Shown one piece after another: positions 1-44,110 of a stretch of 44,110 bases of DNA (positions within the stretch are counted from its first letter, which is position 1; every line of letters starts with the position of its first letter). Origin of the DNA: Candidatus Brocadia sp. (lineage in GTDB: Bacteria; Planctomycetota; Brocadiia; Brocadiales; Brocadiaceae); contig WYAU01000029.1 of the NCBI GenBank assembly GCA_011525665.1, forward strand, positions 1 through 44,110. The letters are read 5' to 3'. Position numbers and translations under genes: made by a program. The notes under the pieces were generated by a model. It saw only the letters and a list, made by a program, of their open reading frames with translations, ran no database searches and had not been told where the DNA came from.

Positions 1-854
1 CCAAAAGGATACAGAAACTCCCCGTCCCCGGTCCCATTAGTACCAAACTTACGCAGAAAAGACCCGGATGAATCGAATACCTGAATGCGATGATTACCCG
101 TATCAGCAACGATGATGTTGTCTGCGCCGTCTACGGCAACACCAAAAGGATAATTAAACTCACCATCTGCCGTACCCCAAGAGCCAAATGTGTGCAGAAA
201 GGACCCGGACGAATCGAATACCTGGATGCGACCGGCCGCTTCAACAACGACGATGTTGCCTGTGCTGTCTACGGCAACACCATAAGGATACAGAAACTCC
301 CCGTCCCCGTTACCATTAGTACCAAACTTACGCAGAAAAGACCCGGATGAATCGAATACCTGAATACGATGATTGTCGCTATCAGCAACGATGATGTTGC
401 CTGCGCCGTCTACGGCAACACCCCATGGACTCCTAAATTTTCCATCGACAAGATTATGAAAGCCGAATTTGAACAGAAATTGATACTCCATGTCGCCACT
501 GGTGTGAAACAGAGGTGCCTTGATGGTTGCCTTTGTGAACATGGAATTAGCTTTAGCGGTATTATTTTTTCTGTTGTCTTTTATCCCATACCCCTCCAGG
601 ATAGGGTGGAGAGTGCCTGCATTTAATACAGGAAAAAGTACCCTTCTTTTCTCCAGCAATTGATGAAATAAACCCATCCTGTGGGGAAGCGCCTTCTGAC
701 TGTGATTATGTTCACTGTAATTAAGGCAGGCGTGGGTATCAGCCGCGGCATTATTTCCAGGCACATCATGACCTGTGAGAAAATTCCTAGACAAAAACAC
801 TACCAGCAAAAGAACGAATACGGGTAATACAACAAACCTGATGTTCCCCTTCAT
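1..854 (-). CDS. NHL-repeat secreted protein, C-terminus cut by window edge
   Basis: An open frame runs on the minus strand from ATG at 854 to the left edge without a stop (284 codons seen). AAAGGAG lies 8 bases before the ATG. The N-terminus (MKGNIRFVVLPVFVLLLVV) is a signal peptide or membrane anchor, followed by a low-complexity linker to about residue 130. From there NHL beta-propeller repeats follow, each with the pattern P-[WYF]-G-V-A-V-D, then N-I-[IV]-V, then H-R-I-Q-V-F-D-S-S-G-S-F-L. At least three repeats of about 47 residues are visible and they are also similar as DNA. NHL propellers usually mediate protein or ligand binding at the cell surface. Transcription passes through a c-di-GMP riboswitch at 1085-1160, so it is probably c-di-GMP controlled. 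The missing C-terminus could carry a PEP-CTERM signal; that cannot be seen. Confidence 0.85.
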   Translation of the reverse strand, partial: MKGNIRFVVLPVFVLLLVVFLSRNFLTGHDVPGNNAAADTHACLNYSEHNHSQKALPHRMGLFHQLLEKRRVLFPVLNAGTLHPILEGYGIKDNRKNNTAKANSMFTKATIKAPLFHTSGDMEYQFLFKFGFHNLVDGKFRSPWGVAVDGAGNIIVADSDNHRIQVFDSSGSFLRKFGTNGNGDGEFLYPYGVAVDSTGNIVVVEAAGRIQVFDSSGSFLHTFGSWGTADGEFNYPFGVAVDGADNIIVADTGNHRIQVFDSSGSFLRKFGTNGTGDGEFLYPF

Positions 855-968
855 TTTACAGACTCCTTTTAGAAATGGACGTACATTTTTCATTGTTTTT
901 ATTGAAAAATATTATCTTAATGCGGGAAACAAGCCACCCGCGCTACCGATTTTTTAACTCTTTAAAAT

Positions 969-1019
969 AAAAAAGCCCTACTACCAAGATTTTTAGTAAA
1001 CATCTTTGGCAGTAAGGCT
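969..1019 (-). terminator. Intrinsic terminator of riboswitch 1 (expression platform)
   Basis: On the minus strand an imperfect hairpin (AGCCTTACTGCC with GGTAGTAGGGCT) is followed by a U run, between the aptamer and the NHL gene. It matches the terminators after the other five aptamers, so it is the likely gene-control element. Confidence 0.75.
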
Positions 1020-1052
1020 GTCTTTTCTCAACGTAAATCCGTTTGTTAGATG

Positions 1053-1075
1053 CAGAGACGCACAATGCGTCTCTG
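1053..1075 (-). repeat. Extra 9-bp hairpin inside riboswitch 1 leader
   Basis: CAGAGACGC (1053-1061) pairs perfectly with GCGTCTCTG (1067-1075) across a 5-base loop. It sits between aptamer and terminator and is absent from the other five copies, so it looks like a small inserted dispersed repeat. Confidence 0.6.
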
Positions 1076-1084
1076 TCAAAATCT

Positions 1085-1160
1085 ATCGTACTTCCCTGTA
1101 CGCCTCTAAAGACCCTGTTACTTTGCGTCCCCGGATTACTCCGGGTTTGCCCTTGTCGCG
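1085..1160 (-). promoter_or_regulatory. Cyclic di-GMP-I (GEMM) riboswitch aptamer 1
   Basis: Minus strand reads GGGCAAACC, then the stem CCCGGA-GUAA-UCCGGG, then GGACGCAAAG. This is the GEMM core with a GNRA tetraloop. Against the other copies (CCCUGA/UCAGGG) one U-A pair has become G-C, a compensatory change that supports the stem. The G matching Vc2 G20 is present, which suggests c-di-GMP rather than cGAMP specificity. The second domain after GCAAAG is shorter than in Vc2. It controls the NHL-repeat gene. Confidence 0.85.
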
Positions 1161-1196
1161 ATAATGATATTTTTATTAGTCTAAGGTGAGTGAATC

Positions 1197-1225
1197 ATAT
1201 TGCATAATTCATTTCGGTATGTCAA
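1197..1225 (-). promoter_or_regulatory. Sigma70-type promoter of the NHL-repeat transcript
   Basis: Minus strand TTGACA (1225-1220), 17 bases, CAATAT (1202-1197). It lies about 40 bases upstream of the riboswitch aptamer, where a leader promoter is expected. Confidence 0.6.
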
Positions 1226-1720
1226 GAAAAAAATATAACAAAGTCAGATAAAAAGGGAGATGCGCGCAATCTTTTTCTGCCTACCACCTAAAATTCCCAA
1301 GATCCCGGCATTCCCTGTATCAGAAAGGCTGTAGCGGAAAAGTATACATTGAGGTAACACAATCAAATTGTGTGCCTTGTTTAGTAAACAAAATGAATTT
1401 TTATAATTATGTTTTTGTAGTTTGATATTAAATCACTTATGAATAATAAAAGGTGGGATAAAGGGTAATAAAGTTTTTAAAGTAAAAAGGAAAAGTGTGC
1501 CATGACACACAAGTGTGACGTCACATAAGTGTGCCATGGTACACTTGTGGCGAAATGAAGACAATAGGCAACAGGCAGCGCTTTGCCAAAAAGGGGTGTT
1601 AAAGGATATTTAAGAAATGGGTTGGTAGAGGTAGTGCTAAATTGAAAAAAATGCGCTATAATATTATTGCCTTGAATATATTGAAAACACACTGATTTCA
1701 GGTGAAAAATACTATCGATA
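1226..1720. other. Intergenic stretch, no convincing gene
   Basis: AT-rich spacer between the NHL transcript promoter and the end of the M28 peptidase gene. It holds the palindrome cluster at 1493-1550. A 71-codon minus-strand frame here has no ribosome site and no recognisable content. Confidence 0.6.
1493..1550. repeat. Cluster of three AAGTGTG direct repeats with nested palindromes
   Basis: AAGTGTG occurs at 1493, 1511 and 1527. Each unit contains or overlaps an inverted repeat: GTGTG...CACAC (1495-1510), the perfect 12-bp palindrome TGTGACGTCACA (1514-1525), and the 20-bp near-palindrome AAGTGTGCCATGGTACACTT (1527-1546, one mismatched pair). It could be a multi-site operator or a small structured repeat; no flanking gene starts here. 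Confidence 0.5.
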
Positions 1721-4700
1721 CTACTTCCTTGCTAGCGGTATAATAGTCAATATCTCTCGTTTCCCGTCCCTGAGTACAACCACCTCTATCGGTTTACCGA
1801 TCCCAGCAGCATCCATCATATAGTTATAATCGTAAATATTGGCAATCTCTTTCCCGGCAATTTCGACAATGATATCACCGTCTTTCATTCCGGCTTTATC
1901 CGCAGGCCCTTCTGGTTTAACCGTACTGATTTTCACGCCTTCACTGTTTTCGCTGGCAAAATCAGGAACGGTCCCCCAATAAGTCCGGCGGGAAACTTTT
2001 TCTTGCCCCGATACACCAGACTGCGCAACCTTTACGTAATCGGGGCGTTCAGCATTTTTTATTAAATCAATAACGATTGCCCGTGTAAATTCTGCAATCC
2101 TCACCATACCGTCATAATTCAAGGTAGCCGGGTCATCCGTGGGTCTATTGTAATCCTCATGTACTCCGGTAAAGAAGTGAATTATGGGGACCTCTTTTGA
2201 ATAAAAAACCGTGGCATCGGTTGGCAGATACGGGTCACGGTGAAGCTTTACATTAAACCCGGAGGTTACGTTACATTTTTCAATGAGCCGGGCCCAGGTA
2301 TTGGATGAACCTACCCCTTCAACGATCAAATTGTTTCCACTGAGCCGTCCCACCATATCAAAGTTAACATAAGCTACAACATTTTTTAAGGGAATAACGG
2401 GATGCTCAATAAAATAAGACGATCCAAGGCATCCCAGTTCCTCTCCCGACCAGAGGGCAAAAATAACCCCGCGTTTAAATAGTTGTGGATTCGTTTCCCG
2501 CTCTGCTGCAAGGGCAGCAGCCAGTTCCATGACTATGGAAACCCCCGAAGCGTTATCATCGGCACCGTTGTGCACCCGACCTTCTTCACCCTTGTGCGCC
2601 AGTGAATCAGCACCTCCATAGCCGATGTGGTCGTAATGAGCGCCGACGATAATATAGTCGGCATTTTTCGCGTCATCACACGGTGGCAAAATCCCGAGGA
2701 CATTCCGGTCATTTTCTTTTACCTGTTCAACCGCCGCGGAAATTCTTATCTTCACGTTCGACAGATTAAAGCCCAATTCAGTCATGGGGTCTTCTCTATC
2801 AAGACCGGCCTGAATCGCCTCAAGATCCTTGCCGGAACCGGCAAAGAGTATTTCGGCTATTTTGCCACTTATCGATGCAGCAATAATTCCGGAGCCGGCC
2901 GATTCCTTATCGCCGGACAGGGAAAATAACCCGCCTGCTCCGGGAGTCTTTGGGCCAATAACAATCAGGAACGCCTTAGCTCCATGCTCGCGCGCCAGCA
3001 TTGCTTTGTAACGCAATCCTGCGTATCGGGTGAGTTCTAAATGCCTTTTCATATCCACTTTTTCAGGGACATGGTGAAGAACCAGTACAATTTTGTCTCT
3101 CACATCGAGTTTTTCGTATGAGTCGTAACGATCCCCTTCGTTTCCGGGAACGGACAAGCCGTAGCCAGCGAAAACCACCTCCCCCTCCACATCACCGTTA
3201 GCGGTAAATGACAGGGGGACGAAATCTTTATTTACCTCCAATTGAACCGTTACTTTTTCGGTACCTCCTTTCGTAATGTGAAAGTGATTCTGTCCCGGAA
3301 TTATCTTTGTCCCGGCACTAAAAGGAAATTCCTGAAAATAGCCTTTGTTATCGTCAATGACCTTTAGACCGATGCCCTTGAAATAATCTGCAATATAACT
3401 GGCTGCCTGTTTCGTACCTTTTGTTCCTGTCAGGCGTCCTTCCAATTCATCGGAGGCGAGATATTGTACGTGAGCACGAAGGTCAGTAGCAGTAATTTTA
3501 GGTGAGAATTGATGCCCTGTTTTTTCAGGAATTTGAACTTTTTGAGGAGAAATGTCTAATGTCTTTTGCGGTAAACTCTCAGGGGTGCCGAATGTTTGCG
3601 CTGGCTGTGATGCGGCTCTCACGTTTGCCAATCTTAGTGCTTTCACAGCGGCTTCGTGGTCCCAATCTGCCAGGAATAGCTGAGAATCACCGTTCGCTGT
3701 CCTGCCGGAAGTCCAGGAAAGTCGTTTGCCATCCGGCGCAAAAACAGGCAACCCATCGAACTTTTCATGAAAAGTAACCCGTACCGGCTCCTTTTCGCCA
3801 AGGGCATCCACGATAAACAATTCGCAATTGGTAAATCCATATTTATTGGAATGAAAGATCACGTACTGACCGGAAGGGTGAAAATAAGGGGCCCACGACA
3901 TGGATTTAAAATCAGTCAGTCTTCGTATATCGGAACCATCAAGCTTCATCGTGTAGATATCAGCCAGCATGCCATCCTCGTTGAAATGCCTCCAGATAAT
4001 CCTTTCCCCATCCGGACTGAAAAAAGGACCGCCATCGTAACCCGGCCAATCGGTTAACCGTTTTTGCCCGGAACCGTCAGCACTCATAAGATAAATCTCA
4101 CCGAAATACGCGGGGCTGGTTTCCAGACGTTTCCTGTCTTCGGGTGAAAGTTTTTCAACCGGATAGGCATCCCGCAGGGAACAAAAGACAATTTTACTCC
4201 CATCCGGTGAATAGGCGCCTTCTGCGTCATAGCCGTGGGCATCTGTTAACCGCTTTAATGCGCTTCCATCTCGTTTTGCCGAGAAAATGTCGTACTGTGT
4301 GTCGTAATCCCAGGTAAAACGGCGTTTTTTTCCGGAGGCCCGGAATTCAAATTCTGCCTTTTGTTTTGCCTTTGCTTCGGGGTCCAGGTGGGTTGAGGCA
4401 AAAAGGACTTCTTCCGAGTTGTTTCGAAAAAACGAGCAGGTTGTTTTGCCCATTCCCGGAGAAACCCGATGGATCTCCCCCGTCTCCAGACTCATGATAT
4501 AAATCTGGTAAAAAGGATTTTCAGGGTCGCGTTCGCTTTGAAATATCACATATTGCCCGTCCTGAGAAAAATATCCCTCGCCCGCGCTCTTTCCCTGGAT
4601 GGTCAATTGCCGAATATTTGTTAAAAATTGTCCTTCACCCTCTTCACTTCCCCTGCTATTGACCATACCGAAATGAAGACACATTGCTGTCAATACAATG

Positions 4701-4732
4701 GTAAAAGTAATCATTAAAATAAATTGCTTCAT
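1721..4732 (-). CDS. Secreted TolB-like propeller / M28 zinc aminopeptidase / PDZ protein
   Basis: This is a 1003-residue exported hydrolase. A signal peptide is followed by TolB/PD40-type propeller repeats (about 35-370, recurring F-S-P-D-G-[ESK]), a PA-like region (about 470-660), an M28 peptidase domain (about 670-900) and a C-terminal PDZ domain (about 935-1000, PADKAGMKDGDIIVEIAG). The M28 zinc ligands are visible: AHYDH near 697, NGADDNASG near 724, SGEELG near 764, NFDMVG near 792 and a late His in FFTGVHEDYN. The family removes N-terminal amino acids using two zinc ions. The start is supported by GGGAGGGGGG about 7 bases before ATG and by a promoter at 4815-4843. It appears monocistronic. 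Propeller plus PDZ on one M28 chain suggests a periplasmic or surface protein-processing role, which is inferred. Confidence 0.9.
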   Translation of the reverse strand: MKQFILMITFTIVLTAMCLHFGMVNSRGSEEGEGQFLTNIRQLTIQGKSAGEGYFSQDGQYVIFQSERDPENPFYQIYIMSLETGEIHRVSPGMGKTTCSFFRNNSEEVLFASTHLDPEAKAKQKAEFEFRASGKKRRFTWDYDTQYDIFSAKRDGSALKRLTDAHGYDAEGAYSPDGSKIVFCSLRDAYPVEKLSPEDRKRLETSPAYFGEIYLMSADGSGQKRLTDWPGYDGGPFFSPDGERIIWRHFNEDGMLADIYTMKLDGSDIRRLTDFKSMSWAPYFHPSGQYVIFHSNKYGFTNCELFIVDALGEKEPVRVTFHEKFDGLPVFAPDGKRLSWTSGRTANGDSQLFLADWDHEAAVKALRLANVRAASQPAQTFGTPESLPQKTLDISPQKVQIPEKTGHQFSPKITATDLRAHVQYLASDELEGRLTGTKGTKQAASYIADYFKGIGLKVIDDNKGYFQEFPFSAGTKIIPGQNHFHITKGGTEKVTVQLEVNKDFVPLSFTANGDVEGEVVFAGYGLSVPGNEGDRYDSYEKLDVRDKIVLVLHHVPEKVDMKRHLELTRYAGLRYKAMLAREHGAKAFLIVIGPKTPGAGGLFSLSGDKESAGSGIIAASISGKIAEILFAGSGKDLEAIQAGLDREDPMTELGFNLSNVKIRISAAVEQVKENDRNVLGILPPCDDAKNADYIIVGAHYDHIGYGGADSLAHKGEEGRVHNGADDNASGVSIVMELAAALAAERETNPQLFKRGVIFALWSGEELGCLGSSYFIEHPVIPLKNVVAYVNFDMVGRLSGNNLIVEGVGSSNTWARLIEKCNVTSGFNVKLHRDPYLPTDATVFYSKEVPIIHFFTGVHEDYNRPTDDPATLNYDGMVRIAEFTRAIVIDLIKNAERPDYVKVAQSGVSGQEKVSRRTYWGTVPDFASENSEGVKISTVKPEGPADKAGMKDGDIIVEIAGKEIANIYDYNYMMDAAGIGKPIEVVVLRDGKREILTIIPLARK

Positions 4733-4814
4733 GAAAAATCCCCCCTCCCTATTCGAACTTTATTCTTTAAAAGAATTTCCGTGATAAAACTGAAAATCAT
4801 TATATACATTAAGA

Positions 4815-4843
4815 TAATAATGGATAAGGTATTAAGCTGTCAA
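4815..4843 (-). promoter_or_regulatory. Sigma70-type promoter of the M28 peptidase gene
   Basis: Minus strand TTGACA (4843-4838), 17 bases, TTATTA (4820-4815), about 80 bases before the start codon. Confidence 0.5.
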
Positions 4844-4998
4844 TCGTGATATAAAATTAAGCCAGCAGGATAAAAATGTGCGGGGAAATAATAATGGAGG
4901 GGATATTTTCAGGCGAAAAGAGGAATATTATCGTGTGAAAGCGGTAGTAAAAGGGATACTAATAAAATATTTTTTTCGTAAACCGGACAAAAACTCCT

Positions 4999-5670
4999 TT
5001 ATTTTAAAGATACGTCGGAACCGGCCCTTGCGCTTCCCAAGATATAACTTACCTGATCAGAAGGCATTGCTTGACCCAAATCTGCAATAAAATCTTTTGC
5101 CCATTTTAAGGCATCCCCGATGTTCTCTTCTTTCGTAGGTACGTCAAGTCGGATCATGAGACCGGCCCTTTTTTTATTAATCAACGAGAACCATAATTGT
5201 TTCATTTTCTGCTCTGTCCAGTCAACAATGTTTTTATCAATACACATCCAATAGATTAACAGAAAACCTTCGGCATCTTTTTCGACATAAAGGCTATGTG
5301 CTTGAAATTTATGATTTGGTACGTGAAATTCCACGTCTTCTAATTCTCTCACACTAAAGCCGGAACTGTTAGAACATACCTTTGGATTGTGAAAATTGTC
5401 CGCATCCAGTACAAGCAAAAAAAGACTTTTGCCATCCCTGGCGACATATTCACGGTACACTGACTGGCTAACAAAATCATATTCTTCATCTTCCGTGTTC
5501 CATTCTTGCTCCACATCCATTCCTTGCCATTCGTCAACCTCGAGCGGTATCATTACTTGTGAAAGGATATTCAGGCCTTCGTACTTTTTTGACCTCGAAA
5601 ATCCGAAGCAATAAATAATAGTAAACAATAACAATGCGACGGTTATTAATTCCTTTTTATTTTTATGCAT
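4999..5670 (-). CDS. EpsI/DUF3485 family protein of the exosortase system
   Basis: This 223-residue protein has one N-terminal membrane segment (LITVALLLFTIIYCFGF) and an extracytoplasmic domain with HNPKVCSNSSGF, matching the hNPevC...G pattern of EpsI proteins that accompany or fuse to exosortases. Its role in sorting or exopolysaccharide export is not well defined. The ATG at 5670 is preferred over an upstream TTG at 5703 because it overlaps the exosortase stop by 8 bases, a translationally coupled arrangement also seen elsewhere in this window. It forms a two-gene operon with the exosortase just upstream. The C-terminal tail (SARAGSDVSLK) is not recognisable. Confidence 0.85.
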   Translation of the reverse strand: MHKNKKELITVALLLFTIIYCFGFSRSKKYEGLNILSQVMIPLEVDEWQGMDVEQEWNTEDEEYDFVSQSVYREYVARDGKSLFLLVLDADNFHNPKVCSNSSGFSVRELEDVEFHVPNHKFQAHSLYVEKDAEGFLLIYWMCIDKNIVDWTEQKMKQLWFSLINKKRAGLMIRLDVPTKEENIGDALKWAKDFIADLGQAMPSDQVSYILGSARAGSDVSLK

Positions 5671-6481
5671 TCTTATTTTTTTCAAACGAATACTCAAAAC
5701 CAATTAATCCGAGTATGATAAACAGAAACATCACAATGCCGCTAAAATTATGAAAAAATCCCTGACCGGCTTCTTCACCAAAATGATAGGTAATGAGACA
5801 TAAGGCTATAATGCGGATAAGATTACCCAAGACTGCAAGGGGAACGACGGAAACAAGGAGGAGACTTTTTTTCGATAAACTGCCTTTGCTGAGGTATACA
5901 TAAACGAGAGATAAAGAAAACATTGTAACAAGAGAGCGAAACCCACTGCATGGTTGTCCCATAAACAATTCGTTCTGGCCGATGGATAATAAAAGTCCTT
6001 CCCTTGCAATTGGATAGTGAAAAATCTTGAGGATTGTTTCCGTTACTATGGAAAGAGCATACCGCATAGGGAGGGTAATACTGTCTATGATGCCCACCGG
6101 AATTGGAACCAGAAGTATCAGGTAAAAAAGAGGAAAAGACAGTATCTTTGTAACATTTAATCCGTAAAGATACCGTAGCATCCCGTATAAGACCGGAAGA
6201 AGGGAGAGCGTTGTAATAAATCGATAATCATAATGAGAGCCAAAGATAAACAAAAAAATTCCCACCAGAAGGATAGAGAGTCCGGTCAGGTTGGTACCAT
6301 GATCTGATTGTTGTACTGCTTCCCGGAGAACAGTACGTTTTCTCATAACAAGCCAAAAAAAAACTGGCAGGATAAAGTAGGCGTGTGTGTAATCAGAGGA
6401 TTTCCAAACATATCGGTACAGGGCGGAAAAAACGGGCGTGTAAAGTACCGTTATCAATGCCCAAATTATATAGTGGATCAT
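5663..6481 (-). CDS. Exosortase (PEP-CTERM sorting transpeptidase)
   Basis: A polytopic inner-membrane cysteine protease/transpeptidase of about 272 residues with about eight hydrophobic segments. The three signature motifs are present in order: PCSGFRS with catalytic Cys178, NLIRIIAL with Arg223, and HNFSG with His244. Exosortases cleave PEP-CTERM tails and hand the protein to an acceptor. A plausible cargo lies 3 kb away (9609-9866). The ATG at 6481 was chosen over a TTG at 6532; the ribosome site is weak (GAG 7 bases upstream). Followed directly by EpsI, which suggests the exosortase A/B-like architecture with a split EpsI. No promoter was identified upstream. Confidence 0.92.
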   Translation of the reverse strand: MIHYIIWALITVLYTPVFSALYRYVWKSSDYTHAYFILPVFFWLVMRKRTVLREAVQQSDHGTNLTGLSILLVGIFLFIFGSHYDYRFITTLSLLPVLYGMLRYLYGLNVTKILSFPLFYLILLVPIPVGIIDSITLPMRYALSIVTETILKIFHYPIAREGLLLSIGQNELFMGQPCSGFRSLVTMFSLSLVYVYLSKGSLSKKSLLLVSVVPLAVLGNLIRIIALCLITYHFGEEAGQGFFHNFSGIVMFLFIILGLIGFEYSFEKNKNA

Positions 6482-6795
6482 GCTGTAGCTCGAAAGTATT
6501 AATACAAAAGCCGTATGGATTCTACAATCCAAAATTATAAAAATCGGCCATTTAAAGGCAAGTAATACGAGTCACTAATCTGTAAACCACATCTATTATC
6601 TATAATCGGCACAACAAGTAAAATTTTTAGTACAGAAAAATGTCATGAAAAGAATTTGATTAAAATTTAGCGCTTTTTGTTTCTCCCTCCTTTTCTGATT
6701 CCGCCTCACTAGGACCTTATCCTGCAATCAGGTTTCACCCCGATTGCAGGATTTGAGTAATACTGCCAAAGGAATTCACTGCTACAAACATGAAA
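6482..6795. other. Intergenic, with a 10-bp inverted repeat
   Basis: The spacer holds TCCTGCAATC (6720-6729) and GATTGCAGGA (6742-6751), a perfect inverted repeat with a 12-base loop just after the repeat-protein gene. There is no U run on either strand, so terminator function is uncertain. No gene is seen. Confidence 0.5.
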
Positions 6796-8943
6796 TTACA
6801 GTCGTTTTTCTTTTTTCATCCTGCTGATGCGCTTTTTGTTTTTAACAATCGACTTGTACGCAGGGGTGGAATCTGGACTAAAGGTTATCGTAATGGTGTC
6901 GGTTCCTGAATTTCCTGCACTATCTACGCTTGTAACCGTTATTATATTATCTCCGATTGAAAGGTTTATATTTGAAATTGACCAATTGTCCTTTCCACTT
7001 GCTGTCCCGTGGTACCCCTTATTGCTGTTCCAGGTAACGCTACCGATCCCGCTTGTGGTATCAGAAGAGACCCCGCTGATACTCACGTGGTTGACCGCTG
7101 TGGTATAACGTGAAAGGGATGTGGGGTTTTTGATGCTAACAAGGGGAGCAGACACATCCAATATAATTGAAGCACTCGAGACATCTGATATGTTATTCGA
7201 GGCATCTTTATAAAAGGCATAGAGTGTCTTATTTCCTTCTCCGCTGCTTAAGATATACTGAATATTGGAAGAAAAATTGGTAGTCGAAGCAACGGATACC
7301 CAGCCAGGGTCAGACGCCAGTGGTATATCAGAACTGGTAGTAATAAAATAGCCTGTTATCCCTCCATTGTCTGTTGCAGAAAGATTTAAGGTAACTGTAA
7401 CCACGTTGGTATACTCAGCGCCGCTGTTGATACTGAGAGAACCATTCGGCCTGCTGGCATCTGAAATCGTGGTAAAACTCCATGTGTAATCTGAGTCCAT
7501 CGTAGTTCCCGCGTAATTTGCAGCTTGTATTTTTTTCTTTAGTGTCGCGGTATATTTGGTATTGTATGCAAGGTTTGTAGATGGAGTAAAGGTAACAGTG
7601 GCTCCGTTTGTACTTACAGAACCTTTGACTACTCCATCACTGCTTTGCACTATAAACGTCTCTGAAGTAACTGTAGAACCGTTTACATACAGAGAAAATG
7701 TTGCAAATACGTTTGTACTGACAGCCACATTCTTTGCACCAGGAAAAGGATTCGTTGAGTTTACCTTTAATACGGTTTTGGGAAGAGGACCGTCCGAATC
7801 ACCTATGCCACCAGAACCATCGGTATCATCTGAATCATCAGCGCCGTCTGTGTCATGAGAATCTCCTGAGTATGATTGAATTACATATTTAAGATCATCG
7901 TTTGCAGCATCATAATAACTGATGCATATCTCATTTGAAATGCTCACTGCCAGAGAGGTATATCGTCCTACGTCTTCATCGTTATCCACGATGTCCGTTG
8001 TCCATACACCGGATGAATTCGTGGCATACTTGAGATAGCCGTTATCAAAATCATAATAGCTGATGTGGACAGATCCTGATGAGTCAACTGCCAGTGAGGT
8101 ATATCGCCCCACGTCCTCATCACTATCCACGATGGTTGTTACCCATGAGCCAGAGGCGTTTGTGGCGTATTTGAGATAGCCGTTATCATAATCATTATAG
8201 CTGATGTGGACTGCACCTGATGCGTCAACTGCCAGTGAGGTGTACCGCCCCACGTCCTCATCACTATCCACGATGGTTGTTACCCATGAGCCAGAGGCAT
8301 TTGTGGCGTATTTGAGTTCGCCATTATCATAATCATAATAGCTGATGTGAACTGCACCTGATGCGTCAACTGCCAGTGAGGTGTATTGCCCTGCATTTCC
8401 GCCACTATCCAGGGTGGTTATCACCCATGAGCCAGAGGTGTTTGTGGCGTATTTGAGTTCGCCATTATCATAATCATAATAGCTGATGTGAACTGCACCT
8501 GATGCGTCAACTGCCAGCGAGGTATATTGCCCTACATTTCCGCCACTATCCAGGGTGGTTATCACCCATGAGCCAGAGGCGTTTGTGGCATATTTGAGGC
8601 CATCCCCGGTTGTATCATAGTAGCTGATGTGCAAGGCGTCTGAGGAATCAACGGCTATTGAGCTATATCGCCCCACGTCTCCATTATTATCCGTGGTACT
8701 TGTCACCCAGGTGCCGGAAGCGTTAGTAGCATACTTGAGTGCACGGTTGGTCGCATCGTAATAGCTGATATGAGCTGCACCTGATGCATCAACCGCCAGG
8801 GAGGTATACCGGCCTACATATCCGCTGCTGTCCGGGGTATCCGGAATCCAATCGGCAAACGCATTACCGGCAGAATAACCCAATGTGAAAAAAACGAGGG
8901 AAAGAACAACCAAAAATATTTTACGGATCAAATGTCCCTGCAT
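6796..8943 (-). CDS. Secreted repeat protein: seven 47-residue repeats plus Ig-like domains
   Basis: A 715-residue protein with a clear signal peptide (KIFLVVLSLVFFTLGYSAGNAFA). Residues about 35-365 form seven repeats of 47 residues with the core VGRYTSLAVDASGAVHISYYD then LKYATN-x-SG-x-W, resembling BNR/sialidase-like propeller blades. An Asp/Ser/Gly linker leads to a Big_5/SbsA-type Ig-like domain (about 400-495) and two further Ig-like segments to about 690. The tail is lysine/arginine-rich with no PEP-CTERM signal. It is likely a surface or matrix adhesin; no enzymatic residues were identified. AAGGAGG precedes the ATG by 6 bases and abuts the terminator of riboswitch 2. Two tandem c-di-GMP riboswitches lie upstream, so strong ligand control is expected. 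Confidence 0.85.
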   Translation of the reverse strand: MQGHLIRKIFLVVLSLVFFTLGYSAGNAFADWIPDTPDSSGYVGRYTSLAVDASGAAHISYYDATNRALKYATNASGTWVTSTTDNNGDVGRYSSIAVDSSDALHISYYDTTGDGLKYATNASGSWVITTLDSGGNVGQYTSLAVDASGAVHISYYDYDNGELKYATNTSGSWVITTLDSGGNAGQYTSLAVDASGAVHISYYDYDNGELKYATNASGSWVTTIVDSDEDVGRYTSLAVDASGAVHISYNDYDNGYLKYATNASGSWVTTIVDSDEDVGRYTSLAVDSSGSVHISYYDFDNGYLKYATNSSGVWTTDIVDNDEDVGRYTSLAVSISNEICISYYDAANDDLKYVIQSYSGDSHDTDGADDSDDTDGSGGIGDSDGPLPKTVLKVNSTNPFPGAKNVAVSTNVFATFSLYVNGSTVTSETFIVQSSDGVVKGSVSTNGATVTFTPSTNLAYNTKYTATLKKKIQAANYAGTTMDSDYTWSFTTISDASRPNGSLSINSGAEYTNVVTVTLNLSATDNGGITGYFITTSSDIPLASDPGWVSVASTTNFSSNIQYILSSGEGNKTLYAFYKDASNNISDVSSASIILDVSAPLVSIKNPTSLSRYTTAVNHVSISGVSSDTTSGIGSVTWNSNKGYHGTASGKDNWSISNINLSIGDNIITVTSVDSAGNSGTDTITITFSPDSTPAYKSIVKNKKRISRMKKEKRL

Positions 8944-8956
8944 GAATAACCTCCTT

Positions 8957-9012
8957 TAAAAAAAGCCTGACTATGAAAAAAATACATTAAAGCATTTTCG
9001 GCAGTAAGGCTT
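8957..9012 (-). terminator. Intrinsic terminator of riboswitch 2
   Basis: Minus strand AAAGCCTTACTG pairs with TAGTCAGGCTTT (one mismatch), followed by seven U. The U run directly precedes the AAGGAGG ribosome site, so this hairpin controls read-through into the repeat-protein gene. Confidence 0.75.
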
Positions 9013-9015
9013 TCT

Positions 9016-9096
9016 TTCATACCGGCTTCCCTGCAGGTTCAAAAAGACCCTGTTACTTTGCGTCCCCTGATCACTCAGGGTTTGCCTTTCTCGCTA
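9016..9096 (-). promoter_or_regulatory. Cyclic di-GMP-I riboswitch aptamer 2 (downstream member of tandem pair)
   Basis: Minus strand AGGCAAACC, stem CCCUGA-GUGA-UCAGGG, GGACGCAAAG. GNRA loop and core are intact. It lies only about 80 bases after the terminator of aptamer 3, too little room for an obvious promoter, so the two act in series on one transcript. Confidence 0.85.
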
Positions 9097-9172
9097 TGCT
9101 TTTACTTATAGCATGAAAACACCGCACGAGTAATTATTTGTGCATTATCACCTCTCTGTTATTTTCACAAAA

Positions 9173-9224
9173 ACAAAAAAACCTTACTGGATAAAAATGC
9201 AGTGAAGCATTTTCGGCAGTAAGG
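9173..9224 (-). terminator. Intrinsic terminator of riboswitch 3
   Basis: Minus strand CCTTACT pairs with AGTAAGG, with an inner AAAATGC/GCATTTT stem, then a U-rich run (9180-9171 read as TTTTTTTGTT). Confidence 0.7.
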
Positions 9225-9231
9225 CTTTCTT

Positions 9232-9308
9232 TTATACCACTTCCCTGTAGGTCGAAAAGACCCTGTTACTTTGCGTCCCCTGATCACTCAGGGTTTGCCT
9301 TTCTCGTA
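9232..9308 (-). promoter_or_regulatory. Cyclic di-GMP-I riboswitch aptamer 3 (upstream member of tandem pair)
   Basis: The core is identical to aptamer 2 (AGGCAAACC, CCCUGAGUGAUCAGGG, GGACGCAAAG) but the flanking second domain has diverged. It is the first of two aptamer-terminator modules before the 47-residue-repeat protein. Confidence 0.85.
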
Positions 9309-9483
9309 ATGTTTTATTTCTTTAATTATCTTTAATTATCTTTTAGAATTACGTGATATTTTATTAAAAAATCATCAAGGCTTTGATTATAGTGAGGTCT
9401 TTTAAAAGAGGCTGTAAAACCCCTGTCAATACGCTAGCAGCGAGAGTATTCAAGTGAATAACCCACACAACTTCAGCACCCAA

Positions 9484-9514
9484 TACCCTCTCTTCTTCCC
9501 TGATAGAGAGGGTA
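9484..9514. repeat. 8-bp inverted repeat in the 9313-9608 spacer
   Basis: TACCCTCT (9484-9491) and AGAGGGTA (9507-9514). It may end the PEP-CTERM transcript, but no U run follows. Nothing else was recognised between 9313 and 9608. Confidence 0.35.
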
Positions 9515-9608
9515 CGGTAAATTTAGCCAATAACCACTTTTTACGTCGCGAAGACCAAAAGTCACAAAAAACTCTGCGACCTAGGTGATTTTGCATTTCC
9601 TGAAAGAT

Positions 9609-9866
9609 TTAATTAGGAATTCCCTCCGCCATATCAGCGCCCTGACTCTTTGATTCCTTCAATTTCCTTCTGTTTCGTAAGTATCGCAAACCCACCAAAG
9701 TCCCTCCGCCGGCTGCAAAGAGAACACAACTAATGGGTTCCGGAGCAGCTTTAGGCGGGTTTCCCTTTCTTCCCATTCCTCCGGCATTCGCAAGGTCGAT
9801 GACTATCATCGTGGATACGATAAAGGCGCTTATAGATACTCCAACTGTAAGTAATTTTTTTCTCAT
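9609..9866 (-). CDS. Small PEP-CTERM sorted protein
   Basis: An 85-residue secreted protein with an N-terminal signal peptide (KKLLTVGVSISAFIVSTMIVI) and a C-terminal sorting signal: PEPIS, a hydrophobic stretch containing a GGG turn, then RNRRK. The mature region between the signals is only about 15-20 residues (rich in Gly, Lys and Pro), so it may be a tag-like anchor or matrix peptide. Unusually, about 17 residues follow the basic cluster. The second ATG (9866) is chosen because AAGGAGG lies 6 bases before it, while the first ATG abuts that site. It is co-transcribed after 9882-10484 behind tandem riboswitches 4 and 5. The nearby exosortase is the likely processing enzyme (inferred). Confidence 0.85.
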   Translation of the reverse strand: MRKKLLTVGVSISAFIVSTMIVIDLANAGGMGRKGNPPKAAPEPISCVLFAAGGGTLVGLRYLRNRRKLKESKSQGADMAEGIPN

Positions 9867-9881
9867 TTCCATCCTCCTTCG

Positions 9882-10484
9882 TTAATCGCCAACGACTTCA
9901 AATTGACCAAAATCTTTCCCTCTTTTCCCGCTTGGAAAAGGCTTCACCGTTGCAAGATAATCGTAAATCCCTTCGCTTAATGAATCTTCCGGTTTCCACC
10001 AGGCAAAATACCAATAATCAGGGTTTAACAGTCCGCCGGGTTCTTGCAAATCTTCAATTTCTTCCTGATATTCATACTCACCATCCGGCCCTTCAATCTC
10101 CCAGTTTACTTTTACTTTGGTTTTGTTCGTTACCCTGAACGCCACAAACAAATAAGCTTCATCCGGATACACCCATGCCCAATAAGTATCATTTTCATGT
10201 TTGTCTGTGTAGCTTGTGTAGGCCGCGTATACAATAGCTGTGGGATTAACATTGGGAATTACACCCTTTTTTGATTTAAACACTTTCGAAAGTGATTTAC
10301 TTCCCATTTGTTCGCCGCGTATACGGCCAAGCCCAAACTGCCCGTTATTTTGCACAACCTCAACCGATGAATTTCTTGGAAGATCGCGAGTATCCTTGGC
10401 AAAAGAAACATGCGTCAATGCAAAAATCACCGTAAAGGGAATTACTACTACAAACAAACCTTTAATAATCTTTAAAAAATTCAT
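9882..10484 (-). CDS. Secreted protein of unknown function, riboswitch-controlled
   Basis: A 200-residue protein with a signal peptide (GLFVVVIPFTVIFALTHVSFA). No family was recognised. The C-terminal half (about 90-195) is rich in Tyr and Trp with alternating hydrophobic strands, and ends on DFGQFEVVG; this looks like an immunoglobulin-like beta-sandwich, which is an impression from pattern only. The ATG at 10484 has AAGGAGG 6 bases upstream; an ATG at 10505 lacks one. The PEP-CTERM gene starts 15 bases after its stop, so the two probably work together outside the cell. Expression is behind tandem c-di-GMP riboswitches 4 and 5. Confidence 0.8.
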   Translation of the reverse strand: MNFLKIIKGLFVVVIPFTVIFALTHVSFAKDTRDLPRNSSVEVVQNNGQFGLGRIRGEQMGSKSLSKVFKSKKGVIPNVNPTAIVYAAYTSYTDKHENDTYWAWVYPDEAYLFVAFRVTNKTKVKVNWEIEGPDGEYEYQEEIEDLQEPGGLLNPDYWYFAWWKPEDSLSEGIYDYLATVKPFPSGKRGKDFGQFEVVGD

Positions 10485-10637
10485 TCTTCCCTCCTTTCCA
10501 ACCATTTAATTTTTATTGCTCCCAATACACTCATTCATTACGACAAGAAATACTTCTTTTCATAACCAACAATCCCCACCTAAATCAATGTTGACATATT
10601 TTTCCTCCTTTCCAGATTATACCGAAGCCTCCTAAAA

Positions 10638-10690
10638 CAAAAAAGCCTTGCTGTAAAGATATTCTACAAAACATCTTCGGCAGCAAGGCT
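10638..10690 (-). terminator. Intrinsic terminator of riboswitch 4
   Basis: Minus strand AGCCTTGCTG pairs perfectly with CAGCAAGGCT, with a further GAAGAT/ATCTTT inner stem, then a run of six U. It is the strongest terminator hairpin of the set. Confidence 0.85.
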
Positions 10691-10693
10691 GTC

Positions 10694-10768
10694 TTACATT
10701 ACGTCCTTGTAAGTTACAAGACCCTTTACTTTGCGCCCCCTGATCACTCAGGGTTTGCCTTTGTCGTA
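10694..10768 (-). promoter_or_regulatory. Cyclic di-GMP-I riboswitch aptamer 4 (downstream member of tandem pair)
   Basis: Minus strand AGGCAAACC, stem CCCUGA-GUGA-UCAGGG, then GGGCGCAAAG, where copies 1, 2, 3 and 6 have GGACGCAAAG. The second domain forms a CUUGU/ACAAG hairpin. It is nearly identical to aptamer 5, indicating recent duplication. Confidence 0.8.
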
Positions 10769-10921
10769 AAGCGTAACAGTTGAATTTTCCGTTATTATCT
10801 TATCATAAAATTCTCAGAATTTTTCCAGAGAAAATAAAAGACAAGCATCTTTTAAAATTACCTTATCGTGTGATTCTTAGGCTGGAAAGTTTACAACAGC
10901 CATAGAGTATTAAGGTGGTAC

Positions 10922-10977
10922 AAAAAAAATAGCCTTGCTGTAAAGATATTTTACAAAACATCTTCGGCAGCAAGGCT
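10922..10977 (-). terminator. Intrinsic terminator of riboswitch 5
   Basis: Perfect AGCCTTGCTG/CAGCAAGGCT stem on the minus strand, followed by ATTTTTTTT. Almost the same sequence as the terminator of riboswitch 4. Confidence 0.85.
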
Positions 10978-10980
10978 ATC

Positions 10981-11055
10981 TTACATTACGTCCTTGTAAG
11001 TTACAAGACCCTTTACTTTGCGCCCCCTGATCACTCAGGGTTTGCCTTTATCGAT
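10981..11055 (-). promoter_or_regulatory. Cyclic di-GMP-I riboswitch aptamer 5 (upstream member of tandem pair)
   Basis: Same core as aptamer 4, including the A-to-G change that gives GGGCGCAAAG. Only a few differences are seen over the whole aptamer-terminator module. A promoter lies about 40 bases upstream. Confidence 0.8.
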
Positions 11056-11091
11056 ATGCAGTATCAACCTTATTTCACATTACGGTGAGAG

Positions 11092-11119
11092 ATTTTATCG
11101 TATAATTTTAAAATGTCAA
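11092..11119 (-). promoter_or_regulatory. Sigma70-type promoter before riboswitches 5 and 4
   Basis: Minus strand TTGACA (11119-11114), 16 bases, TAAAAT (11097-11092), just ahead of aptamer 5. Confidence 0.6.
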
Positions 11120-11667
11120 GTAAAAAAAATAAAAATAATTCCATGAGATACAATTCTGTTTCACTCGATCCTTGTAATTTTAAATTTTGCAATTGCAAAT
11201 CCAATTTCATTTTGTATAATTCACGCAGCTATAGGCGGATAGACGATTAACCAGTCCGACTGATCGGGTTTTTTTCATAATAGTTTAGATTTCACCTTGC
11301 AGTGTCTATAAAAGCTCGAACGAAGCACTTGTCGTTGAATGATATAAAAACAACCGCTCAGCGTATGGCAAGTAATAACAAGCTTACTATGGAGTTGCCG
11401 CTACTAATATGGTAAGAGACCTCAACCAATTATCGGCAGCATATCTTCGGGTAACTATGCTTATTGCACCCCTCTCCAGTGATTGTTCCTTCGGTAATGC
11501 CTATGGTAGCAGAAAATATCCCCCCTTGAACGCTTCGTCAATTGCCCGGCTTGTACCTATGTCGGGTTCGGATTTCACATTGCCGCCGGTATCGGGCAGT
11601 ATCCTGCCAAAAAGCTTTATTTCGGTGCGAAATGCGGTATTCTTCGGGTTAAGAGCAGAATTTTAGC
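11120..11667. other. Intergenic stretch, possible gene remnant on the minus strand
   Basis: No intact gene. Between about 11500 and 11660 a minus-strand frame without start codon has protein-like composition (it includes NVKSEPDIGTSRAIDEAF) and ends at TAG; it may be a decayed gene fragment. A plus-strand frame of 85 codons over the same DNA looks like its shadow. Confidence 0.35.
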
Positions 11668-13077
11668 ATGATAAAAGAACACAACATATTATTCAAATGG
11701 GTGATGATATTTATCGATCTTTGCATTGTCGTTATAACTTTTTTTCTGAGTCTCTTTATAACAAGCGAATTTGATTTTTTCAATAACGAGCTCGGTCTTT
11801 ATATCGTATTATTGCCCACGTTGCTTATTATCTGGGGCATCCTTCTCTACTATTTTGGAATGTATGATTCTTTTAGAACCAAACAAATACTCGATATTCT
11901 CTTTATTGTAACCGAAACGACCCTTATTGGAGGCAGCATTTTTGGAAGCTTTATTTTCATTACAAATATAGAATCCATCAGTAGACTCCATATATTTTAC
12001 TCATTTTTGCTTGCAGCGATATGCATCAGTATTGAAAAAGTCGCTCTTGTGCTATCCTTTCGATATCAACGCAAAAAAGGTCTTAATACAAGAAATATGC
12101 TGATCGTTGGCACAGGCAAAAGGGCTCAGCGTTTTGTTCATTTAATCAGCAAGCACGTTGAGTGGGGCATTAATATTATTGGTCTTGTGGATGAAGATAT
12201 TGCAAAAATAAACAATACCATACATGGCCATAAAGTTATAGGTTCCTTCAAGGATGTGCCTGACATAATCAAAAATAATGTTGTCGATGAGATTATGTTT
12301 ATCGTCCCGCGTTCCTGGTTAAGCAAGATTGAAGAGATAATGTACAGATGTGAAATCGAGGGATTAAAAGTAAGTGTTGCTCTGGATTTGTTTGAGCTTA
12401 AGTTATCAAAAGCAAAATACAGTTATCTGGATAATTTCCCTGTACTGACTTTTGAAAGTACACCGGACCAGTTAATACGCCTCTTAATAAAGCGTTTGTT
12501 TGACATACTATTCTCCGGCGTAGCGCTCATTTTATTATCACCGCTTTTCGCCGTCATTTCCTTACTGATAAAGACAACATCGCAAGGCAGTATATTTTTC
12601 AAGCAACAAAGAAGCAGTCTGTACGGCAGAAAATTCCTGCTTTACAAGTTCAGAACAATGGTTGAAGATGCTGAGATTAAGCTGAAAGATCTGTTGGTAT
12701 ACAACGAAATGGATGGACCCGTCTTTAAGATGAAAGATGATCCCCGGATAACAAAGGTTGGAAAATTCTTAAGGAAGCTTAGTATTGATGAATTGCCACA
12801 ATTATGGAATGTTTTCAAGGGGGACATGAGTCTGGTGGGCCCGAGACCCCCGATTCCGGCAGAAGTGGAAAAATACAAACCCTGGCAACGAAGAAGGCTT
12901 AGCATGAGACCGGGCATTACCTGTCTCTGGCAAGCATACGGAAGAAATAAAATAACCGATTTCAATGAATGGATGAAACTTGATCTAGAGTATATCGACA
13001 ACTGGTCACTGTGGCTCGATTTTAAAATCATGCTCAGAACCATACCTGCTGTATTATTTGGAACAGGAGCAAAATAA
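11668..13077 (+). CDS. Polyprenyl glycosylphosphotransferase (WcaJ/EpsE type), EPS priming
   Basis: A 469-residue integral membrane enzyme that would transfer a sugar-1-phosphate from UDP-sugar to undecaprenyl phosphate, the first step in building an exopolysaccharide repeat unit. About four N-terminal membrane helices (residues 5-130), a CoA-binding-like domain (about 140-250, MLIVGTGKRA), one helix at about 275-300 (DILFSGVALILLSPLFAV), and the catalytic bacterial sugar transferase domain (about 305-465) are visible. Signature motifs: YKFRTM, DELPQLWNVFKGDMSLVGPRP near 374-394, and RPGITCLWQ. The length is typical. The ribosome site is weak (AAGAG). No other EPS genes adjoin it here. The sugar specificity cannot be read from sequence. 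Confidence 0.92.
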   Translation: MIKEHNILFKWVMIFIDLCIVVITFFLSLFITSEFDFFNNELGLYIVLLPTLLIIWGILLYYFGMYDSFRTKQILDILFIVTETTLIGGSIFGSFIFITNIESISRLHIFYSFLLAAICISIEKVALVLSFRYQRKKGLNTRNMLIVGTGKRAQRFVHLISKHVEWGINIIGLVDEDIAKINNTIHGHKVIGSFKDVPDIIKNNVVDEIMFIVPRSWLSKIEEIMYRCEIEGLKVSVALDLFELKLSKAKYSYLDNFPVLTFESTPDQLIRLLIKRLFDILFSGVALILLSPLFAVISLLIKTTSQGSIFFKQQRSSLYGRKFLLYKFRTMVEDAEIKLKDLLVYNEMDGPVFKMKDDPRITKVGKFLRKLSIDELPQLWNVFKGDMSLVGPRPPIPAEVEKYKPWQRRRLSMRPGITCLWQAYGRNKITDFNEWMKLDLEYIDNWSLWLDFKIMLRTIPAVLFGTGAK

Positions 13078-13178
13078 TTATCAGAAGGGACGTCGAAACT
13101 CCCCGTTAAAATTCCAACAGCCTTAATTCAGTGCAACGATTAACAGACCATATCCTGACAGACATCTATTTTTACAAC

Positions 13179-14576
13179 TCACCATTTCGCCATTGTATAT
13201 AAAATTTTCCGGCAAAATTCTGTAAGTGTATTGTCCCGTGCCCCCATAACAAGAATGCAGTCGCCCGGAGAAACCAGCTTATAAATTGCTGGAATAATAT
13301 CGTCCCTCTTTTCAATAAAAAAGGCATTTTTTCCACCTCTGCTGACCCTCTTAACGATATCGGAAGAAGAGATATTTTTCCTGGCAGTGCCACCGGCGTA
13401 AAATATTTCGGGCAGAAAAAGGACGTCGTGAGGAGAAAGGGCTTTCGTAAATGCATCGACAAATTCTTCCTTCATAAAACGGGTGGGGCCATAACCATGT
13501 GGCTGGAAGATGGCAATCACCCTCTTGCAACCAAGCTTTACCGCAGTGATCGCCGCCATAACTTTTTCAGGATTGTGGGCATAGTCATCTATTACCTTTA
13601 CTCCATCAACCTCTCCGACAATATCCATCCGGCGTTGCACACCCCTGAATTCCCTCAGTGCTGCGGAAATTTTACCGTCGCTGATATTTAAGCTCCTCGC
13701 AACTCCAATGGCTGCAAGTGTGTTTGATACATTGTAACTACCGGGAAGGTTTATCTCAAATGATTGCGCATCTATGGTGAACGTGGATTGAAATGGTTTA
13801 TAGACGATATTCTTTGCACATATACCGGCATTGTCATGTAATCCGTAAGTAACAATATCCTTATGGTCAAAATCTATCGCCTTCAGGTACGGACAATCTG
13901 TATTGAGAATGAGCCTTTCCCGGGTATTTTGCGAAAGAGTTATAAACATCTTAGATATCTCTTCGACAGATTTGTGATCTTTCGAGATATTGGTAATAAC
14001 GGATATGCGGGGCGCATACAAAACAATGCTGCCGTCACTCTCATCAGCCTCAATGGCGATGATGTCCGAGACGCCTGTCTTTGCATTACCTAAACGGGAA
14101 TTATTCGCATAATTCTTAATACAGCCACCTACGATAATGGTAGGAGACAGACCGGCAAAATCGAGGATGTAGCCCACCATACAGCTTACCGTGGTCTTTC
14201 CATTTGTTCCTCCAACGGCAATGCCATACCCCGGATTAAACATTTCAGCAAGGATGTCGGCGCGTTTTATGATTTTTTTGTTAAATACACGTGCTTTCCT
14301 AACATCAGGATTATCTTCTTCGATAGCAGAGGAAACCACGACATAGTCTGTATTTTCTTTCACACCGGAACCGTCCTGAGGATAAAGTGAAATACCCTGT
14401 GCCGAAAGCTTTGAGAAAACATCCTGGGTAATATATTTATCGTAATTTCTGTCGGAACCGCTCACAACATGGCCTTTCTCCCTAAGTACCTGTGCAATTG
14501 CACTCATACCAATGCCACCCACGCCTACTAAATGATACGAAAACCCCGTGAAATTCCCGCAACTACCCTTTATCAC
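13179..14576 (-). CDS. MurC-like Mur ligase
   Basis: A 465-residue ATP-dependent ligase of the MurC/Mpl type: N-terminal Rossmann domain (LVGVGGIGMSAIA), ATP-binding GGTNGKTT at about 122-129, EADESDGS at about 176-183, and the central DDYAHNPEK motif. MurC adds L-Ala to UDP-MurNAc in the cytoplasm. Departures from standard MurC are visible: DDYAHNP instead of the usual DDYxHHP, TNISKDH instead of TNI-x-x-DHLD, and a C-terminus with MGARDNTLTEF. It also sits outside any division cluster, so it may act on another UDP-sugar or amino acid. The GTG at 14576 is preferred since GGGAGG lies 5 bases upstream; a GTG at 14582 is too close. Confidence 0.8.
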   Translation of the reverse strand: MIKGSCGNFTGFSYHLVGVGGIGMSAIAQVLREKGHVVSGSDRNYDKYITQDVFSKLSAQGISLYPQDGSGVKENTDYVVVSSAIEEDNPDVRKARVFNKKIIKRADILAEMFNPGYGIAVGGTNGKTTVSCMVGYILDFAGLSPTIIVGGCIKNYANNSRLGNAKTGVSDIIAIEADESDGSIVLYAPRISVITNISKDHKSVEEISKMFITLSQNTRERLILNTDCPYLKAIDFDHKDIVTYGLHDNAGICAKNIVYKPFQSTFTIDAQSFEINLPGSYNVSNTLAAIGVARSLNISDGKISAALREFRGVQRRMDIVGEVDGVKVIDDYAHNPEKVMAAITAVKLGCKRVIAIFQPHGYGPTRFMKEEFVDAFTKALSPHDVLFLPEIFYAGGTARKNISSSDIVKRVSRGGKNAFFIEKRDDIIPAIYKLVSPGDCILVMGARDNTLTEFCRKILYTMAKW

Positions 14577-14937
14577 TCCCACCTCCCTTTATTAACAGGA
14601 AAATGCGGGGATTCAGAAGAAATTAATAATGCGGGAAGATTGATGAGAATCCGGGATGTATTCTGTTTCGTCTCATGTTTCATAATTTCTGGACTATACA
14701 GTATGGGGTTTTCATTGTCAAAATATTTCTCCATTCACTATATTCATTCTTGACAAGTCTGATTATTCATTCTAGAATCAGACGCTTGATTACCGATGAA
14801 CCGTTAATTCTTCTAAAAACACTGTTAACTAAAAATTAGGCCAAAACGGTAAAATGATTTCTGAATATCCGTCTGATTCACCATAAACCGAAGATTCTGT
14901 GTTTACTTTATTTTATTACGCAGTTGGAGGATACATA
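14577..14937. other. Divergent intergenic region between murC-like gene and speD
   Basis: Holds the speD promoter (14750-14778) and a leader of about 150 bases before the GTG start. No gene is seen. Confidence 0.5.
14750..14778 (+). promoter_or_regulatory. Strong sigma70-type promoter for the polyamine operon
   Basis: TTGACA (14750-14755), 17 bases, TAGAAT (14773-14778). Near-consensus with optimal spacing. Confidence 0.7.
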
Positions 14938-15366
14938 GTGGATGCATTAGGTAGACACATCATCCTGGAGATGTGGGGATGCTGCAATGAGATCATCAAC
15001 AATGTTGAAAGTGTAAAGGAAATTCTCACAGAAGCCACAAAATCTATAAAGGCAACGTTGGTGGACGTAGTATGCCATCAATTTAGTCCTTATGGTGTTA
15101 CAGGTGTGGTTATTCTTGCAGAGTCTCATATTTCGGTTCATACCTGGCCTGAATATGGCTATGCCGCGGCAGACATCTTCCTCTGTGGTGGCAACATTAT
15201 TCATCCTCAGAACGCAGCTTCTTTTCTCATGCAGGCATTTCAGGCAAAAGAAACCTCTCTGTTGGAATTTAAAAGAGGGCATCTTTCATCCAGAAAGATA
15301 CAAAATGGCAAAATGGCGGAGATGAATGGGAATGTCCCGGATCCTCATTCTCCAATCTGCTTATAG
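14938..15366 (+). CDS. speD: S-adenosylmethionine decarboxylase proenzyme
   Basis: A 142-residue class 1B AdoMet decarboxylase; it self-cleaves to make a pyruvoyl group and produces decarboxylated AdoMet, the aminopropyl donor. The start is GTG at 14938 (GGAGG 7 bases upstream, first residues DALGRH). With this start Glu62-Ser63 is the cleavage site within AESHISVHTWPE, and His68 and Cys83 fall at the same numbers as the catalytic residues of the Thermotoga maritima enzyme; position 55 is Thr rather than Ser. A C-terminal tail of about 20 residues is longer than usual. It is followed at once by an aminopropyltransferase gene, giving a two-step polyamine operon. Confidence 0.95.
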   Translation: MDALGRHIILEMWGCCNEIINNVESVKEILTEATKSIKATLVDVVCHQFSPYGVTGVVILAESHISVHTWPEYGYAAADIFLCGGNIIHPQNAASFLMQAFQAKETSLLEFKRGHLSSRKIQNGKMAEMNGNVPDPHSPICL

Positions 15367-15383
15367 GAATGGCGAGGGATTAT

Positions 15384-16331
15384 ATGGAGAAAGCCCCGGT
15401 AAACTGGATAGACGATTATTTTAACAGCTACGAACTGCACAAACACGCCTTCAAAAATGTTGTCTGCCAGGTTCAGTCAGAGATTCAAAAGATTATCATA
15501 GTTGACACCTATAATTTCGGAAGATGTCTCATCCTTGGCAACGAGTTTCAGTCGGCGGAAACTGATGAGTTTATCTACCACGAAGCACTCGTCCACCCTT
15601 CTCTTACCCTGCACCCTGGCGCAGAAAGCATCCTTATTTTGGGCGGCGGCGAAGGGGCAACCTTGCGGGAAGCGCTTCGTCACCGAGCGATAAAAAAGGC
15701 TGTAATGGTCGATATTGACAAGGAAATGATACATTGTTCCAAGAAATTTCTTTCCTCATTTCACGCGGGTTCATTTGATGACAATCGTGCGGAACTTCTT
15801 ATTGAAGACGGACGAAAATATCTGGAACGGATACAGGATAAATTTGACGTGATCATCGTAGACGTCAATGATCCGTTAGAAGGCGGGCCAGCATATATGC
15901 TCTTTACCCTTGAATTTTATCATATCATTGCAGAAAGACTGAAAAAGAATGGGATCCTCATCGTACAATCAGGTGCTGCCTCTCTTTCAGAAAACAATGC
16001 TTTTACCTGCATCTGCAATACATTAAGCCAGGTATTTTCGCATGTATTCCCTTATGTTGCCTACATCCCCTCTTATGCACTCCAATGGGGATTTGCCCTG
16101 GCGACGCATAACCCGTCCAATCTTGATATAACGGCTGAAGAAATTGATACAAGGATCAATTCACGGATTAGCGGCGAACTGCGTTTTTATGATAGTATTA
16201 CCCATCACGCACTCTTTAATCTGCCAAAGTATTTACGGGCCGACATCCAAAAACAAAAGCACGTCATACGGGATAATAACCCGTTAAAAGAACACTATCC
16301 CGGTATTTCCACAGAATCCACAAATCATTAA
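15384..16331 (+). CDS. Aminopropyltransferase, ACL5/thermospermine synthase-like
   Basis: A cytosolic enzyme of about 315 residues that transfers the aminopropyl group made by SpeD to a polyamine. It has the dcAdoMet site LGGGEGATLRE, acidic VDID and the catalytic Asp in VDVNDPLEGGPAYMLFT. The EGGP-x-Y-x-L-[YF]-T segment, the IPSYALQWGFALA segment and the C-terminal AEEIDTRINSRISGELRFYD are closer, from memory, to plant ACL5 thermospermine synthases than to SpeE, so the product may be thermospermine or another tetraamine. The ATG at 15384 has GAGGGA just upstream; an in-frame ATG at 15369 is 2 bases after the speD stop and is also possible. Same operon as speD. Confidence 0.88.
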   Translation: MEKAPVNWIDDYFNSYELHKHAFKNVVCQVQSEIQKIIIVDTYNFGRCLILGNEFQSAETDEFIYHEALVHPSLTLHPGAESILILGGGEGATLREALRHRAIKKAVMVDIDKEMIHCSKKFLSSFHAGSFDDNRAELLIEDGRKYLERIQDKFDVIIVDVNDPLEGGPAYMLFTLEFYHIIAERLKKNGILIVQSGAASLSENNAFTCICNTLSQVFSHVFPYVAYIPSYALQWGFALATHNPSNLDITAEEIDTRINSRISGELRFYDSITHHALFNLPKYLRADIQKQKHVIRDNNPLKEHYPGISTESTNH

Positions 16332-16608
16332 ATTACAAAAGTTACAGAATACATACCTTTCTTATGTCGTACTCCTGTCGTACCCTTTTTATTGTGTAAT
16401 GGCTAAACCTGTCCCGATCGAAGGTTGTCAAGTCATCCTCCCCAGCCCGGCCAGCATTCTCAGCAAATTGCAAGATACCATAAATATAAATTATCCGGGA
16501 CTGCTCTGATCTTAGCGGAACGGGACTTGCCGGATGGTCATGTCTTTGCTCAAGTTCAACGCTGTCATCGAAGCTTTCCGAACCATCACGTCAAAGACCT
16601 TTGTGGTT

Positions 16609-17103
16609 TTATTTATAATTGATAAATTGCATGGCGAAATCGTAGTTTTGATCTTTTATTGCCTTAATAATTGTCTGTAAGTCATCTATCTTTTGGCCTG
16701 AGACCCGCACCTTGTCTTCCTGAATCTGTGCCTGGAGCTTGAGTTTTAAGCCTTTTATAAATTTTACGAGTTCCCTGGCCTTTTCCATGGGGATGCCCGA
16801 TTGAAAGGTAAGCACCCTCCGGACAGTTCCTCCCAACGCCTTCTCTGCCTTGCCAAAATCAAGCGCTTTCGGGGGTATTCCCCTTTTTTCGAGTTTCTCC
16901 TTTAAAATATCCGTCAGGCATTCCATCTTATAATCGTCATCGGCAATTAACATTATCGAGTTATCGTTACTCAACGTGACAGATGATTTACTTCCCTTGA
17001 AGTCATATCGTACTGCAATCTGTTTCTTTGTTTGATCGACCGCATTATTAACCTCGTGCATTTCTATCTTACAAACGATGTCAAATGAATGCGTTTCTGC
17101 CAT
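16609..17103 (-). CDS. yajQ: YajQ family nucleotide-binding protein (UPF0234)
   Basis: 164 residues, full family length. It begins AETHSFDIVCKIE, continues with VDQTKKQIAVRYDFKGS and ends in IKDQNYDFAMQFINYK, all hallmarks of YajQ. The fold is two RNP-like domains. E. coli YajQ binds nucleotides, and the Xanthomonas homologue XC_3703 is a c-di-GMP effector; binding here is inferred. GAGGAGA precedes the ATG. It lies 83 bases after the zincin gene and may be the last gene of that operon. Its presence next to many c-di-GMP riboswitches is notable. Confidence 0.95.
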   Translation of the reverse strand: MAETHSFDIVCKIEMHEVNNAVDQTKKQIAVRYDFKGSKSSVTLSNDNSIMLIADDDYKMECLTDILKEKLEKRGIPPKALDFGKAEKALGGTVRRVLTFQSGIPMEKARELVKFIKGLKLKLQAQIQEDKVRVSGQKIDDLQTIIKAIKDQNYDFAMQFINYK

Positions 17104-17186
17104 AGTGGTATCTCCTCAAAATTCATGTTTACCTTTAGCTGTCACTTGTTTCTCGTCATTGCGGAAACAGCGGTATTGTCCCGTTG

Positions 17187-17936
17187 TTAATAGCCTAATT
17201 TTCGTATTTCTTCCTCGGTAAAACCAACAAAATGCGCCACTTCATGACGGACAACTTTTTTAATTCTTTGCTTAATCTCCTCATCGGAACGGCAGATGTT
17301 TTCGATGTTTGCCTGATAGAGGGTAATCCTTTCCGGCATGGTTCCGTAATGCCAAACACTTTTCTTGTTGAGCGGCACACCCTGAAATAACCCGAGCAAT
17401 GTGGTATCTGACGTCAGCTTTAATTTTTCCATTATACGACTATTTGGCTTGTCTTCCACGATTATGGACACATTCGATAAACGATCCCTTACCACGTGAG
17501 GCAATTCATGGATCGCATCAATCACCAGCCGGTCAAAAACCGTTGTGTGTTGCACGTCGTGTCCTTCCGGAGGCATTTCTCCCGGTGCATAAGTGTCGGT
17601 TTCAGAAATATGATATTTGCTCAAAAAAATTTTTGCTATTAAATAAATTATTCCACCACCCAGGGAAAAAGTTACCCAGAAATTCCATCCGTGCACCAGC
17701 ATGACTCCCCCTGCTGCTCCCAGGAGGGCGATGATACCAAAAAATCCCAATAACACCCAAAACCCTTTTGTTTCCTGCGGGATTATAGTATCGGCAATAA
17801 GGGGCGCCAGTTCCATACCGCAGCCAAAACATTTCATACGGCCGGTCTTGCGGTATTCATCGAAATGAAACACTTTACCACAATGAAAACAGTGTAATAA
17901 CCCCGGGTCCTTTTCTGCAGATTTTGAGTATTCCAT
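17187..17936 (-). CDS. Membrane zincin-like metallopeptidase with zinc ribbon
   Basis: 249 residues. The N-terminus has two Cys pairs (CFHCG at about 16-20, CFGCG at about 36-40), a zinc-ribbon pattern. Two membrane helices follow (about 60-78 and 83-105). The C-terminal domain (about 130-249) resembles the predicted Zn-peptidase family Zincin_1 (pfam06262), with VRHEVAHFVGFTEEE carrying the HExxH zinc site. Substrate unknown. The ATG at 17936 overlaps the TGA of the upstream DUF481 gene by one base (TGATG), so it is translationally coupled. It belongs to the TetR-MscS-DUF481 operon; with a channel and an outer-membrane protein as partners, an envelope maintenance role is plausible but inferred. 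Confidence 0.8.
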   Translation of the reverse strand: MEYSKSAEKDPGLLHCFHCGKVFHFDEYRKTGRMKCFGCGMELAPLIADTIIPQETKGFWVLLGFFGIIALLGAAGGVMLVHGWNFWVTFSLGGGIIYLIAKIFLSKYHISETDTYAPGEMPPEGHDVQHTTVFDRLVIDAIHELPHVVRDRLSNVSIIVEDKPNSRIMEKLKLTSDTTLLGLFQGVPLNKKSVWHYGTMPERITLYQANIENICRSDEEIKQRIKKVVRHEVAHFVGFTEEEIRKLGY

Positions 17937-19093
17937 CAAAAATTGTATCCCACGCTGCCAATTATCGCCCTATCCTCTTTTTCTTTGCCATCTCCCGGCG
18001 TATTGTCATACTGGTCAAGCAGTTCCAGGTTTACCAATAAGGACTTTGTAAGATTATGTTTTATTCCCACGCCGGAATCCAATCGCCAATCGTCACGCTC
18101 TTCTGCGCTTTGTATATATTCTGTTTTTGCATAAAACGCAGTCGTAGGAAGGATTTGCCAATCGAAATATTGTCCCACCCTTATACCCAAAGCTTCCTCT
18201 GTAATGTCCCCATGAAATCTTTCATAGGTGTAAGCAGGGCCACCTTCTGCCTTATATTTCAGGGCTTCCTTGAGGATGAAACGGAAACCTATGCCGGGGG
18301 AGGAAATGAGCCGGTAATTTAAGTTCTCTATTTCATCATGCTCGAAGTACTGGTTAAAAAAAGAATAGAGCCTGAGTGTGTGCTTGTATTCGTACTTCAT
18401 CGTAGCTCTTTGTTCATTGATAGTTTCTTCATCTACGTCCGTGTCTCTGTTGGTCACTACCTCATAGCGGGCGAACGCATCAAAATAGATGTTATCCCGG
18501 TTTCTTTCTCGTGAATATTCTCCCTTGGCATGCATGGAAGTTGACTCCGTATTTCCGTCTTTTATATTAACGCCGGCGCCAATGCTCCCTTTCCACGTCT
18601 TGGGGGGGGGAGAAGAACTCTGCCCTGTTGCAGCCTTTGTTTCAGGGACACCGGCCGGGGCGCCTGGTTGCCCCGTTTTTTGTGTATCAGAGACAGAGGC
18701 TGCCGTTTGCGCCGTCTGTTTCACTCCGTGTTCAAAAAAGGGACGGCGTCCGTGTGTCTCTTCAGGATAGATGTCCGACACCTTATCCGTCGTCATAAGA
18801 TTCATGTCCTTCGCGGATAAACTATTCGCAGTTGTAAGAATTGAAAATTTCTTCTGAGTTCCTTCATGATTTAAAATAATGACCTCTTTGTCCCTCGAAA
18901 TAAGGCTGATGATGCGCCAGTGAAGGAAGCTGATGCTGTCTCCGCTGTGCCTGATGGAGAGATAGTCCTCATCGGCGCCCACCACTTCACCCACGATAAT
19001 ATCGCCGTCGATTGTTTTTACCTCCTCGCAAAACACCCTATCCATAAGGCACAAATAAACTACCGCAAGAAATACAAAAATCAGCTTATACAT
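17936..19093 (-). CDS. DUF481 outer-membrane beta-barrel protein
   Basis: 385 residues. A signal peptide (YKLIFVFLAVVYLCLMDRVFC) is followed by a small beta domain (about 25-100, VKTIDGDIIVGEVVGAD, as in many DUF481 proteins), a Pro/Ala/Gly/Ser-rich linker (about 125-165) and a barrel domain (about 170-385) of alternating strands ending in the aromatic GSVGYNF, a typical outer-membrane insertion signal. E. coli YdiY belongs to this family; function is unknown. The ATG at 19093 overlaps the stop of the MscS gene by 8 bases; two upstream in-frame ATGs exist within that gene. Middle member of a four-gene operon. Confidence 0.85.
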   Translation of the reverse strand: MYKLIFVFLAVVYLCLMDRVFCEEVKTIDGDIIVGEVVGADEDYLSIRHSGDSISFLHWRIISLISRDKEVIILNHEGTQKKFSILTTANSLSAKDMNLMTTDKVSDIYPEETHGRRPFFEHGVKQTAQTAASVSDTQKTGQPGAPAGVPETKAATGQSSSPPPKTWKGSIGAGVNIKDGNTESTSMHAKGEYSRERNRDNIYFDAFARYEVVTNRDTDVDEETINEQRATMKYEYKHTLRLYSFFNQYFEHDEIENLNYRLISSPGIGFRFILKEALKYKAEGGPAYTYERFHGDITEEALGIRVGQYFDWQILPTTAFYAKTEYIQSAEERDDWRLDSGVGIKHNLTKSLLVNLELLDQYDNTPGDGKEKEDRAIIGSVGYNF

Positions 19094-22000
19094 CCGTCTT
19101 TTTATTATCCTGATTATCATTTTGTTTAACATATCCCTGAATATCCTGGAAAGAAAAAGGCGTTACGGAACGTATATGGATATCCCTCTGGGGGAAGGCA
19201 ATTACGATATTATTTTTTTTAAATACCTCATCGATTGCGAAATTGAGTTCACTCATGGTAAACCAGCGTTTTCCGGGATCGTCTCCCCAGAAAAATAATT
19301 CAAATTTCAATGCAGAGTCCCCAAATTCAGAGAAGCGCACAAAAGGCTCCGGATATGTCCTTACATTGGGATTTTGCCGGGCAATCTCCAGCAAGCACTT
19401 TTTTACCAGCGCTGTATCGGAACCATACGCGACTCCCACCTTTACGGAACCCCTCATACGCGCAGAGGGATTTGTCCAGTTGGTTATCCTGCTTTCGACA
19501 AACTTTGAATTGGGCACCGTTATGGTGATCTCGTCCGGAGTGGTAAGCGTCGTGCTTCGTGCACTGATCCTATCGATTGTACCCAAGGTGCCGTCCTCCA
19601 GAGTAATAACGTCTCCTACGCGCATGGGACGCTCAAAGAGCAGAATAATGCCGCTTACGAAATTACTGATGATGTTCTGCATTCCAAACCCGATACCGAT
19701 ACCGAAGGCACCCGCAAAAAATGCCAAACTTCTCAGGGGAATTCCCGCTATGCTCAGGCCGATAAGCGACGAGATGCCAATAATGACATATCGCGTAAGG
19801 GTAGAGAGCGTTTGCTTCAGTCCACGGTCGAGTCGAAGTTTGTAAAATACCTTTTCATCAAGCAGCTTTTTTATGTACCGTGCGATAAAAAAGGAAAGAA
19901 AGAGCACAATCAGCGCAACAATGATCTTTATGGGTGTTGTATACCTGCCTTCTTCAAAGAAAAAACGATATTTGAGCCCGCTGCCAATGGCTCTTAAAAC
20001 CATCCCTATCTGTCCGAATATTTTCTGTACCAGATAGGGGGCGGCGGGCGAACCCAGCGCGTCACGAAATGTCCCTACCCATACGCGAATAATGACGATT
20101 GCAGCGACAATCGAGACGAGGTAATTCAGTGAAATATGGTATAGTGCCGTAACGCCATGAAATCTTTTTTCCTCAGGGGTGCCTTTTTTCAGATTTTCCT
20201 TTACCAGGCGCGCTTCTCTCATACGGAACAAACGGTTATAGAAATATTTCCACGCCCAAAAAGCGATAAATGCGATAACAAAGCTTTTAATGCACGTCAT
20301 CAACAATACATAGGAAAGGACCGGATACCCGAGCGTCCTTATCGCAAACAGCACTACAACAAAGAAAATAAAAACGGGATAGATTATTCTTATTATGCGG
20401 TGAATAAGCTTGCCGAATTGGGTTTCTGCACTCGGCAATAATTTGAATATCAAAGTCTTCTGGGTTGCAATCCACAGCAAAAGCACTAATATGCCCACCC
20501 GGTAGATAAACCAGAGCAATTCAACGACATCATGCCGGTACCCCAACGTCGTCAGAACGGCGATCAGCGATAAAGAAATCAAGGAGAACAAGAGAATGGC
20601 GCTTAATGATTTATAAAGATGCCGGGGAGAAATATACGCCAACGAGGTGACTAATTTTTTATCTCCTTTTTCGGGACTGAAGGACTCGGTGAGAAAGCTT
20701 TTCAGGATTCTATATACTGCAAAAAAGATCAATACATATATCGTCGCTGTTATTACGGGTGTTTTTACGGCAAAAATGCCGGGTATGGACACAGAAAGGA
20801 TGGCGAGCCATATGGCATATATACTCTTCTTAAGCACGAGTAAAAGGCTGGGAAACAGCCGTGATTTGTAATAGGATAGGTCTGCCGTTTCATACAATGC
20901 CTGTGATTTAAACGTACTCCACAGGTAAATTTGTTTTTTGGAAAAATAAAATCCGGCAAGGAGCCCGGCTAATCCGCATAATCGTATCCAGAAAGTAACC
21001 GTTCGGCTTTTATCGGAGACATATAAGAGAAAATTCTTTGCGTGAGCCTGAATTATGGCGTAAAAAGGGTCCGCCTGCTCGTAGCAATACAGCGCGTCTT
21101 TATATACCGCTTTCAGTGTCTGAGATGAAATAGTGCTTTCTATCCTCGTCCAAACATTGGCAGCCTTCAGGTTAATCAACTTTTCTTTCGTCTTTTCCAG
21201 CAGGACCAGCGCATTTTTTTTGATTTCCCATCGTTCCTGCAGTCTGTCCAGTCTCGTTGATATAAGTCCGGATTGCTCTTCTATGGCATTCATGATTTGT
21301 TTTGCATACTCTATTGCCTGACGCGCCAACCCCCTGTCCCTGAAAGAAGCCGACTCATCTTGAACCTTTGCTATTTCTTCCCGGGACTTGTCCAAATTTT
21401 CCGAAAGAAGCTTTTTCTCCTCATTTACCGACGGTATGAGGCTTTCCAGTGCCGTAATCGATTCAGAGAACCGCCGTATGTCTGCCTCTATTTTCTTTAT
21501 CGATTCGTCAATCTCTTTTGTTGTTCCTCCCCTGCTTAATAAAAGGCCAATTTCCGCCTCTAACTTCTTATATTCGGTAAAGTCTTTATATCTCTGGGAG
21601 CCTTCCGTGATAAGTTCATCTTTTCTTTTGGCAATAAGCGCGGTCTGTTTATGAACTTCAGCCTCCAACTCCAATACCCGCTTTTTTTCCGGGGAGGTGG
21701 TTGTCATTTGTTCCAGGGCAATTTCCTCACTTTTTCTTGCCGCTTCCTGCAAGGTTTTTTCAACTTCAGCCTTGGTACTTTCAGCGGCCTTACGGCTTTC
21801 CTCCTCGGCCTTTTTTGCCGCCTCCAATTCTGCCTGTTTCTTTGCTAATTCATCCTCCCTTATCCTTTCTTCCAGGCGTTTTGCCTTTTCGGTTAAAAAT
21901 GCCGCATTGTATTCCGCGTTCTTCAATTCCAGTTGCGCCTTATCGAAACGGATCTTAGACGTTCCGAGGCGCGTCTCAAATATGGCAATCCACTGGCTGC

Positions 22001-22814
22001 CAATGGCTTTTTTCCAGAGTAAAATGCTATCGATTTTTTCCTGCAGCTTACCGGCATCTTCTGCGTTTCCGATTTCTGTTTTTAAAGATTCTAAATATTT
22101 CTCAAGCTTCCGTTCCTCTTCAGACACCTTCGATTTAATCTCTTCCAATCTTTTCGTAAAAAAGGCGATCACCGATTCCTTCTCTTTAATGCCGGCCTGC
22201 ACTGCGCTTATGTAGTTTTTAGCAATTTCGGCCTCTTTTTTCACGATAGGAGCGTGTTCATGGGACGACAAAAGTGTCTCTTCCAGACCCAGGATCGATT
22301 TTAACAGCACTACGATTCCGTCATGGGCCTTTGACTGATCGTAAAGCACTTCTATCCTGTCCTTGTATGTCTCTATCTGCTCATTGTCTATATCTATTTT
22401 CTCCTTAACAATGGCAATTTCTTTATCCAGTAATTCCAAAAATTTTTGATTGACTTTCTTGCCAAGGTAATCCATCCTTTCTTGGTGAAGATTTTCAAGA
22501 TGGGTGCCCATGGTTTTAATATCCCGCTCCAAATTGGCAATAAAAGAATGTGTTTCTTCTATTGATTTTGCAACAGCAGCCTTTATCTCTTCTTCCCGTT
22601 GCTTCGCTTTTCTAAAATCTTCTCCCGTTACAATTACACCCTTTTCCGAAAGCCTTATTTCAATATCTTTTTTTTCCCCATTTTGCGCCTGAATACCGGT
22701 GCATAAGCACAACCATATGAAGAAAATACTCAGACTGAACGGTAACCCACTGCAGAAAAGAGGGTTAAGAACAAACAGTGCTCTTTTTTTAAACATCACA
22801 TACCTCAAAAGCAT
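19086..22814 (-). CDS. Large MscK/MscM-like mechanosensitive channel
   Basis: A 1242-residue inner-membrane channel of the MscS superfamily. A signal peptide or first helix is followed by about 530 periplasmic residues of predicted coiled coil (Glu/Lys/Ala/Leu heptads), then about ten membrane helices (about 610-1010). The C-terminal MscS core has the pore-lining helix and GFGMQNIISNFVSGIILLFE, the beta domain RVGDVITLEDG and TVPNSKF, and the alpha/beta end. It opens under membrane tension to release solutes during osmotic downshift. GGGAGGA lies 6 bases before ATG 22814; a TTG two codons earlier is less likely. It lies 68 bases after the TetR gene, and its stop overlaps the DUF481 start. Confidence 0.93.
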   Translation of the reverse strand: MLLRYVMFKKRALFVLNPLFCSGLPFSLSIFFIWLCLCTGIQAQNGEKKDIEIRLSEKGVIVTGEDFRKAKQREEEIKAAVAKSIEETHSFIANLERDIKTMGTHLENLHQERMDYLGKKVNQKFLELLDKEIAIVKEKIDIDNEQIETYKDRIEVLYDQSKAHDGIVVLLKSILGLEETLLSSHEHAPIVKKEAEIAKNYISAVQAGIKEKESVIAFFTKRLEEIKSKVSEEERKLEKYLESLKTEIGNAEDAGKLQEKIDSILLWKKAIGSQWIAIFETRLGTSKIRFDKAQLELKNAEYNAAFLTEKAKRLEERIREDELAKKQAELEAAKKAEEESRKAAESTKAEVEKTLQEAARKSEEIALEQMTTTSPEKKRVLELEAEVHKQTALIAKRKDELITEGSQRYKDFTEYKKLEAEIGLLLSRGGTTKEIDESIKKIEADIRRFSESITALESLIPSVNEEKKLLSENLDKSREEIAKVQDESASFRDRGLARQAIEYAKQIMNAIEEQSGLISTRLDRLQERWEIKKNALVLLEKTKEKLINLKAANVWTRIESTISSQTLKAVYKDALYCYEQADPFYAIIQAHAKNFLLYVSDKSRTVTFWIRLCGLAGLLAGFYFSKKQIYLWSTFKSQALYETADLSYYKSRLFPSLLLVLKKSIYAIWLAILSVSIPGIFAVKTPVITATIYVLIFFAVYRILKSFLTESFSPEKGDKKLVTSLAYISPRHLYKSLSAILLFSLISLSLIAVLTTLGYRHDVVELLWFIYRVGILVLLLWIATQKTLIFKLLPSAETQFGKLIHRIIRIIYPVFIFFVVVLFAIRTLGYPVLSYVLLMTCIKSFVIAFIAFWAWKYFYNRLFRMREARLVKENLKKGTPEEKRFHGVTALYHISLNYLVSIVAAIVIIRVWVGTFRDALGSPAAPYLVQKIFGQIGMVLRAIGSGLKYRFFFEEGRYTTPIKIIVALIVLFLSFFIARYIKKLLDEKVFYKLRLDRGLKQTLSTLTRYVIIGISSLIGLSIAGIPLRSLAFFAGAFGIGIGFGMQNIISNFVSGIILLFERPMRVGDVITLEDGTLGTIDRISARSTTLTTPDEITITVPNSKFVESRITNWTNPSARMRGSVKVGVAYGSDTALVKKCLLEIARQNPNVRTYPEPFVRFSEFGDSALKFELFFWGDDPGKRWFTMSELNFAIDEVFKKNNIVIAFPQRDIHIRSVTPFSFQDIQGYVKQNDNQDNKKTDV

Positions 22815-22882
22815 AAACAATCCTCCCTGCCACCTGTAAGTATTTTTCCCATCTCATACCGGTTTTTGAAAAAGCCTGCACG

Positions 22883-23473
22883 CTAAGCGCCTATTCCGCT
22901 TTTATAAATATTCCACAAATCGGAATGAATTTTCTGTGGAACAAAACGGAAGTTTTTGTATGACCACACTGTTATAGTCGATTGAATGAGTCCCATAAAC
23001 ACGATTGCAGATACCTTTGGATTAATGTCTTTTCTCACTAGCCCTAATTTTAAAGCGGAAGAAAGTAATTTTTCTATTCTTCGAAGATATTTTTGTATTA
23101 GCTGCGAAATCTTTCTTCGAATGACGGGGTCACTGAACTGCATAGCCCCCATAATGACCACGAAAGATGTTTTGCGCCTGTTTTTTGCCAGCGTGAGTTG
23201 TGCAAGCAGGATATTTTTAAGATTTTGTACCGGGTCATTTTCTACCGTCGCTTTATCCAGGGCTTCCATGAGGGTCTCCTCCACATTATCAATTAATAAA
23301 CTCAATATATCTCTTTTACTCTTAAAATGCCGGTAGATAGCCCCTTTGGTAGTTCCTATTTTCTCTGCGATCTCGCTTATAGTAACGTGTTCTATCCCTT
23401 GGGACGAAATGATGTTTCTGATAATATCTACAATCTGCTGCCTCCTGATCGCGGTAGATTTTCTAACCTGCAC
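22883..23473 (-). CDS. TetR/AcrR family transcriptional regulator
   Basis: 196 residues. The N-terminal helix-turn-helix (about 10-56) has the family pattern VTISEIAEKIGTTKGAIYRHFKSKRDI. The ligand domain is the YcdC/TetR_C type and ends in NIYKSGIGA. It starts with GTG behind AGGAGG. It is the first gene of the run TetR - MscS - DUF481 - zincin on the same strand and is likely to autoregulate that unit. The effector is unknown. About 650 bases upstream lack a convincing regulatory palindrome by eye. Confidence 0.93.
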   Translation of the reverse strand: MQVRKSTAIRRQQIVDIIRNIISSQGIEHVTISEIAEKIGTTKGAIYRHFKSKRDILSLLIDNVEETLMEALDKATVENDPVQNLKNILLAQLTLAKNRRKTSFVVIMGAMQFSDPVIRRKISQLIQKYLRRIEKLLSSALKLGLVRKDINPKVSAIVFMGLIQSTITVWSYKNFRFVPQKIHSDLWNIYKSGIGA

Positions 23474-23901
23474 GGTGCCTCCTTTTGCTCATAATCTGTC
23501 GTTTGTCTGCCGAACAAGCTGGCATAAAATTGCCGCTGAGAGAGTTGGCAATGACACAGCCTTTGCCTCCGGTCCCGGCGCCTTTTGCGATGGCAATTAA
23601 CGTGTAATGTTTTTTTAGTAAATTTTCGTAATATTTTAGCTTTTTGAAAAATTTCAGTAAAATGAAACTTAGCCGGGCAAGGACATTTCCTTATTTCCAA
23701 AATTCATTTTCAGGGGGCTTTCCCCCCCGCTGTATACTGTCCGCCCTTTGGGGCATAAAAGTTAACATCCCGGCATTTCGAAAGACAAAACACTTATCAT
23801 TTTTAAATACGGAACGGTACAAATTTTTATATTTGCATATTACAAAAATAAAAAATCATTATAAATAATAAAATTACAGATTGGAAATAAAACTTGGAGA
23901 G

Positions 23902-24036
23902 GTGAAAAAAAAGGGGGAATTAGCTACCGGAAATTGCGCGGTGGTTTTCTTCCCTGTGGGGAAGCCTATCGGTAATTACAGTGAAGAGAAGGAGCCGATC
24001 ATCATCCGGCTTAAAACACCGAGTGATGAGCGTTAA
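23902..24036 (+). CDS. Possible 44-residue protein, unknown
   Basis: A GTG-started frame reading VKKKGELATGNCAVVFFPVG and onward to IRLKTPSDER, with GGAG very close to the start (2 bases). Composition is protein-like, but no family is recognised and the ribosome site is badly spaced. It converges on narK and could be a remnant of a longer gene. Confidence 0.3.
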   Translation: MKKKGELATGNCAVVFFPVGKPIGNYSEEKEPIIIRLKTPSDER

Positions 24037-24068
24037 TGATGTGCCTTATTTTACGCTACGGAAATTCA

Positions 24069-24112
24069 GCGCTAATGCAGAGCGAAAAGATTTCTCCGAT
24101 CTGCATTAGCGC
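24069..24112. repeat. Perfect 12-bp inverted repeat after narK
   Basis: GCGCTAATGCAG (24069-24080) and CTGCATTAGCGC (24101-24112) with a 20-base loop, 16 bases after the narK stop. It can end or protect the sensor-PAS-narK transcript, but lacks a U run. Confidence 0.5.
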
Positions 24113-24127
24113 AACCCTCCGGCTTCA

Positions 24128-25339
24128 TTACACTGCAGTCGCTATTTTTCGCTGCGCGTTCGTCAGGGTTTTTTCCTCCATAAATGACAGACACATGAGA
24201 CACACGAGGGATACGAAGATATACCCGAGAGAGTAATTGTTGGTATAATCTTTTATTGTACCTAAAATTATAGGAAGAAAGAAGCCTCCCAGACCGCCGG
24301 CGGCACCTACCAGACCACCCACAGCACCCGTATCTTTTGGAAAGTATTCCGCCACGAGTTTATATACGACGCCATTACCTATCCCGAGACAGGTTCCCAT
24401 AATATAAAACACCATGAGTGAAGTTGCCAGCGATACGTTTAAATTAAGGAATATCGCTATGACAAGTACAATTACGGTAAGAAGCACCATTATTTTCCTT
24501 CCATTGAACCTGTCACCGAGATACCCACCCAGGATTCGGGTAAAGGACGAAAGAAATACAAATATCGATGTGAAGATTCCGGCCTGTACCGGTGAAATAT
24601 TATAAAAATCACAAAGATACGATGGCAGCCATATCGAAAAGCAAACAAAGAACCCAAAGAACATAAAATAAAACAGACAAAAGATCCAGGCCAGCCTGGA
24701 AGATTTATAGAGTTTCAGTTTGTCACCCAAGGTAGAAATCTTTACGTTCTCCGGTTTTGGGGCATTGGAAGTAAAAACCCAGTAGACAAAAGCCATCAAA
24801 AGCAAAGGAAAGGCATAAATGATAAATGCCTTATTCCATCCCAAAGACTCCGCGATAAATGGCGCCCCAAATGCTGAAAGGGCAGTACCTGCGTTACCCA
24901 CGCCATAAACTCCTAATGCAAAGCCTTGTTTTTTCTTTGGATACCATTCTGAAACATGCGGAATTCCAACAGCAAATGAAGAACCTATTAAACCGAAAAA
25001 AAATCCACACACTAACAACGAACCATAACTATGCGCAAAACCGGTAAAAAACAGGGATACGAAGCCAAACAGGAGCATGATGGTAAAAACGAGCCTTCCG
25101 CCAAACCTGTCTGTCACAATACCCATGGGAATTTTTGCAAGGGAACCAAGTAATACCGGAGTTGCTAGTAATAACCCAACCGCTGTGGAAGACAGGTTAA
25201 ACTCTGCCTGAAAATATATTGCCAAGGGTGCAAACAATGTCCAACCTGCAAAGCAGAGTGCAAATGCCAATGTTGCAAGTATCATTACCCTTGTGTTGCC
25301 CTGTGGTGCTTGTATCGATTCGTTCGCAGACATATTCAT
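24128..25339 (-). CDS. narK: NarK-type nitrate/nitrite transporter (MFS)
   Basis: 403 residues, twelve predicted membrane helices. MFS loop motif GIVTDRFGGR is present after helix 2. Both nitrate signatures are seen: the glycine-rich VGIPHVSEWYP...ALGVYGVGNAG stretch and GLVGAAGGLGGFFLP. Family members exchange or co-transport nitrate and nitrite across the inner membrane; direction here is not decidable. AGGAG lies 6 bases before the ATG. It is the last gene of an operon led by a CxxCH sensor and a PAS protein, suggesting that nitrogen-oxide or redox sensing controls or accompanies transport. Confidence 0.9.
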   Translation of the reverse strand: MNMSANESIQAPQGNTRVMILATLAFALCFAGWTLFAPLAIYFQAEFNLSSTAVGLLLATPVLLGSLAKIPMGIVTDRFGGRLVFTIMLLFGFVSLFFTGFAHSYGSLLVCGFFFGLIGSSFAVGIPHVSEWYPKKKQGFALGVYGVGNAGTALSAFGAPFIAESLGWNKAFIIYAFPLLLMAFVYWVFTSNAPKPENVKISTLGDKLKLYKSSRLAWIFCLFYFMFFGFFVCFSIWLPSYLCDFYNISPVQAGIFTSIFVFLSSFTRILGGYLGDRFNGRKIMVLLTVIVLVIAIFLNLNVSLATSLMVFYIMGTCLGIGNGVVYKLVAEYFPKDTGAVGGLVGAAGGLGGFFLPIILGTIKDYTNNYSLGYIFVSLVCLMCLSFMEEKTLTNAQRKIATAV

Positions 25340-25432
25340 AAAAATCTCCTGACATTGAAAATTTATCGTGTCACTGAAATCATTGCGATTTTACTGACGA
25401 TAATTAAGAAAATATTACAGTTCAAACAATTG

Positions 25433-25825
25433 TTAAGAGGGGTGTACACGCTGAAAGAATTTAAATTCGGTTTTTACCTTTAATGGACATTTATATAATC
25501 CTTCTGTAATCAGAGAACTTGTTTGCTTTATATAAAACAATGCATCATTCTTTGTCTTCATCAACGTAAAATAACCATATACCTGTCCATCGCGAAAAAG
25601 CATAGACAATGTCTTTTCATGGTCAAACGGATGTGCATATAATTCTTTGACTCGCTTCCCGATTACATCATCGGCTGAATTATAGCCAAAAAGCCTTGCA
25701 CCATTGGCATCGATATGGGTAACAACGCCATCGTAAGATGGTTCATATTCATACCAACCCTTCGCATCCTTTACATCGGGAAGCGTTTTTAATTCGCTCT
25801 CTGCTGACATCTGTTTATTGGCCAT
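25433..25825 (-). CDS. Single PAS-domain protein
   Basis: 130 residues. One PAS domain (about 28-115): DGVVTHIDANGARLFGYNSADDVIGKRVKELY is the classic PAS sequence. No output domain, HTH, kinase or GGDEF follows. GAGGAGG precedes the ATG. It lies 29 bases after the CxxCH sensor gene and 93 bases before narK in the same direction, so it probably partners with the sensor. The ligand, if any, is unknown. Confidence 0.88.
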   Translation of the reverse strand: MANKQMSAESELKTLPDVKDAKGWYEYEPSYDGVVTHIDANGARLFGYNSADDVIGKRVKELYAHPFDHEKTLSMLFRDGQVYGYFTLMKTKNDALFYIKQTSSLITEGLYKCPLKVKTEFKFFQRVHPS

Positions 25826-25854
25826 AGAAATCCTCCTCTCCCATAATTATATTT

Positions 25855-27267
25855 TTACTGTTTTAATTCCCATGCCATCACCGATTTTTCCGATGATTGT
25901 TTTGTATTACTTTCAACAACCTCTTTCTCCTTATTTTTCTGGTAAAGAGTATTTTCCGACTTGATTACCGGGAGCTCTTTTTTTAGCCTGGAAATCTTAC
26001 TCTTGATAAAATCCTCATCCCTCTGTGTTACAAGTGAACCAAGTGTATTGAGGGGGTTCTGTACTTTGTATTTTTGTTCACGAAGATACCCTCGTTCTTT
26101 CCTCAATTCATAACCGTCCAGAACTGCTATGATAAATCCAATCGTGATAATGGTTGTTACTCCCAGCAGCGCCTTATGAGGTACAGACAAATTTCTGAGC
26201 ATATAACCCACGCTTAATTTTCTGTATGTCAATATTGCCATTGCAAATGCCGGAATGAACATTGCTATCATGAGCGACTTTGTCATTGAACGAATATTAT
26301 TTAAGGCGCTGAAAGCTTCATCGGCATCAATTTCGACAATGATCCCCATATTAAAATCTTTCAGCCAGCTCCATGCACCCACGACTTGTATTCCACCGTA
26401 ATCCCTGTATCCTTCCAGGTCATAGCCATAAGTTTTTTCTGTTATGCACCTTTTTACACCTTTTGTAATCATTTGATTATCAGGATCTGCAACGACGTGA
26501 CACGTTTTGCAAGTATCACCGGTATTTTTCATGTGCTCTGAAAACCTTGACTGGGTAATCATAACCCCTTCTTTATTTACCAGATAAGATTCTCCTGTCT
26601 TTCCCAGGAGAACATTTCTCATGGCATGATTCAGCAGGGAAGTGTCCATCCACAATACAACCGCACCGATTACGTCGCGATTTTCACCTCTGATCGGGTA
26701 TGATAAAAACAGAGAAGGGATATCAGCGTCTTTTCCCTCCTGGATACTGCCTTCGGGAGAAAAATGGATTACATCGGAAAAATATGTTTTACCATCATAT
26801 AAGGTTTCCTGGATATTACGGAATGCCTTTTCCTTCATAATGTTAGCGCCAACCATGGATTTTTCAGTTTCTGTTGCCACACGAATAATACCTGCGCCGT
26901 CGCAAATGAAGATTCCTCTATATCCATAATCTGCCTTTGTACACTCCAGTTGTGTTTCCAGCCTGAGATATTCATGTTCGTTTTTCCCATTTATGAGATT
27001 TACAAATTTTTCATCACCATGAATCAGTAATGTGCTGAGAATGCCATCGGAAATAGCCCTGGCGTGCGATTCCCTCTCATACCGCATTAGTGTTAGCATA
27101 TCTTTTTGCTTGTTGAGTATGCCCTCCAGATTTCTTTGTATTCCCTGTTTTAGTTCTGCGCTTGCTTTCGGAAATGCAAGCATTCTGAACAAAATAAGGG
27201 GAAGCAGCCCAAAAAATATAAAAGTGATAATTACGACGACAATGCGTTTTTTAAATATTCCTATCAT
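25855..27267 (-). CDS. Double-Cache membrane sensor with a c-type heme motif
   Basis: 470 residues. One N-terminal membrane helix (about 9-29), a large periplasmic double-Cache-like domain (about 35-325) and two more helices (about 328-347 and 365-383), then a charged C-terminal tail of about 85 residues. Cys253-Lys-Thr-Cys256-His257 lies between the two Cache lobes, a covalent heme c site exposed to the periplasm, where cytochrome c maturation occurs. FDMGIIVEID-type text (here FNMGIIVEIDADEAFSAL) marks the end of the sensing domain. No kinase, GGDEF or methyl-accepting region follows, so signalling must go through another protein, perhaps the PAS protein encoded next. Promoter at 27409-27437. 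Confidence 0.85.
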   Translation of the reverse strand: MIGIFKKRIVVVIITFIFFGLLPLILFRMLAFPKASAELKQGIQRNLEGILNKQKDMLTLMRYERESHARAISDGILSTLLIHGDEKFVNLINGKNEHEYLRLETQLECTKADYGYRGIFICDGAGIIRVATETEKSMVGANIMKEKAFRNIQETLYDGKTYFSDVIHFSPEGSIQEGKDADIPSLFLSYPIRGENRDVIGAVVLWMDTSLLNHAMRNVLLGKTGESYLVNKEGVMITQSRFSEHMKNTGDTCKTCHVVADPDNQMITKGVKRCITEKTYGYDLEGYRDYGGIQVVGAWSWLKDFNMGIIVEIDADEAFSALNNIRSMTKSLMIAMFIPAFAMAILTYRKLSVGYMLRNLSVPHKALLGVTTIITIGFIIAVLDGYELRKERGYLREQKYKVQNPLNTLGSLVTQRDEDFIKSKISRLKKELPVIKSENTLYQKNKEKEVVESNTKQSSEKSVMAWELKQ

Positions 27268-27855
27268 ATTTTGCCCTTTCTCCGGGAAAATTACATCACC
27301 TGCAAAACATAAGTCTTTATTATAACCAACACGACGCGCCTTACCGATCCTTCAAAAAAACAGTATCACAATCTTCTATAAGTAAATAAACGTATATATA
27401 CTTGACATAGTATAAACCACGAAGTATTTTCTGTCAATAATTTAGTATACAATTGTTTATATTAATCCGGGATGAGGTTGGGAGCATCTGAATTTGCAAG
27501 TGTGAGTATGATCCGGATTTCACCGGTGGCTTTTATTATAAAAAAAACGCAGCAACCCGGGCGGGACAATTTGCTGTTGCGAAGGATGTCTTATGAGAGT
27601 TGGGCTATCCGGGAATGACTGTTCCGCGGGAAGATATTCGTTTCCTGCGTGGAAAACGAATGAAATGTTTACGCAAGGTAAACGCGAGTAAAAAATTTCA
27701 AAGGTGCGGTTGAAGAGCGAACTTCTGTTCGATTGTATCCTGTGCAAACCAAAGTTCACATTCCTTTGAAAAATCTGACGGGGAACAAATGGGAGCCGTT
27801 CACCAGCATAATTCCCATCTCCATCGAATAATCTATGAAAAAAGGAATTTTCCCG
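27268..27855. other. Spacer with the sensor promoter, otherwise no clear gene
   Basis: Apart from the promoter at 27409-27437, frames of 66-79 codons on the minus strand here lack ribosome sites and recognisable content. Segment 27470-27770 has a somewhat higher GC content and may be old coding DNA. Confidence 0.45.
27409..27437 (-). promoter_or_regulatory. Sigma70-type promoter of the sensor-PAS-narK operon
   Basis: Minus strand TTGACA (27437-27432), 17 bases, TATACT (27414-27409). Near-perfect consensus, about 140 bases before the sensor start. Confidence 0.7.
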
Positions 27856-30255
27856 TCATCTCCGGACATCGCTTTTAAAATGCAGATAAACCTCTTTGGT
27901 ATTTTCGTCAACGGTAACGCGAAATTTTTTAGAATGACGCTTTTTTTGTCTTGCAAGGGAAGCCTTCAGAAATAAAGGACACAGAACTGATGTACACACA
28001 ATGACCATAATAATGGAAGAAAACACAATATCATCCAATATGCCGATATCCCTCCCGATCCCGGCGAGTATCAATGTCCCCTCCAGCTTCATTGCCATTC
28101 CTATCCCTATGATAAGGCGATTTACGCCTTTTTCTACCGGGCAAACAGAACAAAACATCTTTCCGATAATGGCGGCGCCTGTTATAGCAAGACCGAGGAT
28201 GGCTGCATTCAGATTCAAAAAGCTCTCCATTTCTACCTGCGCCCCCACCCGGACAAAGAGTATGGGCACAAGTATCGAGGAATACGGTCGTATTATCCGC
28301 TCTACAGCGCCATACTCCACCTCGGCATAATCCTTTAACTTTAAATTCCGGAGCAATAAACCGGCAACGAATGCACCTATTACTGTATGGAGTCCGATTG
28401 AGCCCGACATAAACGCTAATAAAAGGGCTGAAATCACCACAATCGGAATGTTTAAACCCTCCGTAACTCTTTTTGTCAAAAAATTTCCGAATTTCTCACC
28501 GTATCGCAGGATGATTATCAGGATAATGGCAAGGAAAGAAATTGCTATGCCTATGGTGACTAATATGTGTGGTATAGATGTCCCACCCCGTACAACAAAC
28601 CCGCTGACCAGCCCAAAGGTTAAAATTACAATAATTTCGGTAATAACGGCTGCGCCTGTTAAAATCCTGCCTTCCTGGGTATTTATCAATTTCAGTTCAC
28701 CCAGAACAGCCATTAATAATCCCATTCCGGTATTACAAAGAAGAATGGCAATAAGAAGTTTTGCCCCTGTTGTGGCATCCGGAAGCAGAAAATGGCCAAC
28801 CATAAGTCCAAGCCAGGCAGGCACGACGATACCGCCGAGACATACCAGAAAGGAAGAAACACCCACCCTCAGCAACGCCCTGATGTCAGTATGAAGGCCT
28901 GCTGTAAAAAGAAGTATCAATGTTCCGAAGTATGATACCATCTTCAAAAACGGCATCGCCCTGAGAAAATGGAAAAAATCCCATCCGGTAAAGGTAAAAA
29001 CATTACCCAGTATCATCCCCATTATCAGGGTTCCCACTACCGCAGGAAGCCTCAGCATCCTTGCCATCCATTCTGCCACCTTGGCGGCAATAAGTGTTAT
29101 AACAACGGCAAGGATCACATTATGTGTCGGATCCCTATGCAAAATGTCCCATAGTGGCTTTGATTTTTCTCTCTCTTTTGAAACCGCTGACTCTGCGGTG
29201 GTTTCCGGTGAAGACGTTTCCGTTTTTTGCTCTTTTTCATCTGCAGCTAATTCGTTTGAGTTCTCTTTGCCATGAGCATAAGGGGTTTCTCCTTCCGCAG
29301 TGAATGGCGTTCCGTTCCCGCCTATGATCGGTCGTGATTCACCTTCCGGGTCAACTGTCTGATTTCCCTCTGCCTCTGATGGCTGAAGTTCCCCCCTCAC
29401 GATGGTTTCACGACGGAATTCTGGTGTGGCTATTGTCATTGGCGCGCCTTCTTCTTTGACTTCCTGACCGGTTTCCGGAAAAGAGGCGATAGGCCGGCTG
29501 CCTTCGACGGTCAGGGATCTCTTCTGAGAGGCGTTTTCCTCTAAAATTTCCGTGACGGGGGAATCTTTCCCGGTGAGAGGCGGGTGGGGCTTGTTATTCT
29601 CACCGTATACCTGAGTCACGTCTCTTTTATCTGCAGGAGGCTGTCGTTCTGCCACAGATGCAGTTTCAGAACCCGACTCAATTGGCATTGAATGAACATC
29701 CGTTTCCTGATTATCGATAGCAATTTCCTCTCCTGTGGCCGCTGGGTGGGAACCTTCCACAACTGGAAGTTCATCCTGAATTGCTTTTTCCGTCACTACC
29801 ACAGGTGAAGCCGGAGGTTTTTCATCTGTAGCAGGGAGGAAAGATACGTTATCCACAGCGGACGTTTGCGTTCCTTTCTCCTCTCCTGCGGGAAATTGTT
29901 CTCCGGCAATAGGTGTGGGAGGATATTCCCGGGCTGAGGCCGTTGCGTTGGCGCCATTTTCACCGGAAAGTGAATGTGCTTCATTCTCCCCGACAATTTG
30001 CGGATGCCCCTGCATTTTCTCCTGATGGCCTTGTTTCTTTGCGGTCTCCAGATATTTTTTTAGAAATTTCTTTGGAGAAAATATTTCATCAGTCGTTAAC
30101 GCCCCGACTCCCGTCTGAATATTGGTCAGATTTTGCCGAAAATCTTTGACAGTTGTTGAAGTTCCTGTGCCGGATGGAGGAGAGCCAACTGCAACAGAGC
30201 AGCAAAAAGAAATGAAAATGAGAATAAAACCCGGGTTAAATGTAAAAGTACGCAT
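27856..30255 (-). CDS. CPA2-type cation/proton antiporter with long disordered N-terminal extension
   Basis: 799 residues against about 380-420 for the family. A signal peptide (FILIFISFCCSVAVGS) is followed by about 350 residues rich in Glu, Pro, Thr, Gly and Ser with loose repeats (VVEGSHP, TVEGSRP, PEGESRP), predicted disordered and exported. The antiporter domain (about 370-770) has some twelve helices, beginning HNVILAVVITLIAA, with the typical VIGAFVAGLLL and glycine-rich segments; it would exchange Na+ or K+ for protons. The short cytoplasmic tail has no TrkA-N domain. The ATG at 30255 opens the signal peptide, though no ribosome site is evident; an upstream GTG at 30327 is less likely. 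Confidence 0.82.
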   Translation of the reverse strand: MRTFTFNPGFILIFISFCCSVAVGSPPSGTGTSTTVKDFRQNLTNIQTGVGALTTDEIFSPKKFLKKYLETAKKQGHQEKMQGHPQIVGENEAHSLSGENGANATASAREYPPTPIAGEQFPAGEEKGTQTSAVDNVSFLPATDEKPPASPVVVTEKAIQDELPVVEGSHPAATGEEIAIDNQETDVHSMPIESGSETASVAERQPPADKRDVTQVYGENNKPHPPLTGKDSPVTEILEENASQKRSLTVEGSRPIASFPETGQEVKEEGAPMTIATPEFRRETIVRGELQPSEAEGNQTVDPEGESRPIIGGNGTPFTAEGETPYAHGKENSNELAADEKEQKTETSSPETTAESAVSKEREKSKPLWDILHRDPTHNVILAVVITLIAAKVAEWMARMLRLPAVVGTLIMGMILGNVFTFTGWDFFHFLRAMPFLKMVSYFGTLILLFTAGLHTDIRALLRVGVSSFLVCLGGIVVPAWLGLMVGHFLLPDATTGAKLLIAILLCNTGMGLLMAVLGELKLINTQEGRILTGAAVITEIIVILTFGLVSGFVVRGGTSIPHILVTIGIAISFLAIILIIILRYGEKFGNFLTKRVTEGLNIPIVVISALLLAFMSGSIGLHTVIGAFVAGLLLRNLKLKDYAEVEYGAVERIIRPYSSILVPILFVRVGAQVEMESFLNLNAAILGLAITGAAIIGKMFCSVCPVEKGVNRLIIGIGMAMKLEGTLILAGIGRDIGILDDIVFSSIIMVIVCTSVLCPLFLKASLARQKKRHSKKFRVTVDENTKEVYLHFKSDVRR

Positions 30256-30534
30256 ATGGTATTGTAAATCCAGACATTTTATAAAAGATGAGGGTGAATT
30301 GGCCCCATCAGGTGCGCAGGAACACACTCACTGCTTTTTATGCAAACGGAGCAAGGGCATGATAAGACAAGACCGGTCAAGGATTTCCAATTGTCCGTCT
30401 AAAAATCCCGCTGCTTTCTCCGTATCATCCTGATACTTATCAGGGAAACAATAACATCCCGTAATTGGTTCCTGATTTCAGATTTTTTCAAAAATTTATT
30501 TTCCTGATGAACACATTTCATGGAACGAATATGG

Positions 30535-31713
30535 TTACACATTTGCGCTCATGTGCTTGTTTTTTCTTTCAAGACACCACTGGATAAACCTGTCCGACTC
30601 TTTCATCAGGATACTTCCGAGAATGGCGCTGAGCAATACGTAGACACCCGTGAGAGATTTCAACGAGTAAGGGACATGGGGGTTTAGAGCTATGGCTCCG
30701 GCAAGGATAATGGAAAACTCTCCCCGGGGGATGAGGCTAAAGCCAAGCCTGAACCCGGCCTTTTTGCTTAGGGCATACTTCCTGCCAACAAAATAACCGC
30801 AGAAAATCTTGCTGAAAGAAGAGAGAACAAAGAGCAATATTCCCAAAGGGATAAGATTCCCGATGTGTTTATAATCAATGGACATACCAAATGCGACAAA
30901 AAAGATTGCCGTAGAGAATTGCTGAAAGGGCTTTATAGACTCCGAAATCCTGTGTCTCTGTTTCGTCTCCGACAAGAGAAGTCCGGCGAGGAATGCGCCA
31001 ATTGCCTCGGAAAGCCCTATCCTGGATGCAGCGCCGGCAGAGAGTACAATGATCGAAAGGATCAGGATTACAAACAATTCCGTGTGCTCAATATTAACGA
31101 GCTTGTCAATGAATTTTTTCGAGGTCCTGGCAAGGATGATAAAAAACAGAAAAAACGAGGCGGTTTTAAAGATCATAAAGAAAGCGCCCTTCGCATCCAG
31201 AGAACCGTTATTGGCAATACCGACAATACATGCGAGAAAGACAGCAATGAACATATCTTCAAAGATTAAGATATTCAGTATGTGTTCGGTTTCCGGGTTT
31301 GCAGAACGTTTTAAATCAATAATAGACTTGGCCACAATCACCGAACTGGTTACATAAATGATACCCGCAAGCAAAAGCGAGTGCATCAGGTCGTATCCAA
31401 GTAACCATCCCAGAAGCAGTCCGAGAGGAAAGTTAAATGCCAGGTCATAAATACCGGCACAGAATATTTTGCCGTGATTATTCATTAACGTTCCGACGGA
31501 AAATTCGAGGCCGAACATAAACAGCATGAAAATAATACCCAGGGTGGCAATAAATTCCGTAATAATGGTAACGGGGAAAAAATTCTGAAGGACCATACCG
31601 GCAACGATAAAAATAGCCGTAAGGGACTGGTTGATTTTGGTAGCCAAAAAACCGGCAAAAAATAGGGTGAGGAGAGAAATTCCCAATGATAATACGCTTT
31701 CATTAACAATCAT
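30535..31713 (-). CDS. CPA2-type cation/proton antiporter (KefB/GerN-like)
   Basis: 392 residues, about twelve membrane helices, normal family length. Typical features: GFLATKINQSLTAIFIVAGM at the N-terminus, FMFGLEFS, SSVIVAKSI in the ion-path region, GAFLAGLLLSET, and RGEFSIILAG near the end. Members exchange K+ or Na+ for protons. No regulatory TrkA domain is attached. AGGACCGG precedes the ATG. It lies beside another antiporter of the same superfamily in the same direction but 279 bases upstream of it, so the two may be separately expressed. Confidence 0.9.
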   Translation of the reverse strand: MIVNESVLSLGISLLTLFFAGFLATKINQSLTAIFIVAGMVLQNFFPVTIITEFIATLGIIFMLFMFGLEFSVGTLMNNHGKIFCAGIYDLAFNFPLGLLLGWLLGYDLMHSLLLAGIIYVTSSVIVAKSIIDLKRSANPETEHILNILIFEDMFIAVFLACIVGIANNGSLDAKGAFFMIFKTASFFLFFIILARTSKKFIDKLVNIEHTELFVILILSIIVLSAGAASRIGLSEAIGAFLAGLLLSETKQRHRISESIKPFQQFSTAIFFVAFGMSIDYKHIGNLIPLGILLFVLSSFSKIFCGYFVGRKYALSKKAGFRLGFSLIPRGEFSIILAGAIALNPHVPYSLKSLTGVYVLLSAILGSILMKESDRFIQWCLERKNKHMSANV

Positions 31714-31812
31714 TTTCCGGTCCTGTCGTTAAAATCAACGAAAGAAATCGTTAATAAACCGCCCATCAACCAATACTATGCATCTCAACGTACGCCAACC
31801 TTTTCCGATTTC

Positions 31813-32250
31813 CTAGGGCACTAAAAATATTTTCACCTCCCTTACATTATCATCGATACATGTCTCACGAGGGACCTTTTCGAGTTCAGCCCGTATTGTA
31901 TATACATCCTCTTTGAGCCCTCCGGTGTCCCAGCTATAGATAATCTTACGGGAAGACAAACTTTCCAGCGTCTCAGCCTCCCGGCCGATTATCTGATCTA
32001 TCGTAGGGCACGTCACCGTCACTATGGTTGTCTCCTTTGTCACCCTTTCATTGCCAATAACCACCACGACATTGACCTTTTCCCCGATCGTTGCGCGCAG
32101 GGGCACGTCCAGGGAAACGATCATTACCCCCCGTACCACGGGCTCGACTTTTCTCTTTTCTTCCGCCAGAACACACGGCAATCCACTCGACAAAAAATAA
32201 CCAAAGAACAAAATGGAATTCAATCCACAGATTACGAGAGAATACTTCAC
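31813..32250 (-). CDS. Small secreted protein, CARDB-like beta fold (tentative)
   Basis: 145 residues starting at GTG 32250, with AAGGAGGG 6 bases upstream. It has a signal peptide (LVICGLNSILFFGYFLSSGLPCVLA) and a single domain of alternating strands: DVPLRATIGEKVNVVVVIGNE, then YSWDTGGLKEDVYTIRAEL. That pattern resembles CARDB/Ig-like adhesion domains, from pattern only. Three cysteines occur. The promoter lies at 32322-32349. Function is unknown. Confidence 0.75.
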   Translation of the reverse strand: MKYSLVICGLNSILFFGYFLSSGLPCVLAEEKRKVEPVVRGVMIVSLDVPLRATIGEKVNVVVVIGNERVTKETTIVTVTCPTIDQIIGREAETLESLSSRKIIYSWDTGGLKEDVYTIRAELEKVPRETCIDDNVREVKIFLVP

Positions 32251-32673
32251 TTGCTTCCCTCCTTCCTGACGATAAATGTTCAGAAGATACATAATCACTT
32301 TTTCGCACAGGCTATGACATTAGTATACTATCGTTTACTGATTTGTCAATGCAGTATATACGATTGTTTACATGTATTCGGCATGCAAATCAACGGCTTC
32401 GCCTCCCTGTGCCATTGCGAACGGACGGAAAAATCCTGAAGCGTCGTTATCTCGCCGAAAATGGTAAAGACCCGCAGCGTCCTGACTATGCCTTTGGCCG
32501 CCATACCTCTGGCGATCATACACCGTGACTTTTCTCCGGGCATTGCAAAAAGATTTTTGAAAGACAAATGGCCTTTGACCCGCCGGAGCTTTTTCTTATA
32601 ATAAAGCGGTTTTGAAATACACTGTGAAAGTAATCAGCCATCGATATCTTATTGAGCAGGAGTTGACCGGTAT
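32251..32673. other. Divergent spacer with promoter, no gene
   Basis: Holds the promoter at 32322-32349 on the minus strand and the upstream region of the VOC gene on the plus strand. Short frames on both strands look random. Confidence 0.5.
32322..32349 (-). promoter_or_regulatory. Sigma70-type promoter of the small secreted protein
   Basis: Minus strand TTGACA (32349-32344), 16 bases, TATACT (32327-32322). Confidence 0.6.
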
Positions 32674-33036
32674 ATGATGAGAGAGCATATGCGCGTTATG
32701 AACACCATAGTATACTGCCGGAAATGGCGGGAGACGGTTTCCTTTTATCGGGATATTTTGGGTTTTCCGGTGACGTTTGAGAACAACTGGTTTGTAGAGT
32801 TTGAGACAGCCGCTCATGCCCGGTTGAGCGTGGCGGATGAACAACGAGCAACCGTCAAGAGCGCCGGGGGGCAGGGTTTGACGCTGGCGTTTCAAGTGGA
32901 AGAGGCAGATGCGACATGGCAGTCTTTGACGGCGAGGGGTGTAAATGTAGGCAAGATTGCCGACCATCCATGGGGTGGGCGGGCATTTTTTCTCTTTGAT
33001 CCGGAGGGAAATCGCCTGGAGGTATGGTCGGTGTAA
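32674..33036 (+). CDS. VOC (glyoxalase/bleomycin-resistance) family protein
   Basis: 120 residues, one glyoxalase-like domain: NTIVYCRKWRETVSFYRDILG at the start and GRAFFLFDPEGNRLEVW at the end, where the last Glu is the usual metal ligand. Small cytosolic metalloproteins of this family include lyases, dioxygenases and drug-binding proteins; the substrate cannot be told. The start is uncertain among ATGs at 32674, 32677 and 32689, with AGGAG about 12 bases before the first. Its last 182 bases overlap the opposite-strand membrane protein gene. Confidence 0.85.
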   Translation: MMREHMRVMNTIVYCRKWRETVSFYRDILGFPVTFENNWFVEFETAAHARLSVADEQRATVKSAGGQGLTLAFQVEEADATWQSLTARGVNVGKIADHPWGGRAFFLFDPEGNRLEVWSV

Positions 33037-33820
33037 AACAGCATAAGGAATAAATAATGATAAGCGGCGACAAAACGTCCAGGAAAGGCGCGCCAACGTG
33101 TATGTCGTAGTCAGTAATGAATCCCAACACGTTCGTGGAGAAAAGATTTCTTGCAAGAAAAAACAGGAAAAGCGGTAAGGCGACGGATTTGCTTGCAGTC
33201 AGATGTTTGCAATAAACGTAAACAAAGATAAGCGGGTTGCACAATTTTATCATATCGTTTACCAGACTCAGAAAACGGCACAGAGGGGTGGTGTTTTCAG
33301 GAAAAGCTATTTCCAATCCCGGGGACAGGAAATACTTTGAGAGAAAATATGAACCAAAGCCCAGGGCGAGAAGAAAAAGGGAGTTTTTTGAAGACCGGAC
33401 ATGCCTTTTCAGTCGTTCGATTGCCGCTAAACGCCGTCCACTCAACCCGGGCAGACAATCCAAACCGGTAACCACTCTTTTTATGCGGAGGGATGTAATA
33501 AAGTGATAAGCAGCGGCAAAAACCAGGGTCATAACCACGTCCCCGTACATGTCCGGGATGCTGGGGGCGTGTATATCGTATCTGTGGTCGGGATTTGCCG
33601 GACGGAGGACATGAAAAAAAATGAGGGCATTAATGACATTTCCCGTAAAAAACCTCAGGTTGATGCCTACAAAGGTCAATAGTACCCCTGTTCGCAAATC
33701 TCTGAACGCTGAATCGATCATCACGGAATGAGGATGATCGGCCGTCACATCAACCTCCCCGGTTTCGGGGGGAATAATGTCACGCTGCCGCACACGGGAA
33801 AGACAGGCAGAGGTTTTCAT
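32855..33820 (-). CDS. Membrane protein of unknown function, overlapping the VOC gene tail-to-tail
   Basis: 321 residues with about six hydrophobic segments between residues 40 and 265 (VLLTFVGINLRF, VVMTLVFAAAYHFI, SLFLLALGFGSYF, LIFVYVYC, LFLFFLARNLF, VLSPLIIIYSLCCF). No family recognised. The last 55-65 residues are Pro/His/Ser-rich, soluble and antisense to the VOC gene, so the original stop may have been lost by mutation. No clear ribosome site is seen at ATG 33820; an internal ATG near 33721 (MIDSAFRDL) is an alternative. Confidence 0.6.
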   Translation of the reverse strand: MKTSACLSRVRQRDIIPPETGEVDVTADHPHSVMIDSAFRDLRTGVLLTFVGINLRFFTGNVINALIFFHVLRPANPDHRYDIHAPSIPDMYGDVVMTLVFAAAYHFITSLRIKRVVTGLDCLPGLSGRRLAAIERLKRHVRSSKNSLFLLALGFGSYFLSKYFLSPGLEIAFPENTTPLCRFLSLVNDMIKLCNPLIFVYVYCKHLTASKSVALPLFLFFLARNLFSTNVLGFITDYDIHVGAPFLDVLSPLIIIYSLCCFTPTIPPGDFPPDQREKMPAHPMDGRQSCLHLHPSPSKTAMSHLPLPLETPASNPAPRRS

Positions 33821-33930
33821 GATGACATTACCGGCATCGCGCTAAGCACCAATTCCCCCGCTCTGCATATTCCTCTTCTTGTATGTTCTTCGGATTTGCA
33901 CATGGCCTCCTTTCATCCATGATAATTTGC

Positions 33931-33960
33931 TTGCATGTACGATAAAACGGTGATTATAAT
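33931..33960 (+). promoter_or_regulatory. Probable promoter of the trehalose cluster
   Basis: TTGCAT (33931-33936), 18 bases, TATAAT (33955-33960), about 70 bases before the otsA start. Confidence 0.5.
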
Positions 33961-34031
33961 AATTATACGAACAGTTTACAATAGGCAACTTACAAGGGGC
34001 TCAAGCGGGTCCGATTCCTGAACACACAGTT

Positions 34032-35504
34032 ATGATCTGGACAAAAGATTCATTAAAAGAACTTATTTCGAGTAAGCTCAGAGATTATAGGCTTATTATC
34101 GTGTCCAACCGTGAGCCGTACAGCCATACCTATGTGGGAGAAGAGATCAAATGCATCATACCGGCCAGCGGAATGGTCACGGCGCTGGATCCTATTATCC
34201 GGGCTGAAGGGGGTACATGGATAGCTTACGGGAGCGGTGACGCCGATAAGGAGGTAGTAGACGGCAACGACCGCATCGCCGTCCCCCCGGACAATCCGCA
34301 ATACACCCTGCGGAGGGTCTGGCTTACCCATGAGGAGGAGGAAAGGTTTTATTATGGTTTTTCCAATGAGGCGCTGTGGCCGCTGTGCCATATCGTGTAC
34401 GTCAAGCCCAAATTTCATGAGGCGGATTGGCTCGTCTACAAAGCGGTGAACCGGAAATTTGCAGAAGTCATTTTGGAAGAGGTTGGTAGCGACAGGGCAT
34501 TCGTTTTCATCCAGGACTACCATTTTACCTTGCTTCCCAAGATGTTAAAAGAAAGCAGGCCGGATTTGCTTGTGGCGCAGTTTTGGCATATTCCCTGGCC
34601 AAACAGGGAGGCGTTCCGTATATGCCCCTGGGGCCAGGAAATCCTGGAAGGGCTCCTCGGGAATGACCTCCTGGGATTCCACGTCCAGTACCATTGCAAC
34701 AATTTCCTCGATACCGTAGACAGAAACCTGGAGTCGAGAATCGATTATGGAAAATTTACCGCCACAAAAGGCGGAAAGACAACCCACATCCGGCCATTTC
34801 CCATCAGCATCGATTTTGATGACCTCAACCTGCAATCCCGGGGGAAAGACGTTGAAAATGAGATGGCGCGGATGAGAAGAGAGCTTGGCTTAAAAGGACA
34901 AATTATCGGCGTGGGGCTGGACCGGGTGGACTATACAAAGGGCATTCCTGAAAGGTTTAAAGCCATTGACAGATTTCTTGAAAAATACCCTGAATACAGA
35001 AACAGGTTTACCTTTATACAGGCAGGCACCATAAGCAGGATCCATATAGAGGATTATCGCGATTGCAACGACACGATATACGATTTGGTAAATGAGATTA
35101 ATCACAAATACCATAGAGGCAGGTGGACTCCCCTGCGACTGCTGAAATCACATTTTAACCGGATAAGTGTACAGGCCTTGTACCGTTTGTCGGATGTTTG
35201 TATCGTTAGCTCTTTGCACGACGGCATGAATCTGGTCGCCAAGGAGTTCATCTCTACCCGTTTCGATGAGTCCGGCGTACTGCTCCTCAGCCGTTTTACC
35301 GGAGCAGCCGAAGAACTTGCAGGCAGTATCCAAATCAATCCTTACGCAACCGATACCTTTGCTGAGGCAATAAAGACCGCCATTGAAATGCCCTCCGATG
35401 AAAAGAAGAAGAGGATGCAGCGTCTGAGAGAACATCTGCAGGAACATAATGTCTACAACTGGGGACAAAGCATCGTGAACGAATTGATCAAATTGCATCA
35501 ATGA
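34032..35504 (+). CDS. otsA: Trehalose-6-phosphate synthase (GT20)
   Basis: 490 residues, standard family length. It joins glucose from UDP- or ADP-glucose to glucose-6-phosphate in the cytoplasm. Signatures: SNREPY at 25-30, substrate-binding GVGLDRVDYTKGIPERF at about 292-308 with the catalytic Arg and Lys, and the nucleotide-sugar loop SLHDGMNLVAKEF at about 393-405. The stop overlaps the otsB start (ATGA). No clear ribosome site precedes the ATG. First gene of a four-gene trehalose cluster. Confidence 0.95.
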   Translation: MIWTKDSLKELISSKLRDYRLIIVSNREPYSHTYVGEEIKCIIPASGMVTALDPIIRAEGGTWIAYGSGDADKEVVDGNDRIAVPPDNPQYTLRRVWLTHEEEERFYYGFSNEALWPLCHIVYVKPKFHEADWLVYKAVNRKFAEVILEEVGSDRAFVFIQDYHFTLLPKMLKESRPDLLVAQFWHIPWPNREAFRICPWGQEILEGLLGNDLLGFHVQYHCNNFLDTVDRNLESRIDYGKFTATKGGKTTHIRPFPISIDFDDLNLQSRGKDVENEMARMRRELGLKGQIIGVGLDRVDYTKGIPERFKAIDRFLEKYPEYRNRFTFIQAGTISRIHIEDYRDCNDTIYDLVNEINHKYHRGRWTPLRLLKSHFNRISVQALYRLSDVCIVSSLHDGMNLVAKEFISTRFDESGVLLLSRFTGAAEELAGSIQINPYATDTFAEAIKTAIEMPSDEKKKRMQRLREHLQEHNVYNWGQSIVNELIKLHQ

Positions 35505-36346
35505 AATACGCATTCGACCATACTCACACAATTATGGACCTTGTCCGGGCTCACAGGAAAATAATTCTCTTGACGGATTTTGACGGCACCTTAACGCCCA
35601 TCCGGGAGCATCCTGATCTTGCAGTACTCCCCGGAGAAATGTACCGGATTTTACAAAATTTTTCCCGGAACAAGGCATTCTTTCTTGGTATAATAACGGG
35701 ACGTTCGCTCCGCCAGATAAAAAAACTGGTGAATATTCCGGGGATATTATATGCCGCCAATCATGGGATAGAACTGGAAGGGCCGGGTATACGGTTCAGC
35801 AGTTCGGAGGCCAAAAAGGCGCGTTGTAATCTCTGGCACGTTTATATGCGTCTCTTTAAATCCTTGCATCACATTGAAGGAATATACCTGGAAGATAAGG
35901 GCTATACCATCAGCCTGCATTACCGTTCAGTCAAAAAGGCCGGTGACGTGGAATTCATAACAAAGACACTCAGCGGCATTGTACAACCTTATGTTGAGAG
36001 AGACATCCTGTCCCTGAGTACGGGAAAGATGGTTTACGAGATACGCCCGCCGGTAAAATGGAACAAGGCAACCACGATTCAATGGTTACTGACCAATTAT
36101 TTTCCCCTGGAATTCAACGGGGACGCTCTTCTTGTCTATCTGGGAGATGATCAGGCCGATATAGAAGTATTTACTGCTTTGAGCGGGAAAAGATTGATGA
36201 TCTTCGTTGGGACGCCGTCGGATACATCCGCAGCCGATTACTTTGTCAACTCACCCGAAGAGGTCAAGGCGTTTTTGGAAATTCTTTATACGCAAAAGGA
36301 AGAGGACGGCAATGGGACCCTTAGCGAGGGCAAAAGAGCCATTTAG
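35501..36346 (+). CDS. otsB: Trehalose-6-phosphate phosphatase
   Basis: 281 residues of the HAD superfamily. The nucleophile motif is TDFDGTLTP (Asp26, Asp28). Other motifs: ITGRS at about 65-69, ANHGIELEGPG at about 86-96, and GDDQADIEVF near 225-234 for Mg2+ binding. It removes phosphate from trehalose-6-phosphate. It starts within the otsA stop codon (ATGA overlap), so the two are translationally coupled, and its end overlaps the next gene by 35 bases. Confidence 0.95.
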   Translation: MKYAFDHTHTIMDLVRAHRKIILLTDFDGTLTPIREHPDLAVLPGEMYRILQNFSRNKAFFLGIITGRSLRQIKKLVNIPGILYAANHGIELEGPGIRFSSSEAKKARCNLWHVYMRLFKSLHHIEGIYLEDKGYTISLHYRSVKKAGDVEFITKTLSGIVQPYVERDILSLSTGKMVYEIRPPVKWNKATTIQWLLTNYFPLEFNGDALLVYLGDDQADIEVFTALSGKRLMIFVGTPSDTSAADYFVNSPEEVKAFLEILYTQKEEDGNGTLSEGKRAI

Positions 36347-37028
36347 ATTCTGTACGCAGACCCATATACCGGAACTTACCGGACTAAAGGCAAATAACCT
36401 GCAGGAGTTGTTGGACCACATAAAAACAGTTCCGGGGTCAGTTATCTATCATCATACCCACCATTTTCTCCAGCAGCATCAGTATTTATCACCGGAACCT
36501 CCCAACGATTTTGCCTATTGGATTACCGGTATTTTGGGAGAAGAAGTGCTCGGAGAGGCATTGTTCAGTATTGACACGATTCAATACACAACCATCCGCG
36601 AGCTCCGCAATGAAATTATTCGGACCATTGATAATTACGTGGAAAAACACCCCAAATCGCTTCAAAAATTTGCGACAACGGGAGAAGATTTCCATTTTGT
36701 AAAGTCCGTCAGCTTCGTTTTTCAGACACCCTATATTGTATCGGACCTCAAGGAATTCCAGGCCGCCCTCCAGAGGGTAACGCTTGAGTCTATCTATTTT
36801 CACATGTTTGAAGCCAGGCTTCGCATAGGGATAGGCACCAATGATTTCTCCAATTGGCTTGAACACAGTCTGTCAGAAAATAAACTTGCAAACAAAATCG
36901 CATCGCTGGACCCCTACACCCATACCATGGAAAACCTGAGATTTGCCCTGGTAAAATTAATAGAAAAAAGAATAGTTGAACTTTCTTTAGAGGAATTTCC
37001 CGTCAGGGTGACACTGCAAAACCACTAA
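36312..37028 (+). CDS. DUF5752-like protein in the trehalose cluster
   Basis: 238 residues. It starts at ATG 36312, overlapping otsB by 35 bases (GGAAGAGG before it). Text such as PFRFCTQTHIPELTGLKANN, HHTHHFLQQHQYL and FVFQTPYIVSDLKEF resembles, from memory, the DUF5752 family, which often sits next to TreT-type trehalose synthases. It is soluble and alpha-helical with a His-rich patch at about 45-60. No catalytic assignment is possible. Its place between otsB and treT suggests a role in trehalose synthesis or its control. Confidence 0.7.
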   Translation: MGPLARAKEPFRFCTQTHIPELTGLKANNLQELLDHIKTVPGSVIYHHTHHFLQQHQYLSPEPPNDFAYWITGILGEEVLGEALFSIDTIQYTTIRELRNEIIRTIDNYVEKHPKSLQKFATTGEDFHFVKSVSFVFQTPYIVSDLKEFQAALQRVTLESIYFHMFEARLRIGIGTNDFSNWLEHSLSENKLANKIASLDPYTHTMENLRFALVKLIEKRIVELSLEEFPVRVTLQNH

Positions 37029-37163
37029 GCCGCGAAGGAATCGGAAGAGACAGTCAAACGGGATTTACGACGGGGGATTTAAAAAATCACATATCCCAAA
37101 TCCCCACCCGTGAATTTTTGCCGAAAATGTTCGAACACAGATTTTAAGACGTTTTGAGACGCT

Positions 37164-38387
37164 ATGCCAAAAATTACTGAATATGAATCCATCGTGGGCC
37201 CCAACACCCTTGAAGAATTGAAATTACTGGCGGGGAAACTCCAGGGGAAACTTATCCAGAACATCAACTCTACGGCCGTTGGCGGCGGCGTTGCGGAGAT
37301 TCTCAATCGTATGGTGCCTCTGTTGCAGGAATTAGGGGTGGATGCCCGATGGGATTTCATCAAGGGTGGCGAGGATTTTTTCAACGTCACCAAGAAATTT
37401 CACAACGCCTTGCACGGTAAACAGGAGGAGATTACCCCGCAGATGTTTGAAACATTCATGGAAACAAGCCTCCGGAATATTGACGAGGTGAAGACCTACG
37501 GGGACGTTGTGTTCATCCACGACCCCCAACCCGTCGTGCTGATTAAAAAAAAGGCCTCCATCCCGGACAGCAAATGGATCTGGCGATGCCATATCGACGT
37601 CTCTACGCCCCACAAGCAGGTCTGGAATTTTTTGACGCCCTTTGTTCACCAATATGACGCCGCTGTCTTTTCTGCCCCGAACTTTTCACAACCATTGCCC
37701 ATCAGGCAATTTCTGATACCGCCATCAATCGATCCTTTAAGCGATAAAAACAGGGAATTACCACAAGAAACGGTCGATGCAGTCCTGGAAAAATATCATA
37801 TTCCCAAAGACAAACCCATTATTACCCAGATCTCACGATTCGATTATCTCAAAGATCCCATCGGCGTTATCGAGGCTTATCGCTTGGTGAAAAAGCGCAT
37901 AGACTGTCAACTCATTATTGCCGGCGGGACGGCTGCAGACGACCCGGAATCGACCAGGGTCTTTGCAGAGACAAAGGAAGCGGCAGGCAATGACGTCGAC
38001 ATACACATTCTCCCCATCCCTTCCGGCAGCGATATCGAGATCAATGCGCTCCAGAGGGCGTCTACCGTCATTGTTCAAAAATCACTGCGTGAAGGATTTG
38101 GGCTTACCATAACCGAGGCATTATGGAAGGCAAAACCGGTCGTTGCGTCCGGCACGGGGGGTATCCCTTTACAGATCAGGCATAAATACAGCGGTCTCTT
38201 GTGTCATAGTGTCGCCGGAGCGGCTTTCTCCATCAAACAGTTATTAAATAGTACGGAATACGCCAAAAAACTCGGCGAGAACGGACGCGAACACATCAAG
38301 CAGAACTTCCTTCTCACCCGGCATTTAAAGGACTACATGCTCCTGTTTCTGTGCATGTACCATCCCGAAGATATTGTTTACTTATAA
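37164..38387 (+). CDS. treT: TreT-type trehalose synthase (GT4)
   Basis: 407 residues. The N-terminal glycosyltransferase fold carries QNINSTAVGGGVAEIL at 32-47, the hallmark of TreT, and the C-terminal half holds QISRFDYLKDP near 220-230 and SLREGFGLTITEAL near 307-320 with the EX7E Glu pair. TreT makes trehalose from NDP-glucose and glucose in one step and can run in reverse. It lies 135 bases after the DUF5752-like gene; only a weak ribosome site is seen. With otsAB in the same cluster the cell has two synthesis routes. Confidence 0.9.
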   Translation: MPKITEYESIVGPNTLEELKLLAGKLQGKLIQNINSTAVGGGVAEILNRMVPLLQELGVDARWDFIKGGEDFFNVTKKFHNALHGKQEEITPQMFETFMETSLRNIDEVKTYGDVVFIHDPQPVVLIKKKASIPDSKWIWRCHIDVSTPHKQVWNFLTPFVHQYDAAVFSAPNFSQPLPIRQFLIPPSIDPLSDKNRELPQETVDAVLEKYHIPKDKPIITQISRFDYLKDPIGVIEAYRLVKKRIDCQLIIAGGTAADDPESTRVFAETKEAAGNDVDIHILPIPSGSDIEINALQRASTVIVQKSLREGFGLTITEALWKAKPVVASGTGGIPLQIRHKYSGLLCHSVAGAAFSIKQLLNSTEYAKKLGENGREHIKQNFLLTRHLKDYMLLFLCMYHPEDIVYL

Positions 38388-38448
38388 AAAGATTCGGTGT
38401 TTCCATATCTAACCATTCATACTTATTTTTTTCTCAAGACGTTTTGGA

Positions 38449-38477
38449 TTGGATTTTACATGATTAAATGTTATATT
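38449..38477 (+). promoter_or_regulatory. Promoter of the riboswitch 6 transcript
   Basis: TTGGAT (38449-38454), 17 bases, TATATT (38472-38477), about 20 bases before the aptamer. Confidence 0.55.
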
Positions 38478-38497
38478 TTAGACTCATAGAAAACATG

Positions 38498-38578
38498 ACG
38501 ATAAAGGCAAACCCTGAGCAATCAGGGGACGCAAAGTAAAGGGTCTTTAAACTTTTTTCCTGTAATGGTAGGATAAAA
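38498..38578 (+). promoter_or_regulatory. Cyclic di-GMP-I riboswitch aptamer 6
   Basis: AGGCAAACC, stem CCCUGA-GCAA-UCAGGG with a GNRA tetraloop, GGACGCAAAG. It is the only plus-strand copy and has its own promoter and terminator. It stands ahead of the DUF1328, P460 and lipoprotein genes. Confidence 0.85.
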
Positions 38579-38586
38579 GAAAGATG

Positions 38587-38638
38587 GCCTTACTGCCGAA
38601 GATGTTTACAATAAATATCTTTGCAGTAAGGCTTTTTT
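38587..38638 (+). terminator. Intrinsic terminator of riboswitch 6
   Basis: GCCTTACTG pairs with CAGTAAGGC; an inner AAGAT/ATCTT stem extends it; then six T. Same design as the five left-hand copies. Confidence 0.85.
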
Positions 38639-38680
38639 ATTTTCATTACCTTACTTTGGTACAATAACGATATTTTGGGC

Positions 38681-38737
38681 TATCCGCTTGACTCCACTAA
38701 CCACTAGATATTTTTATTCACAGGAGTCAAGCGGATA
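38681..38737. repeat. Perfect 15-bp inverted repeat between riboswitch 6 and DUF1328 gene
   Basis: TATCCGCTTGACTCC (38681-38695) and GGAGTCAAGCGGATA (38723-38737) with a 27-base AT-rich loop. It is absent from the other riboswitch leaders. No U run follows. It could be a second mRNA structure or a protein site. Confidence 0.6.
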
Positions 38738-38795
38738 TTATTTAACTTATACCGCTAGAAATGTACTGTTTGTAATTATATGAAGGAGATAACAA

Positions 38796-38966
38796 ATGCT
38801 TTACTGGGCTATTGTTTTTTTCATCATTTCAATCGTTGCTGCATTGTTTGGATTTACAGGAATTGCTATAGCAGCTTCACAGATTGCAAAATTCCTTTTT
38901 TTTATTTTCGTCGTGCTTTTTGTCCTGGCGTTACTTAACTTAATGTTATGGCATATCCACTTATAG
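38796..38966 (+). CDS. DUF1328 small membrane protein (YtjA-like)
   Basis: 56 residues with two membrane helices: [19 protein letters not shown], a [12 protein letters not shown] loop, then [17 protein letters not shown]. This is the full DUF1328 pattern ([18 protein letters not shown]). The family is widespread and of unknown function, often stress-induced. AAGGAGA lies 6 bases before ATG. It is first in the riboswitch 6 transcript, 82 bases before the P460 gene. Confidence 0.9.
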
Positions 38967-39048
38967 ATTTTTAAAATGGGACTACTGTTTTCAGGCGATT
39001 ATATGAAATAAAGAAATTTAGTAAGAAGAAAAGGAGGAGGGCCTAAAA

Positions 39049-40110
39049 ATGAAATTAACATTTAATTTATTAATAATTGCGTTAGTAACAAGTTTTTTCT
39101 CTATAGGATGTGAAAGGGCAAAGGAGGCAGTTGAGGAAAAAGAGATATCTGAAATTACCGTGGAAGAAGGAATAATAGCCGAAAAAATGGCCAACGAACT
39201 CTGGAATAAAATCCAGAATGAGAAATACTGGATCAACTGGAAGATGTGGCCAGGCAAAGAGGCTTTTTATAAAGGAAAAGAACCTCATGGGGCTTTACTA
39301 ACTACATACGTAAATGATGCATCCCTTGAGACAATTATACAGAAAAAGGGACAGATGCCCCCTGGGGCGATAATAATTGAAGAAAACTATATGCCTGATA
39401 AAACCCTTGACTCTATAACTGTAATGCACAAAGTAGAAGGTTTTAATCCTAAGGTAAATGACTGGTTCTGGGTTAAATTTGGACCGGATGGCAAGATCGC
39501 AACTGCTGAAAAATATGGCCAGACCCTGATGTTGGCGGGTAAAGTTGCAGCTTGTATTGAGTGTCACGGTGAACAAAGTGCTAATGACTACATCTTTACA
39601 AGCACCTTGAAGGAAGAAGTGTCAGAAGCTGGAAAAGTGGAAAAGGAAATATCCGACACTGAAAAAATGGCTAATGAACTCTGGGATAAAATGCAGAATG
39701 AAAATTACCGGTTAAACTGGAAGATGTGGCCAGGCAAGGAGGCATTCTATGAAGGAAAGGAACCACATGGGAATTACCTGACTACTTATGTAAATGCCGC
39801 CGCCCTCGAGGTAATTGTGCAAAAAAAGGAAAAGATGCCTCCCGGAGCGATAATTATTAAAGAAAATTACCTGCCAGATAAAAATATTGATTCAATAACT
39901 GTGATGTATAAGATCGAGGGTTTTGATCCTGATGACTTCGATTGGTTCTGGGTTAAATTTGCACCAAGCGGTAAAGTCATGGCTGAAGAAAAAGATGGCG
40001 AGACCGTAACGCTGGCCGGTAAAGTTGCTAACTGCATAGAATGTCATGGGAAACAAACGAGTAACGATTATATTTTTACAAGCCCTTTGAAGTTAGAGCA
40101 CATGTATTAA
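39049..40110 (+). CDS. Lipoprotein with two tandem cytochrome P460 domains
   Basis: 353 residues. Lipobox FFSIGC with Cys21 anchors it to a membrane on the periplasmic side. Two P460-type domains repeat with an exact 160-residue period (about 45-185 and 205-345): NWKMWPGKEAF, KEPHG, TTYVN, MPPGAIII, DWFWVKF, then heme motif CIECH (Cys169/Cys172/His173 and Cys329/Cys332/His333). Cytochromes P460 oxidise hydroxylamine or bind NO through a heme cross-linked to Lys. In the place that appears to match the cross-link Lys, domain 2 has Lys271 (IIIKENY) but domain 1 has Glu111 (IIIEENY). GGAGGAGGG precedes the ATG. It lies behind riboswitch 6 and DUF1328. Confidence 0.88.
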   Translation: MKLTFNLLIIALVTSFFSIGCERAKEAVEEKEISEITVEEGIIAEKMANELWNKIQNEKYWINWKMWPGKEAFYKGKEPHGALLTTYVNDASLETIIQKKGQMPPGAIIIEENYMPDKTLDSITVMHKVEGFNPKVNDWFWVKFGPDGKIATAEKYGQTLMLAGKVAACIECHGEQSANDYIFTSTLKEEVSEAGKVEKEISDTEKMANELWDKMQNENYRLNWKMWPGKEAFYEGKEPHGNYLTTYVNAAALEVIVQKKEKMPPGAIIIKENYLPDKNIDSITVMYKIEGFDPDDFDWFWVKFAPSGKVMAEEKDGETVTLAGKVANCIECHGKQTSNDYIFTSPLKLEHMY

Positions 40111-40151
40111 TTCCATGTTCACTTTTAATATAACCAACCGAATAGTGATGT

Positions 40152-40187
40152 AGTTTTGTTATAAATCGTTAGATTTATAACAAAACT
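40152..40187. repeat. Perfect 16-bp hairpin after the P460 gene
   Basis: AGTTTTGTTATAAATC (40152-40167), loop GTTA, GATTTATAACAAAACT (40172-40187). AT-rich; it may separate the P460 transcript from the next lipoprotein gene. There is no T run. Confidence 0.55.
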
Positions 40188-40270
40188 TGTAAAACAAAGA
40201 TAAGGCCAATTTATTTACATTACTCTGGTAAAAATTGAGCGGCTTAACAGGAACCAGAAAGGGAGAAACC

Positions 40271-40732
40271 GTGAAAAAAATAGAATTCGCGCTAGCGCTG
40301 GTTTTTTCTTTATTTTTTGTTACTGCCTGTAATCAGAAGGAACCTTACAAACCTGAAACGCTTAACAAAACTGAAACAGAGGTGTCGTCTGAAGATGTCA
40401 AACGTCAAACAGGAGAAGCCCTTGAAACAACCAAAAATTATCTGAGACAAAAAAAGGAGGAATACCAGATGCACCTGGAAGACAGGATGAAAGATCTCGA
40501 AAACAAAATAAAAGAATTGGAACAGCAGGCAGAAAAAGCAGGTGAAGAAGCCAAGGATAAATTTATTGAAACAATCGAATCATTGCGAAAAAAGCAGAGA
40601 GAAGCGAGAGAAAAATTAGAGAATCTCAAGTCGGCAGGCGCTGATGCCTGGGAGGATCTCAAGGCTGGAACGGAGACTGCCCTTGAAAGTCTGAAAAAAG
40701 CATACACGGATGCAGTTTCGCGTTTTAAATAA
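40271..40732 (+). CDS. Coiled-coil lipoprotein
   Basis: 153 residues. The start is GTG 40271, with GGGAG 5 bases upstream; a TTG at 40235 is less likely. Signal peptide with lipobox FFVTAC. The rest (about 40-150) is highly charged alpha-helix with heptads (EDRMKDLENKIKELEQQAEKA), a long coiled coil ending in LKKAYTDAVSRFK. It may be a periplasmic spacer or envelope-tether protein like Lpp or apolipoprotein-like proteins. Function is unknown. Separated from the P460 gene by a hairpin. Confidence 0.85.
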   Translation: MKKIEFALALVFSLFFVTACNQKEPYKPETLNKTETEVSSEDVKRQTGEALETTKNYLRQKKEEYQMHLEDRMKDLENKIKELEQQAEKAGEEAKDKFIETIESLRKKQREAREKLENLKSAGADAWEDLKAGTETALESLKKAYTDAVSRFK

Positions 40733-40905
40733 TTTCCGCACCAAAGGAAGACGGCTCTCTATTTCACGATTCGGTTTATCATCGGTATCATTCCCGGCCG
40801 GAGGCGGTATAGCGGTATGGTAGTTGCGGACGTTCGCATCCTGCGCCGGGCACAGGCAAATGTTTCTCCTGCGGGAAATCTCTGTCCCTGCCCCCCTATA
40901 AATCT

Positions 40906-41478
40906 TCACTCTTTTGGTTTAAACTGAAACTTCTGCCCCCCCACCGATGCCTCAAACATAAAACCGTTTTTCGACAGGGTAAAAATTGCTACGCCGTGGT
41001 CATAATCAGCATCCGTAGAAGCACCCGCCGTTGAAGCGACAGCAGAAGCCTGCGCCCCGGGCTTGAAGTTTCCTTTCCTGAAATCATCAAGGGTTTCCTT
41101 GTCCTTGAAAAAAACGATTTCACTGTATGTCTGCCCGCCAAACTGGGCGCCAATGGTCACCTGAGTCATGCTTGCAGTGCCAATAAATTCGCCCTCTTCG
41201 TATACGTCACCGACGCCATGGGCAGCCCCAATGCCAATACCACCTTTTGTGATAGTAGGGAACACCGCATAACCGTAAGCCTTTTCAAAATAGATCGTCA
41301 GATGCGGGTAATGAATTTTAAAATTCCTGATAACTTCTTCCGTCTGCGTATGCAGCGACCGGGCGTTTTTTCCCGGCATATCTTCCACCGATGGTTTCCA
41401 GCCTGCATAGCCGGACGGAAGATGTATTGAAGCAGCGATCATGATACTTAACGCCAAGATGCAGTGTTTTTTCATCAT
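40906..41478 (-). CDS. YSC84/SYLF-domain secreted protein
   Basis: 190 residues. The start at ATG 41478 fits AGGAG 6 bases upstream; an earlier frame extension to 41508 is unlikely. Signal peptide (ILALSIMIAASIHLPSGYAG). The lipid-binding SYLF domain is visible from about 60: AYGYAVFPTITKGGIGIGAA, GTASMTQVTIGAQFGGQTYSEIVFF, and ends in EASVGGQKFQFKPKE. In eukaryotes this domain binds phosphoinositides; bacterial members are periplasmic and of unknown role. It is convergent with the coiled-coil lipoprotein gene; the 173 bases between them show nothing recognisable. Confidence 0.9.
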   Translation of the reverse strand: MMKKHCILALSIMIAASIHLPSGYAGWKPSVEDMPGKNARSLHTQTEEVIRNFKIHYPHLTIYFEKAYGYAVFPTITKGGIGIGAAHGVGDVYEEGEFIGTASMTQVTIGAQFGGQTYSEIVFFKDKETLDDFRKGNFKPGAQASAVASTAGASTDADYDHGVAIFTLSKNGFMFEASVGGQKFQFKPKE

Positions 41479-41539
41479 ATATGTCTCCTGTGTTAAACAA
41501 TTCGTCACACTAACAATTTAGTTTTTTGAAAAACCCTCT

Positions 41540-41568
41540 GTAGGGAGGGGTTTGAAACCTGCCCCTAC
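41540..41568. repeat. Imperfect palindrome, likely dispersed repeat
   Basis: Outer arms GTAGGG and CCCTAC and inner GGTTT/AAACC around a short centre. The GC-rich sequence stands out from the surroundings. Confidence 0.4.
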
Positions 41569-41714
41569 GTTGCATGCGACACCCTGTTTTATGAGATATT
41601 TTCGCAAAGCTGTCATTGATCTCCTTTTATCTGCCTTCTCAGACGAAGGGGTACTAAGTACTGTATCAGGATGTCCCGGAATTTTCAATATCATTCCAAA
41701 TCCGGCAATTTTGC

Positions 41715-41743
41715 TTGACAGTTTTTTTGTCATGCAATAATAT
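41715..41743 (+). promoter_or_regulatory. Sigma70-type promoter of the Cys-rich protein and ABC genes
   Basis: TTGACA (41715-41720), 17 bases, TAATAT (41738-41743), about 70 bases before ATG 41816. Confidence 0.65.
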
Positions 41744-41815
41744 GCTGTTATTAAGTATCTAAAGTCAAAACAGACCTTACAGACAAATCAAAAAAAACAA
41801 CAGGAGGGAAATACC

Positions 41816-42004
41816 ATGGCAAAAAAAATTGGTTATCAGTTACTTGTTGCGGGCGCATTATTGTTTGGCGTTGGCGTCGTAAACACAGCGGTGGTTTGCT
41901 CTGCGATTGCAGACGAGGAAAAGAGATGCGACAGATGCGGGCATCTGCCGTCCAAGCCGGATGGCAATTGCAAGTGCGAATGTCATGCAAAGAAACGCCG
42001 CTAA
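41816..42004 (+). CDS. Small Cys-rich exported protein
   Basis: 62 residues. GGAGGG precedes the ATG. N-terminal hydrophobic helix (YQLLVAGALLFGVGVVNTAVV) acts as signal or anchor. The short C-terminal part holds CDRCG, then CKCECH and a KKRR end, a likely metal-binding cluster of five cysteines and His. It has its own promoter and is followed 7 bases later by an ABC permease gene. Function unknown. Confidence 0.75.
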   Translation: MAKKIGYQLLVAGALLFGVGVVNTAVVCSAIADEEKRCDRCGHLPSKPDGNCKCECHAKKRR

Positions 42005-42011
42005 TGCATCG

Positions 42012-42827
42012 ATGATGAAGAAATTCGTATTTTCTCTCTTTTTCATCCTGGCCATATGCTGGAGTGTAAGTCCTTTTCTCTGGGTTTTTCTAACCTCGCT
42101 CAAGCCCACTTTTCAGATTATGCAACTGCCTCCCGTCTTTCCCGACACCTATAGCCTTGACGCATACAGGAATGTCCTTATTAAAAGTCATTTTCCACGG
42201 TATCTGCTTAACAGTTTTTTCGTTTCGCTGTCGACCGTATGCGCTGCAATACCTTTAGCGCTTCTCGGGGCATATGGCGTATCTCGTTTCTCATTCAGAG
42301 GGAAAACGGTTATTTTCCTTATGATCATAATCGTATTTGCGCTCCCTTCGATCAGTCTTGTGGCGGCGCTTTATAAACTCTTTCATACCCTGGGCTGGAT
42401 CAATCTTCCCGTTTCTCTCGTCTGTTCCTATTGCGCCCACAATTTTCCTCTCGCTTTTTTCCTTATGGTAAAATATCTTGATAAAATACCGGGGGAGATG
42501 GATTGTGCCGCACTCATAGACGGCTGCACCCATTTCCAGACCTTTCGGCACATAATCGTGCCCCTGTCAGCACCCGGCATCATTTCGTCTGCGGTTCTTG
42601 TCTTCATCTTTTGCTGGAATGAATTTCTTTTTGCCCTTACCTTTACCCTGGACGAATCATCACGGTTGGCATCGGTGGGAATCGCTTTATTTCAGGGAAC
42701 ATTTGAGATACCGTGGGGCGATATTGCGGCGGCTTCCGTCGTTGTTACCTTTCCGCTTCTTATTTTTTTGATGTTCTTCCAAAAATATGTGGTACAGGGT
42801 CTGACATCGGGCGCAGTAAAAGGATGA
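42012..42827 (+). CDS. MalG-type ABC sugar transporter permease
   Basis: 271 residues, about six membrane helices, starting at the first of two ATGs (42012) 7 bases after the Cys-rich gene. Features: WSVSPFLWVFLTSLKP, LLGAYGVSRFSFRG, and the ATPase-contact EAA loop EMDCAALIDGCTHFQTFRHIIVPLSAPG. It is the carbohydrate uptake-1 (MalG/UgpE/LacG) type. Such permeases normally pair with a MalF-type partner, which is not in this window. Its stop overlaps the ATPase start (ATGA). No ribosome site is seen, consistent with coupling to the upstream gene. Confidence 0.88.
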   Translation: MMKKFVFSLFFILAICWSVSPFLWVFLTSLKPTFQIMQLPPVFPDTYSLDAYRNVLIKSHFPRYLLNSFFVSLSTVCAAIPLALLGAYGVSRFSFRGKTVIFLMIIIVFALPSISLVAALYKLFHTLGWINLPVSLVCSYCAHNFPLAFFLMVKYLDKIPGEMDCAALIDGCTHFQTFRHIIVPLSAPGIISSAVLVFIFCWNEFLFALTFTLDESSRLASVGIALFQGTFEIPWGDIAAASVVVTFPLLIFLMFFQKYVVQGLTSGAVKG

Positions 42828-43879
42828 AAATAAAACTGGAACGCATTTCAAAAGCATATCATCATAATTTCGTTGTGAAAGACGTAACGCTGGTTATCAA
42901 CAGCGGGGAATTTCTCGTTGTCCTGGGTCCCAGCGGAAGCGGGAAATCCACCACGCTGCATATGCTTGCGGGTTTAGAAACGCCCTCATCCGGGACTATT
43001 TTCTTTGATGACGGCATGGTGAACAACCTCCCTCCCGGAAAAAGGGACGTTGCCATGGTTTTCCAGAGTTACGCCTTGTATCCGCACATGAAGGTATATG
43101 ACAATATTGCATTTCCCCTGAAAATCCGAAAAGAAAAGGATGCAGACAAGAAGATCAGCAATACCGCTGCGCTGTTAGGCTTAACGGCTTTATTACAAAA
43201 ATATCCAAAAGAACTTTCCGGAGGTGAGAGACAGCGGGTAGCGCTGGCAAGGGCGCTCGTGCGAAATCCACAGGTCTTTCTCATGGACGAACCCCTCAGC
43301 AACCTTGATGCGCGCCTTCGGCTTTCCGCACGGGGAGAGTTAAAGAAGCTCCAAAGAGACCGCAACATAACGACCGTCTATGTCACCCACGACCAGACGG
43401 AGGCGCTTACCCTGGGAGACCGCGTCGCCGTTATGGATAAAGGCCGTTTACAACAGGTTGGCACACCCAATGAGATATACCAGAAGCCCCAAAACACCTT
43501 TGTTGCGGGTTTTATTGGAACACCTCCGATGAATATGATCACCATAAAGCCTTGCGGAAACCGTTCCTTTGTTTCAGGAGAGACCACGTTTGAATTTCCC
43601 ACCCCTTTACCGGTAAAAACCAACTGTATTCTCGGTATACGTCCGGAAAAACTAACTGTAGTGCCTGCCAATGAGCCTTCCCTAATACCGGGTTTGATTG
43701 AATATGTCGAATATTTAGGACACGAATCAATAAGCCATGTGAAAATTGCTTCTCATATGACCTGGTACGTAAAGGATACCACTGAAAGAACACGAGTGGG
43801 TGAGTTAGTCGGATTAAAATTTCTTCCCGAAGATACCCATTGGTTTGACCCTGTAAGAGGGGAAAGAATAGCAAATTGA
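42824..43879 (+). CDS. MalK/UgpC-type ABC transporter ATPase
   Basis: 351 residues. Walker A GPSGSGKST, Q loop FQSYALYPH, signature LSGGERQRVALARAL, Walker B VFLMDEP, D loop SNLDARLR and H loop THD are all present within residues 1-230; a TOBE-type regulatory domain follows (GIRPEKL near 268). It powers sugar or glycerol-phosphate uptake. The ATG at 42824 overlaps the permease stop; a longer frame upstream is an artefact. No binding-protein gene follows. Confidence 0.93.
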   Translation: MKIKLERISKAYHHNFVVKDVTLVINSGEFLVVLGPSGSGKSTTLHMLAGLETPSSGTIFFDDGMVNNLPPGKRDVAMVFQSYALYPHMKVYDNIAFPLKIRKEKDADKKISNTAALLGLTALLQKYPKELSGGERQRVALARALVRNPQVFLMDEPLSNLDARLRLSARGELKKLQRDRNITTVYVTHDQTEALTLGDRVAVMDKGRLQQVGTPNEIYQKPQNTFVAGFIGTPPMNMITIKPCGNRSFVSGETTFEFPTPLPVKTNCILGIRPEKLTVVPANEPSLIPGLIEYVEYLGHESISHVKIASHMTWYVKDTTERTRVGELVGLKFLPEDTHWFDPVRGERIAN

Positions 43880-43909
43880 ACCGGAGAAATTTATCGTTTT
43901 AGCGTATAA

Positions 43910-43930
43910 TGTACCCCAAAAACTGGACAG
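43910..43930. repeat. Possible insertion-sequence end
   Basis: TGTACCCCAAAAACTGGACA begins with TG and resembles terminal repeats of some IS3-type elements from memory. Only one end is in view, so this is tentative. Confidence 0.2.
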
Positions 43931-44002
43931 TATGTTAATAGGAGAAAATAGCAGGAGAAAATAGGGTCAGGCATTCATTATTCGCGTGCCCAGGGAAGGG
44001 TA

Positions 44003-44110
44003 CTGCTTTCTAGCGGGTGAAAGTCCCGTCGTGGTAAAAGCCGGAGCCATGTAGCTTGGATGGCAGGGGGCGGTGGAAACATAACCTTCTGAAGCCCATC
44101 GACAAAGTCG
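44003..44110 (+). mobile_element. Probable 5' part of a group II intron (cut by window edge)
   Basis: The segment reads CTAGCGGGTGAAAGTCCCGT, then GTAGCTTGGATGGCAGGGGG and GGAAACATAACC. The AGCGGGTGAAAGTCCCG hairpin with a GTGAAAGT loop-like core is typical of the structured RNA that precedes reverse-transcriptase/maturase genes in bacterial group II introns. No RT is in view because the window ends. It could instead be another structured RNA. Confidence 0.4.

Follow-up and report, generated by a model that had tools for sequence, protein, structure and literature searches.

A tandem cytochrome P460-fold lipoprotein of Brocadiaceae with the candidate heme cross-link lysine in one of its two domains

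The contribution of the lysine-heme cross-link to the properties of cytochromes P460 has so far been studied through mutants of single-domain proteins and through comparison of separate proteins. The stretch of DNA analyzed here (the window, 44,110 nucleotides of contig WYAU01000029.1 from Candidatus Brocadia sp.) encodes a protein with duplicated P460 domains, only one of which appears to carry the cross-link lysine, and raises the question of what kind of heme each domain holds. A preliminary description of the locus proposed a true P460 heme combined with a cytochrome c'-beta-like heme. We examined this proposal by residue-level comparison with the characterized members of the superfamily, by analysis of 33 Brocadiaceae genomes including that of the window (G000; 3.63 Mb in 111 contigs), and by inspection of the genomic context.

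The open reading frame starts with ATG and encodes a predicted lipoprotein with two cytochrome P460 domains (Table 1). The Pfam family PF16694 matches the protein twice, with an overall E of 4e-20; scored separately, the halves reach 39.0 and 41.6 bits, both above the family cut-off of 27, and the match was recovered in all 15 family members tested. The DNA repeat has a spacing of 480 nt, with 79% identity across 300 ungapped nt, and 105 of 146 residues (72%) are identical between domains 1 and 2 in a gap-free alignment, with the two CIECH motifs offset by exactly 160 residues; the period and the retention of both heme-binding motifs, as initially described, are thus borne out. We classify the predicted protein as a lineage-restricted, multi-domain member of the P460/c'-beta superfamily in Brocadiaceae. 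No tandem P460 was seen outside this family in a search of 392 Planctomycetota genomes with domain 2, and no description of tandem or multi-domain P460 proteins, or of P460-domain proteins in anammox bacteria, was found in the open literature, with few subscription journals covered. The explanation that appears best as a whole, which we hold tentatively and with somewhat less than even confidence, derives the tandem gene from a single-domain P460 lipoprotein gene that was duplicated in tandem. In one relative (G013; L078, 4489-7994), two single-domain P460 lipoprotein genes of the tandem-related clade, both with the lysine, lie 2.3 kb apart, an arrangement that may represent a precursor of the duplication or an alternative to it.

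Table 1. Features of the tandem P460 gene and its immediate neighbors, in window coordinates
Feature	Position	Strand	Basis
Tandem cytochrome P460-fold lipoprotein gene, 353 aa, two c-type hemes expected	39049..40110	+	Open reading frame; two PF16694 matches; Brocadiaceae orthologues 49-81% identical
Signal peptide with lipobox SIG-C21; MKLTFNLLIIALVTSFFSIGC; lipoprotein signal MKLTFNLLIIALVTSFFSIG-C	39049..39111	+	Sequence; C21 conserved without exception in 15 family members
P460 domain 1, about aa 41-192: His80 cap, Glu111 cross-link position, Thr124 carboxylate position, CIECH 169-173	39169..39624	+	
P460 domain 2, about aa 199-352: His240 cap, Lys271 cross-link position, Thr284 carboxylate position, CIECH 329-333	39643..40104	+	
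Codon GAA, Glu111, equivalent of NeP460 Lys70	39379..39381	+	Alignment
Codon AAA, Lys271, candidate heme cross-link lysine	39859..39861	+	Alignment
DUF1328 small membrane protein, directly upstream of the P460 gene	38796..38966	+	PF07043, E 3e-13
Coiled-coil lipoprotein, directly downstream of the P460 gene; homologue also after the G004 orthologue	40235..40732	+	

The cross-link position was located by alignment to solved structures. Lys70 of the Nitrosomonas europaea protein (NeP460) is the K of the segment GTVTVKE in 2je2/8gar, and the segment GTVIV-F61 of the Thermus thermophilus cytochrome c'-beta (TtCP-beta, 7ead) aligns with this position. The NeP460 query sequence was compared with PDB, where it matches 2je2 over its full length with few differences; the residue numbering is anchored by the R44A mutant entry 8gar, and the positions of 7ead taken from the PDB alignment (Phe29, Phe61 and Gly82) are the same as in the published numbering (PMC11928373, Table 2). 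The equivalent segment is PPGAIII-K271-ENY in domain 2 and PPGAIII-E111-ENY in domain 1, in agreement with the IIIKENY and IIIEENY assignment originally made for the two domains. No other lysine of domain 1 occupies the cross-link position or could substitute there: the 146-residue alignment of the two domains has no gaps, which rules out an alternative domain 1 lysine. Given the Lys/Glu asymmetry at the correct position, domain 1 would be unable to form the lysine cross-link and domain 2 could form it, its heme being a potential Lys cross-linked heme. The asymmetry is well beyond chance given the repeat itself, the two CXXCH motifs, the retention of this architecture in four two-domain orthologues and the low dN/dS reported below.

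Glu111 is one base away from lysine (GAA against AAA), the genome is a draft assembly in 111 contigs, and the codon is AAA in the same-genus relatives G002 and G004, as would be expected if a single A to G assembly or sequencing error concealed a species that has lysine in both domains. Such an error is very improbable in view of ACA (Thr) at the same codon in G011 and of three more proteins without lysine in their front domains. It is this different loss in a near relative, in particular, that argues for the losses at this site being real.

Lipoproteins with two or three P460 domains are encoded in 10 of the 33 Brocadiaceae genomes. At the cross-link position, the two-domain proteins read Glu-Lys (G000), Thr-Lys (G011) and Lys-Lys (G002 and G004), and the three-domain proteins read Thr-Ala-Lys (G009), Thr-Thr-Lys (G020 and G025) and Lys-Lys-Lys (G015, G022 and G026). 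The last domain keeps the lysine in all 10 multi-domain proteins, as do all 18 single-domain relatives (those in G003, G014, G027, G013 and G025, and likewise the second paralogue found in most genomes, which in G000 lies on contig 66); among the front domains, 8 of 16, spread over five proteins, have Glu, Thr or Ala instead. A division into P460 and non-P460 domains, as suggested by the window protein, is accordingly not a family-wide trait, given that two close relatives have the lysine in both domains and three proteins have it in all three.

In a maximum-likelihood tree of 44 domains, computed with the cross-link column left out, three changes between lysine and other residues are needed. 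In the clade of two-domain proteins, G000 (Glu) and G011 (Thr) stand beside G002 and G004 (Lys), so that the lysine was either lost twice or lost once and later regained, and a separate loss is found in the front domains of G009, G020 and G025; as reconstructed from this tree, the front-domain lysine was lost by at least two or three events. The chance that random losses would spare every last domain is 1/108 (p ~0.009) if the five proteins are treated as independent and about 1/12 (p ~0.08) if shared ancestry reduces them to three events, so that the bias of the losses toward front domains is suggestive but not proven. Among the four two-domain orthologues, dN/dS ranges from 0.13 to 0.26 in domain 1 and from 0.16 to 0.28 in domain 2; given these low values, the two domains are under similar purifying selection and domain 1 is maintained by it. 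Decay of domain 1 as a superfluous copy is ruled out by the retention of CIECH, of the histidine cap described below and of the low dN/dS.

The remainder of the heme pocket departs from the characterized proteins in both domains. The cap position, placed seven residues before the Tyr of Y-V-N across an ungapped interval and aligned to Phe29 of TtCP-beta, is occupied by His80 in domain 1 and His240 in domain 2. The position of the distal carboxylate, Glu96 in NeP460, is occupied by Thr124 and Thr284; this assignment uses the phmmer alignment with 7ead together with the conservation of the M-x-K spacing, and a MAFFT alignment that moves the carboxylate strand by one residue places Ile there, likewise non-acidic. 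The position of Arg44, the residue that assists formation of the heme-Lys linkage in NeP460, is Leu. In the 44 domains compared from the family and the order, a His cap is found 36 times, including all 32 domains of the tandem-related clade, and the others have Pro (6) or Ala (2). The carboxylate site has Thr in 40 domains and an acidic residue in none. At the cross-link site there are 36 domains with Lys, 6 with Thr and one each with Ala and Glu.

An AlphaFold model built with 15 family sequences predicts two copies of a domain consisting of a helix and a beta-sheet, with a mean pLDDT of 63.6. The strands that carry Glu111 and Lys271 are predicted better (ten-residue blocks averaging pLDDT 76-84) and the cap loops worse (residues 77-81 and 234-241, pLDDT below 50), so the histidine cap rests on the ungapped sequence alignment. 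The best structural matches of the model in PDB are TtCP-beta (Z 10.0), McP460 (9.2), McCP-beta (9.0) and NeCP-beta (8.9), with the entries 7ead, 6hiu, 7s5o and 6hih at Z 8.8-10, NeP460 and NsP460 at Z 7-8, and unrelated proteins at 5.8 and below. The predicted fold is thus the beta-rich P460/c'-beta fold, with moderate model confidence.

Hydroxylamine and NO are both handled by anammox cells. This, together with the presence of Lys271 and with a Glu111 that could not be cross-linked, is what would recommend the functional model of the preliminary description, namely a catalytic, hydroxylamine-oxidizing P460 heme in domain 2 and a c'-beta-like heme for electron transfer or NO binding in domain 1. 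Hydroxylamine oxidation by P460 enzymes, however, needs the distal carboxylate (Glu96 in NeP460 and Asp102 in McP460), which both hydroxylamine-oxidizing cytochromes P460 in the published comparison carry (PMC11928373, Table 2), and NsP460 lacks the carboxylate and is inactive in spite of its cross-link (PMC11928373). Because Thr replaces the carboxylate of the active cytochromes P460, domain 2 would by these published rules hold a potential cross-linked heme and not be a standard hydroxylamine oxidase. Characterized cytochromes c'-beta have Phe or Met at the cross-link position, with Leu, Val and Ile also occurring, in a mostly hydrophobic pocket; the cap is Phe or Arg in all structurally characterized members of the superfamily, and an apparent c'-beta with Glu at the cross-link position is mentioned but called unstudied (PMC11928373, a 2025 review). 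Domain 1 shares with the c'-beta proteins the absence of the cross-link lysine but neither the hydrophobic residue at this position nor the Phe/Arg cap, and by the same rules would be neither a P460 nor a typical c'-beta; its assignment as a standard c'-beta is ruled out by residue class (Glu111 and the histidine cap). Of the original proposal, the Lys/Glu asymmetry is rightly placed, whereas a true P460 in the catalytic sense finds no support, given Thr124 and Thr284 and Leu at the Arg44 position, nor does the c'-beta-like label for a domain with Glu (Thr or Ala in relatives) under a histidine cap. Considering also that close relatives have the lysine in both domains, we regard the combination of a catalytic P460 with a c'-beta as distinctly unlikely.

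NeP460 (2je2/2je3) and McP460 of Methylococcus capsulatus (6hiu) share with the window protein the PF16694 fold, the CXXCH c-type heme and, for domain 2 only, the cross-link lysine. They are single-domain proteins with a distal carboxylate (Glu96/Asp102, Thr in the window domains), a Phe41/Arg50 cap (His in the window domains) and, in NeP460, Arg44 (Leu in the window domains). NsP460 of Nitrosomonas sp. AL212 (6amg), like domain 2, has the cross-link lysine without the distal carboxylate and, judging by these residues, would be its nearest characterized analogue, although it is a single-domain protein with a Phe cap and a hydrophobic pocket. The closest solved structure by sequence and fold is TtCP-beta (28% identity, Z 10), which resembles domain 1 in having neither the lysine nor the carboxylate (Gly82), but combines Phe29 and Phe61 in a hydrophobic pocket where domain 1 has His80 and Glu111. 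The same genome also encodes a single-domain P460 (contig 66, 93816-94097; L001) that matches PF16694, keeps the lysine and has Thr at the carboxylate position; it differs in its Pro cap and is about 46-49% identical to the window domains. Orthologues of this protein are widespread in the family and the order.

The histidine cap itself invites the reading that it ligates the iron, giving bis-His hemes in a plain electron-transfer or heme-storage lipoprotein whose cross-link position drifts because it is unimportant. The cap is indeed present in all 32 clade domains and the front-domain residue varies (Glu, Thr or Ala), but a lysine that is never lost from last or single domains is not drifting freely, and the distal iron site is open in the solved members of the fold; this reading appears improbable.

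The immediate surroundings of the gene include, besides the neighbors in Table 1, genes for a SYLF-domain (YSC84-like) protein and for trehalose synthesis. The trehalose genes form a row of three (34032-38387; OtsA-like, OtsB-like and a TreT-like trehalose synthase) that is conserved in G004. In G002 and G011, no more than 3 kb separates the tandem P460 gene from a catalase gene (L067, 1427-2950; L068, 3071-4594), and a rubrerythrin gene lies about 3.4 kb from the G020 orthologue. The neighbors of other orthologues differ, so that the surroundings vary between genera, and no operon of nitrogen-cycle enzymes was found near the window copy or the orthologues. Altogether, the gene context weakly suggests stress conditions, perhaps involving peroxide. 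This is of interest in view of the NeP460 cross-link, which requires peroxide to form and is not made when the protein is expressed anaerobically (PMC11928373). At the genome level, a catalase gene is absent from G015, G022 and G026, which have the lysine in all three domains, and present in all five genomes with a lysine-less front domain, these lineages not being independent.

Several further observations concern the neighborhoods and the host. Downstream of three three-domain P460 genes, there are one or two similar proteins of about 318-349 aa (L070, 5478-6434 and 4333-5292; L072, 7939-9951; L069, 8174-9223) with a membrane segment such as SGYLGSNYLKERA and, in those tested, without a Pfam match; they are a possible conserved partner of the three-domain P460. 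Elsewhere in the window (6796-8943), a large predicted secreted protein contains repeated YTSLAVDASGAVHISYYD units followed by more repeat-like stretches. The host belongs to an anammox family, the Brocadiaceae, and a named relative, at 79% identity, is 'Candidatus Brocadia sp.'. Hydrazine synthase alpha (PF18582) was detected in 19 of the 33 genomes, in two equal-scoring copies in several near-complete relatives, and was not found on any contig of G000, an assembly scored 99.94% complete. Draft assemblies often lose such repeats, and the gene is probably missing for this reason; its absence bears on whether the G000 species can be called anammox-competent.

The unequal hemes, the invariant distal histidine and the catalase or rubrerythrin genes near some orthologues would all fit a diheme peroxidase built on the P460 fold, in which one heme would have the histidine for acid-base catalysis and its partner would donate electrons, as in bacterial diheme cytochrome c peroxidases. 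NeCP-beta, with its polar Arg cap, has peroxidase-like activity; Lys70 or its cross-link, on the other hand, is tied to suppression of such activity (PMC11928373), histidine-capped single-domain relatives exist, and the context differs across genera. On balance, a dedicated diheme peroxidase is unlikely.

We therefore return to the duplicated lipoprotein, which we tentatively interpret, short of even confidence, as a membrane-anchored two-heme protein, ligand-binding or peroxide-reactive, with one cross-linkable and one non-cross-linkable heme. When peroxide is present, the domain 2 heme could become a Lys-linked P460 heme of low potential, and the domain 1 heme would stay an ordinary five-coordinate or His-capped c-type heme of higher potential. 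A difference in potential between the two hemes is expected by analogy with NeP460, where replacement of Lys70 by Ala shifts the potential from -400 to -290 mV (PMC11928373, Table 3). Efficient hydroxylamine oxidation would be expected of neither heme. Together they would most likely serve in stress defense on the outer face of a membrane, binding or turning over NO or peroxide. The conserved reactive site would then be the cross-linkable C-terminal heme, and the front domain or domains would be tuned as its partner, capturing ligand or supplying electrons. Handling of NO or peroxide at the membrane appears more likely than hydroxylamine oxidation. A further, speculative and rather unlikely extension is that anammox bacteria have evolved a histidine-capped, multi-heme form of the P460 fold whose single chain holds two kinds of heme that differ solely in the Lys cross-link. 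The C-terminal heme would be cross-linked and of low potential, the front hemes would lack the link, and all would act jointly, for example as a peroxide or NO reductase.

The window protein presents both cross-link states in one chain, in domains that are 72% identical and have the same cap, and its relatives provide a natural series of Lys-Lys, Glu-Lys, Thr-Lys, Thr-Ala-Lys and Thr-Thr-Lys proteins. According to the 2025 review, the histidine cap occurs in no solved member, and Glu at the cross-link site is noted there as uninvestigated (PMC11928373). The anoxic lifestyle of the host, set against the peroxide requirement of the NeP460 cross-link, makes formation of the link in anammox cells, a group that normally lives without oxygen, a pointed question.
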